This document shows positions 1 through 64,000 of a stretch of 64,000 bases of DNA, piece after piece. The DNA lies in assembly GCF_004799685.1 (NCBI RefSeq), contig NZ_CP031311.1, positions 2,232,001 through 2,296,000 on the forward strand. The letters run 5' to 3'. Each line of letters opens with the position of its first letter. Positions within the stretch are counted from its first letter, which is position 1. This DNA is from Halobellus limi. Its GTDB lineage: Archaea; Halobacteriota; Halobacteria; Halobacteriales; Haloferacaceae. The position numbers and the translations under genes were made by a program. The notes under the pieces were generated by a model. The model ran no database searches and had not been told where the DNA came from. It was given only the letters and a program-made list of their open reading frames with translations.

Positions 1-1014
1 CGCGTCGATCTCCTCGGCGTCGTCGCCGGCCGAGAGGTTCGCGATCGCGTGGTACGCGTCGTACATCGCCGGCCGGAGTAACGTCGTCATCCCGGCGTCG
101 ATACCGACGACCGTGGCGTCTCGGGCCTCCTTGACGGTGTTGACCCTCGTGAGGAGGACGCCGGCGTCGGCGACGACGTACCGGCCGGGTTCGATCGCGA
201 GCGTGGCTTCGACCTCGCCGAGCGCCTCGCGGGTCGCCTCGGCGACAGCGTCCAGATCGAGCGGCGGTTCGTCCTCCTCGTAGGGGACGCCGAAGCCGCC
301 GCCGACGTCGACGAATTCGAGGCCGCCGGCGCGCGATTCGATCTCCCGCGTCAGGTCCCCCATTCGACTCACCAGTTCGCGGTGCGCCGAGAGGTCCTCC
401 CCGGAGATGCCGCTGCCGGCGTGGGCGTGGACGCCGACGAGGTCGAAGTCGGCCGCCCACCGGGTGGCGAGGTCGGCGACCCGCTCGATCGGGATGCCGA
501 ACTTCGCGTTCGCGCCCGTGGATACCTTCTCGTGGTGGCCCGCGCCGACGCCGGGGTTCGCGCGGACGCAGAGGCGGCCGTCGAACCCGCGTTCTCGGAG
601 GCGCTCGACGGTGTCTTCCGCGCCGACGGTGATCGTCAGTCCGGGGTTCTCGCGCCAGCGTTCCATCACGAGGTCGAGGTCGCCCGCGGGCGGGTTGACC
701 GCGGTGTACTGAACTCGCTCGCCGGGGAATCCGGCGTCGAACGCGCGCTCGACTTCGCCCGCCGACGCGCACTCGGCGTCGAGGCCGGCCTCGCGGACCG
801 TCCGAAGGACCGCTCGGCCGGAGTGGGCCTTCACCGCGTACCGGACGTCGGCGTCGGGAAACGCATCGAGGAGTCGCATGCAGTTCTCCTCGACCCGATC
901 GAGGTCGACGACGTAGAGGGGAGTCTCGTACTCCTCGGCGAGCGCTATGAGGTTCTCCTCGTTCCACTCGGCGAGGCGGCGGACCGCCGGCCCGCCGTCG
1001 CCGGTCTCGCTCAT
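1..1014 (-). CDS. lysA: Diaminopimelate decarboxylase LysA (C-terminus off the left edge)
   Basis: Last step of lysine synthesis: PLP-dependent decarboxylation of meso-diaminopimelate to L-lysine in the cytoplasm. The first 338 codons are visible. They form an alanine-racemase-type barrel: the PLP lysine lies in YAVKAH (K62), followed by HAHAGSGI, a glycine-rich VDVGGGFGVPY phosphate loop and EPGRYVV. Family members are about 410-420 residues, so roughly 75 C-terminal residues are missing at the window edge. The ATG at 1012-1014 overlaps the TGA of dapD by 4 nt, which indicates translational coupling as the last visible gene of the dapA-dapB-dapD-lysA operon. Confidence 0.95.
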   Translation of the reverse strand, partial: MSETGDGGPAVRRLAEWNEENLIALAEEYETPLYVVDLDRVEENCMRLLDAFPDADVRYAVKAHSGRAVLRTVREAGLDAECASAGEVERAFDAGFPGERVQYTAVNPPAGDLDLVMERWRENPGLTITVGAEDTVERLRERGFDGRLCVRANPGVGAGHHEKVSTGANAKFGIPIERVADLATRWAADFDLVGVHAHAGSGISGEDLSAHRELVSRMGDLTREIESRAGGLEFVDVGGGFGVPYEEDEPPLDLDAVAEATREALGEVEATLAIEPGRYVVADAGVLLTRVNTVKEARDATVVGIDAGMTTLLRPAMYDAYHAIANLSAGDDAEEIDA

Positions 1015-1856
1015 TCCCGCAGCGCCTCCTCGCGGCGGGTCTTATCGAGCGTGTCGTCCTCGATGTCGAGGGCGACGACCGCGGGCTTGTACGCGCCCGA
1101 CTCGAAGAGGTCGTGATCGCCGAGCGAGGACTCGACGTAGCGGGTGAACGCGCGGCGATTAGATGGAAGGTGGCCGTAGATGACCTCCTCCTCGACGAGG
1201 TCGTAGACCGGAATCCGGGGGCTGAGAAGCGTGTTCTCGCCGACGACCGTGTTCTCGCCGACGTGGAACCCGGAGGTGACGCGACAGCCCGCGCCCAGGG
1301 AGACGCCGTCCTCGACGATCACGGGCGCGTCCTCGACGGGTTCGAGCACGCCGCCGATCAGCGTGTTCGCGCCGAGCTTGACGTTCTCGCCCAGCTGGGC
1401 GCAGGAGCCGACGGTGTCGCAGGAGTCGACGAGCGTGCCGTCGCCGACGTGCGCGCCGACGTTGACGAACGACGGCGACATCATGATACAGTCGGAGCCG
1501 AGGTACGCGCCGCGTCGGATCGCGGTGCCGTCCGGCGTGTTTCGCGTCCCGCGGCCGCCCAGGTCCGTCGTCGACCGGAGCGGGAGCACGTCGTAGTAGG
1601 TCACGTCGCCGTACTCGCGGGGGAGCGTCTCGCGCAGGCCGAAGTTCAGGAGGATGCCGCGCTTGACCCACTCGTTGACGACCCAGCCGTCGGGGCCGCT
1701 GTCTCCCACCTGCTCGGCCGCCCGCACGTCGCCCGTCTCGAGGGCTTCGAGGAACGCGTCGAGCGTCGAGCGCGCGGCCGACCCCGCGCTCGCGGCGTCG
1801 ACCTCGTCGTCCTGGTAGCGCTGCCACAGGTTCTCGATCTCGGATTCGAGGCTCAT
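1011..1856 (-). CDS. dapD: Tetrahydrodipicolinate N-succinyltransferase DapD
   Basis: Transfers succinyl from succinyl-CoA to tetrahydrodipicolinate, which commits this organism to the succinylase branch of the DAP pathway. The 281-residue protein has an N-terminal helical part and a left-handed beta-helix of hexapeptide repeats from about residue 100 to 220, visible as IRRGAYLGSDCIMM, VNVGAHVGDGTLVDS and LGANTLIGGVLEPV. Length fits the family. It overlaps dapB by 4 nt upstream and lysA by 4 nt downstream. A matching dapE desuccinylase is not in the window and would be expected to the left. Confidence 0.95.
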   Translation of the reverse strand: MSLESEIENLWQRYQDDEVDAASAGSAARSTLDAFLEALETGDVRAAEQVGDSGPDGWVVNEWVKRGILLNFGLRETLPREYGDVTYYDVLPLRSTTDLGGRGTRNTPDGTAIRRGAYLGSDCIMMSPSFVNVGAHVGDGTLVDSCDTVGSCAQLGENVKLGANTLIGGVLEPVEDAPVIVEDGVSLGAGCRVTSGFHVGENTVVGENTLLSPRIPVYDLVEEEVIYGHLPSNRRAFTRYVESSLGDHDLFESGAYKPAVVALDIEDDTLDKTRREEALRE

Positions 1857-2695
1857 TGTGAATCGGTGTCCGTGTCGTCAGCGTCGGCGTCCAAGACTTC
1901 GTCGAAATCGTACCGGCCGGCGTCGCGGCCGGCCAGCCAGACCGCGGCGTCGAGCGCCCCGGCGGCGAAGATGCCGCGCGAACCGGCGCGGTGAGTTAGT
2001 TCGAGCACCTCCTCGTTGCCGGCGAGCAGGATCTCGTGCTCGCCGGTCACGTCGCCCGCGCGCCGGGCGTGGACGCCGATCTCGTCGCCCTCGCGCGGCT
2101 GTTCGCCGACGCGCCCGTGGACGCGCTCGGCCCCGTCACCGCTCGCGTCGCCGCCCGATCCCCGCGCGTCGTCGATGTCGTCGAGGATCGTCAGCGCCGT
2201 TCCGGAGGGGGCGTCGCGCTTGCCGTTGTGGTGCGTCTCCGTCACCTCGACGTCGTAGCCGGGGAGCGCGGCGACGGCCTCCCGGACCGCTCGCCGGAGC
2301 GCGCCGACGCCCCGGGAGAAGTTCGACGCCCGCAGGAACGGGACCTCGCTCGCGACCGAATCGAGCGTCTCTTCGCCCGCCTCGTCGTAGCCGGTCGTGC
2401 CGACGACGACGGCGACGCCCTCGTCCGCGGCCGCGCGGAGGTACTCGACGCTCGCCTCGGGGACGGTGAAGTCGACGAGGACGTCGACGTCGTGCTCGTC
2501 GAGCGCCGCGCCGAGATCCGCGTCTTCGACGACCGCGTCCGGTGCGCCCGGCGCGTCGCCGCTCGGAACGTTCTCGGGCGTCCGACTCGCCGCCAGCACG
2601 GACCCGACGTCGTCGTGGTCGGCGGCGGCGGAGAGGAGTTCGCCGCCCATCCGACCGCTCGCGCCGGTGATCGCGACGGTGAGATCGCCGCCCAT
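1853..2695 (-). CDS. dapB: 4-hydroxy-tetrahydrodipicolinate reductase DapB
   Basis: NAD(P)H-dependent reduction of hydroxytetrahydrodipicolinate to tetrahydrodipicolinate. The 280-residue protein opens with the Rossmann loop AITGASGRMGGEL (residues 8-20). The signature HHNGKRDAPSGTAL (residues 155-168) carries the catalytic His pair and Lys159. The VGTTGY and ASNFSRGV segments between them also match the family. It starts immediately after the dapA stop (the dapA TAG is adjacent to the dapB ATG) and overlaps dapD by 4 nt, so the genes are tightly coupled. Confidence 0.95.
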   Translation of the reverse strand: MGGDLTVAITGASGRMGGELLSAAADHDDVGSVLAASRTPENVPSGDAPGAPDAVVEDADLGAALDEHDVDVLVDFTVPEASVEYLRAAADEGVAVVVGTTGYDEAGEETLDSVASEVPFLRASNFSRGVGALRRAVREAVAALPGYDVEVTETHHNGKRDAPSGTALTILDDIDDARGSGGDASGDGAERVHGRVGEQPREGDEIGVHARRAGDVTGEHEILLAGNEEVLELTHRAGSRGIFAAGALDAAVWLAGRDAGRYDFDEVLDADADDTDTDSQ

Positions 2696-3610
2696 CTAGA
2701 CGGCCTCCGTCGCTTCTGCCGCCGCGCTCTCGTCGAGTTCCGCGAGGATGCGTTCGAGGTCTTCGCGGTTCTCCGGCTCGATCTCCGTCAGCGGCGGACG
2801 GAGCGCGCCGGAGTTGTGCCCGCGGATCGCCATCGCGGCCTTCACCGGGATGGGGTTGGTCTCGACGAAGAGCTGTCGGAACAGCGGCGAGAGCTCGTAG
2901 TGGAGCTCTCTGGCGCGTTCGAGGTCGCCCTCCAGGGCGGCGTCGACGAGTTCGACGGTCCGCTCGGGTTCGACGTTGCCCGCGACGGAGATGACGCCGC
3001 GGCCGCCGAGCGAGCAGACCGGCAGCGTGAGCGCGTCGTCGCCCGAGAGCACCGCGAGGTCCTCCTCGCGAGTGTACTCGATGACCTCGGAGATCTGTGC
3101 GACGTCGCCGCTGGCGGCCTTGTACGCCCGGACGTTCTCGTGGGTGGCGAGCTCTGCGACCGTCTCGGGTTCGACGTTCTGGCCCGTGCGGCTCGGGACG
3201 TTGTAGACGATCTGCGGGAGGTCGACCTCGTCGGCGATCGTCCGGAAGTGCTCGTAGAGGCCCGCCTGTTCGGGCTTGTTGTAATACGGCGAGATGAGAA
3301 GCAGCGCGTCCGCGCCGGCGTCGGCCGCGCGTCGCGAGAGGTTCAGCGCCTCGCGGGTCGAGTTCGATCCCGACCCCGCGACGACGGGGACGTCGTCGAC
3401 GGCCTCGACGACCGTCTCGACGACCTCGATGTGTTCGTCGTGGGTCAGCGTCGCGCTCTCGCCGGTCGAGCCGGCGGGCACGAGGCCGGCGACGCCGGCG
3501 GATTCGAGCCGGCGGGCGTCGGCTGCGAGCGTTTCGTGGTCGATCGCTCCGTCCTGGTCGAACGGCGTGGTCATCGCGGGGAACACGCCGGTGAAGTCGA
3601 TGTCTGTCAT
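2696..3610 (-). CDS. dapA: 4-hydroxy-tetrahydrodipicolinate synthase DapA
   Basis: First committed step of lysine synthesis: condensation of pyruvate with aspartate semialdehyde. I chose the ATG at 3608-3610 (MTDIDFTGVFPAM), giving 304 residues, because the family begins just before the GVFPAMTTPF strand and the 61 codons upstream look non-homologous and low-complexity. Landmarks are GSTGESATL (48-56), the catalytic Tyr136 in VYNVPSRTG and the Schiff-base Lys164 in YKAASGD. It is the promoter-proximal gene of the lysine operon and diverges from the NYN-domain gene across about 350 nt. Confidence 0.95.
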   Translation of the reverse strand: MTDIDFTGVFPAMTTPFDQDGAIDHETLAADARRLESAGVAGLVPAGSTGESATLTHDEHIEVVETVVEAVDDVPVVAGSGSNSTREALNLSRRAADAGADALLLISPYYNKPEQAGLYEHFRTIADEVDLPQIVYNVPSRTGQNVEPETVAELATHENVRAYKAASGDVAQISEVIEYTREEDLAVLSGDDALTLPVCSLGGRGVISVAGNVEPERTVELVDAALEGDLERARELHYELSPLFRQLFVETNPIPVKAAMAIRGHNSGALRPPLTEIEPENREDLERILAELDESAAAEATEAV

Positions 3611-3963
3611 CGTTGTGTAGTGTACTGTCGGCTTCCGTGTAGGGTGTGTCGGTTGTTCGCCGTCGGAACCGTCCCGATCGGTTCGACGCTCGAACGTCGG
3701 TGCGCGCCCGGTCGTTGGGTCGCCAGGGACGGGGATGCCACTCCCGCCCAGAGCGTCAGGGCGCGCGTTTTTTACCGATGAAAAAGGGGCCACGCGTCGC
3801 TGTCTGACGGGACGAATCCGTCGAGGTCGACGTGGCGCGAGTCACGTCCGGAATAGGACGCTCCTCGATAATATACGTTTCGTCGTCGAACGCCGATGAC
3901 GGCGAAACGGGCACCCGCCCGTAGGACCGGACATTCATGTACTATCGCGCCCCCAGGGACAGT
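3611..3963. other. Divergent intergenic region, dapA / NYN gene
   Basis: About 350 nt without a supported gene. It contains a T/A-rich TATA-like stretch at 3868-3877 (ataatatac) on the plus strand, about 90 nt before the NYN gene start. No clear TATA box is visible close to dapA. No RNA gene or repeat was recognised. Confidence 0.5.
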
Positions 3964-4461
3964 ATGACCGAGATTCACCCGAGTCAGCGGGTGGCGATGC
4001 TCGCCGACGCACAGAACCTCTATCACACGGCACAGAGCCTCTACTCGCGGAACATCGACTACTCGGCGCTCTTGGAGAAGGGCGTCGCGGGGCGGGATCT
4101 CACACGCGCCATCGCGTACGTCGTCCGCGCGGACTCGCCCGACGAGGAGAGCTTCTTCGAGGCGCTCGTCGACATCGGCTTCGAGCCGAAGATCAAGGAG
4201 ATCAAGACGTTCGGCGACGGGTCGAAGAAGGCCGACTGGGACGTGGGGATGAGCCTCGACGCCGTCACGCTCGCGAACCACGTCGACACGGTCGTCCTCT
4301 GTACGGGCGACGGCGACTTCTCCCGGCTGTGCTCGCACCTCCGACACGAGGGCGTCCGCGTCGAGGTGATGGCGTTCAGAGAGTCGACCGCCGAGGAGCT
4401 GATCGAGGCGACCGACACGTTCATCGACCTCTCGGAGCGGCAGGAGACCTTCCTGCTCTGA
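3964..4461 (+). CDS. NYN-domain (LabA/DUF88-like) putative RNase
   Basis: 165-residue PIN-like NYN-domain protein. The acidic residues expected for metal-dependent RNA cleavage are present: Asp15 in MLADAQNLY, the DWDVGMSLDA segment (middle), CTGDGDFSRL, and a late ATDTFIDLS. NYN proteins are generally RNases acting on tRNA or other RNA; the substrate here is unknown. The ATG at 3964 is preferred over an upstream in-frame ATG because homology begins at the following residues. The gene stands alone, divergent from the lysine operon. Confidence 0.85.
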   Translation: MTEIHPSQRVAMLADAQNLYHTAQSLYSRNIDYSALLEKGVAGRDLTRAIAYVVRADSPDEESFFEALVDIGFEPKIKEIKTFGDGSKKADWDVGMSLDAVTLANHVDTVVLCTGDGDFSRLCSHLRHEGVRVEVMAFRESTAEELIEATDTFIDLSERQETFLL

Positions 4462-4572
4462 GAGCCGAGTCGTCGGTCACCCGCCGCGGGGACGGTGCCG
4501 TTGATCCGGAGCCGGATTCGGGCGGCGCAGAACTCGGGATCGGGCTCGGGCGGCGTGGGTCCGAAACCCCGA

Positions 4573-4755
4573 TCAGGCGGCGTGGGCGTCGCTCTCGCCT
4601 GCGCGGGCACGGGCGGCCGCGAGCGCCGTGGCGACCACCGCGACGCCGGCGATAGCCACCGAAAGGTAGCCGCTGACGCCCGCCTCGAAGAAGAGCCCGC
4701 TGCTCGCGAAGAGCAGCAGCGCACCGAACGCGACCAACCGGACGTCGACTGTCAT
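4573..4755 (-). CDS. Small two-helix membrane protein
   Basis: 60-residue protein with two hydrophobic segments (about residues 5-24 and 29-47) separated by a short turn, and a charged tail rich in Ala, Arg and Glu. I recognise no family. It lies between two plus-strand genes, and its codon use matches neighbours (G/C at most third positions), which supports a real gene. Function unknown. Confidence 0.6.
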   Translation of the reverse strand: MTVDVRLVAFGALLLFASSGLFFEAGVSGYLSVAIAGVAVVATALAAARARAGESDAHAA

Positions 4756-4919
4756 ACTCGACCGAGAGACCCGTCGGTATATATGAGTTTTCGAGTCGAG
4801 AGACTGTGCGAACGCGGCGCATAGGTCGGCGGAGGCACCCGCTCGACCGCCCCGACGACGGGGCAGAAGGCGGTCTCCGTACCGCGAACGTCTTGCCGCT
4901 CCGCGGTGAAGCGGGTGGT

Positions 4920-5432
4920 ATGAGCGACGCAGACGGCGACGGGGAGACGATGCCGGAGTTGCGAACCGTCGCCGACTACCAGTTCGGATCGGGCGCGGGC
5001 GAGGCGCTGTTTCCGAGCGACGACGACGAGTCGCTGACGGTGCACCGTTCGACGGGCGGGCGACCGCGGCAGATCGTCGCCCCCGAGGGCCGGATCGTCT
5101 CCTACGGGACCGACGGTCGGTTCACCCTCGGCATCGCGGGCGGGCGACGGCTGATCGACGCGCTCGACCGCCCCGCGGCTCGCGTCGTCGTCGGCGAGGA
5201 GAGCGAGCCGTTCGTCCGCGACGGCAAGAACGCCTTCGCGAAGTTCGTCCGGGCGGTCGACCCCGACGTCAGACCCGGCGACGAGGTGGCGGTCGTCCTC
5301 GACGACGACACCGTCGTCGCGGTCGGCCGCGCGGAGCTCTCGGCCGACGCGATGGCGGACTTCGAGACGGGGATGGCCGTCCACGTCCGCGACGGTGCGG
5401 GCGCGGACGACGAAGCGGAGGCCGACGACTGA
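4920..5432 (+). CDS. PUA-domain protein
   Basis: 170-residue haloarchaeal PUA-domain protein. The C-terminal half shows the PUA pattern: VRDGKNAFAKFV, then DPDVRPGDEVAVVLDD and a VAVGRAELSADAM strand-turn. PUA domains usually bind structured RNA (tRNA or rRNA modification), but no catalytic domain is attached, so the role is unknown. The ATG at 4920 is chosen because the upstream in-frame extension is Arg-rich and unlike the acidic protein. The gene is followed at once by a palindromic element. Confidence 0.8.
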   Translation: MSDADGDGETMPELRTVADYQFGSGAGEALFPSDDDESLTVHRSTGGRPRQIVAPEGRIVSYGTDGRFTLGIAGGRRLIDALDRPAARVVVGEESEPFVRDGKNAFAKFVRAVDPDVRPGDEVAVVLDDDTVVAVGRAELSADAMADFETGMAVHVRDGAGADDEAEADD

Positions 5433-5433
5433 C

Positions 5434-5511
5434 ACTGATCACTCCCGTCTCGTACCGCCGAGCGCCATCCCCGTTGACGGCGCTCGGCGGTGAACAGTGA
5501 GCGTAATCAGT
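5434..5511. repeat. Palindromic intergenic element, copy A
   Basis: About 78-bp nested inverted repeat. The inner arms ccgccgagcgcc (5455-5466) and ggcgctcggcgg (5479-5490) are perfect complements with a 12-nt loop. The outer arms read actgatcactc and gagcgtaatcagt. It fills the gap between two convergent genes (PUA protein and presenilin-like protease). Related copies lie at 8662 and 58421, with a half-copy at 27233. Confidence 0.85.
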
Positions 5512-5521
5512 ACGAGCCGGC

Positions 5522-6598
5522 TCAGAGCCCGAGCGCGGTGAGGATCGGGACGCCGCTCGCGAGCGCGCCGAGCAAGTAACCGCCGATCGCGCCGCCGTTC
5601 AGGAGCGGGAGGCCGGCGTGGGCGCGCCCCTTCAGAACCATCCACAGAAGGACGAACAGTCCGGCGAACGTCCCGAGCATCGCCGTCAGCGCCGGGAGCG
5701 TCAGCGCCGGGAGCCACGCGACTCCGAGCGAGGGCGTCAGCGACGCCGGGAGGAAGAAGGCCGCGCTGGCGATCATCACCGTCGGCATCACGGCGTCGCC
5801 GAGGCCGATGAAGAACGCGTCGCGGACGTCGCCGGCGTCCTCGTCGGCGTCGCTGTCGACGTCGGCGTCCGCATCGCCGCCGACGTCCGCGCTGCGGTCG
5901 TCGTCTCTCTCGGCGTCGCTGTCGGCCTCGACCTCGTCAGCGTCCACGACGTCAGCGCCGGACTCGATCTCGTCATCGCCCGCGGCGTCGCCGCCCGCGT
6001 CGGCCACCGTCTCGGCGGCGTCGGTGTCCCGCAGCGAGTACGACAGCGTCGTGGGCACGACGAGCACCACGGGGAGCTTCAGGTCCATCACCCCCGAGGC
6101 CAACTCGAGCATGTGTTCGGTGCCGTAGACGCTGATCGCGTCGTAGACGGCCAAAACGGAGAGCAGCAGAATGGCCGGAAGGAGCCCGAAGCTGATCCCG
6201 AACAGTCCGGCGGCCCCCGCGCCCATCACGACGCCCGCGGCGTCGATGACGTACCACTCGGGGTGGATCACGAGCAGCGCCGCGAGGGCGATCGAGGCTC
6301 CGACGGCCGCCAGCGGCGGGAGCAGGACCGAGAAGACGTACCACGAGATCGAGGCGGCCGCGAGGACGACGAACGCCCGGACGACCCAGTCGAGGTCGAA
6401 CTTGAACGCCGCGAGCATCGCCGCCGTCGCGACGAGGATCGCGACGATATAGACGAGACTGTTCGTGGGATCTGAGGGGTCTTCGACGGTCTGATAGCCC
6501 GACTCGTAGAACGTCGGGACGAGCGCCAGCGCGCCGAGTTGGACGAGGAGGAACAACAGGGCGGCGAACCCGACGCCGGCGGCGACGCGTCTTCGCAT
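5522..6598 (-). CDS. Presenilin-family intramembrane aspartyl protease (PSH)
   Basis: 358-residue multi-pass membrane protein of the A22 family (archaeal presenilin/SPP homologue). About nine hydrophobic segments are visible. Catalytic Asp153 is in VYDAISVY and Asp268 in GLGDAVMP (GxGD). The C-terminal GLPLLNGG (329-336) corresponds to the PAL-type loop. It would cleave transmembrane peptides inside the membrane; the substrate is unknown. Between the two catalytic helices is a strongly acidic Asp/Ala/Glu-rich insert (about residues 190-260). It is convergent with the PUA gene. Confidence 0.9.
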   Translation of the reverse strand: MRRRVAAGVGFAALLFLLVQLGALALVPTFYESGYQTVEDPSDPTNSLVYIVAILVATAAMLAAFKFDLDWVVRAFVVLAAASISWYVFSVLLPPLAAVGASIALAALLVIHPEWYVIDAAGVVMGAGAAGLFGISFGLLPAILLLSVLAVYDAISVYGTEHMLELASGVMDLKLPVVLVVPTTLSYSLRDTDAAETVADAGGDAAGDDEIESGADVVDADEVEADSDAERDDDRSADVGGDADADVDSDADEDAGDVRDAFFIGLGDAVMPTVMIASAAFFLPASLTPSLGVAWLPALTLPALTAMLGTFAGLFVLLWMVLKGRAHAGLPLLNGGAIGGYLLGALASGVPILTALGL

Positions 6599-6674
6599 AG
6601 GCGGCCGTTACGACCGACCCACTATGGGGATTGTGTTTCGGTCCGTTCGGGACCGGCGTCGTACATAGAATCGC

Positions 6675-6902
6675 TCAGCGCGCGTACAGCCGCTGTCCGA
6701 CGAGCGACGCCGGCCGAACGTCGCCCGCGGGCGTGACGGCCACGTAGGGGCGCGAAACCGGGCCGAAGACGTCGACGACGCGGCCGACAGTCGACAGGGA
6801 CTCGTCGACGGCCTGCGCGCCGATGTCGGGGCGGTCGGCGTCGTCGCAGCGGACGATGAGCAGGTTCTGCGCCGTCCGCGAGACGGTTCCGAGGCGCTGC
6901 AT
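6675..6902 (-). CDS. gar1: H/ACA snoRNP protein Gar1
   Basis: 75-residue beta-barrel protein of the H/ACA ribonucleoprotein that guides pseudouridylation of rRNA with Cbf5, Nop10 and L7Ae. Recognised by the opening RLGTVSRTAQNLLIVRC, then VGRVVDVFGPVSRPYVAV and the C-terminal VGQRLY. The ATG at 6900-6902 lies 2 nt after the srp19 stop, so the two are co-transcribed. Length fits minimal archaeal Gar1. Confidence 0.9.
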   Translation of the reverse strand: MQRLGTVSRTAQNLLIVRCDDADRPDIGAQAVDESLSTVGRVVDVFGPVSRPYVAVTPAGDVRPASLVGQRLYAR

Positions 6903-6904
6903 CG

Positions 6905-7186
6905 TCAGTCCCGGAGGATCCCGACGTAGGCGGCGACCGCCTGCACGAGGTCGTTCTTCGTCGAATCCTCGGCACCCTTCACGAGCACGCGGCCGCGGGC
7001 GTCCCACTCCTGCGGGTGCGTCACGTCGCGTTCGATCACGGCGTCGTAGCCGATCTGCTGGACGGCCTGCGCGATCTCGTCGACCGTCGGCTCCTCGACG
7101 GCGTCGTCGAGCGGGACCCGACGGCCGTCCTCGCGGGAGACGGACGCGTCGAGGTAGCGCGGCCAGATGACGTTCTCGACAGCCAT
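6905..7186 (-). CDS. srp19: Signal recognition particle 19 kDa protein
   Basis: 93-residue SRP19, which binds 7S RNA helices 6 and 8 and prepares the RNA for SRP54. Family landmarks are [20 protein letters not shown] at the N-terminus, followed by [15 protein letters not shown] and a basic RGRVLVKG strand. Its RNA partner is encoded at 27390-27697 in the same window, but not in the same operon. Gar1 follows directly. Confidence 0.95.
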
Positions 7187-7311
7187 AGTCCAACGACCGC
7201 GACGCGCCCGTAATACGGTTGTGGTCCCGTCGCGGCGCGGGCGGTCGCGATCGACGAACGACGGTCGTCGACCGTCGAGCCACGCGGTCGCCGGCGGGCC
7301 GAGCCGACATT

Positions 7312-7318
7312 CTTTATC
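7312..7318 (+). promoter_or_regulatory. TATA-like box of the M24 peptidase gene
   Basis: ctttatc lies about 23-29 nt before the ATG at 7341. This spacing implies a leaderless or near-leaderless transcript and supports that start over an upstream in-frame alternative at 7167. Confidence 0.55.
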
Positions 7319-7340
7319 CGCCCGCCCGCGACCACCGCGT

Positions 7341-8579
7341 ATGGACCCGGATCTCTCGCCGCTCGACGAGTACCTCGACGAGGGGGGCCTGGACGGCTAC
7401 CTCGTCGACGCCGACAGCTCTGAGTCGACCCAGCGGTACCTCTCGGGCTTCGACGCGCCGGACCCGTTCGTGACGCTCTACACGCCCGAGACGACCGCGC
7501 TTCTGGTTTCCGCGCTGGAGTACGGCCGCGCGAACAGACAGAGCCGCGCGGACGACGTGTCGCGGCTGGCCGACTACGACTACCGGTCGCTGGCCGGCGA
7601 ACACGGACCCAGGGCGGCGAAGGCCCGCGTCGTCGCGGCGTGGCTCGACGACCGCGGCGTCGACAGCGTGGCGACGCCGGAGCGCTTCCCGCTCGGCCCC
7701 GCGGACCGGCTCCGCGAGCGGGGCGTCTCCGTCGCGCCCGAAACCGAGGACGTCGTGACCGAGGTGCGCGCGCGGAAGACCGACGAAGAGATCGAGCACG
7801 TCCGCGCGGCTCAGCGCGCCAACGAGGCGGCGATGGACGCCGCCGCCGACCTGCTTCGGGAGGCGGAGGTCGTCGAAGCGGGCGGGGCGAAGGGAGGCGC
7901 CGGGAACGAGCGGGACGGAGCAGGGGAGAGCGATGCCGGAGACCGGGCGCTCGCGGTCGACGGAGACGTCCTTACCAGCGAGCGCGTCCGCGAGGAGATC
8001 GAGGTCACGCTGCTCCGCCACGGCTGTGCGCTCGACGAGACGATCGTCGCCTGCGGTTCGGACGCCGCCGACCCACACGACCGCGGGAGCGGTCCGCTCC
8101 GGCCCGACGAGCCGATCATCGTCGACATCTTCCCGCGCTCGAAGGAGACGAAGTACCACGCGGATATGACGCGGACCTTCGTGAAGGGCGAGCCGACGGA
8201 CACGATCCGCGAGTGGTTCGATCTGACCCACGAGGCGCTCGTCGCCGCCGTCGACGCCATCGAACCGGGCGTGACCGGCGCGGCGGTCCACGATATCGTC
8301 TGTGATGTCTACGAGGACGCCGGCCTTCCGACCCTCCGCTCGGATCCGAAGAGCGAGACCGGATTCATCCACTCGACGGGCCACGGGGTCGGACTCGACG
8401 TCCACGAACTGCCGCGGCTGTCTCCCGACGGCGACGAGCTGCAGCCGGGCCACGTCGTCACGGTCGAGCCGGGGCTGTACGATCCCGAGGTCGGCGGCGT
8501 GCGCATCGAGGACCTGGTGGTCGTCACCGAGGACGGCTCGGAGAACCTGACGAACCAGCCGATAGAACTGCAGATCTGA
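7341..8579 (+). CDS. M24-family aminopeptidase / Xaa-Pro dipeptidase-like
   Basis: 412-residue pita-bread metallopeptidase. After a creatinase-like N-terminal domain, the metal ligands are all present: Asp in IIVDIFPRS and in HADMTRTF, His in [12 protein letters not shown], Glu in [11 protein letters not shown], and Glu in [11 protein letters not shown]. It would remove N-terminal residues or split X-Pro dipeptides in the cytoplasm. A Gly/Glu-rich insert (about residues 177-212) is unusual. The start follows a TATA-like box. Confidence 0.88.
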
Positions 8580-8661
8580 GGCTGATTAAGCCGATCTTAC
8601 CGCCGGAGTTCCGCAGAACGGGTTCCGAAACCGCTCGGGGCGACCGCGTTCGAGTCGCCTC

Positions 8662-8743
8662 ATACCGATTACTCTCACTTTGTACCGCCGAGCGCCACCT
8701 CTGCTGACGGCGCTCGGCGGGAAGAGACGAGAGTACTCAGTAT
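8662..8743. repeat. Palindromic intergenic element, copy B
   Basis: Same architecture as copy A: inner arms ccgccgagcgcc (8685-8696) and ggcgctcggcgg (8709-8720) with a 12-nt loop, and outer arms ataccgattactctc and gagagtactcagtat. It occupies the space between the convergent M24 peptidase gene and the 8743-9246 gene; the stop codon of the latter directly abuts and partly overlaps the outer arm. Confidence 0.85.
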
Positions 8744-9246
8744 CAGACCGACGACTCGCCGGCGTGCTCCGACCCGTTCGATTGCCGGTTCTTCTCGTCT
8801 CGGTACGCTTCGAGCAGCGACTCCAGGGCCTCGCCGGTCTCGGGCGTGAGCACGCCCGCGGCCTGACGGACCACGTGTCCGTCCTCGACGAGGAACGCGT
8901 AGATGGTCTGTTCGCCGAGGAGGCCGAGCTGGCGCTGGAACGCCTGCTTGTTGACTGACAGCAGGATCGTGTTGTCGTGAACGCGCTGTCTGGCGTTCGT
9001 CGGCGACATCCCGCCCGTGGAGGTCGGCGGGAGCATCCCCCCCTGGCTGCCGACGACGAGTTCGTAGTACGCGAAGTGGTCGAACTGGTCACACAGTTCG
9101 GCCGCGAACCCGCGCCAGGATCCGACGAGCGACCGCTGGCGGAGGTGAAAACTGACGACGAGCAGCGTCTGCTCTCCGTCGAGGTCGTCGGGCAGGGTCA
9201 CCCGACGCCCCTGCGTGTCTCTCCCGGAGACCGTGGGAAATTTCAT
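8743..9246 (-). CDS. Thioredoxin-fold-like protein without CxxC
   Basis: 167-residue soluble protein. The N-terminal pattern (VTLPDDLDGEQTLLVVSFHL, then RQRSLVGSWRGFAAELCDQF) looks like a redoxin/ATP10-type thioredoxin fold, with late strands TIYAFLVEDGHVVRQAAG. The position of the redox pair is occupied by Arg/Ser/Trp and no CxxC exists, so a thiol-redox role is unlikely. Cys57 is the only cysteine. Family assignment is inference from pattern only. The gene stands alone. Confidence 0.65.
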   Translation of the reverse strand: MKFPTVSGRDTQGRRVTLPDDLDGEQTLLVVSFHLRQRSLVGSWRGFAAELCDQFDHFAYYELVVGSQGGMLPPTSTGGMSPTNARQRVHDNTILLSVNKQAFQRQLGLLGEQTIYAFLVEDGHVVRQAAGVLTPETGEALESLLEAYRDEKNRQSNGSEHAGESSV

Positions 9247-9543
9247 CAGTAACTGCTGTCCTTACGCGCGTATTGTTATACGGCTGTTAAGCGTGCATTC
9301 GCCTCCTGCGTGGCCGAGTGCGGGTACCCGGGCGTCGGCGGAGACCACTATCGACTCGATCGACCGGTCGGTGTCACGGCGGCGCAGATTCCTTTCCCCC
9401 GGCGTTTCTCTAGCGACCGGCCCAATAAACGTACGCTCCCGAGTATCAAAGTCGATATTTTCGGACCGGATCGGCGGCCGCACGGAGAGAGCCGACTCCG
9501 GCATCGAACCCCTTTTGATTGCGGCGCCGCGTAGTGAGCGGCG
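9247..9543. other. Divergent intergenic region before tyrA
   Basis: About 297 nt between two divergent genes. Apart from a ccttttga box at 9511-9518, 26 nt before the tyrA ATG, and a ttgttatac stretch near the 8743-9246 gene, I see no feature, RNA gene or repeat. Confidence 0.5.
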
Positions 9544-10356
9544 ATGGAGGTACTCGTCGTCGGGGCCGGCGCGATGGGTCGCTGGGCCGGCGAAACGCTC
9601 GAAACGGAGTTCAGCGTCGCGTTCGCCGATCGGGACCCGGACGCCGCGAGCGCCGCCGCCGACGCCGTGGGCGGGCGTGCGGTCGCGCTCGAAACGACGT
9701 CGACGTTCGACGCGGTCTGCATCGCCGTGCCGATCACCGCCGCGCGCGACGCCATCGAAGCGCACGCCGACCGTGCCTCGCGCGCGATGCTCGACGTCAC
9801 CGGCGTGATGGCCGATCCGGTGGCTGCGATGCGGGAGCACCTGCCCGACCGAGAACGGGTGAGCCTGCACCCGCTTTTCGCCCCGGAGAACGCGCCCGGA
9901 AACGTCGCGGCCGTGGTCGACGCTCCGGGTCCGGTGACTGACGCGGCGCTCGACGCCATCGACGACGCCGGAAACCGCGTCTTCGAGACGAACCCCGAGG
10001 AGCACGATTCGGCGATGGAGACGGTTCAGGCGGGGGCTCACACCGCGATCCTCGCGTACGCGCTGGCCGCCGAGGACGTGCGCGAGGAGTTCGCGACGCC
10101 CGTCTCGCGCGCGCTCTCGGACCTCGTCGGAACCGTGACCGAGGGGACGCCGCGCGTCTACCGCGAGATCCAGGAGTCCTTCGAGGGGGCCGACGCGGTC
10201 GCGGCCGCCGCGTCCCGGATCGCCGAGGCGGACGGCGAGGCGTTCGATCGACTGTACGAGGAGGCGAGAGACAGGCGGCGTCGCCGCCTCGAAGGTGCGG
10301 ACACCGACGACGTGTCGGGAGACGGCGACGCGACAGCGCGGGGCGACAGGCAGTGA
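9544..10356 (+). CDS. tyrA: Prephenate dehydrogenase TyrA
   Basis: NAD(P)-dependent oxidative decarboxylation of prephenate to 4-hydroxyphenylpyruvate in tyrosine synthesis. The 270-residue protein has the Rossmann motif VVGAGAMGRWAG at the extreme N-terminus, a CIAVPI strand with MLDVTGVMADP, and RVSLHPLFAPENAP containing the family's conserved His-Pro. No chorismate mutase or ACT domain is fused. The downstream gene starts inside its stop codon (GTGA overlap). Confidence 0.9.
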   Translation: MEVLVVGAGAMGRWAGETLETEFSVAFADRDPDAASAAADAVGGRAVALETTSTFDAVCIAVPITAARDAIEAHADRASRAMLDVTGVMADPVAAMREHLPDRERVSLHPLFAPENAPGNVAAVVDAPGPVTDAALDAIDDAGNRVFETNPEEHDSAMETVQAGAHTAILAYALAAEDVREEFATPVSRALSDLVGTVTEGTPRVYREIQESFEGADAVAAAASRIAEADGEAFDRLYEEARDRRRRRLEGADTDDVSGDGDATARGDRQ

Positions 10357-11813
10357 TCGATCGCGACGCCGTCCGGTCGAACGCGAAGTACCTGCGGAAC
10401 GTGCGCCCGGTCGACCCCGAGGAGATCCACGAGTACGTCGAGGGGACGCCGCACCCGGCGGTCGTCCGCGAGACGCTCCGGGAGGAGGCGTACGACCTGC
10501 GCCTGCGCGAACGCGAGGACGGCACGTTCGTCCCGGTGAGCGACGACCCCGCGCCGCGGCCGGGATGGACCCCCGACACGTTCCCCGACACGTACGCGTT
10601 CGCCGTCGAGGACCTGCTCGTCGAACGCTACGGGGCGAACTGGCACCGCGGCGAGAGCGGCGACCGGCTCAGGGGCGTGATCCGTCGGCTCAAGGAGGAC
10701 TACTACCGGGGGAACCCCGTCGAGTACGACGAGACGGCCGCACTCGGGTACGCGATCTATCACCTCCCCGATTACTACGCCGCGATCGGGTACGTCCTCG
10801 ACGACCTCGCAGAGCGGGACCGGCTTCCCCGAACGCTCCGCGTGCTCGACGTCGGCGCGGGCGCGGGCGGACCCGCGCTGGGCCTCCACGATTACCTCCC
10901 CGAGGACGCCGTCGTCGACTACCACGCCGTGGAACCGTCGGCCGCGGCGGACGTGCTCGACCGAGTGCTGGGCGAGACCGGCCGGAACTTCCGGACGACG
11001 ATCCACCGCGAGACCGCAGAGGGGTTCGACCCCGAGTCGGTCGCCGACGGCGAGGGAATCGATCTCGTCGTCTTCGCCAACGTGCTGTCCGAGCTCGACG
11101 ACCCCGAGGCCGTCGCCGCCCGATACCTGGACGCGGTCGCCGACGACGGGTCGTTCCTCGCGCTCGCGCCCGCGGATCGAAACACGAGCATCGGACTCCG
11201 GGAGGTCGAGCGCGCGCTCGCGCCCGCAGACTCGGCCGTCTCCGTCTACGCGCCGACGCTCCGGCTGTGGCCCGGCGAGGCGCCCTCGGATCGCGGCTGG
11301 TCGTTCGACCGCCGCTCCGACATCGAAGCACCGGCCTTCCAGCGCCGCCTCGACGAGGCGGGCGAGGCGGACGACCCCGACGGAGAGACCGACGAGTCCG
11401 GTCGCACGCCCGGCGACGGCACGTTCAGAAACGAGACGGTGCAGTTCTCCTACTTCGTCCTCCGCCCGGACGGCGCGCGCCGGACCGACGTGCGCGCCGA
11501 CCCGGACCGCCACGCGAAGATGGCCGAGACGGAGCGCCACGTCACGAACCGGATCGACCTCCTCGCCGTCAAACTGAGCCGAGACCTGACCGACGGCGAC
11601 GACGCGAACCCGCTGTTCAAGATCGGCGACGGGAGCGAGGCGGTCGAACACTACGCCGTCTCGACCGTCCGCGACTCGCTGAACGAGGCGTTGCTCCTCG
11701 CGGACTACGGCGAGGTCGTCGCCTTCGAGAACGTGCTCTGTCTGTGGAACGACGACGAGGGCGCCTACAACCTCGTCGTCGACGGCGAGACGCTCGTCGA
11801 GCGGGTCGCGTGA
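10353..11813 (+). CDS. Rsm22-like small-subunit rRNA methyltransferase
   Basis: 486-residue protein with an N-terminal helical domain, an SAM-binding core (LRVLDVGAGAGGPALGL, about residues 161-177) and a later acidic post-I strand (DLVVFANVLSELDD). The domain order resembles the Rsm22 family associated with the small ribosomal subunit. The zinc-type cysteines of some family members are not obvious. GTG start at 10353 overlaps the tyrA stop. The 3' end runs straight into 26-bp tandem repeats. Confidence 0.78.
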   Translation: MIDRDAVRSNAKYLRNVRPVDPEEIHEYVEGTPHPAVVRETLREEAYDLRLREREDGTFVPVSDDPAPRPGWTPDTFPDTYAFAVEDLLVERYGANWHRGESGDRLRGVIRRLKEDYYRGNPVEYDETAALGYAIYHLPDYYAAIGYVLDDLAERDRLPRTLRVLDVGAGAGGPALGLHDYLPEDAVVDYHAVEPSAAADVLDRVLGETGRNFRTTIHRETAEGFDPESVADGEGIDLVVFANVLSELDDPEAVAARYLDAVADDGSFLALAPADRNTSIGLREVERALAPADSAVSVYAPTLRLWPGEAPSDRGWSFDRRSDIEAPAFQRRLDEAGEADDPDGETDESGRTPGDGTFRNETVQFSYFVLRPDGARRTDVRADPDRHAKMAETERHVTNRIDLLAVKLSRDLTDGDDANPLFKIGDGSEAVEHYAVSTVRDSLNEALLLADYGEVVAFENVLCLWNDDEGAYNLVVDGETLVERVA

Positions 11814-11926
11814 GCGGGTCCCGGACGGCGAGCGCGTGAGTGGGTGAGGAACGGGAAGCGCGTGAGTGGGTGCCGGACAGCGAGCGCGTGAGCGGGTGCC
11901 GGTTACTGACCGCGTGAACCGGTCCC
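11808..11926 (+). repeat. 26-bp tandem repeat, about 4.5 copies
   Basis: Units start at 11808, 11834, 11860, 11886 and (partial) 11912, each beginning gcgtgag/gcgtgaa. The first unit contains the last Ala codon and TGA of the Rsm22-like gene, so the array appears to have grown from the gene's 3' end. It lies between that gene and surE. Confidence 0.85.
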
Positions 11927-11995
11927 AATCGCGGAGAGCCGCGGGCGGAGGCGCCCGAGCGGTACACATTTCCCCCGTCCGACGAAGAGGGCGGT

Positions 11996-12799
11996 ATGAG
12001 CGAATCGCTCTCCGTCCTCCTGACGAACGACGACGGGATCGACGCCGTCGGGTTCCGCGCGCTGTACGAGGGGATCTCGGAGTTCGCCGACGTGACCGCC
12101 GTCGCGCCCGCGGACGACCAGAGCGCGGTCGGGCGACAACTCTCCGCTGACGTCAGCGTCCGCGAGCACGAACTCGGCTACTCGGTCGAGGGGACCCCCG
12201 CCGACTGCGTCGTCGCCGGCCTCGAATCGCTCTGTCCCGACGTCGACGCCGTCGTCTCGGGCTGTAACAAGGGCGCGAACCTCGGCGCGTACGTCCTCGG
12301 GCGGTCGGGGACGGTCAGCGCCGCCGTCGAGGCCGCCTTCTTCGACGTGCCGGCGATCGCCACCTCGCTGTACGTCCCCGGCGGCGGCGACACCCCCTGG
12401 CACGAGCAGGCGACGGAAGTCGAGGACTTCCGCGAGGCGACCCGGGCGACGACGTATCTGCTCCGGCATGCGCTCGGCGCGGGCGTCTTCGAGCAGGCCG
12501 AGTACCTCAACGTCAACGCGCCGCTCGCGGAGGACAGCGGCGATCCCGCGCCGATCGAGATCACGACCCCGTCGACGCTGTACGAGATGACGGCCGAGCA
12601 CGACGGCAACGGAACGGTCACCCTCCACGACGGGATCTGGGAGCGGATGCGCGGCGACGACCTCCCGGACCCGGCGGGGACGGACCGCCGCGCCGTCGTC
12701 GAGGGGCGGGTGTCGGTCTCGCCGCTGACCGCGCCGCACACGACCGAGCGGCACGAGGCGCTCGATGCGCTCGCGGAGACGTACCTGGACACGGTCTAG
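11996..12799 (+). CDS. surE: 5'/3'-nucleotidase SurE
   Basis: 267-residue survival protein E, a metal-dependent phosphatase of nucleoside monophosphates. The invariant LLTNDDGIDAVGF with Asp-Asp metal ligands is at the N-terminus, followed by APADDQSAVGRQLS and VSGCNKGANLG, and GTPADCV. Length matches the family. Stand-alone gene convergent with the methyltransferase at 12823. Confidence 0.95.
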   Translation: MSESLSVLLTNDDGIDAVGFRALYEGISEFADVTAVAPADDQSAVGRQLSADVSVREHELGYSVEGTPADCVVAGLESLCPDVDAVVSGCNKGANLGAYVLGRSGTVSAAVEAAFFDVPAIATSLYVPGGGDTPWHEQATEVEDFREATRATTYLLRHALGAGVFEQAEYLNVNAPLAEDSGDPAPIEITTPSTLYEMTAEHDGNGTVTLHDGIWERMRGDDLPDPAGTDRRAVVEGRVSVSPLTAPHTTERHEALDALAETYLDTV

Positions 12800-12822
12800 C
12801 CGCTATTATCAAAAGGACGGCC

Positions 12823-13686
12823 TCACTCCAGCACCGCGACGAATCGGAGCCGACGGTAGTCGGCCGTCCAGACGCCGTCGTCGTACAGATCCTCGCGGAG
12901 CCGGTCCTCGACGGCGGCGACGACGTCCGGTCGTTCGTCCGCCGGCACCGCCCCCAGGAGCCGATCGCCGAACATCCCGAGCCAGTTGGCCATCCCGTCC
13001 TCGCCGTCGTCGAGTTCCGTCGGCCGATCGAACAGCCTCGCGTAGCGGACCTCGAAGCCGTGAGCCTCCAGCGTCGTCGCGTGCTCGCCGACCGTCGGGA
13101 AGTACCACGGGGCCGACGGGGGCTCGTAACCGCGCGCGTCCAGTTCCGCTCGGACGGCGTCGACGATGGCGGCGACGTTGCCGGAACCGCCCAACTCGGC
13201 GACGAAGCGCCCGCCGGGACGCAGCGCGTCGGTGACCGAGTCGAGGACGGCGTCCTGGTCGTCGATCCAGTGTAACACCGCGTTCGAGAACACGGCGTCG
13301 AAGGGGCCCGAGCGGTCGGAGTCGCCGGCGTCGAAATCGTCGACATCGAAATCGTGGACGTCGAAATACCGAGCGTCGGCCCGGTGAAAATCCAGTTCCG
13401 GATACGTCTCCCGGGCCGTCTCGACCATCTCCGCGGACTGATCGATGCCGACGACGTCCGCGCCCGCGTCGGCGATGCGCTCGGTCAGGTGGCCGGTGCC
13501 GCAGCCGAGGTCGAGGATCCGCTCGCCCGGTTGCGGGTCGAGGAGGTCGAGGACGTCGGCGCCGTACTCGTAGACGAACGCGTGCGAGCCGTCGTAGGCC
13601 TCGGAGTCCCAGTCGGCGTCTCGATCGCCTTCGGCTCCCGCATCCGATTCGGCCCCGGTCCCCGACTCCTCGTTCGGAGCAGTCAT
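12823..13686 (-). CDS. Class I SAM-dependent methyltransferase
   Basis: 287-residue protein of the trans-aconitate/ubiquinone-type methyltransferase fold. Motif I is ILDLGCGTGHLTERI, followed by VVGIDQSAEMV, an acidic DFDVDD insert and a FDAVFSNAVLHWIDD post-II motif resembling Tam-type enzymes. An acidic, probably disordered N-terminal 35 residues precede the fold. Substrate unknown. The ATG at 13684-13686 is the only start matching the fold. Confidence 0.85.
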   Translation of the reverse strand: MTAPNEESGTGAESDAGAEGDRDADWDSEAYDGSHAFVYEYGADVLDLLDPQPGERILDLGCGTGHLTERIADAGADVVGIDQSAEMVETARETYPELDFHRADARYFDVHDFDVDDFDAGDSDRSGPFDAVFSNAVLHWIDDQDAVLDSVTDALRPGGRFVAELGGSGNVAAIVDAVRAELDARGYEPPSAPWYFPTVGEHATTLEAHGFEVRYARLFDRPTELDDGEDGMANWLGMFGDRLLGAVPADERPDVVAAVEDRLREDLYDDGVWTADYRRLRFVAVLE

Positions 13687-13800
13687 CGGGGGACGTTGCG
13701 GCCGGAGGGAGATATAACGCCGTGGTCGCCGTTCGGAGGCGGACGCCGTCCGAGGAGAGAAGGGAAACGCTCTTTTCGGGTACGGACGGATATCAGGCAT

Positions 13801-15129
13801 ATGAGCGACGGGGACGACGAGACGGCCGCTGATTCCGACGCGGCGGCGTCCGAAGACGAACTGGACGTGACGCCCGACACCCTGAACGAACGCCTCGACG
13901 ACGTCGAGTCCGCCCTGGAGGACGCGGCGACCGAGGCCGACCTCGACGACGTCGAGTCCGATCTCGACGGGATCGAGTCGGACCTCGAATCCGCGGATCT
14001 GCCGGAACCCGACGAGGACGACGAGGACGCCGACGATCCGCGCGAGGAGCTCGAATCGCGCGTTTCGGACCTCCGCGACGACCTCGAATCCCAGCGGGGC
14101 CCCTACGCAAGCGACGTCGTCGACGATGTCGAGGCCGCCAGATCGAAGCTGACGGACACGCGCTGGACCCAGCAGGGCGCCGGGGAGATCGTCGACGTCG
14201 TCGCCGCGTTCGCCGACGACGTGAACGACACGCTCGACGCGGACGTCGCGGTCGACGAGGACGAAAGCGGCGAGGAACAGGAAGCGGCGCTCGTCGCCGC
14301 GCTCGACGCCGCGATTTCGGCCATCGAGGACGCCGACCTCGACGCCGACGAGGACGCGGACACCATCGCGTCCCTCCTGGAAGCGACAGACGGCCTCGAG
14401 TCCGGCCTCGAAGACGCCCAGGAGTGGGACGACCTGGAGACCAACGAGCAGCTGATGGCCGAGGGCTTCTACGACGTCCTCGGGCACTACAAGGACTACC
14501 CGCCGGAGCTGTCGGCGCTCAAGCAGTGGGAGAAGCGCGGCCGCGTCGACATGATCCTGCTCGCGAAGGACAGCCTCCAGTCGGAGTTCATGCAGGAGCA
14601 CTGTATGGACGCCCTCGTGCGGATGGCCGACCCGGAGGCGTTCGAGGAGATGCACCAGCTCGCCCAGCGCCGCGACAAGACGGCGATCAAGGCGCTCGGC
14701 CGGATGGGCGACGGCGCGGAGGAGGCGGTCGAGACGCTGATCGAGTACGTCGACGCAGACTCGGACCCCGGCCTCCAGAAGGTTACCCTCCGCGCGCTCG
14801 GCGAGATCGGGTCGACGGAGGCGACGCAGACCATCGCGGACAAACTGGAGATGGACAACGACAACGTGCGGCCGTACGTCGCCCGCGCGCTGGGGCTCAT
14901 CGGCGATACACGCGCCGTCGAGCCGCTCTCGGACACGCTCGCAGAGGACGAAAGCGACACCGTCCGCGCGGCCGCCGCGTGGGCGCTGCGACAGATCGGG
15001 ACCGAAGACGCCCTCGAAACCGCCGCGGAGTACACCGACGAGCGCTCCTACCTCGTCCAGCACGAGGCCGACCTCGCCGCGGCGGCGCTCGGAGATGGCG
15101 ACGCCGACGCGGAAGCGCCGACCGCGTAG
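13801..15129 (+). CDS. HEAT-repeat protein with acidic coiled-coil N-terminus
   Basis: 442 residues. The first 110 or so are Asp/Glu-rich with heptad-like LNERLDDVESALEDA and DLDDVESDLDGIESDL segments that suggest coiled coil. Residues from about 260 onward carry HEAT/PBS-lyase-type repeats (KAIKALGRMGDG-like, VTLRALGEIGSTEATQTI, YVARALGLIGDTRAVEPL, AAAWALRQIGTEDALETA). Likely a scaffold or protein-interaction module; no enzyme motif seen. The start is preceded by a T-rich box (gctctttt, near 13770). Confidence 0.82.
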   Translation: MSDGDDETAADSDAAASEDELDVTPDTLNERLDDVESALEDAATEADLDDVESDLDGIESDLESADLPEPDEDDEDADDPREELESRVSDLRDDLESQRGPYASDVVDDVEAARSKLTDTRWTQQGAGEIVDVVAAFADDVNDTLDADVAVDEDESGEEQEAALVAALDAAISAIEDADLDADEDADTIASLLEATDGLESGLEDAQEWDDLETNEQLMAEGFYDVLGHYKDYPPELSALKQWEKRGRVDMILLAKDSLQSEFMQEHCMDALVRMADPEAFEEMHQLAQRRDKTAIKALGRMGDGAEEAVETLIEYVDADSDPGLQKVTLRALGEIGSTEATQTIADKLEMDNDNVRPYVARALGLIGDTRAVEPLSDTLAEDESDTVRAAAAWALRQIGTEDALETAAEYTDERSYLVQHEADLAAAALGDGDADAEAPTA

Positions 15130-15172
15130 GCGCCGGCAGTGAGGCTCGCCGTCGCTTCCGACTCGACGTAGG

Positions 15173-15181
15173 TTCAAATAG
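15173..15181 (+). promoter_or_regulatory. TATA-like box of the PLD-type gene
   Basis: ttcaaatag lies about 22-30 nt before the GTG at 15203. It supports that GTG as the true leaderless start. Confidence 0.5.
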
Positions 15182-15202
15182 GATCGGGCGGCCAGACGGC
15201 CC

Positions 15203-16999
15203 GTGCCACCCGACAGACGAAACGAAGACGCCGTTTCCGTCCGTGCGCCTCGACCGGGGCGCGCCGTCTCTCCTCGGAGCCACCGCGTCGGCGTTCTCGG
15301 CTGTCTCCTGCTGCTCGCGAGCGTCGCGGCGCTCGCCGGGGTTCCGGCGGTCGCGGGCGTTCCCGTGACGGATGCCGCCGAAGCGCGCGGTTCGACGGTG
15401 GAAGCGGCGCCGTCGACGGTTGATGCGGCGCAGTCGACGGTTGATGCGGCGCAGTCGACGGTTGATGCGGCGCAGTCGACGGCCAACGGCTCCACCGCGG
15501 CCCCGCGAATCGTCGCCGCGTTCCCGGACCCCGTCGCCGAGAACGACGTCGGCGAGTACGTCGTCGTCGACGCCGCGGGCACCGAGAACCTCACGCTCTC
15601 GGACGGCGAGGGGACAGTCGACGTTCCGCCCGCGGGCGTCGTCGCCCTCTCCGCGAGTCCGAACGCGACCCGACGCCTCGTCGACGTGCCGGTCGTCGAG
15701 GCCGGCCTCTACCTCTCGAACGCGGGCGAGGAACTGGTGCTCCGTCGCGACGACCGCGTCGTCGACCGACTCGCGTACGACCGCGCGGCGGAGGGAGAAC
15801 GGCTGAACGCGACGACCGGTCGGTGGACGCCGCGGGGGCTGACGACGCGTCCGGTCGTCTCGACCGGGCCGGCCGACGCCACCGCGTTCGTGCTCCCCGA
15901 CGCCCCCGACGTCGCGATCGAGACCCTCGCGAGCGCCGACGATCGGCTCCTGCTCGCGGGCTACACGTTCTCCTCTCCGCGCGTCGCCGACGTTCTCCTC
16001 GCCGCCGCGGACCGCGGCGTCCGCGTTCGGGTGCTGCTGGAGGGCGGCCCCGTCGGCGGGATGACGACGTCCCAGCGCGAGCAACTCGACCGCCTCGTCG
16101 CGGGCGGCGTCGAGGTCCGCGTGATCGCCGGCCCGCACACCAGATTCGCGTTCCACCATCCCAAGTACGCCGTCGCCGACGACGCGGCGCTCGTGCTGAC
16201 CGAGAACTGGAAGCCGTCGGGAACCGGCGGTCGCGACAGCCGCGGATGGGGCGTCCGGGTCCGCTCGGCTCGGACCGCCGACGAACTCGCCGCCGTGTTC
16301 GCCCACGACGCCGACGGCATCGACGCCGTGCCGTGGCGGCGGCATCGGGCGAACGCGTCGTTCGTCGAGGAGTCGCCGGCGACGGGGTCGTACGACCCCC
16401 GGTTCGAGCCGAGGGCGGTCGACGTCGACGAGGTACGGGTGCTGACGGCACCCGGAAACGCCGGCGGCGCGGTTCGAGAGACTGTCGGAGGCGCAGCGGA
16501 GCGGATCGACGTGCTCTCCCCGCGGCTCGACCCGGGGGGCGCGTACTTCGCCGCGCTCGTCGACGCCGCGGAGCGGGGCGTTCGGGTCCGGATCCTGCTC
16601 TCGAACGCGTGGTACGACGAGGAGTCGAACCGGGCGGTCGTCGAGCGATCGGCCGAACTCCGCGAGCGGGGCCTCCCGATCGAGGCGCGGATCGCCCGGC
16701 CGGGAGACCGGTTCGGGAAGGTCCACGCGAAGGGGGCCGTCGTCGACGGGGAGACGGTCCTCGTGGGGAGTCTCAACTGGAACGCGCACGCGACGACGGA
16801 GAACCGGGAGGTCGTCCTCGCGCTCGACGGGTCGGAGTCGGCGGCCTACTACGGAGAGGCGTTCGCGGCCGACTGGAAGCGGTCGACCGACCGGAAGGAA
16901 GAGACGGGCTGGAAGACGAAGACGACGCTGGCGCTGGGCGCGCTCTCGGGCGTCGCCCTCGCCGGGATCGCGCTCCGACGGGCGGTGAGGTTCGAGTGA
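15203..16999 (+). CDS. Membrane-anchored phospholipase D-like nuclease with lamin-tail-like domain
   Basis: 598-residue exported protein. Residues 31-51 form a hydrophobic signal segment. A low-complexity stretch with repeats of STVDAAQ (about 66-94) follows. Residues about 97-210 resemble a lamin-tail (LTD) beta-sandwich. Two phospholipase D half-sites then appear: HHPKYAVAD with ENW, and HAKGAVVDG with SLNWNAHAT. A C-terminal hydrophobic helix before RRAVRFE anchors it. Prokaryotic proteins with LTD plus PLD domains are thought to act on extracellular DNA or phosphodiesters; this is inference. GTG start. Confidence 0.82.
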   Translation: MPPDRRNEDAVSVRAPRPGRAVSPRSHRVGVLGCLLLLASVAALAGVPAVAGVPVTDAAEARGSTVEAAPSTVDAAQSTVDAAQSTVDAAQSTANGSTAAPRIVAAFPDPVAENDVGEYVVVDAAGTENLTLSDGEGTVDVPPAGVVALSASPNATRRLVDVPVVEAGLYLSNAGEELVLRRDDRVVDRLAYDRAAEGERLNATTGRWTPRGLTTRPVVSTGPADATAFVLPDAPDVAIETLASADDRLLLAGYTFSSPRVADVLLAAADRGVRVRVLLEGGPVGGMTTSQREQLDRLVAGGVEVRVIAGPHTRFAFHHPKYAVADDAALVLTENWKPSGTGGRDSRGWGVRVRSARTADELAAVFAHDADGIDAVPWRRHRANASFVEESPATGSYDPRFEPRAVDVDEVRVLTAPGNAGGAVRETVGGAAERIDVLSPRLDPGGAYFAALVDAAERGVRVRILLSNAWYDEESNRAVVERSAELRERGLPIEARIARPGDRFGKVHAKGAVVDGETVLVGSLNWNAHATTENREVVLALDGSESAAYYGEAFAADWKRSTDRKEETGWKTKTTLALGALSGVALAGIALRRAVRFE

Positions 17000-17060
17000 G
17001 GCGGGACCGTCGCGGTTCTCGGGCGCCGATCGTCCCCGCTCGGAGGTCGGTCGTCCCCGT

Positions 17061-18986
17061 TCAGATCTCGGTGTCGACGACCGCCTGCGAGGAGAGGTCC
17101 TCGTCGAGTTCGGCGTCGGCCATCTTCTCGACGAGGCTGTCGATGACCTCCTCGCGCATCCCCTTGACGAACTTGATCGAGCCGACGACGAGGTGGCCGC
17201 CGCCGGAGACGCCGCCGCCGCCGACCTCCTCGTTCAGTTCCTCGACCATCCGCGGGATGTCGAGTCGGACGCCGTCGGAGCGGAGCACGGCGAAGTCGGG
17301 GCCGTATCCGATCGTGATGACCGGCTCGCCGTGTTCTTTCACCTTCCGGTCGTGGAGTTTGCCGGTCGTCTTCCCCGGCGCCGGGTAGGTGAAGCGGTGG
17401 GCCCACTCGTCGAGGTCGGCGGTGTAGAGGTGCGCCCCCGACTCCAGCCGTCGGTGTTCGAGGTGGGACGCGGCGGCGTCCATCTGCTGTTCGACGTCGC
17501 GCTCGGCGCGGGTCGCGAGGAACTCGACGAGTTCCTCGTGGCGCTCCTCGTCGTCGCAGCCGACGTTCAGGACGTCGTTGACGAGCGACTGGCCGTCGTT
17601 GTAGCGCAGCCAGTGGGCCGCGTAGTCGAGCGCCTCGCCGACGTCGAGCAGGCGCTCGCGGTCGTAGCCCTCCGCCTCGGCCAGCGAGATGAACTCCTCC
17701 ATCGCGTCGGCCTTCGAGCGGTCGGCGAGTCCGGCGACCGCGGGGACGTGCCGCAGTTCGTCGGTGAGGTCGGGGTCGATCATCCGCGCGAGTTCGACGC
17801 ACATCATCCCGGTCGTGATCCGGTAGTCCTCGTCGTAGAGGTACGGGTTGACGTGGGCGTCCAGCAGGTCCTCGACGGCCTCCGGATCGGGGTGGTGGTG
17901 GTCGACGACCGCGATCGGCATATCGTAGTGCGCGAGGTTCTCGTAGGCGGGGACGTCCTCCTCTGTCGAGCCGTTGTCCAGCATCAGGAGCAGCGGGAGG
18001 CGCTGTCCGTGGCGTGCGCGGCCCTCCAGGGCGAAGTTGAGATCGCGCGTGACGTCCTCCATCTCGTAGAACGGCGCCTTCGAGGGGAGCCGCTTGATGA
18101 GGTGTCGCGAGGCGTCCGCGTCGTCGTGGACGGACTCGATGAAGTTCTCCAGCGCCAGTTGAACCGGTACCGACGCGCACATCCCGTCGCCGTCGGCGTG
18201 GTGTCGGACGCGGATCGGCCGGCCTTCGAGCACCGTCCGCCGCAGCAGTCGGGCGACGTCGCGGAGGTCGTCGCGGAGCTTCTCGAACGCCGGCCACTCG
18301 ACGAGCGGGTCGGCGTCCGCCGGGGTCGCGCGGTCCTCGAAGGCGGCGTCGAGACGCTCGCGCGTCTCCGCCGCCGCGTCGCCGTCGAGTCGAGTCAGCG
18401 AGTCGACTTCGATCTGCACCGATCCGTCGTGAGACTCGACGTCGCCGCCGACGCGGACGACGTCGTCGAGTTCGACCGCGGGGAACGCGCGGACGCCCGC
18501 CTCGCGGAACGCCGCCGCGGAGACGATGCCCGTCTCGTCGGCGATCCGGAACAGCGTCGGCCCGCCGGTCTGTTTGATCTGTGCGACCTGTCCCTCGACG
18601 TGGACGGAGTCGCCGGCCTCGAGCCCCGCGATGGGCGTGAGATCCGGTTCGTGATCGACGACGACCGTCTGGTACGTGGACTCCCTGAAGACGTCGAAGG
18701 CGATGTCGCCGTTCTCCTTGACCTCTTCGAGCGTCACCGTCAGGCGGTCGCCGACCTCGTAGGATCGATCGAGGTTAGACTCGTGGACGAGACCCGAGAC
18801 CTCGTCGGAGACGTCGACGAAGATGCCGTACTCGACGACGCCGTTGACGACGGCGTGGTAGTTGGCGCCCGCTTCGACGTCCTCGGACGTGCAGTTCGGT
18901 GCGAGATCGTAGACGATCGGTCGCGAGTCGCCCTCCGAATCCGGAGCGGACCCGCCGCCGGAATCCCCGGCGTTGTCGGCGGTCAT
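17061..18986 (-). CDS. DHH-family RecJ-like nuclease with S1 and OB domains
   Basis: 641 residues. An S1 RNA-binding domain spans about 40-105 (VEYGIFVDVSDEVSGLVHES). An OB fold follows at about 115-200. The DHH core has RHHADGDGMCAS (261-272) and VVDHHHPDP (360-368). The C-terminal DHHA1 motif is VSGGGHLVVGSIKF. Archaeal relatives associate with GINS/MCM or act as single-strand nucleases; the exact substrate (DNA or RNA) is uncertain. Acidic low-complexity N-terminus. Stand-alone gene, convergent with the PLD gene. Confidence 0.88.
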   Translation of the reverse strand: MTADNAGDSGGGSAPDSEGDSRPIVYDLAPNCTSEDVEAGANYHAVVNGVVEYGIFVDVSDEVSGLVHESNLDRSYEVGDRLTVTLEEVKENGDIAFDVFRESTYQTVVVDHEPDLTPIAGLEAGDSVHVEGQVAQIKQTGGPTLFRIADETGIVSAAAFREAGVRAFPAVELDDVVRVGGDVESHDGSVQIEVDSLTRLDGDAAAETRERLDAAFEDRATPADADPLVEWPAFEKLRDDLRDVARLLRRTVLEGRPIRVRHHADGDGMCASVPVQLALENFIESVHDDADASRHLIKRLPSKAPFYEMEDVTRDLNFALEGRARHGQRLPLLLMLDNGSTEEDVPAYENLAHYDMPIAVVDHHHPDPEAVEDLLDAHVNPYLYDEDYRITTGMMCVELARMIDPDLTDELRHVPAVAGLADRSKADAMEEFISLAEAEGYDRERLLDVGEALDYAAHWLRYNDGQSLVNDVLNVGCDDEERHEELVEFLATRAERDVEQQMDAAASHLEHRRLESGAHLYTADLDEWAHRFTYPAPGKTTGKLHDRKVKEHGEPVITIGYGPDFAVLRSDGVRLDIPRMVEELNEEVGGGGVSGGGHLVVGSIKFVKGMREEVIDSLVEKMADAELDEDLSSQAVVDTEI

Positions 18987-19135
18987 ACTGCCGAACAGTG
19001 CTGCGTCGCGGTTAAGACTTTACAATCGCCGCCGAGGCGGCTCCGGCTGACAGCGGCCGTCTCCCGGTCGGTTTCGAACGGCAACCGTCGGTCGGTTCGC
19101 GGTCGGCGAGACGGCTGCTGGCCCGTCCCTCGAAA

Positions 19136-19142
19136 CCTTTAG
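19136..19142 (+). promoter_or_regulatory. TATA-like box of the JAMM-ribL operon
   Basis: cctttag is centred about 28 nt before the ATG at 19167, consistent with a leaderless transcript covering the JAMM protease and ribL. Confidence 0.5.
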
Positions 19143-19166
19143 AAGGCGACGAACCCGACTCCGAGT

Positions 19167-19682
19167 ATGCGACTCTTCCGGTCGAGTGAGGTGCTCGGCA
19201 TCGCCGCCGACGCGCTCGACTTCGCACGGGAGGCCTCCCAGGAGACGCACCCCGACGAGTACATGGGGTTCCTCCGCGGGGAGGACGCCCGCAACTTCGA
19301 TCTGGACCGGTCCGGAACCGTGATAACGGAAGTGATGATCATCCCCGGCACGCGCTCGAACCCGGTGAGCGCCACCGTCGACAACAACATGATCCCGAAC
19401 GACCGCCGGGCGGTCGGTTCGATCCACTCGCACCCGAACGGCGTCCTCCGTCCCAGCGACGCCGACCTCGACACGTTCGGACAGGGCGAGGTCCACATCA
19501 TCCTCGGGCACCCCTACGGACCGACCGACTGGAAGGCGTTCGACCAGAACGGCGACGTCCGCGACCTGGACGTGCTGGACGTCGACCTGCCCGACCCCGA
19601 GGAGTTCTTCGACTTCACCGAGGCGGACCTCGACGTCGACTTTTCGGAGGAGTACCGCGACCCCGGAGGGCGGCGACGGTGA
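19167..19682 (+). CDS. JAMM/MPN+ metalloprotease (desampylase-type)
   Basis: 171-residue JAB1/MPN metalloprotease. The complete JAMM signature is present: Glu31, then [14 protein letters not shown] with His87, His89, Ser97 and Asp100. Haloarchaeal JAMM proteases of this size remove SAMP ubiquitin-like modifiers from proteins (known for HvJAMM1); whether this one is that orthologue or the second paralogue cannot be decided here. An acidic tail (about 130-171) is appended. The next gene starts inside its stop codon. Confidence 0.85.
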
Positions 19683-20137
19683 CCCGTCGGATCGTCGCGC
19701 AGGGGACCTTCGACATCATCCATCCGGGTCACGTCCACTACCTCTCGGAGGCGGCATCGATGGGCGACGAGCTGCACGTCATCGTCGCCAGACGGGAGAA
19801 CGTCACGCACAAGGAACCGCCGGTCCTCCCGGACCGGCAGCGCCGGGACGTCATCGACGCGCTCGAAGTCGTGACCGAGGCGCATCTGGGCCATTCGGAG
19901 GACATCTTCGTTCCGATCGAACGCATCGACCCGGACGTGATCGTCCTGGGTCACGACCAGCACCACGACGCCGACGCCATCCGCGACGCGCTCGCGGGGC
20001 GCGGCATCGACTGCGAGGTGGCTCGGGCGTCGGGGCGGGAGCCGCGCTACGAGGGCGAACTGCTCTCGACCGGACGGATCGTCGACCGGATCATCGAATC
20101 GCGAGCGTCCGAGGCCGACGACGTCGACGCCGTGTGA
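19679..20137 (+). CDS. ribL: FAD synthase RibL
   Basis: 152-residue nucleotidyltransferase that adenylates FMN to FAD in archaea. The N-terminal [17 protein letters not shown] contains the HPGH motif (15-18). Later strands ([15 protein letters not shown]) and an [14 protein letters not shown] end fit RibL/cytidylyltransferase-like enzymes. GTG start within the TGA of the JAMM gene, so the two are translationally coupled. The last codons and stop are part of a 31-bp tandem duplication. Confidence 0.85.
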
Positions 20138-20235
20138 GTCTGATTCCGACGACGTCGACGCCGTGTGAGTCTGATTCCGACGACATCGACGCCATAACTC
20201 GGAGTTCTCCGACATCGACGCCATAGCTCGGAACC
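20115..20235 (+). repeat. 31-bp tandem repeat at the ribL 3' end
   Basis: Two almost identical 31-bp units (20115-20145 and 20146-20176) are followed by two decayed ones. Unit 1 contains the codons for the terminal Asp-Val-Asp-Ala-Val and the TGA of ribL. Unit 2 recreates the same peptide-coding string and stop. Confidence 0.85.
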
Positions 20236-20439
20236 CGGCGGCGAATCGAGTGCAAATCTACGCGGCCACGAGGGTACCATCCATCGGCCGGATCACGGAG
20301 CATTCACCGGCCGGATCACGGAGGGATTTCGCCGCTCTGATCGCGGACAGTCAGACCGGCGGATCAGGCGACCAAGCGAGTTGCGGTCGCGAGCGGACGA
20401 GTCGCGGCCGGCTGAGGGTCGAAAAGGAGACGCGGGTCG
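20138..20439. other. Convergent intergenic region ribL / coxB
   Basis: About 300 nt. It holds the decayed part of the 31-bp array and a separate 16-bp direct repeat (cggccggatcacggag at 20285-20300 and 20308-20323). No gene is supported. Confidence 0.6.
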
Positions 20440-21150
20440 CTATTCGCTGCTCTGTTGCTCGTCGAGCCAGTCCTGGTACTCCTCCTGGGAGACCACCTCG
20501 ACGGTGAAGTACATCTGCGAGTGGGCGACGCCGCAGTACTCGGTGCAGTACCCCTGGTAGGTGCCCTCCTCGTACGGGACGGTCCTGATCGTGTTCACCT
20601 GGCCGGGCATCGCGTCGACCTTGAGCGCCAGGTCGGGGACGTGGAACCCGTGTATCACGTCCCGCGAGGTGACCTCGATGACGACCGGGCGGTCCTTCGG
20701 CACGACGATTTCGGTCCCCGTGCTGAAGTTACCGGCCTCGGGGTACGACATCTCCCAGCCCCACTGGTAGGCCTCGGCGTGGACGACGACCGGGTCGCCG
20801 GAGGCGTCCTCGACCTGCGGCGGGCCGGCGACGTTCTCGTCGGCGAGGACGCCGTAGGAGGCGACGCCGACGAAGAGCAGGATGATCGCCGTCGCGATCG
20901 TCCAGGTGATCTCCAGCCGACGGTTCTCCTTCGTCGGCGAGGGATCGTCGTTGTTTCGGAACTTTACGATCGTGTAAATGAGGATGCCCTCGACGAGCAG
21001 CGTGATCGGGATCGCGATGTACAGCAGTTTCCCGTTCAGCCCGTTGATGAGCTCCGCGCTGGCGGACGACTGTGCGGCGACCGGGTCCGCGAAGAGGCCC
21101 GCCACCAGGACCGTGAGCAGTGAAACGAGTGCCAAACGCGTCTTTCGCAT
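20440..21150 (-). CDS. coxB: Cytochrome c oxidase subunit II (CuA)
   Basis: 236-residue membrane-anchored CuA subunit of a heme-copper terminal oxidase. A signal segment (1-26, cleavage near VAAQ), two transmembrane helices (about 42-62 and 82-103) and an extracytoplasmic cupredoxin domain follow. CuA ligands are His167, Cys202, Glu204, Cys206, His210 and Met213, in HGFHVPD and CTEYCGVAHSQM. It diverges from the heme-biosynthesis fusion gene; subunit I is not in the window. A taaatag box lies at 21176-21182 upstream. Confidence 0.95.
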   Translation of the reverse strand: MRKTRLALVSLLTVLVAGLFADPVAAQSSASAELINGLNGKLLYIAIPITLLVEGILIYTIVKFRNNDDPSPTKENRRLEITWTIATAIILLFVGVASYGVLADENVAGPPQVEDASGDPVVVHAEAYQWGWEMSYPEAGNFSTGTEIVVPKDRPVVIEVTSRDVIHGFHVPDLALKVDAMPGQVNTIRTVPYEEGTYQGYCTEYCGVAHSQMYFTVEVVSQEEYQDWLDEQQSSE

Positions 21151-21175
21151 CGATCCGAGGTTAGGAAGAGGAACG

Positions 21176-21182
21176 TAAATAG
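21176..21182 (-). promoter_or_regulatory. TATA-like box of coxB
   Basis: On the minus strand this reads ctattta, about 26-32 nt before the coxB ATG at 21150. Confidence 0.5.
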
Positions 21183-21307
21183 TTGCTGACTTTCGCCATC
21201 CGGTTCCCGATCGAAAACGCCCACGGTCCGCGGGGACCGCCGCGGCGCCGGGGTCGAAAGCGGGGCTCCTAAGTACGCTGATTCCTAACGTGGCGTAGGT
21301 GTAATTC

Positions 21308-22714
21308 GTGGCGTCGACCGCAACTCACAACCGGTTTCACGGCCTGCTCGCTGCGACGGCCATCGGCGTCTATCTCCTCCTCCTGGTCGGAGCGACGACG
21401 GCACTGACCGACGCGGCGGCCTCGTGCGCCGCCTGGCCGGCCTGCGGCGACGGGTGGACGACGCCGACCTCGACCGTCGGGTGGCTCGCCCTCGGACACC
21501 GTCTCGCGGCGGTCGCCGTCGGCGCGCTCGGCGTCGCGACGCTCGTCGTCGGCGTCCGCGCCGGAGTCCAACGGCGCGTTCTCGGCGCGATGGTGATCGC
21601 CGGCGTCCTCTACCCGGTTCAGGCCGCCCTCGGCGCCTTCGTCGCGATCGGCGGCGCCGACGCGACCCTCTCGGCCGTCCACCTGACCGCCGGGATGGCG
21701 ATCTTCGGGTCGCTGGTGGCCGCCCTCGCGTGGACGTTGGAAACGGAGACCGGCGATCCGGACGAGGATCCGGTCGACAGCGTCGACCTGGACCCGCCGC
21801 TGGAGACGACGTACGAACCGGACCTCCCGAGCGGCCGCCGGGAGCGACTCGTCGCGACGGCGAGAGCGTACCTCCGGCTGACCAAGCCGCGGCTGATGTG
21901 GCTGCTCTGTCTCGTCGCCGCCGCGGGGATGGCGCTGGCGGCGACGACGACCGGCGGCCTGACGGTCGGCGTCGTGCTCGCGACGCTCGGCGGCGGCGTG
22001 CTCTCGATCGGCGCGTCGGGCACGTTCAACCACGTCTTCGAGCGCGACATCGACAGGAGAATGCAGCGGACCAGCGACCGGCCGCTGGCGACCGACCTCG
22101 TCCCGGTCCGCAACGCCCTGGCGTTCGGACTCCTCTTGGCCGCCGGGTCGATCGCGCTGTTCGCGTGGGTGAACGCCCTCGCGGCCGTTCTCGGCGTCGC
22201 CGCGATCGTCTTCTACAGCGTCGTGTACACGCTGCTCCTGAAGCCGAACACCGTCCAGAACACGGTGATCGGCGGCGCGGCCGGGGCGCTCCCGGCGCTC
22301 ATCGGCTGGGTCGCCGTCGCCGGCGAGGTCGGCCTCGGCGGCCTCGCGCTCGCGGCGATCATCTTCCTGTGGACCCCGGCGCACTTCTACAACCTCGCGC
22401 TGGCGTACAAAGACGACTACGAGCGCGGCGGCTTCCCGATGATGCCCGTCGTCCGCGGCGAGACCGAGACGAGAAAGCACGTGCTGTGGTACCTCGCCGC
22501 GACGCTCGTCGCCGCCGGCGCGCTGGCGTCGATGGAGGCGCTCGGGCTGCTGTACGCGCTCACGAGCGTCGTCTTCGGCGGCCTGTTCCTCTACTTCGCC
22601 GTCCGCCTGCACTACGAGCAGACCGAGTCCGCGGCGTTCCGCTCGTTCCACGCCTCGAACGCGTACCTCGGCGCGCTGCTTCTGGCCGTCGTCGTCGACG
22701 CGCTGGTGGTGTGA
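21308..22714 (+). CDS. ctaB: Heme A synthase-like / protoheme IX farnesyltransferase fusion (CtaA-CtaB)
   Basis: 468-residue polytopic membrane protein in two parts. Residues 1-145 resemble one half of CtaA: four helices, a Cys pair (Cys40 and Cys46 in SCAAWPAC), His64 in ALGHRLA and His125 in SAVHLTAG. Residues about 180-468 are the UbiA-type CtaB, with NHVFERDIDRRMQRTSDRPL (241-260) and YKDDYERGGFPMMPVV. CtaB farnesylates protoheme to heme O; CtaA oxidises heme O to heme A. GTG start at 21308. It diverges from coxB, so it serves the oxidase. Confidence 0.9.
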   Translation: MASTATHNRFHGLLAATAIGVYLLLLVGATTALTDAAASCAAWPACGDGWTTPTSTVGWLALGHRLAAVAVGALGVATLVVGVRAGVQRRVLGAMVIAGVLYPVQAALGAFVAIGGADATLSAVHLTAGMAIFGSLVAALAWTLETETGDPDEDPVDSVDLDPPLETTYEPDLPSGRRERLVATARAYLRLTKPRLMWLLCLVAAAGMALAATTTGGLTVGVVLATLGGGVLSIGASGTFNHVFERDIDRRMQRTSDRPLATDLVPVRNALAFGLLLAAGSIALFAWVNALAAVLGVAAIVFYSVVYTLLLKPNTVQNTVIGGAAGALPALIGWVAVAGEVGLGGLALAAIIFLWTPAHFYNLALAYKDDYERGGFPMMPVVRGETETRKHVLWYLAATLVAAGALASMEALGLLYALTSVVFGGLFLYFAVRLHYEQTESAAFRSFHASNAYLGALLLAVVVDALVV

Positions 22715-22716
22715 CG

Positions 22717-23397
22717 ATGGGCGTCGCGAACGCCGCGTCCCGAGTCGAGGTCCGGGACCTCCTCTACGGCGCGCTCGTCGGCAACACCCTCGCCGCGCTC
22801 GCCGTGGCGTACGCCCTGCTCGCGGGCATCTCGATCACGCAGCCGCGGTACGCGCTCTACGGCCTCCTCTGGATCTTCGTCGGCGTGCTCGTCCTGTGGA
22901 AGACCGAACCGGCCCCCGCGGACGCGTCGACGCGCCGCCGGGCGGCCGCCGTCGCCCTCCTCTACTTCGTCGCGCTCGCCGTCGCGGGCGGCGTCGTCGT
23001 CACCGCGATGCGCCCCGGCGCGGGCGAGTTCGGCGTCCGGCTGGCGACGCTCGCGCCGGGGTGGGGACCGGCGCCCGTCTTCTCGTCGCCGTGGGCCGCC
23101 CTGGTGCTGATGCCCGCCCGCGTCGTCGGCTACGCCGCGCTGGCGTACCTCGTGTACGCGACCGTGATCGACGCCTCGGGCGCGGCCGTCTCGGGCCTCG
23201 TCGGCCTGTTCTCCTGTGTCTCCTGCTCGTGGCCGATCCTCGCGTCGTTGCTGTCGGGCGTCCTCGGCGGCGGCTCGGCGGTCGTCGCCGCCACGTTCGA
23301 CTTCTCTTATGACATCTCGACGGTCGTCTTTCTCCTCACCGTGGCGCTGCTGTACTGGCGGCCGTTCGTCGGCGGTCACTTCGGTCAAAAGGAGTGA
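22717..23397 (+). CDS. Haloarchaeal polytopic membrane protein next to ctaB
   Basis: 226 residues with about six hydrophobic segments. A FSCVSCSWPI segment (Cys pair, about residue 167-176) lies in one helix and could bind copper or heme; this is inference. It follows ctaB by 2 nt and is probably co-transcribed with it, so a role in oxidase maturation is plausible. I recognise it only as a conserved haloarchaeal protein of unknown function. Confidence 0.8.
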   Translation: MGVANAASRVEVRDLLYGALVGNTLAALAVAYALLAGISITQPRYALYGLLWIFVGVLVLWKTEPAPADASTRRRAAAVALLYFVALAVAGGVVVTAMRPGAGEFGVRLATLAPGWGPAPVFSSPWAALVLMPARVVGYAALAYLVYATVIDASGAAVSGLVGLFSCVSCSWPILASLLSGVLGGGSAVVAATFDFSYDISTVVFLLTVALLYWRPFVGGHFGQKE

Positions 23398-23431
23398 GCG
23401 CGGCCGGGGTCGGACGGCCGCGGCGCGCGTC

Positions 23432-23641
23432 TCAGGCGAATCCGACCGGTTCGGGACGCTGCACCGTCTCCGGGTCGGGGTCGTCGCCGTCGGGGTCCGG
23501 AACGCGCTCGGGGTCGTCGCGTCGGTCCGCCGGGTCCGTTCGGTCGATTTCGGGATCGGTTCGGTCGGTCGTCGCTTCCGTCGGGCCAGTCTCGTGTTCC
23601 AACCTCGCCAGCGCCTCTCGCCGCAGCGGGTGGTAACACAT
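23432..23641 (-). CDS. Small acidic hypothetical protein
   Basis: 69 residues starting MCYHPLRREALARLEHE, then a low-complexity Asp/Pro/Arg-rich tail. The first 18 residues look folded (possible His/Cys contact), while the rest is probably disordered. It sits convergently against the ctaB-linked membrane gene and is preceded by an A/T-rich box (ttagtagttagca near 23650). No family recognised; a real gene is likely but not certain. Confidence 0.5.
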   Translation of the reverse strand: MCYHPLRREALARLEHETGPTEATTDRTDPEIDRTDPADRRDDPERVPDPDGDDPDPETVQRPEPVGFA

Positions 23642-23742
23642 ACCAAGTTAGTAGTTAGCATCCGACGGGTAAAAAGGTGTCTCCGCGAGTCGGGCCGGCG
23701 AGCGCGACGTGCTTAACGGAATCCGGCACCAACCCCGAACCG

Positions 23743-23973
23743 ATGTCCACCATCGAAATCGAGTACTGCGTCCCCTGCGGCTTTCTGGACCGTGCCGAGG
23801 AGATCCAGCACGCGCTCCTCGAACAGTTTGGCGACCGGCTGGACCGCGTCGCGCTGGTTACCGGCGACCACGGCGTCCTGACGGTCGCCGTCGACGGCGA
23901 CGTCGTCTGGGACAAAGCCGAGGACGACTACGACGTCGACGCGATCACGCGGCGCGTTCGCGAGGAGGTCTGA
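23743..23973 (+). CDS. SelT/SelW/SelH (Rdx) family protein
   Basis: 76-residue thioredoxin-like Rdx protein. IEIEYCVPCGFLDRAEEI carries the CxxC (Cys9, Cys12) of the family, with Cys instead of selenocysteine. The strand-helix pattern continues through GVLTVAVDGDVVWDKAED. Likely a small redox protein; partner unknown. The ATG at 23743 matches the family N-terminus. Stand-alone gene, convergent with the aldo/keto reductase. Confidence 0.9.
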   Translation: MSTIEIEYCVPCGFLDRAEEIQHALLEQFGDRLDRVALVTGDHGVLTVAVDGDVVWDKAEDDYDVDAITRRVREEV

Positions 23974-24004
23974 AGGGAGAGAGGATCCCGCGACCGACAG
24001 GCGG

Positions 24005-25033
24005 TCAGTCGCGGTGGCCCCAGCGACGCCCCTCCTCGTCGTAGCGGGCCTCGAAGATGCGGTCCCACTGGGCGGTAGAAAGGTCCACGTCGGCCGCGCC
24101 GAGGTTCTCGTCGAGCTGGTCGACCGTCCGCGCGCCGACGATCGGAACGACCGTCGCGTCGGGGTAGTCCATCAGCCAGCGGAGCGCGACCTGCGCGGGC
24201 GAGGCGTCGACCTCCTCGGCGACCTCCCTGACCGCGTCGAGGACGTGCCAGCCGCGCTCGGAGAGGTAGAACTCGTCGAAGCGCTCGTCGATCGACGCTC
24301 GGGAGCCGTCGGGCGCGATCACCTGCGTCGGGTCGTCGGGGTCGGCGCGCTCGTACTTGCCCGTGAGGAATCCGCCTGCGAGCGGCGAGTACGGGCAGAC
24401 CGCCAGCTCCTGGTCGCCGCAGACGTCCAGGTACTCCTTGATGTCCTCGTAGTAGCCGGCGTGGAACAGCGGCTGGGTGACCTCGAAGCGCTCCCAGTCG
24501 TGGACGTCGGATTTCCACAGCGCCTTCGTGAGCTGCCAGGCCGCCATCGTCGACGCGCCGAGGTAGTTCACCTTCCCCTCCTCGACGAGGCGGTCGAGCG
24601 TCGCGAGCGTCTCCTCGATGGGCGTCTCCTCGTCCCAGCGGTGGATGTAGTAGAGGTCGAGATAGTCGGTGCCGAGGCGGTCGAGCGTGCCTTCGATCTG
24701 GTTCCTAACGTGCGTGCGAGAGAGGCCCGACCCGTTCGGGTTGTCGGGGTCGAAGCCGAAGTACACCTTCGAGGCGAGAACGTAGTCCGAGCGGTCCCGA
24801 TCGGCGAGCCAGTCGCCGATCCACGACTCGCTGCGCCCGTTCGGGTCGCCGTAGACGTTCGCGGTGTCGATGAAGTTCCCGCCACGGTCGACGAACGCGT
24901 CGAGCAACTCGTGGGCTTCGCCCTTCGTCGTCTCGACGACGCCGTCGGTCTCGCGGCCGAAGCGCCACGTGCCGAAGCAGAGTTCCGAGACCTTCGTGCC
25001 GGTCGATCCGAGTCGTCGGTAGTCGAGGCTCAT
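24005..25033 (-). CDS. Aldo/keto reductase
   Basis: 342-residue NADPH-dependent aldo/keto reductase. The TIM barrel begins at MSLDYRRLGSTGTKVSELCFGTW. Catalytic residues fit: Asp and Tyr in FIDTANVYGD, Lys in VLASKVYFG and His in YYIHRWDEE. The C-terminal SPAQVALRWLM and PIVGARTVDQLDENL form the cofactor pocket. The substrate is unknown. The ATG at 25031-25033 is preferred because the upstream frame is low-complexity. The DUF35/thiolase pair lies about 100 nt upstream on the same strand. Confidence 0.92.
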   Translation of the reverse strand: MSLDYRRLGSTGTKVSELCFGTWRFGRETDGVVETTKGEAHELLDAFVDRGGNFIDTANVYGDPNGRSESWIGDWLADRDRSDYVLASKVYFGFDPDNPNGSGLSRTHVRNQIEGTLDRLGTDYLDLYYIHRWDEETPIEETLATLDRLVEEGKVNYLGASTMAAWQLTKALWKSDVHDWERFEVTQPLFHAGYYEDIKEYLDVCGDQELAVCPYSPLAGGFLTGKYERADPDDPTQVIAPDGSRASIDERFDEFYLSERGWHVLDAVREVAEEVDASPAQVALRWLMDYPDATVVPIVGARTVDQLDENLGAADVDLSTAQWDRIFEARYDEEGRRWGHRD

Positions 25034-25131
25034 ATCGGAGAGAGACCGGCCGCGCTCAAAAACGTGCGTGTCCGCCGGCCGTTCCTGCTCGCCGCACCGC
25101 GGTTCGGTCCGCGTGCCGAACGCTGGGGACG

Positions 25132-25536
25132 CTAGTCGACCGGCTCGAATCTGAAGCCGTCCCACTCCTGGCTCTCCGCTTCGCGGATGCCCGCGTCGGG
25201 GTCGCGGAGTTCCTCGCAGTAGACGGGTCGGACCTCGTCGCCGATCTCGACGTCGTCGGTCGTCACCTGGCCGATGGCGCGTACGGGCTCGCCGTCGACG
25301 TCGAACTCGACGATGGCGACGGTGTTCGGCTGGCGGACGCCCGGCGGCGTCGCGGTCGAGGTCGTCCAAGTGACGACCTCCGCGACGTGCTCGCTCAGGT
25401 CGACCGTGCCGGTCGGTTCCTGACCACCGGGCCCGAGCGGGTGGCCGGGATAGGTGATGCTGCCGTCGGGGTAGCGGGACGCCTCCATCTCGTGTTCGTC
25501 TTCGGTCTCGTTCTCGGTGTCGTGTTCGTCACTCAT
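25132..25536 (-). CDS. DUF35-type OB-fold acyl-CoA-associated protein
   Basis: 134 residues. The C-terminal part is an OB fold of the DUF35 type (PNTVAIVEFDVDGEPVRAIG and VEIGDEVRPVYCEE). In most family members a rubredoxin-like zinc ribbon precedes it; here that region contains no CxxC pair, only a Gly/Pro-rich stretch. DUF35 proteins bind thiolases and shuttle acyl-CoA. The ATGA overlap with the thiolase-like gene upstream indicates they act together. Confidence 0.8.
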   Translation of the reverse strand: MSDEHDTENETEDEHEMEASRYPDGSITYPGHPLGPGGQEPTGTVDLSEHVAEVVTWTTSTATPPGVRQPNTVAIVEFDVDGEPVRAIGQVTTDDVEIGDEVRPVYCEELRDPDAGIREAESQEWDGFRFEPVD

Positions 25537-26687
25537 TTTCGACCCTCCAGGATCGTGGTCGTCACGCAGTTGCCGAACCCGCCGACGTTGCAGGCGAGCG
25601 CCGTCTCGGCCTCGACCTGTCGCGGGCCCGCGTCGCCGACGACCTGCTCGTAGATCTCATAGACCTGCGCCACGCCGGAGGCGCCGAGCGGGTGGCCCTT
25701 CGATTTGAGGCCGCCGGAGGTGTTGATCGGCAGTTCGCCGTCGCGGTCGGTGACGCCCTCCTCGACCGCTTTCCAGCCCTCGCCCTTCTCGAAGAAGCCG
25801 AGGTCTTCGGACTGGAGGAACTCCAGGATCGTGAACATATCGTGGAGCTCCGCGACGTCGACGTCCTCGGGACCGACGTCGGCCATCTCGTAGGCCTGTT
25901 CGGAGGAGTTGACGACGCCGCCCATCGTCGTCGGGTCCGCCCGTTCGTGGACGACGTGGGTATCGGTCGCGCCGCCGATGCCGGAGACGACGGCGTACTC
26001 GTCGGTGTACTCACGGGCGACAGACTCCGGACAGAACATAAGCGCCGCGGATCCGTCGGTGATCGGACAGAAGTCGTACAGTCTGAGGGGGTCGGCGACG
26101 ATCGGCGACTCCAAGACGGTGTCGAGGTCGACCTCCTTTCGGAACTGCGCGTGGGGGTTGTCGACGCCGTTTCTGTGGTTCTTGACCGCGACCTTCCCGA
26201 GCGATTCGCGCGGGGCGTCGTACTTGTCGAGGTAGTGGCGAGCGGTGAGGCCGGCGAACGACGGCAGAGTGAGCCCGTGTTTGTACTCCACCGGATGCGT
26301 CAGCGACGCGATGACGTCCGTCGCCTCGGCGGTGGTCCGGTGGGTCATCTTCTCCCCGCCGACGAGAAGCGTCATCTCCGACGCCCCCGAGGCGACCGAC
26401 TGCCAGGCGGCGTACACGCCCGCGCCGCCCGACGAGGACGTCTGGTCGATCCGGGCGGTGTAGGCGGGGACCGCCGAGAGGTCGTGGGCGAGGGCGTTCG
26501 GGACGCCGGTCTGGCCCTCGAACTCGCCGCTGGCCATGTTCGAGACGTACAGGTGCTCGACCGCGTCGGGCGAGACGCCAGCGTCGTCGAGACAGGCGAT
26601 GCCGGCCTCCGCGAGCAACTCGCGGATCCACTCTTCGCGCTGCCCGAACTGGGTCATCGACGCGCCGATGATCGCTACGCGCTCCAT
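25533..26687 (-). CDS. Thiolase-like protein lacking the nucleophilic cysteine
   Basis: 384 residues of thiolase fold (SCP2-thiolase-like group). The family block that normally carries the acyl-accepting Cys reads ARIDQTSSSGGAG, with Ser84 where Cys is expected. The C-terminal GLKSKGHPLGASG keeps its His and CNVGGFGNC keeps its Cys. It is translationally coupled to the DUF35 gene. Either it uses another chemistry or it is a binding/scaffold subunit. The ATG at 26685-26687 gives the family N-terminus MERVAIIG. Confidence 0.85.
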   Translation of the reverse strand: MERVAIIGASMTQFGQREEWIRELLAEAGIACLDDAGVSPDAVEHLYVSNMASGEFEGQTGVPNALAHDLSAVPAYTARIDQTSSSGGAGVYAAWQSVASGASEMTLLVGGEKMTHRTTAEATDVIASLTHPVEYKHGLTLPSFAGLTARHYLDKYDAPRESLGKVAVKNHRNGVDNPHAQFRKEVDLDTVLESPIVADPLRLYDFCPITDGSAALMFCPESVAREYTDEYAVVSGIGGATDTHVVHERADPTTMGGVVNSSEQAYEMADVGPEDVDVAELHDMFTILEFLQSEDLGFFEKGEGWKAVEEGVTDRDGELPINTSGGLKSKGHPLGASGVAQVYEIYEQVVGDAGPRQVEAETALACNVGGFGNCVTTTILEGRK

Positions 26688-26809
26688 AGGTGACAACGAG
26701 AGTGCGGTGGCTTACCGGTTTCCCTTTTTCGAGCGTCGGACGCGGCGTCCGGGAGACGCGCTCGGCGTCTCTCGAAGCGCTTACACGTTCTCCGCGTCGA
26801 GGGTCCGAT

Positions 26810-27238
26810 ATGAACGTGGATGTGGATTCCGTCGCTCCGAGGCTGGGTGCGATCGCCTGTCTGCTCCTCGCGGGGATCGTGTTCGCGCCGGCGCTCCTGA
26901 TCGCCGTGCCCGGCGCGGGCGTCGCCGACTACTACGCCGCCGGGCCGATCGGGATCTCGATCGTCGGCGTGCTCGCCCTGCTCGACGTCGTCGTCTTCCT
27001 CGCGGCCGCACAGGAGCGGTCCGACCCCGTGACGCTCGCCGGGGTCGCGCTCGTCTCGGCGGTCGCGATGATCCTGTTTTCGCTGCTGTGGGCGCTGTCG
27101 ATCGACCCGACGCTGCTCTTCAGCTTCCCCGCCGAATACGCCTGGATCGAGAACCACCGCTGGGTCGTCGTCACCGGGTCGGCGGTCGTCGCGATCGCGG
27201 CGGGGAGCTTCGCGAGAGCGCAGCTGCCCGGATACTGA
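26810..27238 (+). CDS. Haloarchaeal four-helix membrane protein
   Basis: 142 residues with four hydrophobic segments (about 12-33, 44-66, 75-95 and 115-134) connected by short loops; no charged catalytic motif. I recognise it only as a conserved haloarchaeal protein of unknown function. Its terminal stop codon (TGA at 27236-27238) lies inside the half-copy of the palindromic element, so that element has probably influenced the C-terminus. Confidence 0.7.
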   Translation: MNVDVDSVAPRLGAIACLLLAGIVFAPALLIAVPGAGVADYYAAGPIGISIVGVLALLDVVVFLAAAQERSDPVTLAGVALVSAVAMILFSLLWALSIDPTLLFSFPAEYAWIENHRWVVVTGSAVVAIAAGSFARAQLPGY

Positions 27239-27266
27239 TTACGCTCGTCCCGTACCGCCGAGCGCC
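27233..27266. repeat. Half-copy of the palindromic element (copy D)
   Basis: Reads tactgattacgctc followed by ccgtaccgccgagcgcc, matching the left half of copies A to C, but no right arm follows. The stop codon of the 26810-27238 gene lies within its outer arm. The SRP RNA gene lies about 120 nt downstream. Confidence 0.75.
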
Positions 27267-27364
27267 GCTCGACGTCCGATCTTCGACCCGCACGCGATCC
27301 GCTCTTCGAACCGGGGACCTGCACGGTGTCCGGCGATCGTGGGGGTCACCGAGTCGAAAGCCCC

Positions 27365-27370
27365 TTATGT
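27365..27370 (+). promoter_or_regulatory. TATA-like box of the SRP RNA gene
   Basis: ttatgt lies 20-25 nt before the inferred 5' end of 7S RNA at about 27390. Confidence 0.5.
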
Positions 27371-27389
27371 GGTCCCGGTGTACTCGTAA

Positions 27390-27697
27390 GTGGACTAGGT
27401 CGGGCAGCTAGGCCCTGCTCTCCACCCGCATCTTTGGCCTTCAGCGGGGACCGAACCCGGGCGCGTCCGGTCAGACCGGCGCGGGCCTCGGAAGCCAACG
27501 TAGAAACCTCGTCCTTCGGGGACGGCGGTTCACCGACGCCGGCCGCAGGGTCGGACCGAGGTGATTCGTCGCCGGCACCCCGTCAGGCGCGGAAGCGAGC
27601 AGCGGACCAGCGAACGTTCGTCGCTCGGAGGATCGCGGGGTGGAGGAGGCGACCGAGACTCCCCGTGCCGGAACGCCGGGCAACCCCGCTGTCCACC
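27390..27697 (+). ncRNA. ffs: Archaeal 7S signal recognition particle RNA
   Basis: About 308 nt. The terminal helix is visible as gtggac (27390-27395) and gtccac (27691-27696). The SRP54-binding domain IV is unmistakable near 27583-27605: gtcaggcgcggaagcgagca, with the symmetric GUCAGG / AGCAG loop and a GGAA-type tetraloop. The 5' part (ggtcgggcagctaggccctg) matches the Alu-domain region of haloarchaeal 7S RNA. It scaffolds SRP19 (6905-7186) and SRP54 for co-translational targeting. Ends are inferred from helix 1 and may be off by a few nt. Open frames across it are not genes. Confidence 0.95.
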
Positions 27698-27842
27698 ATT
27701 CATATCGACTTCACCTTCGAGAGCGGCGCCGACGTGTCGGCCGGACGGCCCCCGGTCGAACGTACGTGACCCGGGAACACACCCCTCTGAGCCGCTGGAT
27801 AGTGTCGCTTAATTCCGTCGACGACGGCGGTTCGAACACGCA

Positions 27843-29138
27843 ATGACCGGACGCGCCAGCGGTGCGCTCGGGCTCCTCGGGGACCGCGAGTTCGCCGCGC
27901 TGTCGGGGGTCGCCTTCGCCCGGAGTCAGGCGTACTCGACGATCCTCATCGCGCTGGCGCTGTACGCCGACCAGTTCGGAACGACAGGCGTCGTCGAGGG
28001 GCTGTTCGGCACGGCCTTCGCCGTCGCACAGTTGCTCGTCGTCCTGCCGCTCGGACGGAAGGTGGACACCGGCAACGCCAAGCGCTTCCTGCTCGCGGGG
28101 CTGGCGCTCAACGTCGCGGTCTTCGTCGGGTTCGCGCTCGTCGAGAACTCGATGCACGTGATCCTCATTCGGGTGGTTCAGGGCCTGGGCGCCAGCCTGC
28201 TGTGGGTCACCGGGTCGGCGGTCGTCGGCGAGATCAGCCCCGAAGACGGCAGCGGCCGCTGGCTCGGCGCGTACAACCAGGTCGGGGCCTTCTCCAGTCT
28301 CGCCGGCGACCTCGTCGGGGGGTACCTCCTCTACGCCTACGACTTCGTCTGGGCGTACGCGGCGCTGACGGCGGTCACGGTCCTCGCGTTCGGCCTCGTG
28401 TGGCGACACCTCCGGAACGACCCCGGCGGCCGGAAGGACCCCGACGAAGCGACCGGCGTCGAGACGATCCGGGCGCTCCTGGCCCGGCCGATGGTCCGGT
28501 CGCTCGTGGTCTTCAGGCTCGGGTTCTCGGTCGGCAAGATGGCCGTGATCATCTTCCTCCCGATCTTCGCGCGAACCGAGTTCGGGATCAACGCCTTCGC
28601 GATCGGGTGGATCCTCGCCGGCGGGAAACTGACGAAGTCGATCTTCCAGGGGTATATGGGCGATCTGACCGACCGGATCGGCAAGCGGTACTGGTTCGTC
28701 GTCGCCGGCGCGCTGCTGTACGGGCTGGGAACGGCGCTCATCCCGCTGGCGCTCTTCTTCGAGGGGACGGTCCCGCCGATCCGGTTCGACGCGTTCGGCC
28801 GGACGCAGGTCCTCGGCGGGGCGTTCTTCGCGCTCTTCGCCGCCTACGGAATCCTCGGGATCGCCGACAGCGTCCGTCTCCCCGCGAGTATGGCGCTGTT
28901 CGTCGAAGAGGGCGAACGCCTCGACTCGGTGGCGTCGAGTATGTCGCTCCGTTCGATCGCCTGGAAGGTCGGACAGGTCACCGGTCCCGTCCTCGTCGGG
29001 GTGATAAAAGACGCCGTCTCGACGACGATGGCCTTTCTCACCGCCGCGGCGTTCATCGCCGTCGCCACGGGCGTCTTCGTCGCGACGTACCTACGAACGC
29101 GGGAGGCGCCGGCCGCGACGCCCGCGGTCGGGGATTGA
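27843..29138 (+). CDS. MFS transporter
   Basis: 431-residue major facilitator with about twelve hydrophobic segments. The loop after helix 2 reads GRKVDTGNAKR, the usual MFS G-x-x-x-D-R/K site, and a related GDLTDRIGKR appears after helix 8, showing the internal duplication. Substrate unknown; the family includes drug/multidrug exporters. It follows the SRP RNA gene on the same strand but has its own start and probably its own promoter. Confidence 0.88.
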   Translation: MTGRASGALGLLGDREFAALSGVAFARSQAYSTILIALALYADQFGTTGVVEGLFGTAFAVAQLLVVLPLGRKVDTGNAKRFLLAGLALNVAVFVGFALVENSMHVILIRVVQGLGASLLWVTGSAVVGEISPEDGSGRWLGAYNQVGAFSSLAGDLVGGYLLYAYDFVWAYAALTAVTVLAFGLVWRHLRNDPGGRKDPDEATGVETIRALLARPMVRSLVVFRLGFSVGKMAVIIFLPIFARTEFGINAFAIGWILAGGKLTKSIFQGYMGDLTDRIGKRYWFVVAGALLYGLGTALIPLALFFEGTVPPIRFDAFGRTQVLGGAFFALFAAYGILGIADSVRLPASMALFVEEGERLDSVASSMSLRSIAWKVGQVTGPVLVGVIKDAVSTTMAFLTAAAFIAVATGVFVATYLRTREAPAATPAVGD

Positions 29139-29217
29139 TCGAACAGTACGGGTCGAGGCGGGCGCGATCAAAAACAGTACGTCGGCGGTGTGAGCGTACG
29201 TCCGGGTGTGAGAGCAC

Positions 29218-30414
29218 CTAGTCCGCGGTCGCGTCCGGTCCGTCGGCTCCGTCGTCCGACCCGGAGTCAGTGGACGGACCGCCCTCGAACTCGAACTCCA
29301 ACTCGGTCTCCGCGTCGTCGTGGGCGATCGACACTTCCAGTTCCTCGGCGTCGTCGGGGATCGAGACGACGTACTCGCCGTTCGCGTCGGTGGTCCCGGT
29401 CGGTCCGTCGTCGACCTCGACCGTCGCGTTCTCGACCGCGGAGCCGTTTTCAGTGACCCGGAGCGTCGCGTTCTCGCCGGGTGCGACGTCGTCGACGAAG
29501 GTGGCGTTCAGCGCCGATTCCGTCCGGTCCTCACGGTCGTCGTCGCCTTCGTCGTCACCGTCTCCGTCGTCGTCATCGTCGACCCGGTCGATCTCGACGT
29601 CGGTCCCCGACTCGGAGATGACGGGCTTGAGGATGTACTTCCCGCTCTGGCCCGCCTTTATCGCGGTGATGTCGAAGACGAAGTCGACCGATTCGCCCTC
29701 GCCGACGGTGAACTCCGAGTTCAACTGGAGCTTCCCGCTCGGCAGTTTCACGCGCTGGTCGCTGCCGTCTTTCAACGTCCCGTTCACGTCGGAGACGTAG
29801 ACGAACACCTTCTCGTAGGTCCCGTTCGGGGCGTCGAGCGACGAGAGCCGCGTCGCGTTCGCGCCCTGGAGACGGGTCAGATCGACCGTCCGGTCGTCGA
29901 CCTCGTACTCGACCCACTCGCCATCGTCGCGCTCGTCGGCGTCGTCGGTTTCGTCACTGTCGTCGCGCTCGTCACCGTCATCGGGTTCGTCACTATCGTC
30001 TGCGTCGTCGGCGTCAGCGGACTCCGTTTCTACGGCGTTCGTCGACGTGGCCGTCTCGCTGTCGTTCGTCTCGTCGTCCACTTCGTCGCTGTCGTCCGAC
30101 TCGTCGTCCGCATCCGTCTCGCTGTCGTCCGCGTCGTCGGCGTCCTCGCCGCCATCGTCACCGGCCGGTTTCAGTCCGACCCGGGTGATCGTGACGTTGA
30201 GGTGTTCGAAGTCGCCGATCGCGTTCTGTTCGTCGCTGATGTACAGGTTCACCGTCCCGGTGCTACTATCGGTCCCACCGGTGGGCGACTGCACGTCCGT
30301 GGCCGTCGATCCGTCGTCTGTGCCCCCGTTCGGCGCACCGGAGATTCCGCCGGAACACCCGGCGAGAACCACCAGCGCTGCGACGAGGACGGTCGCGACT
30401 GTCTTTCGGTTCAT
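29218..30414 (-). CDS. DUF4382 lipoprotein with acidic linker and Ig-like tail
   Basis: 398 residues. The N-terminus is a lipoprotein signal with lipobox LAGC (Cys20), so the mature protein is anchored to the outer face of the membrane. The DUF4382 domain is split by a long Asp/Ser/Glu low-complexity insert: it begins at GTVNLYISDEQNAIGDFEH and resumes at YEKVFVYVSDVNGTLKDGSD. A carboxypeptidase-regulatory/Ig-like beta domain closes the protein (VEVDDGPTGTTDANGEYVV). Function unknown. The ATG at 30412-30414 gives the lipoprotein signal. Confidence 0.85.
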   Translation of the reverse strand: MNRKTVATVLVAALVVLAGCSGGISGAPNGGTDDGSTATDVQSPTGGTDSSTGTVNLYISDEQNAIGDFEHLNVTITRVGLKPAGDDGGEDADDADDSETDADDESDDSDEVDDETNDSETATSTNAVETESADADDADDSDEPDDGDERDDSDETDDADERDDGEWVEYEVDDRTVDLTRLQGANATRLSSLDAPNGTYEKVFVYVSDVNGTLKDGSDQRVKLPSGKLQLNSEFTVGEGESVDFVFDITAIKAGQSGKYILKPVISESGTDVEIDRVDDDDDGDGDDEGDDDREDRTESALNATFVDDVAPGENATLRVTENGSAVENATVEVDDGPTGTTDANGEYVVSIPDDAEELEVSIAHDDAETELEFEFEGGPSTDSGSDDGADGPDATAD

Positions 30415-30489
30415 CACGGTCGCCACGAGGGACCGTAGCGGTATTTAAACAGGAGTTCGTGACTCCGGATTCATCCGGATTTAGTCGAG

Positions 30490-31293
30490 TTATCCCCACG
30501 CGCCCAGGCTCGCCTGCAGGTCGCGCGTCGTCGCCTCGGGGGTCGCCTCGTAGCCGACGAGGTCGCGCAGGTCGACGGCGTAGGTGCTACCCGCGTGGTC
30601 GAGCACCAGCAGCCGACCCTTGACGCCGCGGACGGTCCCGGTGGCGATGGTCTCTGCGACCGGTCGGTCCCGTAAGTCGAGTCCGTAGTCGAACTCGTGG
30701 CGGTCGTCCTCGTCGACGTCGAAGTCGTCGAGGAGGGCCCTCCACGCGTCGGTATCGACGTCGCGGTGGAGCCCCACCCGTTTCTTCGGGATCCGGACCC
30801 GGTCCGGAATCTCCGCGGCGATCTCGGCCTCGCGCTCGCGGGCGACGCGGCCGTCGGGGACGACGGCGAGGAGCGCGCCGCGGTCTGCGCCCTGCTCGCG
30901 AAGCCGGGTCTCGAATCGCCACTCCCTCGTGACGCCCACTTTGAACGTGTCGGGCGCGAACGCCGCGAGGTAGACCGCGTGCGGTTCGACGCAGTCCATC
31001 TCGTCTTTGAGACACGTGCCCGTGCACTTCGCACAGACCCACGTCGAGCGGTGCTGCGGGCAGTGCGGCGCGGTCGGATCGGGGCACGAAACGTGTCCCT
31101 CGTCGGTGACCGTCCCGGCGCAGTGGCGGTCGCCGAGCGTGTAGGCGAGTTCGACCCCGGGATCGAGCGGGACGAACTCGACGGCCGCGCCCGCGTCCGT
31201 CTCCGAGGGCGACGACGTGTCGCCGTCGCGGTCGCCGCCCGCCTCGCTCACGTAGAGCCCCGCTTCGCCCGTGTCGTAGCCGACGAACTGCAC
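30490..31293 (-). CDS. DUF2797 protein with zinc-type cysteines
   Basis: 267 residues of the DUF2797 family. The middle has SCPDPTAPHCPQHRSTWVC followed by CAKCTGTCLKDEMDC, a Cys/His cluster that would bind zinc. The next segment HAVYLAAFAPDTFKVGVTRE then RFETRLREQGA resembles a GIY-YIG endonuclease core, but I see the similarity only by eye. GTG start at 31291-31293. Independent gene, biochemical role unknown. Confidence 0.82.
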   Translation of the reverse strand: MQFVGYDTGEAGLYVSEAGGDRDGDTSSPSETDAGAAVEFVPLDPGVELAYTLGDRHCAGTVTDEGHVSCPDPTAPHCPQHRSTWVCAKCTGTCLKDEMDCVEPHAVYLAAFAPDTFKVGVTREWRFETRLREQGADRGALLAVVPDGRVAREREAEIAAEIPDRVRIPKKRVGLHRDVDTDAWRALLDDFDVDEDDRHEFDYGLDLRDRPVAETIATGTVRGVKGRLLVLDHAGSTYAVDLRDLVGYEATPEATTRDLQASLGAWG

Positions 31294-31362
31294 GCTCGCG
31301 GCTACGCGGTACGCGGATAAAAGCCGTGCCGTTCGCCCGCCGACGCGATCGGATCCCGCCCC

Positions 31363-32115
31363 TTAGGCGCCCGTCGCCGTGGCGTTGTACACGACCTCGA
31401 CGTTCGCGACGACGTCGACCGGGCCGCTCTCGACGTCGGTGCCGCCGTCCGCCGCCGGAGTCGCGGTGGCCGCGTACTCGACGGCGCTGGGCCGCGGCGA
31501 CCCGCCGCCGACGCGGACGACGTGAACCCCGGTGACGGTGAGGTTCGCCGCCTCGGCGACGGTCTCGGCCTTCTGTCTGGCGTCGGTCATCGCGGACCGG
31601 CGCGCCCGGTGTTCGAGCCGCTGTCGCCGCTCGGCCGAGAGGGTGAACGAGACGTCGTCGACGCTGGTCGCGCCGTTCCCGACGGCGGTGTCGATCACCG
31701 GACCGACCCGCTCGACGTCCGAGAGCGTGATCTCGAAGTCGTGGGAGGCGCGGTACCGCACCTCGGGCTCCTCGCCGTCCCGCCGCGGCGGCCGGTAGTC
31801 GCGACCGACGTCGTAGTACTCGGTGGCGATCTGTTCGTCCCCGACGCCCAGTTCGGTGAGCGCCGTCCGCATCCGCGAGACGTTCTCGGCGAGTCGCTGG
31901 CGGGCGGTCACCGCGTCCTCGGCGGTCGCGGTGACGCCGACCCGGACGACAGCACGGTTCGGTTCGCCGCTGGCGCTTCCGGCGCCGGAGACCTCGATCG
32001 TGCTGCCCGAGTTCGAGGACGGGGCCTCGGACGCAGCGCCCGAGAGGGTCCCCGAGCAGCCCGCCAGCAGGATCAACGCGATCACGCCGACGGTCGCGAG
32101 CGTTCGTCGTGACAT
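31363..32115 (-). CDS. SIMPL-domain lipoprotein
   Basis: 250 residues. Lipobox LAGC (Cys19) marks a lipoprotein. The rest is a SIMPL (DUF541) domain: STIEVSGAGSASGEPNRAVV at the start of the mature chain, ARQRLAENVSRMRTAL and DARQKAETVAEAANLTVTGV later. SIMPL proteins are periplasmic or surface proteins of uncertain, possibly stress-related, function. Stand-alone gene. Confidence 0.9.
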   Translation of the reverse strand: MSRRTLATVGVIALILLAGCSGTLSGAASEAPSSNSGSTIEVSGAGSASGEPNRAVVRVGVTATAEDAVTARQRLAENVSRMRTALTELGVGDEQIATEYYDVGRDYRPPRRDGEEPEVRYRASHDFEITLSDVERVGPVIDTAVGNGATSVDDVSFTLSAERRQRLEHRARRSAMTDARQKAETVAEAANLTVTGVHVVRVGGGSPRPSAVEYAATATPAADGGTDVESGPVDVVANVEVVYNATATGA

Positions 32116-32248
32116 ATCCCTGCCGTCTCCGGGTTTCGTAAAGTGCTTCGTGATAGCTCAAAGGACCCTTTGAATTTGCTCGCAGTCGGTGGCGACCGGA
32201 CTCGGTCCGACGGGATCCCCGTCGGAACGAACGCGATCGCTTCCGAAG

Positions 32249-32256
32249 CCCCTTAG
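32249..32256 (+). promoter_or_regulatory. TATA-like box of trm56
   Basis: cccttagc lies about 25-32 nt before the ATG at 32281. Confidence 0.4.
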
Positions 32257-32280
32257 CGCCCGCCCCGCCTCGGATCCGGT

Positions 32281-32832
32281 ATGAACGACACGCCAGAGGT
32301 GGCCGTCCTCCGGTACGGCCACCGCCCGGGCCGGGACGACCGGATGACGACGCACGTGGGCCTGACCGCGCGGGCGCTCGGCGCCGACCGGGTGATCTTC
32401 CCCGACAACGCGGGGCAGTCGGAGGAGACCGTCGAGGACATCACGGCGCGGTTCGGCGGCCCCTTCGAGGTGGAACTGACCGAGCGACTGGACGCGACGA
32501 TCCGCGAGTGGGAGGGGTCGGTCGTCCACCTGACGATGTACGGCGAGCGGGTGCAGGACGTGACCGGCGGGATCCGCGAGACGCACCGCGAGGAACCGCT
32601 CCTGATCGTCGTCGGCGGCGAGAAGGTCCCCTTCGAGGTGTACGAGGAGGCCGACTGGAACGTCGGCGTCACGAACCAGCCCCACTCTGAGGTCGCGGGG
32701 CTGGCCGTCTTCCTGGACCGGCTGTTCGACGGCGAGGAACTCGAACGAGAGTGGGCGGACGCCGACCGACGCGTGATCCCGCAGGAGCGCGGAAAGCGGG
32801 TCGTCGACGGCGAGGAACTCGACGAGCCGTGA
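32281..32832 (+). CDS. trm56: tRNA (cytidine(56)-2'-O)-methyltransferase aTrm56
   Basis: 183-residue SPOUT methyltransferase that methylates the ribose of C56 in the T-loop of archaeal tRNA. Family blocks: EVAVLRYGHRPGRDDRMTTH at the N-terminus, an internal EREWADADRRVIPQERGKRV tail and the trefoil-knot SAM site LIVVGGEKVPFEVYE with NQPHSEVAGLAVFLDRL. Length is typical. It is the last gene before a 670-nt gene-free stretch. Confidence 0.92.
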   Translation: MNDTPEVAVLRYGHRPGRDDRMTTHVGLTARALGADRVIFPDNAGQSEETVEDITARFGGPFEVELTERLDATIREWEGSVVHLTMYGERVQDVTGGIRETHREEPLLIVVGGEKVPFEVYEEADWNVGVTNQPHSEVAGLAVFLDRLFDGEELEREWADADRRVIPQERGKRVVDGEELDEP

Positions 32833-33056
32833 CCGGTCGAAGGCCGACGACGAGTCGTGAGCAGTCGAAAGTCGACGCCGACTCGCGAGCGATCGAAGAC
32901 AACGACAGTCCGCGAGCGATCGGACGCGTAATCAGTTACAGACGCGGCTACCTACGTGTGCGACGTCAGAGAGAGCACACGAGAATGGCGGCGTAGACCT
33001 GGACGGGAGACGTTTTCCCCGACCCACACGGCCGTCTGGCTCTGCCACGCCGACTT

Positions 33057-33111
33057 TAGCCGGACTTTCACCGGCGTTTGCCGGAGCGTTAGCCGGGTTC
33101 CCACCGGCGTT
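33057..33111 (+). repeat. 22-bp imperfect direct repeat
   Basis: tagccgg-N6-accggcgtt occurs at 33057-33078 and again at 33090-33111, with identical flanks and six differing central bases. Confidence 0.75.
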
Positions 33112-33176
33112 GTCGACGTGCCGTCGCCGCATTTCACGAAGTCCGCTTGCGCGTACTCCGCTAGTTGGCCTTCCCC

Positions 33177-33198
33177 CTCGACCGCCCGGGCGGTCGAG
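33177..33198. repeat. Perfect 22-bp palindrome
   Basis: The left arm ctcgaccgccc is the exact reverse complement of the right arm gggcggtcgag. It lies in the middle of the gene-free region between trm56 and tfe. Confidence 0.9.
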
Positions 33199-33467
33199 CG
33201 TTCGGGTCGGTGCGGTCCTCCTTCGGAACCGTAACCTCGTCGTCTTCTGACGGACACTTCGGTTGTGGCTCCCAACTCGCTCCGTCTCACCCGCGTCCGG
33301 GCGATCTGAAACGAGTCGTCCAGTGTGTCCCCGCCTTCTCGCGGGAATTGAACCTACGGAGAGAGTAATAATAAATCATTTTGAATATTCCGTGAACGTT
33401 TGCCGCGATACCAACCGACGGCCGCGTCGAGATATTTCGGATCGGACGAACGACCCCGCATCCGCAA

Positions 33468-33476
33468 CTTTAAAAC
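33468..33476 (+). promoter_or_regulatory. TATA-like box of tfe
   Basis: ctttaaaac lies about 25-33 nt before the ATG at 33501. Confidence 0.6.
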
Positions 33477-33500
33477 GACTGAGCGGCGCAACTGAGTACA

Positions 33501-34031
33501 ATGGCTTTTGAGGAGCTGCTGAACGACCCTGTCATCCAGAAGTACCTCCACGAGCTGGTCGGACCGACGGGGATGCCGGTGGCCGCGGCTCCGCCGGACG
33601 GCGAGGTGACCGACGAGGAACTCGCCGAGGAGTTGGGACTCGAACTCAACGACGTCCGACGGGCGCTTTTCATCCTCTATGAGAACGACCTGGCGGAGTA
33701 CCGCCGGGTCCGCGACGAGGACTCCGGATGGCTCACCTACCTCTGGACCTTCCACTACGAGAACATCCCGGAGAACCTCCAGGAGGAGATGTACCGCCTC
33801 CTCGACGCCTTGGAGGAACGACTGGAGTACGAGCGGACCCACGAGTTCTACCTCTCGGAACCGGCGGGCATCCGCTTCGAGTTCTCCGAGGCGATGGAGC
33901 AGGGCTTCCAGTGCCCCGAGACGGGCGCGCCGCTGGAGCCGATGGAGAACGACGACATGGTCGAAGCGATGGAGCGCCGGATCGAGGAACTCCGCGACGA
34001 ACTCAACGTCGACGTAGGCCGGGACGACTGA
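33501..34031 (+). CDS. tfe: Transcription initiation factor E alpha subunit (TFE)
   Basis: 176-residue archaeal TFE-alpha, which helps open the promoter together with RNA polymerase, TBP and TFB. The N-terminal winged helix is clear (LAEELGLELNDVRRALFILY), followed by the linker helix (NLQEEMYRLLDALEERL). The C-terminal zinc ribbon is degenerate: the usual first CxxC reads SEPAG and the second keeps only the Cys in FQCPETGAPL. ATG preceded by ctttaaaac. The next gene overlaps its stop (TGATG). Confidence 0.92.
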   Translation: MAFEELLNDPVIQKYLHELVGPTGMPVAAAPPDGEVTDEELAEELGLELNDVRRALFILYENDLAEYRRVRDEDSGWLTYLWTFHYENIPENLQEEMYRLLDALEERLEYERTHEFYLSEPAGIRFEFSEAMEQGFQCPETGAPLEPMENDDMVEAMERRIEELRDELNVDVGRDD

Positions 34032-34711
34032 TGGTCGTCCTCGCAACCAAGTGCTACGTCGGGGGCGACGCCCGCGAACGCGCGCTGGACAGTTTCGACT
34101 CGCTCGTCCGCAACGACGTCGGCGAACTCGACGTCGAGTGGACGATCGACGTCCGCGAGGACGACTTCGTGAGCGTCGAACTCGACGGGGAGGACGCGAC
34201 CGTCGCCGCCAACGTCCTCGCCGAGACGTGGGGCGAGATCACGCCCGAGTTCGAGGACGGAGAGACGTACGTCGGCACGCTCGACTCTTGGGACGACGAC
34301 GGCTGGACCCTCGACGCCGGCAACGGGGAACGCGTCCGGATCGCGACCGACGAACTCGGGCTCGGAACGGGGTCGGCGACCCAGATCCGCGATCGGTTCG
34401 GCGTCGTCCAGCACACGCCGCTGCGGTTCGTCGCCGGCGAGGCCCCCCACCTCGCGGACGCGACGCGGGACCGCCTGTACGACTGGACGCGCGAGGAGGG
34501 TGCCGGCCGCGTGAACGTCAACAGCGCCACCCGCGGCGAGGTCCGGGCGACGGTCAATCGGGCGGGTCACGCGAACGACATCGTGACGGTCGAACGGCTC
34601 GGACTGCTCGAACAGAGCATCGTCTGTCCGGAGGACACCGATCCGCCGGGGCTGCTCGCCAGCATCGGCTCGTACCTCCGATCGGAACTGAAGTGCGTCC
34701 TGACAGGCTGA
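34031..34711 (+). CDS. DUF2110 family protein
   Basis: 226 residues, an archaeal DUF2110 protein without a known biochemical function. Landmarks are TKCYVGGDARERALD at the N-terminus, GETYVGTLDSWDDDGWTLD in the middle and NRAGHANDIVTVERLG near the end. It starts within the stop codon of tfe, so it is translationally coupled to a general transcription factor. A role in transcription or RNA metabolism is a context-based guess. Confidence 0.85.
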   Translation: MVVLATKCYVGGDARERALDSFDSLVRNDVGELDVEWTIDVREDDFVSVELDGEDATVAANVLAETWGEITPEFEDGETYVGTLDSWDDDGWTLDAGNGERVRIATDELGLGTGSATQIRDRFGVVQHTPLRFVAGEAPHLADATRDRLYDWTREEGAGRVNVNSATRGEVRATVNRAGHANDIVTVERLGLLEQSIVCPEDTDPPGLLASIGSYLRSELKCVLTG

Positions 34712-34763
34712 ACTGACGCCCCGGCGAATGCATTAATCCATCTCGAACCCCTCGAATCCACGT

Positions 34764-35558
34764 ATGAACCGACGACTCCTCCTCGCGACCGGCTGTCTCG
34801 CCCTCCTCGCGGTCACCAGCGGCTGTCTCGGGATCGGAACCGGACCGGTCTCGGCGGACCGCCTCGACAGCGACCCCGCCGAGCCCTACGAGTGGGAGAC
34901 GAACCGCACCGCCCACGTCACGATCCAGGAGAACACCCAGTTCCGGACGGTGATGGAGACGAACAGTTCGACGATCGAACTGTACCGACGCGACGGCTTC
35001 GGCGGGACGAACCCGCTCTCGGTGCAGTCGGTGCGGTACCGCTACCCCAACGGGACGGTTATCACGGGGAGCGAGATCCAGAACCGCAGCGGAGAGGTGC
35101 GACAGACGCGCGACGAGACCGTCGTCGCACTCCCCGACGGCGCGCCGCCGAGCGGGGGCGCGCTGGCGTTCACGAGCGGCGGAACGCCGAAGCGCTTCAC
35201 GCTTCCGACCTACGTCGAGGGGACTTACGAGGTCGTGTTGCCGCCGGACCGTCGGCTCGACTTCCCGATCTTCGGGCAGGTCTCGCCTCGCGGCTACGAG
35301 GCGGCGCCGGACGAGAACGGGCAGGTCCACGTCGTCTGGGACGAACCGGTGACGGCCGACACCATCTCGATCCGGTTCTACCTCCAGCGCGACCTCTACA
35401 TCTTCGCCGGGATCGTCGCTCTCGTCGGCGTCGTCGGCGGCGGCGGGCTGTTCTACTACCGCCGGCAGATCGATCGGCTCCGGCAGCAACGCCTGGAGAT
35501 GGGGATCGACGTCGAGATCGACGACGACGACGAGGGACCGCCGCCGGGGATGCGCTGA
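34764..35558 (+). CDS. Surface lipoprotein with C-terminal membrane helix (DUF5803-like)
   Basis: 264 residues. Lipobox TSGC (Cys22) plus a transmembrane helix (about residues 213-232) followed by a basic Arg/Gln segment and an acidic tail, so it is anchored at both ends with a beta-rich extracytoplasmic domain between. I assign it to a haloarchaeal family of unknown function. A possible partner of membrane maintenance, but nothing in the sequence fixes the role. Confidence 0.75.
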   Translation: MNRRLLLATGCLALLAVTSGCLGIGTGPVSADRLDSDPAEPYEWETNRTAHVTIQENTQFRTVMETNSSTIELYRRDGFGGTNPLSVQSVRYRYPNGTVITGSEIQNRSGEVRQTRDETVVALPDGAPPSGGALAFTSGGTPKRFTLPTYVEGTYEVVLPPDRRLDFPIFGQVSPRGYEAAPDENGQVHVVWDEPVTADTISIRFYLQRDLYIFAGIVALVGVVGGGGLFYYRRQIDRLRQQRLEMGIDVEIDDDDEGPPPGMR

Positions 35559-35622
35559 CTCCGACCGTTAGCGGAGAGAGTCGCGAAACCGGAGGCGCTG
35601 TGCTTTTGTCCGCTTCGCGGTT

Positions 35623-36330
35623 ATGGACGGTATGCGAGTCGCTATCGTCACCGTCGGGGACGAACTCCTCTCGGGTGACACCGTCAACACGAACGCGTCG
35701 TGGCTGTGCGCGGAGTTGACCGCCCGCGGCGTCGACGTCGAACGGGTCACGACCGTCCCGGACGACGTCGCCGACATCGCCCGCGTCGTCAACGAGTACC
35801 GCGCCGAGCACGACGCCGTCGTCGTCACCGGCGGCCTCGGTCCCACCCACGACGACGTGACGATGGCGGGCGTCGCCGCGGCGGTCGGCCGCGACCTGGA
35901 ACCGCACGAGGAGGCCCGCGAGTGGCTGACCGGCGAGGGCGGCTACACCGCCGAGGGCCTCGTCGACGGGACCACCGAACTCCCGGCGGACGCGTGGATG
36001 CTCCCGAACGTCGAGGGCGTCGCGCCCGGCGCCGTCGTCGAGGGCGTCTACGTCCTGCCGGGCGTCCCGGACGAGATGAAGGCGATGTTCGAGGGCGTCG
36101 CCGAGGAGTTCAGCGGCGAGCGGACGTTCTCGACCGTCGTCGACGTCGACGAGCCCGAGAGCGAACTGATCGATCGGCTGTCGAAGTTACGGGACCGGTT
36201 CGACGTCACCGTCGGCAGCTATCCCGGAGAATCGGTCCGCGTGAAACTCACCGCCACCGACGAGGCCGTCGTCGACGAGGCGGCGCAGTGGCTTCGCGGG
36301 CGGGTCGATCTCGTCGGAGACGCGGAGTAG
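35623..36330 (+). CDS. CinA N-terminal / MoaB-like molybdopterin-binding domain protein
   Basis: 235 residues (or 232 if the ATG at 35632 is used). The MoCF-binding fold is clear: VAIVTVGDELLSGDTVNTNA, then VVVTGGLGPTHDDVTM (GGxGPTxDD) and YVLPGVPDEMKAMFE. These proteins bind molybdopterin-like or nucleotide substrates; the C-terminal amidase of CinA is absent. Stand-alone gene. Function beyond substrate binding is uncertain. Confidence 0.88.
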   Translation: MDGMRVAIVTVGDELLSGDTVNTNASWLCAELTARGVDVERVTTVPDDVADIARVVNEYRAEHDAVVVTGGLGPTHDDVTMAGVAAAVGRDLEPHEEAREWLTGEGGYTAEGLVDGTTELPADAWMLPNVEGVAPGAVVEGVYVLPGVPDEMKAMFEGVAEEFSGERTFSTVVDVDEPESELIDRLSKLRDRFDVTVGSYPGESVRVKLTATDEAVVDEAAQWLRGRVDLVGDAE

Positions 36331-36362
36331 TCGCTGCGCCGGGGTCGGCGGCCCCCCGAGAC

Positions 36363-36476
36363 CTAGCGGTACAGGTAGTAGAGCCAGCCGACGGTCATCG
36401 CGAGACTGAGGAGGAGGATCACCGCGCCGGTCTCCGCGATCGGGAGGGCGACGCCCTCGGATGCGAGTGGGAGCAT
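36363..36476 (-). CDS. 37-residue single-helix membrane protein
   Basis: Starts at the ATG at 36474-36476 and ends at a TAG. The sequence is a short polar N-terminus (MLPLASEGVALP), a hydrophobic helix (AVILLLSLAMTVGWL) and a YYLYR tail, a typical membrane microprotein. Third positions are mostly G/C as in real genes. I recognise no family. Confidence 0.55.
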   Translation of the reverse strand: MLPLASEGVALPIAETGAVILLLSLAMTVGWLYYLYR

Positions 36477-36590
36477 ACCCCTCAATTCCGCGAGACAGTT
36501 CTTAAGCGTTCATACTGTGGTCCGCGTGCGTCGCCTCTCCGACGTCGGCGCACCGGCGGGCTTTTGCGCGCCCCGCCGTTGGGTCCGCGT

Positions 36591-37751
36591 ATGCGACTCG
36601 GGTTCGTGGTCAACCCCATCGCGGGGATGGGCGGCCGCGTCGGACTGAAGGGAACGGACGGTAAGGTGCAAGAGGCCCGCCGCCGCGGGGCGGAACCCCG
36701 GGCGCCGGACCGCGCGCGGCGGGCGCTCGAAGCCCTCCGCGAGCAGAGCGAGGGAGACGTCGACCTGGTGACGTGGGGCGGGTCGATGGGCGCGGACGTC
36801 GCCCGCGCGGTGGGGTTCGACGCCGAGGTGCTCGGCGGCCCCGGTTCGGACCCGACCGACGGGGACGACGGCGAGCCCGGGGTGGACGGCCGCGGGACGG
36901 CGGACGAAGCCCCGCCCGAGACGGCGGACGAAGCCCCGCCCGAAACGAGCGCCGAGGACACCGCCCGAGCCGTCGAGGCGTTCCTCGACGACGGAGTCGA
37001 CATCGTCGTCTTCGTCGGCGGCGACGGCACCGCCGCGGACGTCGCCGAAGTCGTCGAGGGGACTGAAATCCCGATCCTGGGCGTGCCGGCGGGCGTGAAG
37101 GTGTACTCGTCGGTGTTCGCCGTCTCGCCGGAGGACGCGGCCCACGTGGTCGCGACGTTCGAGCGGACCGAGCGGCGCGAGGTGCTCGACATCGACGAGG
37201 ACGAGTACCGCGAGGGCGAGGTCCACCCCGAACTGCGAGCGATCGCCCACGTCCCCGTCGCCGAGGAGTTACAGTCCTCGAAGCAACTCGGCGGCGGCAA
37301 CGTCGAGGCGCTCGCGGCGGGCGTCGCCGACGACATCCGCGGGAGCGAGAAGACGTTCGTGCTCGGCCCGGGGAGCACCGTCGGCGCGATCAAGGAGGAA
37401 CTCGGCTTCGAGGGGTCGCCGATCGGAGTCGACGTCTGGCGCGACGGCGAGGTGCTCGCCCTCGACGCGAGCGAGTCCGAGATCTTAGACGCGCTCGGTC
37501 CCGACGGCGAGAACGTCGTCGTCGTCTCGCCGATCGGCGGCCAGGGATTCGTGTTCGGCCGCGGCAACCCGCAGCTCTCCCCCGCCGTGATCCGCCGCAG
37601 CGACGTCGAGATCGTCGCCTCGCGCTCGAAGCTCGACACGATCGGCGAACTCCGCGTCGACACCGACGACCCGGAGCTTGACGCCGAACTCCGCGGGTGG
37701 ACGAAGGTCCGGATCGGTCGCTTCGAGCGGCGGATGATGCGGATCGCGTGA
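36591..37751 (+). CDS. ATP-NAD kinase-like protein (COG3199 type)
   Basis: 386-residue diacylglycerol/NAD kinase-fold protein. The N-terminal RLGFVVNPIAGMGGRVGLKG and the nucleotide site IVVFVGGDGTAADV are diagnostic; LGVPAGVKVYSSVFAVSPE and PIGGQGFVFGRGNPQLSP follow. Archaeal members are predicted NAD kinases using ATP or polyphosphate. A duplicated octapeptide (ADEAPPET twice, about residues 104-119) lies in an acidic insert. The ATG at 36591 lies downstream of a cttttgc box. Confidence 0.88.
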   Translation: MRLGFVVNPIAGMGGRVGLKGTDGKVQEARRRGAEPRAPDRARRALEALREQSEGDVDLVTWGGSMGADVARAVGFDAEVLGGPGSDPTDGDDGEPGVDGRGTADEAPPETADEAPPETSAEDTARAVEAFLDDGVDIVVFVGGDGTAADVAEVVEGTEIPILGVPAGVKVYSSVFAVSPEDAAHVVATFERTERREVLDIDEDEYREGEVHPELRAIAHVPVAEELQSSKQLGGGNVEALAAGVADDIRGSEKTFVLGPGSTVGAIKEELGFEGSPIGVDVWRDGEVLALDASESEILDALGPDGENVVVVSPIGGQGFVFGRGNPQLSPAVIRRSDVEIVASRSKLDTIGELRVDTDDPELDAELRGWTKVRIGRFERRMMRIA

Positions 37752-37854
37752 TCGGTTCCGACGATCGACGCAGATAGTGTGTGACTGTGGAACCTATCGC
37801 CTCAATTATTTTAATATCGACGTGTTTAGTCCTATAAGTACAGATAGATAGAAG

Positions 37855-37863
37855 TTATATAAT
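37855..37863 (+). promoter_or_regulatory. A/T-rich promoter of the AbrB-PhoU gene
   Basis: ttatataat lies about 45-53 nt before the ATG at 37908, inside a 100-nt A/T-rich tract (37800-37900) that is unusual for this G+C-rich DNA. The tract also carries cctataagta (37831-37840) and tattttaatatcg. The layout suggests a regulated promoter with a short leader. Confidence 0.6.
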
Positions 37864-37907
37864 TCACATATAGTGAGGATTAAGGTCACTGAAAGCAAGG
37901 GTGTGAT

Positions 37908-38939
37908 ATGGAAACGCGTAAGGTACAGCGGTTGGGTCCCTCGACGCTGGCGATGACGCTCCCGGCGGAGTGGGCGAAGGAACACAACGTCAACAAAGGC
38001 GACGAGGTGTCGCTCCGGATGGGCGGGAAGGGCACGCTGACGGTGCTCCCGGAATCGGCGAGTCAGGAGGACTCCTCGGCGACGATCCGCGCGGACAACC
38101 TCGACGCCGACTCGCTCGAACGGGCGATCGTCGCCCAGTACGTCCTCGGGCGGCGGGTGATTCACATCGAAAAGAGCGACGGCGCGCTCGACTCCGAGCA
38201 CATCAACGCCGTCTACAAGGCCGAAACGCAACTGATGGGCCTGGGCGTCATCGAGGAGACGCCCGACCGGATCGCCATCCGGTGTTCGGTCGACCCCGAG
38301 GACTTCACGCTGAACAACCTCCTCGAACGGCTGGAGAACACCGGCAGCACGATGCGCGGGGAGGCGATCAAGGCGCTCGCACACGGGAACACGGACCTCG
38401 CCCAGCGCGCGCTGAACCGCGAACGGCAGGCGAACAAGATCTTCGTGCTCCTGCTCCGCCTGATCTTCACCGCCTACCAGAATCCGAACCTCGCCCGCGC
38501 GGTCGGCCTGGAGTCGGGGTTCCCGCTGATCGGCTACCGCTCGGTCGCGAAGAACCTCGAACTGACCGCCGACAACGCCGAGGACATCGCCAACATCGCG
38601 ATGAACGCCGAGGGCCACACCCTCGACGTCGACTCCGGGACGATGCGCCGGATCCGGGAGTTCACCGATCAGGTCGACGAACTCACTAAGACGGCCGTGC
38701 AGTCCGTCGTCGAGCGCGACTACGACAAGACGGTCGAGTGCCGCACGCTGTTCCGACAGCTACGGGACCGCGAGCAGGAGATCCTCGACGACCTCCCCGA
38801 GATGGAGAACGAAGAGCTGCTCCAGGTCCGCGAGGTTCTCGTCAGCCTCCAGCAGACCGCCCAGTACGCGATGCGGAACGCCGAGATCGCGGCCAACCTC
38901 GCGCTGAACGAGGAGTCCGAACACGTCACGATCGGGTGA
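37908..38939 (+). CDS. AbrB-type DNA-binding / PhoU-domain regulator
   Basis: 343 residues. The first about 50 form a SpoVT/AbrB swapped-hairpin domain (TRKVQRLGPSTLAMTLPAEW and KGDEVSLRMGGKG). Two PhoU three-helix repeats follow (about 120-225 and 230-335), ending in LVSLQQTAQYAMRNAEIAAN. The combination is typical of archaeal phosphate-uptake regulators. The A/T-rich upstream tract fits a regulated gene. No pst transporter genes are in the window. Confidence 0.88.
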   Translation: METRKVQRLGPSTLAMTLPAEWAKEHNVNKGDEVSLRMGGKGTLTVLPESASQEDSSATIRADNLDADSLERAIVAQYVLGRRVIHIEKSDGALDSEHINAVYKAETQLMGLGVIEETPDRIAIRCSVDPEDFTLNNLLERLENTGSTMRGEAIKALAHGNTDLAQRALNRERQANKIFVLLLRLIFTAYQNPNLARAVGLESGFPLIGYRSVAKNLELTADNAEDIANIAMNAEGHTLDVDSGTMRRIREFTDQVDELTKTAVQSVVERDYDKTVECRTLFRQLRDREQEILDDLPEMENEELLQVREVLVSLQQTAQYAMRNAEIAANLALNEESEHVTIG

Positions 38940-38975
38940 GCGAACGGCCGACATCGATCGAACAGGTCGCCGCCG

Positions 38976-40157
38976 TCATCCGAGCAGACCGCCGTCGTCG
39001 GTCGCCGTCTCCGTCGGTGTTGCTGTCTCCGTCGCCGTCGGCGTCTCCGTCGGCGTCGGCGCGCTCGTCGTTTCGGTCCCGTCTCCGAGAAGTCCGTCAT
39101 CGTCGGTCGACGTCGTCTCGGTCGGGGTCTCGGTGCCCTCCGACGGCGTCTCGGTCGACGACTCCGAGCTGTCGTCCGCGTCGCTCTCTCCGGTCGCGTC
39201 CGGATCAGTCGGCTTCGTCCCGAAGATATCCGTCTCGATCGTCTCCGTGTACGTGAGCGAGTCGAGCGGGACGGTCACGGTCGTGTCGGCGAGGTCCAGC
39301 CGGGCGTCGAAGTCGATCCGGAGGTCGGTCACCTGGTTCCGTTCGAGGTGGGTCACCCACCACTCGTCGATCCTGTCGTTGCGGATGTAGACGGTCGCCT
39401 CGATGGTCTCCGTCGACTTCGGCGGAATCACGTACTCCGACTCGGTCGACCCGTCGCCGACCGCGACGTCGTTCATCGAAATGTCGTACCCGAGTTCGCT
39501 GACGCCGATCGGATACGGTTTGGGGTTGTACACGACGAAGGTGAGATCCATCGCCGTCCGAGAGTCCGTCACCTCGCCCCACTGCGCGCTCGTCTCGTTG
39601 ACGTAGAGGACGGGATCGGAGACGAGCGGCTGATCGGCGTCGATCGGACGCGTTTCCGTGGAGTTGAACTGCGAGAGCAGGTCCGTCTCGACCTGCCGGG
39701 TGACGTTCGGCGGGTCGACGGTCCGCCCGACCGTCTCCGACGTCACCGAGGTGTCGACGGTGACGGTCGTCCGCTCGTCGTTGCGGACGTGGGAGACCCA
39801 CCACGGCGGGATCCGGTCGTTGTCGGCCGCCGTCGTGAAGTTCAGCGTGGAGTTGCCCGTGCCGACGGAGACGCCCTCCTTGGTCCCGTTCGCGAGTCGC
39901 ACGTCGTTCATCAGGACCTCGTAGTCGACGGTGAGGCCGCCGAGGGAGGCACCGACGGGGTTCGGGTTCGAGACGGTGAGGTCCGTCTCGACGACAGTCG
40001 TGTTCTCGTCGACCGGCCCGAACGTGTTCTCGACGCCCGCGACCGAGGGAACCCCGATCACGCCCGCCGCGAACGCGCCGCCGCCGAGCACTCCCAGAGC
40101 GACCAGCGCGACGAGTGCCGTTCGGAGCCGCCCGCCGAGCAGGAGGATCGACCACAT
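38976..40157 (-). CDS. LEA14/WHy-like surface protein
   Basis: 393 residues when starting at the ATG at 40155-40157 (longer alternatives at 40187 and 40196). A membrane helix near the N-terminus (ALVALVALGVLGGGAFAAG) exports it. Two LEA14-like beta-sandwich repeats follow, recognisable by VSNPNPVGASLGGLTVDYEV and YNPKPYPIGVSELGYDISM. The C-terminal 65 residues are Thr/Glu/Pro/Asp-rich, flanked by a repeated DDGLLG/DDGGLLG. Desiccation-type proteins of this fold are known; the role here is inferred. Confidence 0.8.
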   Translation of the reverse strand: MWSILLLGGRLRTALVALVALGVLGGGAFAAGVIGVPSVAGVENTFGPVDENTTVVETDLTVSNPNPVGASLGGLTVDYEVLMNDVRLANGTKEGVSVGTGNSTLNFTTAADNDRIPPWWVSHVRNDERTTVTVDTSVTSETVGRTVDPPNVTRQVETDLLSQFNSTETRPIDADQPLVSDPVLYVNETSAQWGEVTDSRTAMDLTFVVYNPKPYPIGVSELGYDISMNDVAVGDGSTESEYVIPPKSTETIEATVYIRNDRIDEWWVTHLERNQVTDLRIDFDARLDLADTTVTVPLDSLTYTETIETDIFGTKPTDPDATGESDADDSSESSTETPSEGTETPTETTSTDDDGLLGDGTETTSAPTPTETPTATETATPTETATDDGGLLG

Positions 40158-40305
40158 ATCGTCCGACGAAGACCGCGGCAGGTACATAGACCTCACGACA
40201 CCGAGCGAATCGTGTCAGCGCGGCATACTGAGCGCCGGACGGCCGTCACCGACGAGACGCGGCGCGAGTCGTATGAACTAAGTCGGAACCGGGCGACCTC
40301 GGGGT

Positions 40306-40497
40306 ATGGAAACCGCAGCCGCCAGTTCGGACAAGGGATTCGGTCTGACCGTCCTCTTTTCGATCGTCGCCGTGCTCGGCGTGGCCGCGATGTTCGCCGC
40401 GGGGGTGAGCGGCGATCAGTTCGTCGCCGCGATCGGGTTCGCCGCCGCGATCATCGCCGCCTCGCTCGCGGTGTCGGCGACGCACCTCTTCGGCTGA
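40306..40497 (+). CDS. Small two-helix membrane protein (DUF7525-like)
   Basis: 63 residues with two hydrophobic segments (about 12-32 and 37-59) and no charged motif. It is followed by another short gene on the same strand. Similar haloarchaeal proteins exist as an uncharacterised family; function unknown. Confidence 0.65.
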   Translation: METAAASSDKGFGLTVLFSIVAVLGVAAMFAAGVSGDQFVAAIGFAAAIIAASLAVSATHLFG

Positions 40498-40514
40498 GCG
40501 CGGACGGACGAGAA

Positions 40515-40522
40515 GCTTAAGA
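40515..40522 (+). promoter_or_regulatory. TATA-like box of the 40548 gene
   Basis: gcttaaga lies about 26-33 nt before the ATG at 40548. Confidence 0.45.
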
Positions 40523-40547
40523 CCGAACCGTCCGTACACGGAGTGAA

Positions 40548-40772
40548 ATGAGCGAGTTCACCGAGGAGGAACAGCGCATCGTCGCGTACCTCCGTGAGAG
40601 CGTCTCCGCCGGCGAGCGGTACTTCCGGGCGAAGAACATCGCCGACGCCATCGGTCTCTCGGCCAAGCAGGTGGGGGTCCGGCTCCCGCGGCTCGCCGAG
40701 AAGTCCGAGGACGTCGAGATCGAGAAGTGGGGGCGCGCGCGGTCGACGACGTGGCGGGTCACCCGCAGCTGA
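40548..40772 (+). CDS. Small winged-helix protein (DUF7123-like)
   Basis: 74 residues. The fold pattern is a winged helix: EEEQRIVAYLRESVSAGERY, helix-turn-helix KNIADAIGLSAKQVGVRLPR, then a wing around VEIEKWGRARSTTWRVTRS. It is likely DNA-binding or a small RNA/protein binder. No operon partner is evident. Confidence 0.75.
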   Translation: MSEFTEEEQRIVAYLRESVSAGERYFRAKNIADAIGLSAKQVGVRLPRLAEKSEDVEIEKWGRARSTTWRVTRS

Positions 40773-40871
40773 GCCATCGGCACGTCACTCGGGGGCGATC
40801 GCGGGCCCGCGGCCGATCCACTGACGCGTCGAACACGGCTGCCCGCGCCTCCGCCGGATCGCGATTCAGGA

Positions 40872-40879
40872 CCTTTTTT
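40872..40879 (+). promoter_or_regulatory. T-rich promoter box of the 40903 gene
   Basis: cctttttt lies about 24-31 nt before the ATG at 40903. Confidence 0.45.
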
Positions 40880-40902
40880 GTCTCTCCCTCCCAGGATCGC
40901 GT

Positions 40903-41334
40903 ATGACGGTACGCGTGCGGCGGGTATTCGAGTTCGACGCCCCGCCAGAGGCCGTGTGGGACTTCATCTCCGACCCCTCGAAGCGTGCGGACTCGATCAG
41001 CGTCGTCGAGCGGTACGAGGTCGACGAGGAGAGTGGCGACGCGACGTGGCACGTCCGACTGCCGATCCCGTTCGTGAACTCGACGGCGCGCGTAGAGACG
41101 AGCGACATCGCCCGCGACCCGCCGCGGCACGTCAAGTTCGTCGGCAAGTCCTCGGTGTTGCGCGTCACCGGCGAACACACGGTGGAAGCGACCGACGGCG
41201 GCGCGCGCCTCGTCAACGAGTTCGTCGTCGACGGGCGGGTCCCCGGCGTCGAGCGGTTCTTCGAGCGGAACCTCGATACGGAACTGGAGAACCTCGAACG
41301 CGCGCTCCGAGGGGCCGTCGAGTCCGACGCCTGA
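40903..41334 (+). CDS. SRPBCC/START-like lipid-binding protein
   Basis: 143-residue helix-grip fold protein. The motif TVRVRRVFEFDAPPEAVWDF and a long C-terminal helix (VERFFERNLDTELENLERAL) are typical of SRPBCC proteins (polyketide cyclase/dehydrase-like), which bind a hydrophobic ligand. No enzymatic residue is identifiable. Stand-alone gene. Confidence 0.82.
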   Translation: MTVRVRRVFEFDAPPEAVWDFISDPSKRADSISVVERYEVDEESGDATWHVRLPIPFVNSTARVETSDIARDPPRHVKFVGKSSVLRVTGEHTVEATDGGARLVNEFVVDGRVPGVERFFERNLDTELENLERALRGAVESDA

Positions 41335-41731
41335 GAGTCGGAGCCGACCGCGCCGTCCCGGAGGCTTTATTGATTTCCCGCCGCTACCTGAGCCTGCCGA
41401 CGACCGACGCTTTTCTCGTCGAAGTCGGCACACACCCGCCGCACACTGCCGCAGTGTTTCGGGGTCCGCTGCGGCCCACCGCGTCCAGCGCTCTCTCGTC
41501 CCGGAGAGGGAGCGACTGAGCGCACCACTCCCGCCTCCGCCTTCCGACCGCCGAAGCGAGTCGAACGCACCGGCACTCCGCCGTATCCGTGGCGCGTCCG
41601 CCGTACGCACACTCCGACCGGTCCCAGCGCGCTCGATAGAGAGCGGCCGCTACAGCGATGATAGCGCCGCCACGGCGACCGGGGGACCGCTACGGCGACT
41701 GTGACGACCGCCACGGCGACTATGGCGACCG
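41335..41731. other. 397-nt convergent intergenic region with degenerate repeats
   Basis: No gene is supported. The segment 41640-41741 has about four to five degenerate copies of a roughly 18-21-bp unit built on gaccgctacggcgac, the last two of which have a 21-bp period. The rest shows nothing recognisable. Confidence 0.6.
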
Positions 41732-41741
41732 CTACGGCGAC
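41640..41741. repeat. Degenerate short tandem repeat, about 18-21 bp
   Basis: Successive units contain ggccgctacagcgat, gccgccacggcgacc, gaccgctacggcgac, gaccgccacggcgac and gaccgctacggcgac. It lies downstream of the RIO-type kinase gene (minus strand), just beyond its stop codon. Confidence 0.65.
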
Positions 41742-42535
41742 GACGCGCGCTTTTCGACCTCGCCTTTCAGCACCGCCGCGTCGAAGTCGTGATCCGGACG
41801 GATGTTGACGAAGTCGAGAAAGCGCGTGGCCGCGAGCAGTTCGTCGGGCTCGAACGCGGTCGAGGCGGCCTCGACCGTCCGCTTGCCGCCGATCAGCGGT
41901 TCGAGCGCCCCGAGCGCGCACGCGACGTCGTAGGACTTCGCGTCCGACGCGCCGCCCTCGCGGACGTTCGTCGCGTCGATGAAGTAGATCTCCTCCTCGA
42001 GGATGAGCACGTTCTCCGCGCGGAGGTCGCCGTGGAGGAGGTCGTGGTCGTGCATCCGCCGCAGCGAGGCGAAGAGCTTCGGCGCGAGGTCGGCCTCGGC
42101 CGCCTCGTCGAGTTCGTCGAGCGTCCGGAAGTCGGGGAGGTACTCTAAGACGAGCACCCCGAGGCCGTCGACCTCGAACGCCTCGATCGGTTCCGGCGCG
42201 TTGAGTCCCACCTCCCGCATCCGTCGCGTCGCTTCGAGTTCGTGCTGTGCCATCTCGACGGGCGTCTCGAAGTGCTCGAAGAACCCCTCGGTCCCCGAGG
42301 AGAACGCACCGAGGTTTCGCCCCGTGGTGAACAGGCCGTGGACGATGGAGTTCTGCCGGGAGATGACCTTCACGAACCACCGGTCGTCGACCACCATCGG
42401 CGTCGAGAGCCAGTTGTCGGCGTCGAGAAACCGGACCCTGACCTCGTCGCGGTCGTACCGGTCGCGGATCTCGCGAGCGACGGCCTCCAGCCGCGACCAC
42501 TCGACCCGACCGCGAAGGAGACGCCGGAGTTCCAT
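41732..42535 (-). CDS. RIO1-like atypical protein kinase
   Basis: 267 residues. Recognised by the kinase core: Lys in WFVKVISRQ, the catalytic loop HDLLHGDLRAENVLI (HGD and Asn), and the metal-binding Asp in IYFIDATNV. It shares the RIO-type order but lacks a clear N-terminal RIO domain. RIO kinases assist ribosome maturation; this protein may instead be a distant lineage, and no partner gene is adjacent. An HLFTTG-type loop precedes it. Confidence 0.8.
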   Translation of the reverse strand: MELRRLLRGRVEWSRLEAVAREIRDRYDRDEVRVRFLDADNWLSTPMVVDDRWFVKVISRQNSIVHGLFTTGRNLGAFSSGTEGFFEHFETPVEMAQHELEATRRMREVGLNAPEPIEAFEVDGLGVLVLEYLPDFRTLDELDEAAEADLAPKLFASLRRMHDHDLLHGDLRAENVLILEEEIYFIDATNVREGGASDAKSYDVACALGALEPLIGGKRTVEAASTAFEPDELLAATRFLDFVNIRPDHDFDAAVLKGEVEKRASSP

Positions 42536-42614
42536 ATCACGGCGAACGGTCTCCGAGCGTATATACGGTCGGTCTGTCCGAATCGCGATAGGAGCTATCG
42601 CCCGCCGCAGTCGC

Positions 42615-43061
42615 TCACGCGTCGTCCTCGTCGGTGCCGCGGACCGTCAGGACCGGGACCGACGACCGCCGCACGGTCCGCTCGGTCACGCTGCCCAGCA
42701 GGTACCGTTCCAGGCCGGTCCGCCCGTGAGTCCCCATCACGATCAGATCGCAGTCCTCGTCGGCGGCGTACTCGACGACGGCGTCGTCGGGAACCCCCGG
42801 TTCGACGGCGGTGACGGCGTCGACGCCCGCCGCTTCGGCGCGCTCGGCGACCTCCTCGACCACCGATTCGGCGCGGTCTCGGAGCGTCTGCTGGACCTGG
42901 TCGGGGCTGATCGCGGGGGCGCTGTGACTCACGTCGCGGGTGTCGACGACCGAGAGCACGTGCAACTCGGCGTCGTACTGGCTCGCGATGTCGATTGCGT
43001 GCTCGACCGCGCGGTCCGCACAGTCGCTGCCGTCCGTCGGCACCAGAATACGATCGTACAT
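42615..43061 (-). CDS. Universal stress protein (UspA family)
   Basis: 148-residue ATP-binding Usp domain. MYDRILVPTDGSDCADRAVE at the N-terminus and the nucleotide loop DLIVMGTHGRTGLERYLLGS followed by SVTERTVRRSSVPVLTVR are diagnostic of the ATP-binding subgroup. Such proteins respond to stress. The ATG at 43059-43061 begins the domain; a longer upstream frame is not needed. It lies between the kinase gene and the motility block. Confidence 0.93.
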   Translation of the reverse strand: MYDRILVPTDGSDCADRAVEHAIDIASQYDAELHVLSVVDTRDVSHSAPAISPDQVQQTLRDRAESVVEEVAERAEAAGVDAVTAVEPGVPDDAVVEYAADEDCDLIVMGTHGRTGLERYLLGSVTERTVRRSSVPVLTVRGTDEDDA

Positions 43062-43211
43062 ACCTCCCGATTCACAGACTGACAATTAGGCGTTTTGGAT
43101 GGCTACCGCGAGGCGGGAACGACCGAAAGGGTGGAGACGCGTACCGGCCGTCCGACCGCTCGCCGCAAGCCGACTTTCGACCGTCCTCGACGGCCGTCGA
43201 GTGTCGGACGA

Positions 43212-44228
43212 CTACGTCATCGAGGCCAGCCGCGCGATGTAGACGAGGCTCAGGTGGTGGTCGTCGACGTCGTACTCGGTCGTCTCAGAGACCTCGCCGG
43301 AGAAGCCCACGAGGTAGTCCTGCAGTTCGGCCTCGACGCCCTCGGTGAGCCACTCGACGGTGTGGTAGTACCGCAGCGCGTCCATCGTCCGCTTGTACCC
43401 GCCCTTCAGGACGAGGAACTCGAGCCAGTCGAACACGAGGCGTTCGGCGACGTAGGCGTCGGGAAGCGATCCCAGGTACGGTTTCGTCAGCCCGCCGTCG
43501 CCCGCGGCGGTCTCGTGCACGAGGAGCTGTTCGAGCTGGTTCTGCCGGAGTGCTTCGCCGGCGCGCCCGCGCGGGCGCTCTCGAATCTCCGTATCGAACT
43601 GGAACCGGCCGACGTCGTCGGGCGAACCGAACCCGGAATCCCGTCGCCGAGGGGGGTCAGATCGGGCGTCTCGATCTCGGGGCCGTTCCCCGCGGGGACG
43701 GTCGCGCCGCCGCCCCCGAGCCGCTCCGTCGAAGCCCAGGTCGCGCGCGATCTGATCCGCCAGGACGACCTCGTCGTGACCGCGGGCGTGATCCGAGTCG
43801 CCGCGTCGGGGCGGGGTCACTTCGCGGGGCCGTACGGAGACGTCGTCGTCGGTCTCCTCCCGCCCGTTCGCCGTCTCCCGAGCGGCCGACGGTTCCTCGC
43901 TTCGGCGGCTGTCGCCCCGGTCGCTCCGGCCTCGACCGCCGTCTCTCGCGCTGTTCCCCGTCCGCCCGTTCCGCCGTCGACCGTCGTCGTCACGGTCTCG
44001 ATCGGCTCGCCGTCCGTCGTCCCCCCGGGCGGAGTCGTCGCTCGACGGCGACTCGGCCCGCCGACCGTTCCGGCGATCGCGACGGCGGCGGTCCGTCCGT
44101 CGTCTCGGGGCGTCGTCCGCGTCCGCGTCGGCGGACCGGTCGTCGCTCTCGGCGCGACGCGCCCCCCGGCGTTCGTCTGCGATGCGTCTGAGCTCTCGGA
44201 GGTCGTAGTCGTCGGGATCGATTGTCAT
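43212..44228 (-). CDS. Second ArlD/E-domain protein with Arg/Asp-rich tail
   Basis: 338 residues. The C-terminal about 100 (YLGSLPDAYVAERLVFDWLE through YLVGF) match the archaellum ArlD/E domain, and the end DDHHLSLVYIARLAS shares the HH-x2-SL-x-YI-x-RLA pattern with ArlCE (VEHHKESLTYISRLAG). The N-terminal two thirds are extremely rich in Arg, Asp, Gly and Ser and almost certainly disordered. It follows cheD, so it may connect chemotaxis to the archaellum motor; this is inference from context and domain. Confidence 0.78.
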   Translation of the reverse strand: MTIDPDDYDLRELRRIADERRGARRAESDDRSADADADDAPRRRTDRRRRDRRNGRRAESPSSDDSARGDDGRRADRDRDDDGRRRNGRTGNSARDGGRGRSDRGDSRRSEEPSAARETANGREETDDDVSVRPREVTPPRRGDSDHARGHDEVVLADQIARDLGFDGAARGRRRDRPRGERPRDRDARSDPPRRRDSGFGSPDDVGRFQFDTEIRERPRGRAGEALRQNQLEQLLVHETAAGDGGLTKPYLGSLPDAYVAERLVFDWLEFLVLKGGYKRTMDALRYYHTVEWLTEGVEAELQDYLVGFSGEVSETTEYDVDDHHLSLVYIARLASMT

Positions 44229-44416
44229 TGCCTGTCTCCTGTGTCACGGCGACCGGGACGCCGCTCGCTCGTCGTACTGGACGATTCACAGGCCCGTGCA
44301 TAAACGTGCCCCCGGCATTATCAGAATAGATATCTGGCCGAGGGTTGGGTCACTCCTCCGACGCTGGGCGAGGGACTCGGGGAGGAGAGCCCACCGGTGA
44401 GCCACTTCCGAGGGGA

Positions 44417-44959
44417 CTAGATGACGTGCGTCTCGCCGTGGGCGCGACGGATCGAGAGTTCGCCCGCCTCCACGTCGAACGACAGCGAGCGGCCGTAGTC
44501 GCCGCCGATGTCGCTGTCGATCAGCGGGATCCCACTGGCGTCCAGCGCCTCACGGGCCGCGGCGACGTTGCGCTCTCCGACCGCACCGGCGCTGGATTCG
44601 AACTCGAACATCGCGCTCCCGCCGGCGAGGCGTCCCTCGATTCGGGCCCGCTCGGCACCGGCGTCGGCCAGTTCGCGGACGAGTTCGGGGACCGCGGTAT
44701 CGACGTACTTCCAGACGTCCGGGTGGACGTCGTCTGCGGCCTCTTCCCGCTTGAGTTCCGCGCTCGCGGAGGGCAACATCGCGTGTGCGAGGCCAGCCAC
44801 GCCGGCCTCGACGTCCGCGAGCGCGATCCCGACGCAGGAACCGAGACCGCTGGTCACGAGGGTCGACCCCGCGTGGGCGACCGCGTAGTCGGCGACGCCG
44901 ACTTTGATCCGTTCGGGTTCGGATCTGTCGTTCGATCGGTCGGTGGTGTAGACCTTCAT
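44417..44959 (-). CDS. cheD: Chemoreceptor glutamine deamidase CheD
   Basis: 180 residues. CheD deamidates or demethylates receptor glutamines and binds CheC. The catalytic triad is visible: Thr36 and Cys42 in LVTSGLGSCVGI and His59 in AGLAHAML. The spacing (Thr six residues before Cys) matches characterised CheD proteins. It is the third gene of the minus-strand cheY-cheC-cheD cluster, about 107 nt after cheC. Confidence 0.93.
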   Translation of the reverse strand: MKVYTTDRSNDRSEPERIKVGVADYAVAHAGSTLVTSGLGSCVGIALADVEAGVAGLAHAMLPSASAELKREEAADDVHPDVWKYVDTAVPELVRELADAGAERARIEGRLAGGSAMFEFESSAGAVGERNVAAAREALDASGIPLIDSDIGGDYGRSLSFDVEAGELSIRRAHGETHVI

Positions 44960-45066
44960 AGGTTCGTTTCGGGAGGATCGATCGAGTTCGGAGGGACCCC
45001 CGGCGGGTCGCGGGGCGCGTACCGGACGTTCACGACGCTCATCTCGAACGGGGCAGACTCACGGCG

Positions 45067-46320
45067 TCAGTTCGCCTCGGGCGCGAGCTGGTCGAACGCT
45101 GCGCGGAGTTCCCGCTCGTCGGGCAGCGCGTAGATGTCGCAGGTGAACGTCTCGTCCGGCGTCGCGATCGCCGAGTCGATGAGGAACGCGTAATCCTGCG
45201 TCCGGGCGAGCTCCGTCACCAGCGGGTCCACGATCGCCGAAGCGATGTCGTCGACGTACCGCGGCGGCGAGATCTCGATCGTCGTCTCCAGGGCGTTCGC
45301 CCAGCCGTCGAGGAACCCGGAGGTGACGATGTTACCGATCTCCTGTAAGGCGCTCTTTCGCATCGCCGGGTCCGACTCCATCCCCGGCATCAGGGCGTCG
45401 GCGACGCTCTCGGCGGACTCGGGGTCGAAGAGGATGGCGATGTATCCGGACGGCGTTCCGCTGAACTCCAAGACGACGCCGCGTCTGGCGTCGTCGGTCA
45501 GTTCCATCGGCACGCCTTCGACCGGAACGAAGCTCAACCGGCTCACGTCGACGTTCGTCTCGATCCCGGTCATCGCCGTGAGGTCTTCAGACGCCTGTCC
45601 CGCGCCCTCGGAGATCATCTGCGAGAACGAGGTGAACGTCTCGACGGGGATCGCATCGTCCGCGTCGCCGGCTACGTCGACGATCGTCTCGACGGACGCC
45701 TGCGTCGGGAGCATATAGATGTAGAACCCCGCCTCCTCGTCCACCGTTTCGAGGTGGTTTCGGAACGCGAGGACGTGATCGGAGTCGATCGCGGCCGTGG
45801 ACCCGTCGAGAACCGCGGCGTCGGTCGCTCCGCCCCCGATGTCGGTGGAACCGTCCGGGGTGTCCGCAGCTCCGACGACGTCCTGCAGCGAGCGTCCGGC
45901 GTCCAGTTCGACGTACGTCGGGGTGGTGATGTCGATCGAATCCCCGAGGAAGTCGGCCCAGCCGTCGATGAACCCGCCGAGCATGATGTTTCCGAGCTCT
46001 TTCAGCCCGCTCGTCGCCAGGTCGCTGTTCGGGTCGTCGGACGCGCCGGGGACGAGCGCGTCGACGAGCGAGACGGCGCGATCGCGGTCGAAGGCGAGGA
46101 CGGTGTGGCCCTCGATCGCACCCGAGAAACCGATGTGAACCGAGACGAGATCACGCTCGCGGAACTCCCGTTCGACGTCGTCGCGGGTCGCCATCTCGAC
46201 TTTCGTGACGGCGACCCGCGCGTCGAACCCGGTGAGCGTCGTGAGCGACCCCGCCGCCTCCTCGGCTCCGGAGTGGGCGAGGCGGCTGAAGGTCCGAAGC
46301 GACTGGACGTCGAGGTTCAT
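45067..46320 (-). CDS. cheC: CheC-type CheY phosphatase with two CheC domains
   Basis: 417 residues comprising two CheC domains. Each holds the phosphatase motif: SGLKELGNIMLGGFIDGW (first) and SALQEIGNIVTSGFLDGW (second), with Glu and Asn that attack phospho-Asp of CheY. An Asp/Gly/Ala-rich linker separates the two. Haloarchaeal cheC genes commonly carry tandem domains. Overlaps cheY by 4 nt, so the two are coupled; cheD follows. Confidence 0.92.
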   Translation of the reverse strand: MNLDVQSLRTFSRLAHSGAEEAAGSLTTLTGFDARVAVTKVEMATRDDVEREFRERDLVSVHIGFSGAIEGHTVLAFDRDRAVSLVDALVPGASDDPNSDLATSGLKELGNIMLGGFIDGWADFLGDSIDITTPTYVELDAGRSLQDVVGAADTPDGSTDIGGGATDAAVLDGSTAAIDSDHVLAFRNHLETVDEEAGFYIYMLPTQASVETIVDVAGDADDAIPVETFTSFSQMISEGAGQASEDLTAMTGIETNVDVSRLSFVPVEGVPMELTDDARRGVVLEFSGTPSGYIAILFDPESAESVADALMPGMESDPAMRKSALQEIGNIVTSGFLDGWANALETTIEISPPRYVDDIASAIVDPLVTELARTQDYAFLIDSAIATPDETFTCDIYALPDERELRAAFDQLAPEAN

Positions 46321-46685
46321 GCTTCGACGCCCACCACGTCGTCGATGGCCTCGAGGACGTTCGGCTTCTGGAACGGTTTCGTGATGTAGCCGTCGGCCCC
46401 CGCTTCGACCGCCTGTCGCATCTTCTCTTCCTGACCGACGGAGGTGCACATAATCACCGAGGAGTCGGGATCGATCGACTTGATCTCCGAGGTCGCCTCG
46501 ATGCCGTTCCGGATCGGCATCACGACGTCCATCGTGACCACGTCCGGGTCGAGTTCGCGGTAGAGTTCGACCGCCTCGACGCCGTTCTCGGCCTCGCCGA
46601 CGACGTCGTGATCGTCCTCGAGTAACTGCTTCAGGAGGTTCCGCATAAACGCCGAATCGTCCACCACCAGTACGGAGCGTGCCAT
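46317..46685 (-). CDS. cheY: Chemotaxis response regulator CheY
   Basis: 122-residue single-domain receiver. Asp9 and Asp10 bind Mg2+, Asp53 in VVTMDVVMP is the phosphorylation site, Thr81 and Lys103 (YITKPF) complete the switch. Without an output domain, it acts on the archaellum motor through CheF and its partners. The ATG is at 46683-46685; cheC starts in its stop region. Confidence 0.95.
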   Translation of the reverse strand: MARSVLVVDDSAFMRNLLKQLLEDDHDVVGEAENGVEAVELYRELDPDVVTMDVVMPIRNGIEATSEIKSIDPDSSVIMCTSVGQEEKMRQAVEAGADGYITKPFQKPNVLEAIDDVVGVEA

Positions 46686-46790
46686 ATCTTCCCTTCCGAG
46701 AAACGCTGTATAAACGCATCGTCCTCATTATCAGCACTGATACGAGATACGATCCGTCGAGCGCTCGAACCGCGGGGGAACCCGCGGCCG

Positions 46791-47360
46791 CTACTCGTCG
46801 GCCGGTATCTGAAGGCGTTCGTCCCTGAGCGCCTCGATCAGGTCCGCGATGGAGTCGTCCATCGAAAGCCCGTGCTCGCGGAGGACTGCAGCAAGAGTAT
46901 TCGCAGGGTAGGTGACGGTCGTCTCCGATGCCAACAGGAGGATGCCGATCGCCTCGGCCGGCGAGGCTTCCGTATCGATCTGTTCGACGTACCAGGTGAC
47001 CAGCTCCCCGAACCCCGCTGCGAGGTCGTCGGTGAACCGCTCGTGCTGGGCGACGTCACCGTCGAATGCGGCCGTGAGGGCGAACCCGTAGTCCGACCCG
47101 CTCTCGGAGACGTATCGAGCCATCTGCTGGCGAGCGAGCGTCCCCCGGTCGTCGGGCGTTCCGTCCTCGTCGGAGGCGCCCGCCTCGTCGGCCCCCTCCG
47201 TCGACGGCGCGTCGTCGTTGTCAGTCGCGACGACGTACCGACCGTCCGAGAGCTCCGCCACGCGCTCGGAACTGGTGTAATCGAGTTCGTCGGGCCGGAC
47301 GACACCCTCCTCTGTCCGCGCGCTCGGCGGCGCGTCGTCGGGAGGATCCGCGGGAGCCAT
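46791..47360 (-). CDS. Haloarchaeal DUF7500-like protein of the che locus
   Basis: 189 residues. An acidic, disordered N-terminal half (Asp/Glu/Ala, about residues 1-80) precedes a helical C-terminal domain (TLARQQMARYVSESGSDYGF, then AEAIGILLLASETTVTYPAN). It is upstream of cheY on the same strand. I recognise it only as a conserved haloarchaeal protein of unknown function, with context pointing to chemotaxis. Confidence 0.7.
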   Translation of the reverse strand: MAPADPPDDAPPSARTEEGVVRPDELDYTSSERVAELSDGRYVVATDNDDAPSTEGADEAGASDEDGTPDDRGTLARQQMARYVSESGSDYGFALTAAFDGDVAQHERFTDDLAAGFGELVTWYVEQIDTEASPAEAIGILLLASETTVTYPANTLAAVLREHGLSMDDSIADLIEALRDERLQIPADE

Positions 47361-47499
47361 ACCCTCGAATGCCCGCGGCGGAATAATAAGGCCATCGCAG
47401 GCGCACCCGACCGGGTGGGCGGGTCGTGCTATCAGTATCAATAGCGAAATCGAACGACCGTCACATTCACGTGATTCCGGTTAGAACGTGGCGCTGTCT

Positions 47500-47838
47500 A
47501 TGGAGTCTGACAGGACGCTCGCCGCGCTCGGGAACGAATACAATCCCGACATCTTGCGCGCTGCCGACGAGGCCCACTCTGCACAGGAGTTCAGCGACAT
47601 GCTCGACATCCCGATCGCGACGTGCTACCGCCGGATCGAGGAACTCACGGGGGCCGGACTGCTCGAGCTACACGACCGCGTCCTCTCGGACGAACACCGC
47701 CGGACGAACGTCTACCGCCGCGACATCGACGAGATCGTCATCAGTTTCGACGGCAACGATCTCAACGTCCAGGTGACAGAGCGCCCCGAAGTGAAGAACA
47801 AACTCGACGACGTCTGGCGGAAGATCTCACAGGAGTGA
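47500..47838 (+). CDS. ArsR-like winged-helix regulator upstream of the archaellins
   Basis: 112 residues (a GTG at 47488 would add four). Helix-turn-helix residues are NPDILRAADEAHSAQEFSDM and IATCYRRIEELTGAGLLE, followed by an acidic strand-rich tail. It lies directly upstream of the archaellin genes on the same strand, about 330 nt away, and so is a candidate regulator of archaellum genes, comparable in position to EarA-type regulators. Family identity with EarA is not established. Confidence 0.75.
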   Translation: MESDRTLAALGNEYNPDILRAADEAHSAQEFSDMLDIPIATCYRRIEELTGAGLLELHDRVLSDEHRRTNVYRRDIDEIVISFDGNDLNVQVTERPEVKNKLDDVWRKISQE

Positions 47839-48166
47839 GGTAGCCTCCCATCGGCGGCGGCCCGGTCAGACTCGTCTGCGTTAGCGTTCTATGGGACGTC
47901 GTGGACAGTCCCGCGGCGAGGTCGAACTGATTTTGCCGACCTCCCGTCTCCGATCGTCGTCACCACTGGGGTAGTCGCCAACTCGAACAGTAGATCGGTC
48001 TCTACGTCTTCCTAAAGTCGGATATCGTGGACTTTCAGAGCCTGTTACGTCGTTATCATATCTGATATTCTACCCCGTACCATTATGTACGGTCCGTTGA
48101 TTGGTCGATTTGACGGTCCCCACCTCCGACGGGGAGGCGAGCGGACCAGACTGGAGACAACACAAT
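47839..48166. promoter_or_regulatory. Upstream region of the archaellin genes
   Basis: About 328 nt before the first archaellin. The 3' part (48050-48100) has A/T-rich candidate boxes (gttatcatatc and ccattatgtac). I cannot determine the true transcription start. The region holds no gene. Confidence 0.45.
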
Positions 48167-48811
48167 ATGTTCGAAGAAAACGACGCCGACCGTGGTCAGG
48201 TCGGCATTGGAACGCTCATCGTGTTCATCGCGATGGTCCTCGTCGCCGCGATCGCGGCGGGCGTCCTCGTGAACACCGCCGGCTTCCTCCAAGCGACCGC
48301 GGAGGACGCGGGTCAAGAGAGCGTCGATAAGGTGACGAATAGGCTCGACGTGGTCAGTACACACGGGATTGTGAACACGTCGTCCGACGGGAGTAATACG
48401 ATCGACACGCTGAATCTGACGGTTCGGATGGCGGCCGGATCGGGAAGTGTCGACATAAATTCGACGACGATCAAGTACCTGAGTGGATCGACCGCTCGGA
48501 CGCTGACGAACAATCACACCGTGAGTGGACAGGACGGCCTAACGGATTTCGAGAACCTGAGTAACGACGAGTTCGCCGTGACGTCGCTCGACGACGACGA
48601 CAGTTCGTTCCCGGTACTCAACGAGCAGTCGGATCGCTACGAAATCCGGATCGACACGTCGACCGTGGAGGGACCGGGAGTCAACGGGACCTCGACCGGC
48701 GATACGGTGAAACTCGATGTTACCACGCGCAGCGGCGGGACGACGCAGGTCATCCTGACGATGCCCCAACAGCTCGCTGGCAAGGACGACGGTGACCCGG
48801 TCCCCCTCTAA
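48167..48811 (+). CDS. flgA1: Archaellin (archaellum filament protein) 1
   Basis: 214 residues. The class III signal peptide [11 protein letters not shown] is followed by a hydrophobic filament helix [19 protein letters not shown]; the prearchaellin peptidase would cut after the Gly/Gln junction. The mature part has six N-glycosylation sequons (for example NTS, NLT, NST, NHT, NLS, NGT). The first about 45 mature residues and the last about 25 are near-identical to archaellin 2. The ATG at 48167 is chosen because it gives the signal peptide. Confidence 0.95.
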
Positions 48812-48822
48812 GGTGATTGCTA

Positions 48823-49431
48823 ATGTTTGAAATCTTTAACAAAGACGAACGCGGTCAAGTCGGTATCGGCACGCTCATCGTGTTCATCGCGATGGTCCTC
48901 GTCGCCGCGATCGCGGCGGGCGTCCTCGTGAACACCGCCGGCTTCCTCCAAGCGACTGCGGAGGACGCGGGTCAAGAGAGCGTCAACAAGGTCACGAACC
49001 GGGTCGACGTCGTGAATACTCACGGTCAGGTCCAAGACTCGTCGATCGAGAACATCACGATGACTGTCAGACTCGCCGCCGGGTCCGGGGCGGTCGATAT
49101 GAACGAGACTTCGATCAAGTATATCAGCGACGAAACGGTTCAGACGCTGACGAACACAACGGCGGGAGCGGCTAAAGGAAACGCAGATGACACTAACTTT
49201 GCCCTGACGAAGATTACCGACGATGATGGCTCGTTCGGCGTTCTCAACAGCCAGGAGGACCGCTACAACGTCCACATCAACGCCACTGCCATCGAAGGTA
49301 GTAGCGGGCTCGATACGGGCGAACAGGTTCGTCTCGACATCACGAGCCGCACTGGCGGGACGACGCAGGTTATCCTGACGATGCCCCAGCAGCTCGCTGG
49401 CAAGGACGACGGCGAACCGGTCGAGCTCTAA
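48823..49431 (+). CDS. flgA2: Archaellin 2
   Basis: 202 residues. The signal peptide is [12 protein letters not shown] followed by the same [19 protein letters not shown] helix as archaellin 1. The central region differs strongly and carries four sequons (NIT, NET, NTT, NAT). The start is 11 nt after the stop of archaellin 1, with an alternative TTG at 48817. The pair is probably one transcript. Confidence 0.95.
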
Positions 49432-49566
49432 GCTCCGGTTACCGCCTCGAACGAATTTTCAATTTTCTCGCCGCCAAGGGCTAGCAGCAGCGCTTCCGCT
49501 GAGAGACGTACGATCGAAGCAGAGGATGATAGAGCGCCATCTGTTCGTAACTGGGTCCGAAGGAGA

Positions 49567-50319
49567 CTACTCCAAGCCGCCGGGATCCTCTTCGCCGAAC
49601 ATCGGGGGCGTGTCCCCCATCATCGAGAAGCCGGCCGCCTGCTCGTAGACCTCGATGCCGCCCTCGTCGATTTCGAGGGGAAACATCGAGTTCTTGATCG
49701 GCTGTTTGCGCATCTTCGCGACCCAGATGTATCGGTTCGACGTCGAGCCAGCGGGTGACTGGATGAGGTAGATGTTCCCGTCGGTGAGGAAGTTCTCCAG
49801 GCCGATCTCGGTGTCGGGGAAGACCGCCGACTGCTCCATCGTCAGGATCGAGGTGAGCCCGCTGTCTTTCAGGATGTCGATGAACTTGAGGAGGTACTGC
49901 CGCTGTTCCTGCTCGTTCTCGAAGAAGAGCTGAAACATCGTCAGCGAGTCGAGGACGAGTCGGTCGTACTGGGTGTCCTGGAGGTCGTCGAGAATCGTAT
50001 CGAGCGTCGAGGAGAAGTCGCCGCTACGGAGCAGCGTCCGCTTGTCGTACACCTTGATCTGACCCGATTCGACGAACTCGTCCCAGCGGTCGAAGCCGAT
50101 CGATTCGGCGGCCTCGCTGATGTCGTCTTTCGTCTCCTCGAAGGTGAGGTAGATCCCGCCCTCGTCGAACATCTCGACGCCGTTGTAGAGGTACTGGAGC
50201 CCGAGGATGCTCTTTCCGGTGCCGGGGTTGCCGCTGACGAGCACGGCAGCGTTCTTGACGATTCCCCCGTTGAGGATCGAATCGAGGCCCTCGATTCCGG
50301 TCTTGACGAATTCTGGCAT
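49567..50319 (-). CDS. RAD55/KaiC-like single-domain ATPase
   Basis: 250 residues of the RecA-like RAD55/KaiC family. Walker A is GNPGTGKS (30-37) and the Walker B strand is DRLVLDSLTMF. Only one ATPase domain is present. It is encoded between the archaellins and arlCE on the opposite strand. ArlH, a related single-domain KaiC-like protein, functions in the archaellum motor; this paralogue could regulate expression or motor assembly. The ATG at 50317-50319 is close to an operator-like site. Confidence 0.85.
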   Translation of the reverse strand: MPEFVKTGIEGLDSILNGGIVKNAAVLVSGNPGTGKSILGLQYLYNGVEMFDEGGIYLTFEETKDDISEAAESIGFDRWDEFVESGQIKVYDKRTLLRSGDFSSTLDTILDDLQDTQYDRLVLDSLTMFQLFFENEQEQRQYLLKFIDILKDSGLTSILTMEQSAVFPDTEIGLENFLTDGNIYLIQSPAGSTSNRYIWVAKMRKQPIKNSMFPLEIDEGGIEVYEQAAGFSMMGDTPPMFGEEDPGGLE

Positions 50320-50429
50320 ACCTGTGATCACTTCCTGTCGAGTGTTGGCTACGAGGTCGGTCCCGCACGCGGATAATACTTCGCACCCGGGGAGAACAGC
50401 CCCGGTCGTCGCGTTTGCAGCCCTCGTCG

Positions 50430-50477
50430 GATGCGATCGCCAGAGGAAGTGATGATGCGATCACCGGAGAAAGTGAT
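50430..50477. repeat. 24-bp tandem duplication (operator-like)
   Basis: Unit 1 is 50430-50453 and unit 2 is 50454-50477, beginning gatgcgatc and ending aagtgat. Unit 2 contains an inverted pair atcac / gtgat. It lies between the divergent KaiC-like and arlCE genes. Confidence 0.8.
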
Positions 50478-50775
50478 AGATGATCGAATGCGATAGTAGC
50501 ACCACTTGCAGTCGAGGACCGGAATTCCGGATGCTGTACTGGCTGGCGTACCTCGACTGAGCGATGCGGTTTCTGCCGTCGCGGTTCTCTATCACGAGCG
50601 ATAATTTGGAGCGAACCTTCTTGTACCGAAGACTGGACAGTTAGGCCAATGATACCTGTTCCACCGAGACCGGACGACCGGACCGGTCGGACCACGCGGT
50701 CGGCGCGGCCCACAGAGCGTCGTGACGCGCCGTGGCGACCGCGTCCGACGACGAGTGGCCGGTGCAGGGGTGACA

Positions 50776-50780
50776 GGAGG
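50776..50780 (+). promoter_or_regulatory. Ribosome binding site of arlCE
   Basis: ggagg lies 8 nt before the ATG at 50789, one of the clearest Shine-Dalgarno sites in the window, and supports that start. Confidence 0.6.
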
Positions 50781-50788
50781 GGACACGG

Positions 50789-52219
50789 ATGGGCGTGATG
50801 GACTGGATGGACGGCGACGGGGGCGACGAGTCCGATCCCGTCGCGACCGACGGGCTCGGATTCGACGAGGACCTCGACGGCGAGATGGGAGATCTCGACG
50901 GTGAGATGGACGACCTCGACGGGGAGATGGGAGGGATGGACGACTTCGGCGACGATATGGGCGGTTTTGACGATGGCGGAGACTTCGGCGGTGGCGACGT
51001 CGACCCCGACACGATCGCCGATATGGAGGATCGGATCTCCGAACTCGAAAACCAGGTCAGTTCGATCTCCTCGGAGATGAACACGGTCCGCGAGGAGAAC
51101 AAGCAGATCGGCGAGACCGTCGAGGAACTCGACGAGACGATCCGGAAGCTCCTCGACATCTACGAGATGGTCACTCGCGGGATCAACCCCTTCGTCGACG
51201 ACGCCCGCGAGATGGGCGGTCTGGAGGGAGACGGCGCCTTCGGCCTCTTCGAGATGGAAGAGGAGACCGAGGACGACCTCGATTCGGAAGTCGCGAGCGC
51301 GGACGCCGAGTCGTTCTTCGACGAGGACTTCGGCGACCTCGACGACGAGCAGAACGAGGCCGAACTCGCGGCGGAAGACGAACTCGCCGAGGAGGAACAC
51401 GAAGATCCCGCGATGGAACTCGACGACGGTGGGGACGGAGAGGAAGAGGCCGCGAGCGGCGGTGCCAGCTTCGACGATCTGAAGGCCGAGTACGAGGAGA
51501 ACGAGGGCTGGGACGACGTCGAAGGAGAGGGCGCCGAAGGAGACGTCGACGAAGAGGCCGACCTCGATGAGGAAGAAGACGTCGACGGAGAAGCAGACGT
51601 CGCCGGCGGAGCGGACCTCGACGACGCCGAGGAACGACCCGGCGAAGAACCGACCGGCGAATCGGTCGACGCGTTCGACGAGGCGGCCGGGGAAGCCGAC
51701 ACCGACGAGGCGCTGTTCGACGCCGACGAGGCCGGCGAGACGGACGGGACGGCCGACAGGACTGCGGCGTCAGAGGGGTCCCGAGGAGCGGACAGGGCCG
51801 TCGGAGCCCCCGGGACGTCGACCGGCGCGGAGGACGCCTACCTGTCGGCGCTCCCGGCGCGGTACACCGCCGAATCGGTCGTCCTGGAGTGGACACGATT
51901 CCTCGTCGAGACCGGCGGGGCGATCGGTGCCGCGCGGGCGCTCCGACAGTACCGGTCGCAGGGCTGGATCACCCGGGAGGTCGAACGGACGATGAGCGAG
52001 CACGTCCGTAACGCCGCCACCGCGGGCGAGACAGAGCAGCCGCAGGACCTCCGCGTCGAACACCACAAAGAGAGCCTGACGTACATCAGCCGTCTCGCGG
52101 GCGACGTCGCCGAACGGGGCTCGGCGGGCGGCCGGACGCAGTCCGGTCACGTCGACGAAGCGCGGCTCCTCGAAGAGCTATCGGCGCTCGGAGGTGGTGC
52201 TCGTGGGATTCGGCGTTAG
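50789..52219 (+). CDS. arlCE: Archaellar protein ArlCE (fused C and E domains)
   Basis: 476 residues. An N-terminal acidic stretch carries three LDGEM-type repeats (about 29-48), then a coiled coil (EDRISELENQVSSISSEMNT). A long Glu/Asp/Ala-rich linker is followed by the ArlD/E-type domain (PARYTAESVVLEWTRFLVET) and a VEHHKESLTYISRLAG end. ArlCE is the archaellum motor's switch-associated cytoplasmic protein. First gene of the motor operon, overlapping arlF. Confidence 0.92.
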   Translation: MGVMDWMDGDGGDESDPVATDGLGFDEDLDGEMGDLDGEMDDLDGEMGGMDDFGDDMGGFDDGGDFGGGDVDPDTIADMEDRISELENQVSSISSEMNTVREENKQIGETVEELDETIRKLLDIYEMVTRGINPFVDDAREMGGLEGDGAFGLFEMEEETEDDLDSEVASADAESFFDEDFGDLDDEQNEAELAAEDELAEEEHEDPAMELDDGGDGEEEAASGGASFDDLKAEYEENEGWDDVEGEGAEGDVDEEADLDEEEDVDGEADVAGGADLDDAEERPGEEPTGESVDAFDEAAGEADTDEALFDADEAGETDGTADRTAASEGSRGADRAVGAPGTSTGAEDAYLSALPARYTAESVVLEWTRFLVETGGAIGAARALRQYRSQGWITREVERTMSEHVRNAATAGETEQPQDLRVEHHKESLTYISRLAGDVAERGSAGGRTQSGHVDEARLLEELSALGGGARGIRR

Positions 52220-52646
52220 CGGGTCGACGGCGGTCATCTTCCTCGGGGTCCTGATCGCGTCGGGGACGCTGTACACGGCGGCGGCCGGCAGCGCAGAACA
52301 GCTCTCGGAGGCCCGCGACGAGAACAGCGAGGACCTCCTCGACCGTCGGAACACGGACGTGCAGATCGACCGGGTCCGCTATCACAACGACAGCGACACC
52401 GTCGAAATCAACGTCACGAACGCGGGGACGACGACGCTCGCGGTGAACGGAACGAGCGTTCTGGTCGACAACGAATACGAACCGTCGGCGTCGACGGCGG
52501 TCGAGGGGGATACAGAGACCGACGTCTGGGGTGGCGGCCGAACGCTCGTCATCAACGTCAGCGACGTCACCGCCGAACCCGACCGCGTGAAGGTGGTCGC
52601 CGAGAACGGCGTCGCAGACAGCAACTCGACGGTCGAGGTGATCTGA
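52194..52646 (+). CDS. arlF: Archaellar stator protein ArlF
   Basis: 150 residues. A hydrophobic N-terminal helix (STAVIFLGVLIASGTLYTAA) is followed by an extracytoplasmic beta-sandwich domain, as in the known stator components ArlF and ArlG. The GTG at 52194 (with GTG alternatives at 52197 and 52203) lies within the arlCE stop region, an overlap of 26 nt. arlG follows directly. Confidence 0.9.
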   Translation: MVLVGFGVSGSTAVIFLGVLIASGTLYTAAAGSAEQLSEARDENSEDLLDRRNTDVQIDRVRYHNDSDTVEINVTNAGTTTLAVNGTSVLVDNEYEPSASTAVEGDTETDVWGGGRTLVINVSDVTAEPDRVKVVAENGVADSNSTVEVI

Positions 52647-53096
52647 GTGGCCGACGTCTCCGTGCCGAGTCTGATCCTGTTCATCGCGAGCATCGTCATC
52701 GCCGCCGGCGTCGCGGGCGTCCTCATCGACACCGTGACCGGAATCAGCGGCGCGCTCGACGACCGCGGCGCGGACGTCGCAGAGAACATCCGAACCGACG
52801 TGGAGATCATAAGCAGCGCCGAGAGTAGCGTGTACAACGAGACGGAGGGAACGGTCACCCTCTATGTGAAGAACACCGGGCGTCGGACGTTGCCGGCGAC
52901 CGGCGAGACCTTCGACGTCATCGTCGACGCCCAGTACCGGACGAACGTCTCCGTCTCGATCGCAGACGGCAGCGACGAGTGGACGCCTCACGGCGTCGTC
53001 GAGGTTCAGATCGGCGACCTGTCTCTCAACGACGGCGACCACCGTGTCACGCTGACCGTCGACGGCGACGAGGAGATATTCAGGTTCAACGTATGA
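52647..53096 (+). CDS. arlG: Archaellar stator protein ArlG
   Basis: 149 residues. N-terminal helix [20 protein letters not shown] and an extracytoplasmic beta domain parallel ArlF. With ArlF it forms the stator that couples the motor to the envelope. GTG start directly after the arlF stop; it overlaps arlH by 4 nt. Confidence 0.9.
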
Positions 53097-53845
53097 GCAC
53101 GAACCACTACCCGATCGGGCTGAAAGAACACGACCGCCTCCAGAAGGAACTCGGCGGGGGCATCCCGAAGGGATCGATCGTCCTCATCGAGGGCGACTAC
53201 GGGGCCGGAAAGAGCGTGCTCTCCCAGCGGTTCACCTACGGCTTCACGCAGGAGAACGTCGTCACGACGCTCGTCTCGACGGAGCTGGGCGTCCGCGGGT
53301 TCCTCGATCAGATGCACTCGCTCACGTACGACGTCGTGAAGCCGTTGCTCGACGAGGAGATCCTCTTCATCCCCGCCGAGATCGACGCCTCCGGCACGCT
53401 GACCGGGAGCGGCGAGGACGACGAGCGGAAGGACCTCCTCCGGCGGATGATGGAGGCCGAGACGATGTGGGACGCCGACGCGATCATCATCGACACCTTC
53501 GATGCGATCCTCCGCAACGACCCCAAGTTCGAGGCGCTGGTTCGCCAGAACGAGGAGCGGCAGGCCGCCCTGGAGATCATCTCCTTCTTCAGGGATCTGA
53601 CCACGAAGGGAAAGACCATCGTGCTGACCGTCGACCCCTCGACCGTCGACGACGAGGCGATCGGTCCCTTCCGTTCGATCGCCGACGTCTATCTCCAACT
53701 GGAGATGGTGGAGGTCGGCAACGACGTCCGGCGGAACATCTTCGTCAAACGGTTCGCCGGGATGGGCGAACAGGTCGGTGACCGCGTGGGGTTCTCGGTC
53801 CGCTCGGGGATCGGGATCGTCATCGAGTCCAGGAGCGTGGCGTAA
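53093..53845 (+). CDS. arlH: Archaellar motor ATPase regulator ArlH
   Basis: 250-residue KaiC-like protein that binds ATP and controls ArlI. Walker A is GDYGAGKS (34-41); the Walker B strand is [12 protein letters not shown]. It lacks a second domain. ATGA overlap with arlG, TAATG overlap with arlI, so the genes are coupled. Confidence 0.93.
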
Positions 53846-55512
53846 TGGCGACCGAACACGGCTCCGCGAAGATCGGCAACGATCTGAAGCAGCACGCGGG
53901 TCGGTGGCGACACCTCCGCGAGCACCTCAAGCGCTTCCGGCAGATCACCGGCGAGTTCCCGATGTACGTCGACGACCCCGACGGCTACGAGTCGCGCCGG
54001 CCGAACATCCTCTATCACCTCGGCGGACCGGTCTACTGTCAGGTGTACGGGAACTTCGGGGAGACGACGAAGTACTACACCATCGAGCCGGAACTGGACG
54101 GCCCCGAGCGCGACATCTTCGGGCAGGTGAAGGACAAACTCCTGGAACGGTCCGTCACAAAGCCCGCGCCGGCCGAGGAGAACGAGTACGAGGATCGGAT
54201 CAGGGAGCTGCTCGAGGAGATCGTCGTCCTCGAAAACGAGCGTAACGGCCGGCTGGCCGAACTCGTCCAGCGACTGGAACTCGGGCCGCTCGAAGTGAGC
54301 GAGCAGACCTACGAGAAGGTCCAGTATCGACTCGTCCGCGACATCGTCGGGCTGGGCCCCCTCGAACCGATTATGCGCGACCCCGCGAACGAGGACATCC
54401 ACGTCATCGGGCCGAACCAGGTCGACGTCGACCACGGCGAGTTCGGACTGCTCGAAACCACCGTCGAGTTCGACTCCGAGGAGCAGTACGACAACTGGCT
54501 CCGAAACATGGGCGAACGGATCGGCGATCCGGTCTCCGACGCGCACCCGATCGTGGACTCGACGCTCCCCGACGGGTCGCGTATCAACATCATCTACTCC
54601 GACGACGTCTCGCTGAAGGGCTCTTCGCTCACGATCCGCCAGGGCGACGACGTGCCGCTGTCGATCTTCCAGATCGCGAAGTGGGGGACGCTCTCGCCGG
54701 AGCTGTGTGCGTACCTCTGGATCGCCTTGGAGAACGAGCGGACGATCTTCGTCGTCGGGGAGACGGCCTCGGGGAAGACGACGACGCTCAACGCGATCAC
54801 GTCGTTCATCCCCCGCGACTCGAAGATATACACGGCCGAAGACACCGCCGAGGTGCTGCCGCCGCACAACACCTGGCAGCAGCTCCTGACGCGGGAGGGC
54901 CGCGGTGCGGACTCGGAGGTCGACATGTTCGACCTCGTCGCGGCCGCGCTCCGGTCTCGACCGGACTACATCATCGTGGGGGAGGTCCGCGGCGAGGAGG
55001 GGCGGATGGCGTTCCAGGCCGCCCAGACCGGCCACCCGGTGATGCTGACGTTCCACGCCTCCGACATCGTCTCGATGATCCAGCGGTTCACCGGGGACCC
55101 GATCAACGTCCCCGAGACGTTCATGTCGAACGCCGACATCGCGCTGTTCCAGAACCGCGTCAAGCGCGGGAACGAGACCCTGCGTCGGGTCACCTCGGTG
55201 CAGGAGATCGAGGGATACTCGAAGGAGATGGGCGGGGTCGTCACCCGCGAGGCGTTCTACTGGGACCCCGTGGAGGACGAGATCGTCTTCCAGGGACGGA
55301 ACAACTCCTACATCATGGAGGAGAAGATCGCGACGCTGCTCGGCTACGACGACACGCGGAAGATCTACGAGGACATCAAGTTCCGCACGGAGATCATCGA
55401 ACGGGCGATCCAGGAGAACATCGTGGGTTACCACGAGGTCAACGAGTTCATCGAGGACTTCCAGCGCGACGGGACGGAGGGAATCCCGTTCGACATCACG
55501 AGGGTCGACTGA
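53845..55512 (+). CDS. arlI: Archaellar motor ATPase ArlI
   Basis: 555 residues, type II/IV secretion-type ATPase that powers archaellum assembly and rotation. Walker A is GETASGKT (305-312), an Asp-box and Walker B follow in DYIIVGEVRGEEG, and a His box HASD. A coiled and helical N-terminal domain precedes the RecA core. Overlaps arlH; a 15-codon frame and a spacer precede arlJ. Confidence 0.95.
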   Translation: MATEHGSAKIGNDLKQHAGRWRHLREHLKRFRQITGEFPMYVDDPDGYESRRPNILYHLGGPVYCQVYGNFGETTKYYTIEPELDGPERDIFGQVKDKLLERSVTKPAPAEENEYEDRIRELLEEIVVLENERNGRLAELVQRLELGPLEVSEQTYEKVQYRLVRDIVGLGPLEPIMRDPANEDIHVIGPNQVDVDHGEFGLLETTVEFDSEEQYDNWLRNMGERIGDPVSDAHPIVDSTLPDGSRINIIYSDDVSLKGSSLTIRQGDDVPLSIFQIAKWGTLSPELCAYLWIALENERTIFVVGETASGKTTTLNAITSFIPRDSKIYTAEDTAEVLPPHNTWQQLLTREGRGADSEVDMFDLVAAALRSRPDYIIVGEVRGEEGRMAFQAAQTGHPVMLTFHASDIVSMIQRFTGDPINVPETFMSNADIALFQNRVKRGNETLRRVTSVQEIEGYSKEMGGVVTREAFYWDPVEDEIVFQGRNNSYIMEEKIATLLGYDDTRKIYEDIKFRTEIIERAIQENIVGYHEVNEFIEDFQRDGTEGIPFDITRVD

Positions 55513-55559
55513 TGAGCGCGAACGAGGGATTCGGGAGCGACGGAACGCAGACGCAATGA
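55512..55559 (+). other. 15-codon open frame between arlI and arlJ
   Basis: It begins in the arlI stop codon (TGATG) and encodes MSANEGFGSDGTQTQ. A leader, a remnant of an earlier arlJ start or chance are all possible. Confidence 0.3.
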
Positions 55560-55578
55560 ACCATCCGCGGAGGAACAG

Positions 55579-57330
55579 ATGAGCGAGACCAACGTCGACG
55601 CGGGACTGAAGGCACAAAAGCAGCAGTTCCGAGAGTTCGTCTCGTCCGTGCTGGACGCCTACGAGCAGATGCCGATGGAGAATCGGAAGTACGCCCTCAC
55701 GGTCCTCGCGCCGAGCGTCCTCCTGTTCGTCCTCGGCGTCGTCGGCGCGATCGCGCTCCCGCTCCCGGTGCTGGTTCGGATCCCGATCTTCCTCCTGGGG
55801 CTTTTGTTGTTGGTCGGCGGGGTGCTCTACCCGCGACTGCTCGTCGAGGAGCAGCGCCGGGGGCTGGAGAACCAACTCCACCTCGTCATCACCCACCTGA
55901 CGGTGTTGTCGACAACGAACATCGACCGCGTCGCGGTGTTCAGACAGCTCGGTCGTGAGGAGGAGTACGGCGAACTCGCCGTCGAGATGCGCCGCATCAC
56001 CGAACTGGTCGACACGTGGAACCAGTCGCTCGACGACGCCCTCCAGCGGCGGGCGCGGGCGGTTCCCTCCCGCGAACTCGGCGACTTCCTCGACCGGCTG
56101 GCGTACTCGCTGAACGCCGGCCAGCACCTCGACGACTTCCTGCTCGGCGAACAGCGGACCATCATCGAAAAGTACGTCACCGTCTACGAGGGCGCGCTCG
56201 GAAACCTGGAGGTGATGAAGGACCTCTATCTCTCGATGATCCTCTCGATGACGTTCGCGATCATCAACGCGATCGTGCTCCCGATCCTCACGGGGACCGA
56301 TGCGACGATGACCATCGCGGCCGTCATCGTGCTCTTCGTCTTCGTCCAGTTGGGGTTCTACTACGTCATCAAGACGATGTCGCCGTACGACCCGCTGTGG
56401 TACCAGCAGGACGACTACCGGACGAAGATCGACCGGCAGATCGACATCGCGCTCTACGGGTCGGTCGGGTTGAGCGTCGTGTTCGTCGGCGTGCTCGGGC
56501 TCGGTGTCGCGGGGTGGACCGCGATCGGGCAGACGGTCCAGCGCGTGATGCTCGATGCGCCGGTCCCGCTCCTGATCGCGACGCCGCTCACGCCGCTTGC
56601 GATCCCCGGGCTCGTGGCCCGACACCACGAGAACCACGTCAAGGAACGCGACGAGGAGTATCCGGGCTTCATCCGCGCGCTCGGCGCCTCCGAGAGCGCG
56701 AAGCAGTCGACCACGCGCGCCGTGTTGCAGACGCTCCGCGAGAAGGACTTCGGCGTGCTCTCCCGGGAGATCGACCGCCTCTACGTCCGGCTGAACATGC
56801 GGGTCGGGCCGGACCGGTCGTGGTTCTTCTTCACCGCCGAGACGAGTTCGTATCTCATCCAGAAGTTCTCCGAGATGTATCTGGTCGGCCGGCAGATGGG
56901 CGGCGAGCCGAAACAGCTCGGCGAACTCATTTCGGACAATATGAACGAAGTACTCAAGCTCCGCCGACAGCGCCAGCAGGCGACGGTGACGCTCATCGGC
57001 GTGCTCTACGGCATCACCGCGTCGGCCTCGTTCGCGTTCTTCATCGGCCTGGAGGTCGTCGAGATCCTCGCGACGTTCTCTTCGAGTATGAACCTCGCGC
57101 AGTTCGAGTTCGGACAGCTCATCTACGCCGGCGTCTACGACATCCCGATCATCGAGTACCTGCTCTCGCTCATCATCCTGTTCAACGCCCTGCTGTCGGC
57201 GCTGATGATCCGGATGGTCGACGGCGGGCACAAGGTGAACGCCTACCTGCACTTCGTGGTCCTCGTGTGGATCGGGTGTGGGAGCGCCGTGCTGACGTCG
57301 TCGCTGGCAGGAGGGTTGATCAGCGTATGA
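55579..57330 (+). CDS. arlJ: Archaellar membrane platform protein ArlJ
   Basis: 583-residue polytopic membrane protein of the TadC/GspF-like family. Helix groups occur at about residues 40-90, 210-270, 290-350 and 470-580, linked by cytoplasmic helical domains. It anchors ArlI and the motor. The ggagga Shine-Dalgarno sequence 5 nt before the ATG at 55579 supports that start. It overlaps cheF by 4 nt. Confidence 0.93.
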   Translation: MSETNVDAGLKAQKQQFREFVSSVLDAYEQMPMENRKYALTVLAPSVLLFVLGVVGAIALPLPVLVRIPIFLLGLLLLVGGVLYPRLLVEEQRRGLENQLHLVITHLTVLSTTNIDRVAVFRQLGREEEYGELAVEMRRITELVDTWNQSLDDALQRRARAVPSRELGDFLDRLAYSLNAGQHLDDFLLGEQRTIIEKYVTVYEGALGNLEVMKDLYLSMILSMTFAIINAIVLPILTGTDATMTIAAVIVLFVFVQLGFYYVIKTMSPYDPLWYQQDDYRTKIDRQIDIALYGSVGLSVVFVGVLGLGVAGWTAIGQTVQRVMLDAPVPLLIATPLTPLAIPGLVARHHENHVKERDEEYPGFIRALGASESAKQSTTRAVLQTLREKDFGVLSREIDRLYVRLNMRVGPDRSWFFFTAETSSYLIQKFSEMYLVGRQMGGEPKQLGELISDNMNEVLKLRRQRQQATVTLIGVLYGITASASFAFFIGLEVVEILATFSSSMNLAQFEFGQLIYAGVYDIPIIEYLLSLIILFNALLSALMIRMVDGGHKVNAYLHFVVLVWIGCGSAVLTSSLAGGLISV

Positions 57331-58418
57331 CGAGAGGGGGCTCAGACAACCGTGAGAGAGACCGGGGTAGCGACCGGCGGTCCGACGGCTCCGAGCACGG
57401 CGACGTGGCCGAACAGCGCTCGGAACTGCTCGAAGCGTACCGGGAACGGTCGGGCGCCGAGGGCGACTCGGCGTCGGGATCGAAGGCGCACTCGAACGGG
57501 ACGTCGGAGACGTCGCGGGAGGCCGGCAACGGCGAGTCGATCGTCGTCGACTTCGTCGCGAACTTCGTCGCCGGCGGCGACGCCGCGTTCGATCCGGTGA
57601 AGGGGCGGGTCCTGATGAGCGAACGTCGCCTCGTGCTCGCGACGTCGAAGACGAAGACGACGATCCCGATCCCGTCGATCTACGACATCGCCGTCGGGCA
57701 GGTGCCCCCCGAGGTCGAGGAGTTCTTCGACTACACCGTGATGGTCGGCTACGTCGACGGCGACTACCGCCGGTCGACCGTCATCGGCGGGGGCAGAGAG
57801 ACGATCGAGAAGTTCTCGCTGCTTCTCTTCCGGGCGACGCTCAACGGCTCGACCGCGCTCGTCACCCACCCCGCGAAGGTCGGAGGCCGCGTGATGGACT
57901 CGCCGAAGCAGAAGACGGGGCTCCACCTCGACTACGAGTCGGTGACGTTCCCCGGGAGCGACGTGTCCACGGCCGAGGACGGCCCGTTCTCGATCGACCT
58001 CGCGTCGGTCATCTTCTTCGAGGTGATGGAGCGATCGACCGACGACGGGGAGACGCGGCTTGTCCTCTCGGTCCAGCACGTCGAGAACGGCCAGACGGTC
58101 ACCTCCGAGATCTCGATGACGTCGCGGCGGAAGATGAACATCCTCGGGCGGTATCTCAGACTGATCTACCACTGGATCAAGAGCGACGTCCGCGACGTCG
58201 AAGTCGACGAGTCCGAACTGGAGGTGCTCGTCGGCCTGTACTCGACGGCCGAGGAGATCGATCTGGCGTCGCTGCTCGACATCGGCGAGGCCGAACTGGA
58301 CGCGCGGCTGGAGTCGCTCCACGAGGACGACCTCATCACCGACGAGAATCCGCCGGTGGATCTGACTCCCCAGGGCCGGTTCATCGTCAACGAGGAGTTC
58401 GAGGACATCAACGTCTGA
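57327..58418 (+). CDS. cheF: Chemotaxis protein CheF
   Basis: 363 residues. The body (about 70-363) is the CheF family, which binds both CheY and the archaellum motor and is thereby the link between chemotaxis and the archaellum. Landmarks are SIYDIAVGQVPPEVEEFFDY and SRRKMNILGRYLRLIYHWIK. An Asp/Ser/Arg-rich N-terminal extension of about 70 residues is probably disordered. ATG in the arlJ stop codon (overlap). Confidence 0.9.
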   Translation: MTRGGSDNRERDRGSDRRSDGSEHGDVAEQRSELLEAYRERSGAEGDSASGSKAHSNGTSETSREAGNGESIVVDFVANFVAGGDAAFDPVKGRVLMSERRLVLATSKTKTTIPIPSIYDIAVGQVPPEVEEFFDYTVMVGYVDGDYRRSTVIGGGRETIEKFSLLLFRATLNGSTALVTHPAKVGGRVMDSPKQKTGLHLDYESVTFPGSDVSTAEDGPFSIDLASVIFFEVMERSTDDGETRLVLSVQHVENGQTVTSEISMTSRRKMNILGRYLRLIYHWIKSDVRDVEVDESELEVLVGLYSTAEEIDLASLLDIGEAELDARLESLHEDDLITDENPPVDLTPQGRFIVNEEFEDINV

Positions 58419-58420
58419 TA

Positions 58421-58490
58421 ATTACTCTCACGTTTCACCGCCGAACGCCACCCCAGTTGCCGGCGCTCGGCGATACGAGACGAGAGTAAT
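58421..58490. repeat. Palindromic intergenic element, copy C
   Basis: Outer arms attactctc and gagagtaat and inner arms ccgccgaacgcc (58438-58449) and ggcgctcggcg (58462-58472) with a 12-nt loop. One position in the inner stem is mismatched. It fills the gap between cheF and the convergent 58529 gene. Confidence 0.85.
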
Positions 58491-58528
58491 CGATATGAAG
58501 CGGGCTCAGTCGGCGACGGCCCGCGGAA

Positions 58529-58759
58529 TCAGCGCATGTCGTCGAGCGCCACGAACGCGTCGGCGTCGGCCGAGAGCCAGGCCTCGATCCGTTCACAGCA
58601 GCTCTCGCGCCGGGGATAGATCGTGCACCGGTCCGGTCGTTCCTCGTAGCGAACGACGACGCTCCGAAGCTCGAAGCGTCGTGAACGCCGGGTCGCGCCG
58701 CTGTCTTCGACACTGGCTGCCGGAACGCGGTTCTCGGGATCGCGGGGCGAATCGGACAT
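58529..58759 (-). CDS. Small haloarchaeal protein of unknown function
   Basis: 76 residues. N-terminal low-complexity, then FELRSVVVRYEERPDRCTIY and RRESCCERIEAWLSADADAF, a strand-rich segment with two adjacent cysteines. I recognise it only as a conserved small haloarchaeal protein. Convergent with cheF across a palindromic element. Confidence 0.7.
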   Translation of the reverse strand: MSDSPRDPENRVPAASVEDSGATRRSRRFELRSVVVRYEERPDRCTIYPRRESCCERIEAWLSADADAFVALDDMR

Positions 58760-58932
58760 CTCAGTCCACAGTCGGTATTCGACGTCGACCTACTAAACCG
58801 CTGCCGTTGGCGGGCAAGTTCCGCCGTCAGGGACGGAATCAAGTGGTCGCACGCGCCGCCGTGTGTCGACGTCCGGCTGGCAGAGGCGAATGGACGGAGT
58901 AAAGTGATCCCACGTGCCACCCACTCCAAGAG

Positions 58933-59121
58933 ATGGTAGATCCGACCTCCGACCTCGGAGAGGACGTTGACGAAGCCGACGCGCCGTCGTGTGCGAGCTG
59001 CGGATCGAAGATCGTGCAATCGCCGACCCACCGCGTCGTCACCTGGATCGAGGACGGAAGCGTGCAGACACGACATTTCTGTTCCGAGGAGTGTAAAGCC
59101 GAAGCGGACGACGCGTGGTAG
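58933..59121 (+). CDS. Small zinc-ribbon-like protein
   Basis: 62 residues with a two-knuckle zinc site: CASCGSKI, His48 (TRH) and CSEEC. The pattern is a CxxC plus a HFCxxxC type ribbon that binds one zinc ion. Small haloarchaeal zinc-finger proteins of this kind are regulators or adaptors; nothing more can be said. Single gene. Confidence 0.75.
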   Translation: MVDPTSDLGEDVDEADAPSCASCGSKIVQSPTHRVVTWIEDGSVQTRHFCSEECKAEADDAW

Positions 59122-59149
59122 GCGAGTCGGCGTTCGCCTCGTCGCCGCT

Positions 59150-59226
59150 GTGACCGCTGCCGGCGGGTTGCTGTCGGAGTGACCGCTGCCGGTGAGTTGC
59201 CGCCGGAGTGATCGCCGTCGCTGCCA
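59150..59226 (+). repeat. 29-bp tandem repeat, about 2.6 copies
   Basis: Units at 59150-59178, 59179-59207 and a partial from 59208, beginning gtgaccgctgccgg. It follows the 58933-59121 gene by about 30 nt. Confidence 0.75.
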
Positions 59227-59265
59227 CTGTTTCGACTCGCCGTCGCCGATCGCCTCCGGCCGACC

Positions 59266-61674
59266 TCAGCGTTCTTCGACACCGGACCAGAATCGGTCGA
59301 CGCCGTAGCCGAGCATGTCCGGGCTCACCGGGTCGAACTCCGCGCGTTCGGGCTCCGAGAGGTACTCGCGGACGCTGTCCCACGAGGCCCTGGCGTACCG
59401 CGCGTCGACGAGGGCGCGGACGCCGACCTCCTCGGGGCCGCGGATGACGCGGCCGATCGCCTGTCTGGCCTTCCGGACCGCCGGCACGGTGAGCGCCGTC
59501 TCGAAGCCGCTTCGCCCGCCCTGGCCGTCCGAACCGAACCGGCGGTCGTACGCCGTCTTCAACGCGCGCGTCCGCGGACTCGACGTGTCGATGATCGGAA
59601 CGCCGCAGACGACGGCGGCGGCGAGCCTGTCGCCGCGGTAGTCGACCCCCTCGGTGAGCGTGCCGCGGAGGCTCGTCACCAGGACCTTGGCGTCGCCGCC
59701 GAAGAACTCAGACTTCAGCGACTCCGTGGCGTCGTCGCCGGAAGACTCGTCGAGGAGGACGGGTCGGCCGAGGCGTTCCGACAGCGACTCGGCCATCCAC
59801 GCCGCCTCCGCGTAGTTCGGCATCCCGACGAGGACGTTCCCCGGCGACCGCGCGATCTCGCAGACGGCGTCGACGTGTGCGCGCCGCGTGGGGTTCGCCT
59901 CGCCCCGTCCGCCGCGGTTCTCGTGGGTGAACTTCGGGACGTCGACCGCGAACGACGCGCGGTTCTCCGGCGGGAACGAGAGCCCGTAAGTCCGTTCCTC
60001 GACGGGTCGCCCCGACTCCGCCAGCGCGTCCAGTCCCGTCACCTCGCGGAGGACGTCCATCGGTTCCAGCGTCGCCGACATCAAGACGCCGCCGCCGAAC
60101 TCGCCGAGCCGCTCGGCGATCGCCTCGCCCGGCACGCAGTTGTGTAGCGCGAGTCGGGCGTTGTAGGCGCGTCGCCAGGTGTTCTCCCGCGCGGTCTCGT
60201 CCCACGTCCGCTCCAGTTCGATCTCTCTGAAGTACGCCACGTGGTCGGTTCGCGCCCAGTTCGCGAGGGTCCGCCCGACGGCCAGCGCGGCCCGTCGGAC
60301 GTCGTCGTCTTCGGCCTCGTTCAGGATCCGGGCGACGACGGCACCGACGGACTCCGCGCGGAGCCAGGTCGCCTCGTCGTGGCCGGCGTCCGCGGCCCAC
60401 TCGGTCAGTTCGTCGACCGCGGGTTCTGCCGGATCTCGGAGGGGGATCTCGTCGTCGTCGAGCCGCGAGAGGTCCGCGCGCCAGTCCGGGCGCGTCCGGT
60501 CGAGGTGCGCCCGCACGCGGCGGTCGAGTTCCGAGCGGAGCTCGGAGACGAACTCCCGCGTCTCGCGGAGTTCGCGAAGCGTCACGTCCGCGTCTTCGAG
60601 TTCCCCGCGGACGAGGTCGGCGTCGGCGTTCGCGGGGGCGTCTTCGCCGTCGCCGGCGGCGGTGTCCTTTCCGGCTGCCTCGAACTCGACGGGCTGGAGC
60701 ACGCGGGTCAGTTCGTTCTCCGCGTCGCGGAGCGTCGCGTCGCCGACGCCGTCGCTCACGAGGTCGCGCACGCGCGGTTCGAGCATATGGGCCTCGTCGC
60801 AGACGACGAACGTCTCCTCGTCGACGATCGCGCCGGTGAACGAGCCAACGGTCGTCGGGTCGAAGGCGTGGTAGTAGTTCCCCAGGACCACTTCGACGTG
60901 CGGCAGGACCGCGCCCATCACCGAGTGCGGACACGTGCCGTACCCCGCGCTCAGCCGGACGAGTTCCTCGGGCGCGATGTGGCCGTGCTCGGTCAGATCG
61001 AAGGGGACCGCCTCGATCGGATCGCCGTCCTCCGGCACGTCGTCGAGGAACGTCGCGTAGAAGGGGCAGTACTCGGTGTCGCCGTACTCGGCCGTCTCCG
61101 GGAGGTACGGGGTCGGTTCGCCCGCAGTGGAAAGGTAGTCGGGCCCCTGAGTCGATCCGGAGTCCAAGAGGCCGGTCTGGGTCTCTCTGGCCTCCGAGAC
61201 CAGGGTCCCGGCCGACGTCTCGCCGCCCTCACCCACCAGGTTCCTGGTCCGCTCGCGGAGGCCCTCACAGCGGTCGTACACCGTCTCGTCGTCGACGCCC
61301 GCGACGCCCTCGCGGCTGTAGGGACAGACGTCGGCCTTCCCGACGAGCGTCAGGCCCGAGACGGGCTGCCACCCCTCGGGGAGGTTCCCGTTGATCGTCT
61401 CCAGGTCCGACTCGAACTGCCGGAGTTGCTGTTTGACGCTGGTCAGGACCAGCACGCGCTCGTAGTCGGAGTCCGGATCGCGGACCCGGTCTATCCCCGC
61501 GGTGAGCGCGAGCATCGTCTTGCCGGTACCACAGGCACCCTCGACGACCAGAAAGCCGTTCTCCTCGGCGGCCTCGACGGCGGCGTCGATACCGTCGGCT
61601 TGCTCGGGATACGGCTCGTCGTGACCGAAGACGGCCTGCCAACTCACGTCTCGCAGTCGCCCCGCTGCGTTCAT
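59266..61674 (-). CDS. XPD/DinG-type DNA helicase
   Basis: 802 residues. Superfamily 2 helicase of the XPD/Rad3 group. Walker A is EGACGTGKT at about residues 45-53; the DEAH box is VVCDEAHMLEPR; motifs VLMSATLEPMD and QAIGRVIRGPEEVG close the core. Four cysteines (ADVCPYSR, YDRCEGL, EYCPFY, GTCPHSV) sit in the family's 4Fe-4S region. Probably unwinds DNA in repair. Single gene. Confidence 0.93.
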   Translation of the reverse strand: MNAAGRLRDVSWQAVFGHDEPYPEQADGIDAAVEAAEENGFLVVEGACGTGKTMLALTAGIDRVRDPDSDYERVLVLTSVKQQLRQFESDLETINGNLPEGWQPVSGLTLVGKADVCPYSREGVAGVDDETVYDRCEGLRERTRNLVGEGGETSAGTLVSEARETQTGLLDSGSTQGPDYLSTAGEPTPYLPETAEYGDTEYCPFYATFLDDVPEDGDPIEAVPFDLTEHGHIAPEELVRLSAGYGTCPHSVMGAVLPHVEVVLGNYYHAFDPTTVGSFTGAIVDEETFVVCDEAHMLEPRVRDLVSDGVGDATLRDAENELTRVLQPVEFEAAGKDTAAGDGEDAPANADADLVRGELEDADVTLRELRETREFVSELRSELDRRVRAHLDRTRPDWRADLSRLDDDEIPLRDPAEPAVDELTEWAADAGHDEATWLRAESVGAVVARILNEAEDDDVRRAALAVGRTLANWARTDHVAYFREIELERTWDETARENTWRRAYNARLALHNCVPGEAIAERLGEFGGGVLMSATLEPMDVLREVTGLDALAESGRPVEERTYGLSFPPENRASFAVDVPKFTHENRGGRGEANPTRRAHVDAVCEIARSPGNVLVGMPNYAEAAWMAESLSERLGRPVLLDESSGDDATESLKSEFFGGDAKVLVTSLRGTLTEGVDYRGDRLAAAVVCGVPIIDTSSPRTRALKTAYDRRFGSDGQGGRSGFETALTVPAVRKARQAIGRVIRGPEEVGVRALVDARYARASWDSVREYLSEPERAEFDPVSPDMLGYGVDRFWSGVEER

Positions 61675-61760
61675 ATCGGTGTCGGTGGATGGCCGCGGCT
61701 TCGTATGTGAACGTTCGGGCGTGAGAGAATCCGGACGAAAAGGGAGGGTTACCCGACGAC

Positions 61761-62120
61761 TCAGTCGACGTCCGCAGAGTCGCCCACGCAGACGACGAGT
61801 GAGTCGCGCGTCGGCGCGTACACCTTCATCTCTCTCCCCTTCACCGAGTACCGGGTGTCGACGACGCGGACGAGACCGGCCTCCCGGAGGTTGTCGAGGT
61901 GGTGTCGGACGTTCTGCAGCGACGTCCCGACGCCGTCAGCGAGTTCAGAGGCGGTGGCGGGGTCGTTCTGGAGGGCCGTGAGCGTCGAGCGGGCGGTGTC
62001 GGCGGCGAGGCAGTTGATGAGCCGCGCGGCTTCGTCGTCGTCGAGCGGGAGGACACGGAGATCGCCACCATCTTCCTCGGTCGCACCTCGATCCGGTTCC
62101 GGCGGTAGCACGCCCGACAT
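61761..62120 (-). CDS. ArsR-type winged-helix regulator
   Basis: 119 residues with an HTH core DPATASELADGVGTSLQNVR HHLDNLREAGLV, followed by a wing with RYSVKGREMKVYAPT. The ATG at 62118-62120 is the preferred start; an ATG at 62171 would add 17 residues. Probably regulates nearby genes, but no target is evident. It is divergent from nnr. Confidence 0.82.
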   Translation of the reverse strand: MSGVLPPEPDRGATEEDGGDLRVLPLDDDEAARLINCLAADTARSTLTALQNDPATASELADGVGTSLQNVRHHLDNLREAGLVRVVDTRYSVKGREMKVYAPTRDSLVVCVGDSADVD

Positions 62121-62258
62121 ACGACGTAATTCCGCGTTCTCGGACCTAAACGTTTCGGATTTCCGACACACATCCGGTCACGCGTGATCCGATAGGTCAC
62201 GCATCTCGCGGTCGTCTCGGTGATCGAGGGGACGCGGTCGCAATTACCGACCCGTCGC

Positions 62259-62266
62259 CTTTTAGG
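62259..62266 (+). promoter_or_regulatory. TATA-like box of nnr
   Basis: cttttagg lies about 25-32 nt before the ATG at 62291. Confidence 0.5.
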
Positions 62267-62290
62267 TCGGCTCGGACCCAACTGCCACCG

Positions 62291-63727
62291 ATGATCACGA
62301 GCGACCGGATGGCCGCCGTCGACCGCAACGCCGAGGCGCTCTGCGTCCCGCGGAAGCAGTTGATGGAGTCGAGCGGCAACGCCGTCGCCCGCGCGGTCCG
62401 CGGCCTCGCGGACGCGGGCGCGTCCGTCACCGTCGTGGCCGGCCGGGGGAACAACGGCGGCGACGCGTTCGTCGCGGCGCGGTTCCTGGACGACTACGAG
62501 GTGTCCGTCCGCCTGCTCGGCCGCCCGGAGTCGATCGCGACCGACATCGCCCGGGAGAACTGGGAGGCGCTCCGCGCGGCGGAGTGCGACGCGGAGGCGG
62601 TGACTGACTCCGCGAACCTGGACCTCGGCGACCCCGACGTCGTCGTCGACGCGATGCTCGGAACCGGCGTGACGGGCGCGCTCCGCGAACCCGAGGCGAC
62701 GGCCGCGAAGGCGGTCAACGACCTCGACGCGTCGGTGCTCTCGGTCGACGTCCCCTCCGGCGTCGACGCCGACACCGGCGAGTCCGCGGGCGTCGCCGTC
62801 GACGCCGATCGCGTGGTGACGTTCCACGACGAGAAGCCCGGCCTGTCGGCGCTCGACGCCGAGGTCACCGTCGCAGACATCGGGATCCCGGCGGCCGCAG
62901 AACGGTTCACGGGGCCGGGCGACCTGTTGGCCCTGGACCGGCCGTCACAGAGCCACAAGGGCGACTTCGGAGAGGTGCTCGTCGTCGGCGGGGGCCCCTA
63001 CACCGGCGCGCCGGCGCTCGCCGCGCAGTCGGCGCTCCGCGCGGGAGCGGATCTCGTCCGCGTCGCCTGCCCCGAGGCCGTGGCCCGGGAGATCCAGGGC
63101 TACAGCGAGAACCTCATCCTCCGCCCGTACGACGGCGAGCGTCTCGCGAGCGAACACGTCGAGGACGTCCTGTCGCTCGCGGCCGACCACGACGTCGCCG
63201 TCCTGGGCCCCGGACTCGGGGATCACGAAGAGACGCTCGCGGCGGTCGCGGAGTTCCTCGAACGCTACGACGGCACGGCGGTCGTCGACGCCGACGCGCT
63301 GCAGGTGGTACCCGAAGTCGATACGGAGGCGACGCTGCTGTGCACGCCCCACCAGGGGGAGTTGCGAAAGATGGGCGGCGAGACCGACGAGGACTGGCGG
63401 ACGAGAGCCGACCTCGCCTCGGAATTCGCGGCCGAACTCGGCCACGTCCTGCTCGTGAAGGGCGCCTACGACGTGATCGCCGCGGGCGACGAGACGAGGG
63501 TGAACCGGACCGGGAACCCGGGGATGACCGTCGGCGGCACCGGCGACGTCCTCGCGGGGGCGGCCGGCGCGCTGGCGTGCGTCCTCTCGCCCTTCCAGGC
63601 GGCCGCCGTCGCCGCCTACGCGAACGGCCGCGCCGGGGACGCGGCGGTGGAGGAGAACGGGTACGGCCTCCTGGCGACGGACCTGATCGATCGACTGCCC
63701 GCGGCACTTCGGAGTGACACACGATGA
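62291..63727 (+). CDS. nnr: Bifunctional NAD(P)H-hydrate repair enzyme Nnr
   Basis: 478 residues with both domains: N-terminal NAD(P)HX epimerase (YjeF_N; AGRGNNGGDAFVAAR and DAMLGTGVTGAL) and C-terminal ADP/ATP-dependent dehydratase (SHKGDFGEVLVVGGG, PGMTVGGTGDVLAGAAG). It repairs hydrated NAD(P)H. ATG preceded by cttttagg. It overlaps moaC by 4 nt, so the two may be coupled. Confidence 0.95.
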   Translation: MITSDRMAAVDRNAEALCVPRKQLMESSGNAVARAVRGLADAGASVTVVAGRGNNGGDAFVAARFLDDYEVSVRLLGRPESIATDIARENWEALRAAECDAEAVTDSANLDLGDPDVVVDAMLGTGVTGALREPEATAAKAVNDLDASVLSVDVPSGVDADTGESAGVAVDADRVVTFHDEKPGLSALDAEVTVADIGIPAAAERFTGPGDLLALDRPSQSHKGDFGEVLVVGGGPYTGAPALAAQSALRAGADLVRVACPEAVAREIQGYSENLILRPYDGERLASEHVEDVLSLAADHDVAVLGPGLGDHEETLAAVAEFLERYDGTAVVDADALQVVPEVDTEATLLCTPHQGELRKMGGETDEDWRTRADLASEFAAELGHVLLVKGAYDVIAAGDETRVNRTGNPGMTVGGTGDVLAGAAGALACVLSPFQAAAVAAYANGRAGDAAVEENGYGLLATDLIDRLPAALRSDTR

Positions 63728-64000
63728 CATCTGACGAGAACACCGACGAGACCACGGAGCACAGAGACGGGGAGGCGACCGCCTCCGAGGACGACGCCGA
63801 CTCCCAACGCACGGACGGCGGCGACCGCGCCGCCGGAGACGACGACGCGGAACTCACCCACGTTGACGAGACGGGCGACGTCCAGATGGTCGACGTCGGG
63901 TCGAAGCCCGACTCGAAGCGGCGCGCGGTGGCGCGCGGCGAGATCCACCTCTCGGCGTCGACGATCGGTGCGATCCGCTCCGACGCGGTCGAAAAGGGTG
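63724..64000 (+). CDS. moaC: Cyclic pyranopterin monophosphate synthase MoaC (3' part off the window)
   Basis: First 92 residues visible. After an acidic N-terminal extension (about 45 residues), the family start LTHVDETGDVQMVDVGSKPD is followed by RRAVARGEIHLS, as in MoaC. MoaC helps form the pterin ring of molybdenum cofactor. It starts inside the nnr stop region, linking the two genes. Remaining residues lie beyond the right edge. Confidence 0.88.
   Translation, partial: MTSDENTDETTEHRDGEATASEDDADSQRTDGGDRAAGDDDAELTHVDETGDVQMVDVGSKPDSKRRAVARGEIHLSASTIGAIRSDAVEKG

Follow-up and report, generated by a model that had tools for sequence, protein, structure and literature searches.

In the archaellum, ArlCDE is described as the ring to which CheF, an adaptor that binds CheY-P, docks (PMC9126983), and interactions of ArlCDE with CheF and ArlH have been reported (PMC8978795; see also PMC2666748). 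Deletion of flaD in Haloferax volcanii led to non-motile cells that were generally devoid of archaella, and a FlaD-GFP fusion was mainly polar and formed polar foci (PMC6509185). The onward route of the CheF signal within the archaellum switch is still presented as speculative in two papers (PMC9126983, PMC8978795).

Here, we describe arlD (flaD) from Halobellus limi. ArlD itself is known; what is new is a long disordered insert that is lineage-specific and partly conserved, and papers describing it were not found in the open-licence literature searched.

The arlD gene and its neighbours

The window, that is, the whole stretch of 64,000 nucleotides of the H. limi contig NZ_CP031311.1 that was analysed, contains at 43212-44228 an open reading frame of 338 aa with an ATG start. 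These ends are exactly those given in an earlier, sequence-only reading, but the coding strand is the minus strand. A long antisense ORF, read on the plus strand over 43212-44228, overlaps arlD, and Arg-rich false frames arise in GC-rich DNA; both would speak for a wrong frame or start and an untranslated tail. This is hardly conceivable, since a conserved N-terminal motif precedes the tail, every part with a computable dN/dS gives a value below 1 and GC3 in the tail is 0.79.

In Pfam, the protein matches PF04659 (Arch_fla_DE) alone at E ≤ 0.1, over residues 249-335 (E 3.1e-25, 88.4 bits, cut-off 21); the CheF family domain PF04283 is absent at the same threshold, and NCBIfam gave no match at E ≤ 0.1. 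A search of the H. limi genome (3.75 Mb, four contigs) revealed two PF04659 genes, this one and arlCE (50789-52219, plus strand), which encodes PF05377 (FlaC_arch) together with PF04659 and an acidic linker. PF05377 is absent from the 338-aa protein, which marks it as a stand-alone D protein. Because the other of the two genes is arlCE, the gene is the ArlD gene of this genome, and its product is a known component of ArlCDE, the cytoplasmic switch ring of the archaellum. It had been called a second ArlD/E-domain protein whose C-terminal domain is common with that of ArlCE; the shared domain is indeed PF04659 in both, but the protein is the canonical ArlD. The ArlD domains of Haloferax are 66-71% identical to it over the compared part. 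Absence of ArlD from motile relatives was looked for and not encountered: among 17 Halobellus genomes, ArlD, the archaellum motor ATPase ArlI (scored over its family cut-off) and CheF always occurred together, in 12 genomes, and the remaining five, three of which are less than 90% complete, gave none of the three.

An FQFD motif, a helix and the C-terminal ArlD/E domain together span residues 204-338 (43215-43619, minus strand; PF04659 at 43224-43484). The model of the domain (residues 226-338) has four helices at a mean pLDDT of 84.9. A Foldseek search with it gave 34 matches at E ≤ 10, of which the best had E 2.9 and none E ≤ 0.001, and a PDB sequence search revealed no relative (five matches at E ≤ 10, best 0.1). 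Judged from the work on Haloferax and Halobacterium, the packing partners of this domain are probably the corresponding domain of ArlCE and the motor.

Upstream of arlD and on the same strand lie cheD (44417-44959; PF03975, E 5.2e-27), cheC with two CheC stretches (45067-46320, start chosen by us; PF04509, E 3.1e-25) and cheY (46317-46685; NF041367 CheY_Halo, 209.4 bits, cut-off 200), and the setting in a che cluster is thus as first described. The window shows the order cheY-cheC-cheD-arlD, and so do 21 of the 23 named loci (L073-L095) scanned for gene order; these 21 come from Halobellus, Halogeometricum, Haloferax and Salinigranum. The two exceptions are a Halegenticoccus locus (L095), in which ArlD alone was found, and a Halobellus salinus locus (L079) with ArlD, Usp, a kinase and PhoU and no che gene in the 20 kb scanned; there, arlD is away from cheY, cheC and cheD, unlike arlD of the other named Halobellus loci. 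Two further genes, encoding a KaiC-like ATPase (49567-50331, minus) and a DUF7500 protein (46791-47441, minus), keep their positions among arlCE, the archaellins and cheY in most named loci of the four genera; the KaiC-like ATPase is 83-98% identical where found.

Does the position next to the che genes mean that the protein is a separate adaptor beside ArlD, linking chemotaxis to the archaellum? The gene does adjoin che genes, and FlaD is listed among the partners of the CheF homologue OE2404R in Halobacterium salinarum (PMC2666748). However, the genome search gave no other stand-alone ArlD, synteny and the domain tree described below, together with the co-occurrence, put the protein as ArlD itself, and the established adaptor is CheF (PMC9126983, PMC2666748), which is encoded elsewhere in the genome. 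Like ArlD, CheF has its place between the chemotaxis system and the switch ring and occurs in the same 12 Halobellus genomes, but it belongs to family PF04283. We consider an additional adaptor very unlikely. The idea survives in kind only, in that ArlCDE, to which ArlD belongs, links chemotaxis with the archaellum.

In this connection, a third ArlD/E-domain protein of Haloferax should be mentioned, which is encoded between arlD and a Usp gene (L082 14305-14583, L083 15650-15958, L093 14304-14582 and other Haloferax loci) and is 27-32% identical to the domain of the H. limi ArlD; no such protein was seen in the Halobellus and Halogeometricum loci, whose genomes gave two matches each. Five genomes of another genus (g32, G091-G095) have six to eight CheF matches each and one match to the ArlD query, and three genomes (G085, G018 of genus g3 and G045 of genus g26) have ArlI over the cut-off and no CheF match; these three possibly have archaella without chemotaxis.

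A promoter-like element upstream of arlD and cheY

It had also been proposed that arlD is transcribed with cheY-cheC-cheD. This we could not uphold: the gap of about 190 bp between cheD and arlD holds a promoter-like element, TGATAAT-N9-ACGTTTAT (44300-44323, minus strand), that is conserved upstream of arlD in Halobellus. TGATAAY is present there in all 12 Halobellus and ACGTTTAT in ten. Scanning the window with up to three mismatches gave five sites compared to 0.18 expected, among them those of arlD (no mismatch) and, at 46710-46733 on the minus strand, of cheY (one mismatch). Across L073-L094, 38 sites were found with up to two mismatches and none with three control patterns; 19 precede cheY, 16 arlD (six of these assigned through arlD start positions) and two archaellins, and one is without an assigned gene. 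Six of these loci are without an arlD site and three without a cheY site. Since the pattern was derived from arlD upstream regions, only the sites outside arlD are independent support.

In the whole genome, up to two mismatches gave seven sites compared to two for a reversed control. They precede arlD, cheY and genes that, from reading of their translations, are cheW-like, transducer-like, pilin-like and thioredoxin-fold/AhpC-like; the seventh is unclear. The thioredoxin-fold/AhpC-type gene would not be expected in a motility set: its element (9425-9448, minus, one mismatch) lies 178 bp before a gene for 167 aa, typed by eye.

In H. volcanii, the consensus of CsmR is given as TATCA-N4-TGATA (PMC13286277). 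The 5' half of the element fits this consensus, and a CsmR-like box with one mismatch, recognised by eye, overlaps the arlD element at 44319-44332. The element, shared by many loci from Halobellus to Haloferax, fits a CsmR box together with a TATA-like element. A scan for sigma-70 promoters and terminators, which does not cover archaeal promoters, found nothing. Judged from these motifs, arlD probably has its own promoter and appears to be co-regulated, rather than simply co-transcribed, with the che genes.

The charged insert and its distribution

ArlD is built from an N-terminal motif, a charged stretch, an FxFD motif, a helix and the C-terminal domain. The N-terminal motif (residues 1-21, MTIDPDDYDLRELRRIADERR; 44166-44228, minus strand) is conserved in an alignment of 18 ArlDs, tailed and short, in all of which M1, P5, Y8, E12 and R14 are invariant. 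It is followed by a first Arg/Asp polyampholyte stretch, residues 22-126 (43851-44165, minus), recognised by its composition and low pLDDT and only loosely conserved, by a conserved island, residues 127-167 (43728-43850, minus), and, as seen from the conservation profile and the alignment, by a second, shorter charged linker, residues 168-203 (43620-43727, minus). What had been taken for a very long Arg/Asp-rich tail is therefore internal, lying after the invariant N-terminal residues, and we use the word tail in this sense. Its richness in Arg and Asp, on the other hand, does exceed base composition: from codon-position base frequencies, 0.16 Arg and 0.08 Asp are expected in the Arg/Asp stretch and 0.28 and 0.19 are observed, and the excess of both holds in all three genes tested. 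The suggestion of a flexible linker likewise fits its appearance, but for an internal segment and not for a tail.

AlphaFold gave a full-length model of low quality (mean pLDDT 50.3, 18 sequences), unsuited to a fold search. Among 350 ORFs called by a simple rule of our own in 464 kb of the H. limi genome (the window and 20 further stretches), ArlD has the third-highest Arg content in a 100-aa window; one of the rows above it, at cheC, is an over-extended ORF that runs across cheY. Among eight disordered, highly charged windows, ArlD is first for charge fraction. The 350 ORFs are mostly acidic, with a median net charge of −0.08 per residue, and the nearly neutral, disordered Arg/Asp insert thus stands in a genome of mostly acidic ORFs.

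Altogether, 19 tailed ArlDs were found, from 12 Halobellus, five Halogeometricum and two genomes of a sister genus (g7). In all 19, the tail is 132-265 aa long, a twofold variation in length; the charged fraction is 0.41-0.57, the net charge per residue −0.047 to +0.059, the Arg content 0.22-0.29 and the Lys content at most 0.01. The mixing of charges does not differ from that of shuffled sequence (patterning z −1.3 to +1.2).

A search of 170 genomes of the family gave open frames of 297-447 aa in every matching Halobellus, Halogeometricum and g7 genome, 167-213 aa in Haloferax and 210-240 aa in Salinigranum. When one rule was applied throughout, the tailed clade had linkers of 152-285 aa, three Salinigranum of 80-103 aa, six Haloferax of 37-57 aa, and other members of the family and a few rows from other families of 20-47 aa. 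The Haloferax ArlD (166-186 aa in 12 loci) resembles the window ArlD in its N-terminal motif, FRFD motif, helix, C-terminal domain, position after cheY-cheC-cheD and Arg-rich neutral linker, but the linker is short and no island is seen in the alignment. The Salinigranum linker is also Arg-rich and neutral and of intermediate length, but gave no island match at E 0.01 and, when measured in the same way, does not reach the minimum of the tailed clade. That an Arg-rich neutral linker is unique to the tailed clade is ruled out by these linkers (Arg 0.19-0.23 in Haloferax and in Salinigranum) and by those of genus g38 (0.20-0.23). Most remaining linkers are acidic, and so are the 16 parsed from other families of the order, which are 24-46 aa long; that sample consists of 20 places picked mainly by long open frames, and L125, L134, L135 and L136, unparsed by the motif rule, were not counted.

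Because Haloferax and Salinigranum linkers share the composition and yet are shorter, it is the length and content of the linker, and not its composition, that by sequence comparison set the tailed clade apart. In a domain tree of 50 of the 57 parsed rows (L016-L022 left out; L047-L049 also out, with start unparsed), the tailed rows group as a clade (support 96/92) and the long form needs one change, which holds only if Salinigranum is counted as short, one of its two rows being at the cut-off. The lengthening may have been graded, since Salinigranum is intermediate and Haloferax already Arg-rich and neutral. In Halobellus, Halogeometricum and one sister genus, a linker of this composition has lengthened to 132-265 aa, nearly net-neutral. 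Short tandem repeats are present in the window arlD and also in Haloferax linkers (L039, L041, L085), where they are of the type RFDDSRYDDG; such repeats suggest how ArlD linkers can lengthen.

Could the Arg-rich arm itself be the active part, which, through many weak charge contacts, clusters rings or ties them either to the acidic ArlCE linker or to the polar cap? Although it shares PF04659 with ArlD, ArlCE of the same genome has an ArlC part and a linker that is not a neutral polyampholyte but acidic, with 2% Arg and a net charge per residue of −0.39, compared to 28% Arg in the arm; such opposite partners, and the polar foci of FlaD-GFP in H. volcanii (PMC6509185), would agree with a charged tether. 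The arm, however, is near zero in net charge with its charges mixed as in shuffles, charge contacts are expected to be weak in a salty cytoplasm, and H. volcanii makes its polar foci while the Haloferax ArlDs read are without a long arm. Moreover, the Haloferax ArlCE linker is equally acidic and equally long. Since the tailed genera do not clearly depart from Haloferax in their ArlCE linkers (with one Salinigranum linker unparsed), we keep electrostatic pairing with ArlCE only as a rival, and an active arm as a whole appears improbable.

The conserved island and the candidate role of the arm

The 41-aa island was delimited after inspection of the conservation profile, so that its low dN/dS is partly a matter of choice. 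Over nine close pairs, dN/dS is 0.02-0.13 in the domain and 0.25-0.70 in the rest of the tail, where in-frame indels are many. In four Halobellus pairs, drawn from five genomes only, the island has values of 0.00, 0.06, 0.08 and 0.04, so that its constraint is close to that of the folded domain. This holds for these four Halobellus pairs only, since the values are higher in the Halogeometricum pairs (0.47, 0.16, 0.34 and 0.18) and in the sister genus pair (0.20), and in two of these five pairs the island exceeds the rest of the tail.

A recognisable form of the island is present in all 19 tailed ArlDs; two Halobellus proteins (L011, L013) clearly keep its second half only. Pfam gave no match for it. 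When the island was used as a query, 22 of the 170 family genomes matched at E ≤ 0.01, 19 of these through tailed ArlDs, and at E < 0.001 nothing beyond tailed ArlDs was matched in the 170 genomes. Two tailed matches are weak (G074 and G077, E 0.0023-0.0024) and no better than the three off-target ones (G068, G142 and G150, E 0.001-0.004), which lie away from ArlD and which we take as chance matches. Among the genomes searched, the long form and the island are restricted to one clade. In the low-confidence full-length model, a helix is predicted at residues 146-163, with a block of pLDDT 75 at residues 151-160, and we tentatively regard the island as helical and as a probable docking motif.

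An alternative is that the insert is a linker lengthened by repeat slippage that drifts under weak limits on composition, and that the island, though slower to evolve, has no partner. The relaxed, indel-rich tail with its twofold spread in length, the tandem repeats in the window arlD and the RFDD/RYDD-type repeats in Haloferax linkers, the similar composition of the shorter Haloferax and intermediate Salinigranum linkers and the weaker constraint on the island outside Halobellus all fit drift. The tight constraint on the island in the four Halobellus pairs, its presence in every tailed protein and the excess of Arg and Asp over the base expectation do not. On balance, we judge drift rather unlikely.

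Fairly likely, in our view, is that this ArlD combines two functional parts: a polyampholyte that would be a flexible, non-sticky spacer, and an island that would be a new docking helix for a partner. The island may be presented on arms by the switch ring. Candidate partners are CheF or CheF-CheY-P, ArlH, ArlCE and a polar-cap protein.

In bacteria, an N-terminal CheY-binding peptide of FliM is tethered to a subunit of the switch ring. This peptide, FliMN, is mentioned in PMC9126983 and, by its tethering, may serve as a working analogy for the ArlD island, for which CheY binding is putative. CheF is attractive as a partner because it docks to the switch ring (PMC9126983). It is tempting to speculate, as a long shot, that the arms of Halobellus and Halogeometricum catch CheF or CheF-CheY-P in a manner convergent with FliM, with a neutral Arg/Asp spacer that would suit a salt-saturated cytoplasm.

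A conserved island on a long arm of a ring subunit provides a defined 41-aa peptide as a candidate ring contact, and Haloferax is the natural short-linker comparison for the tailed ArlD.
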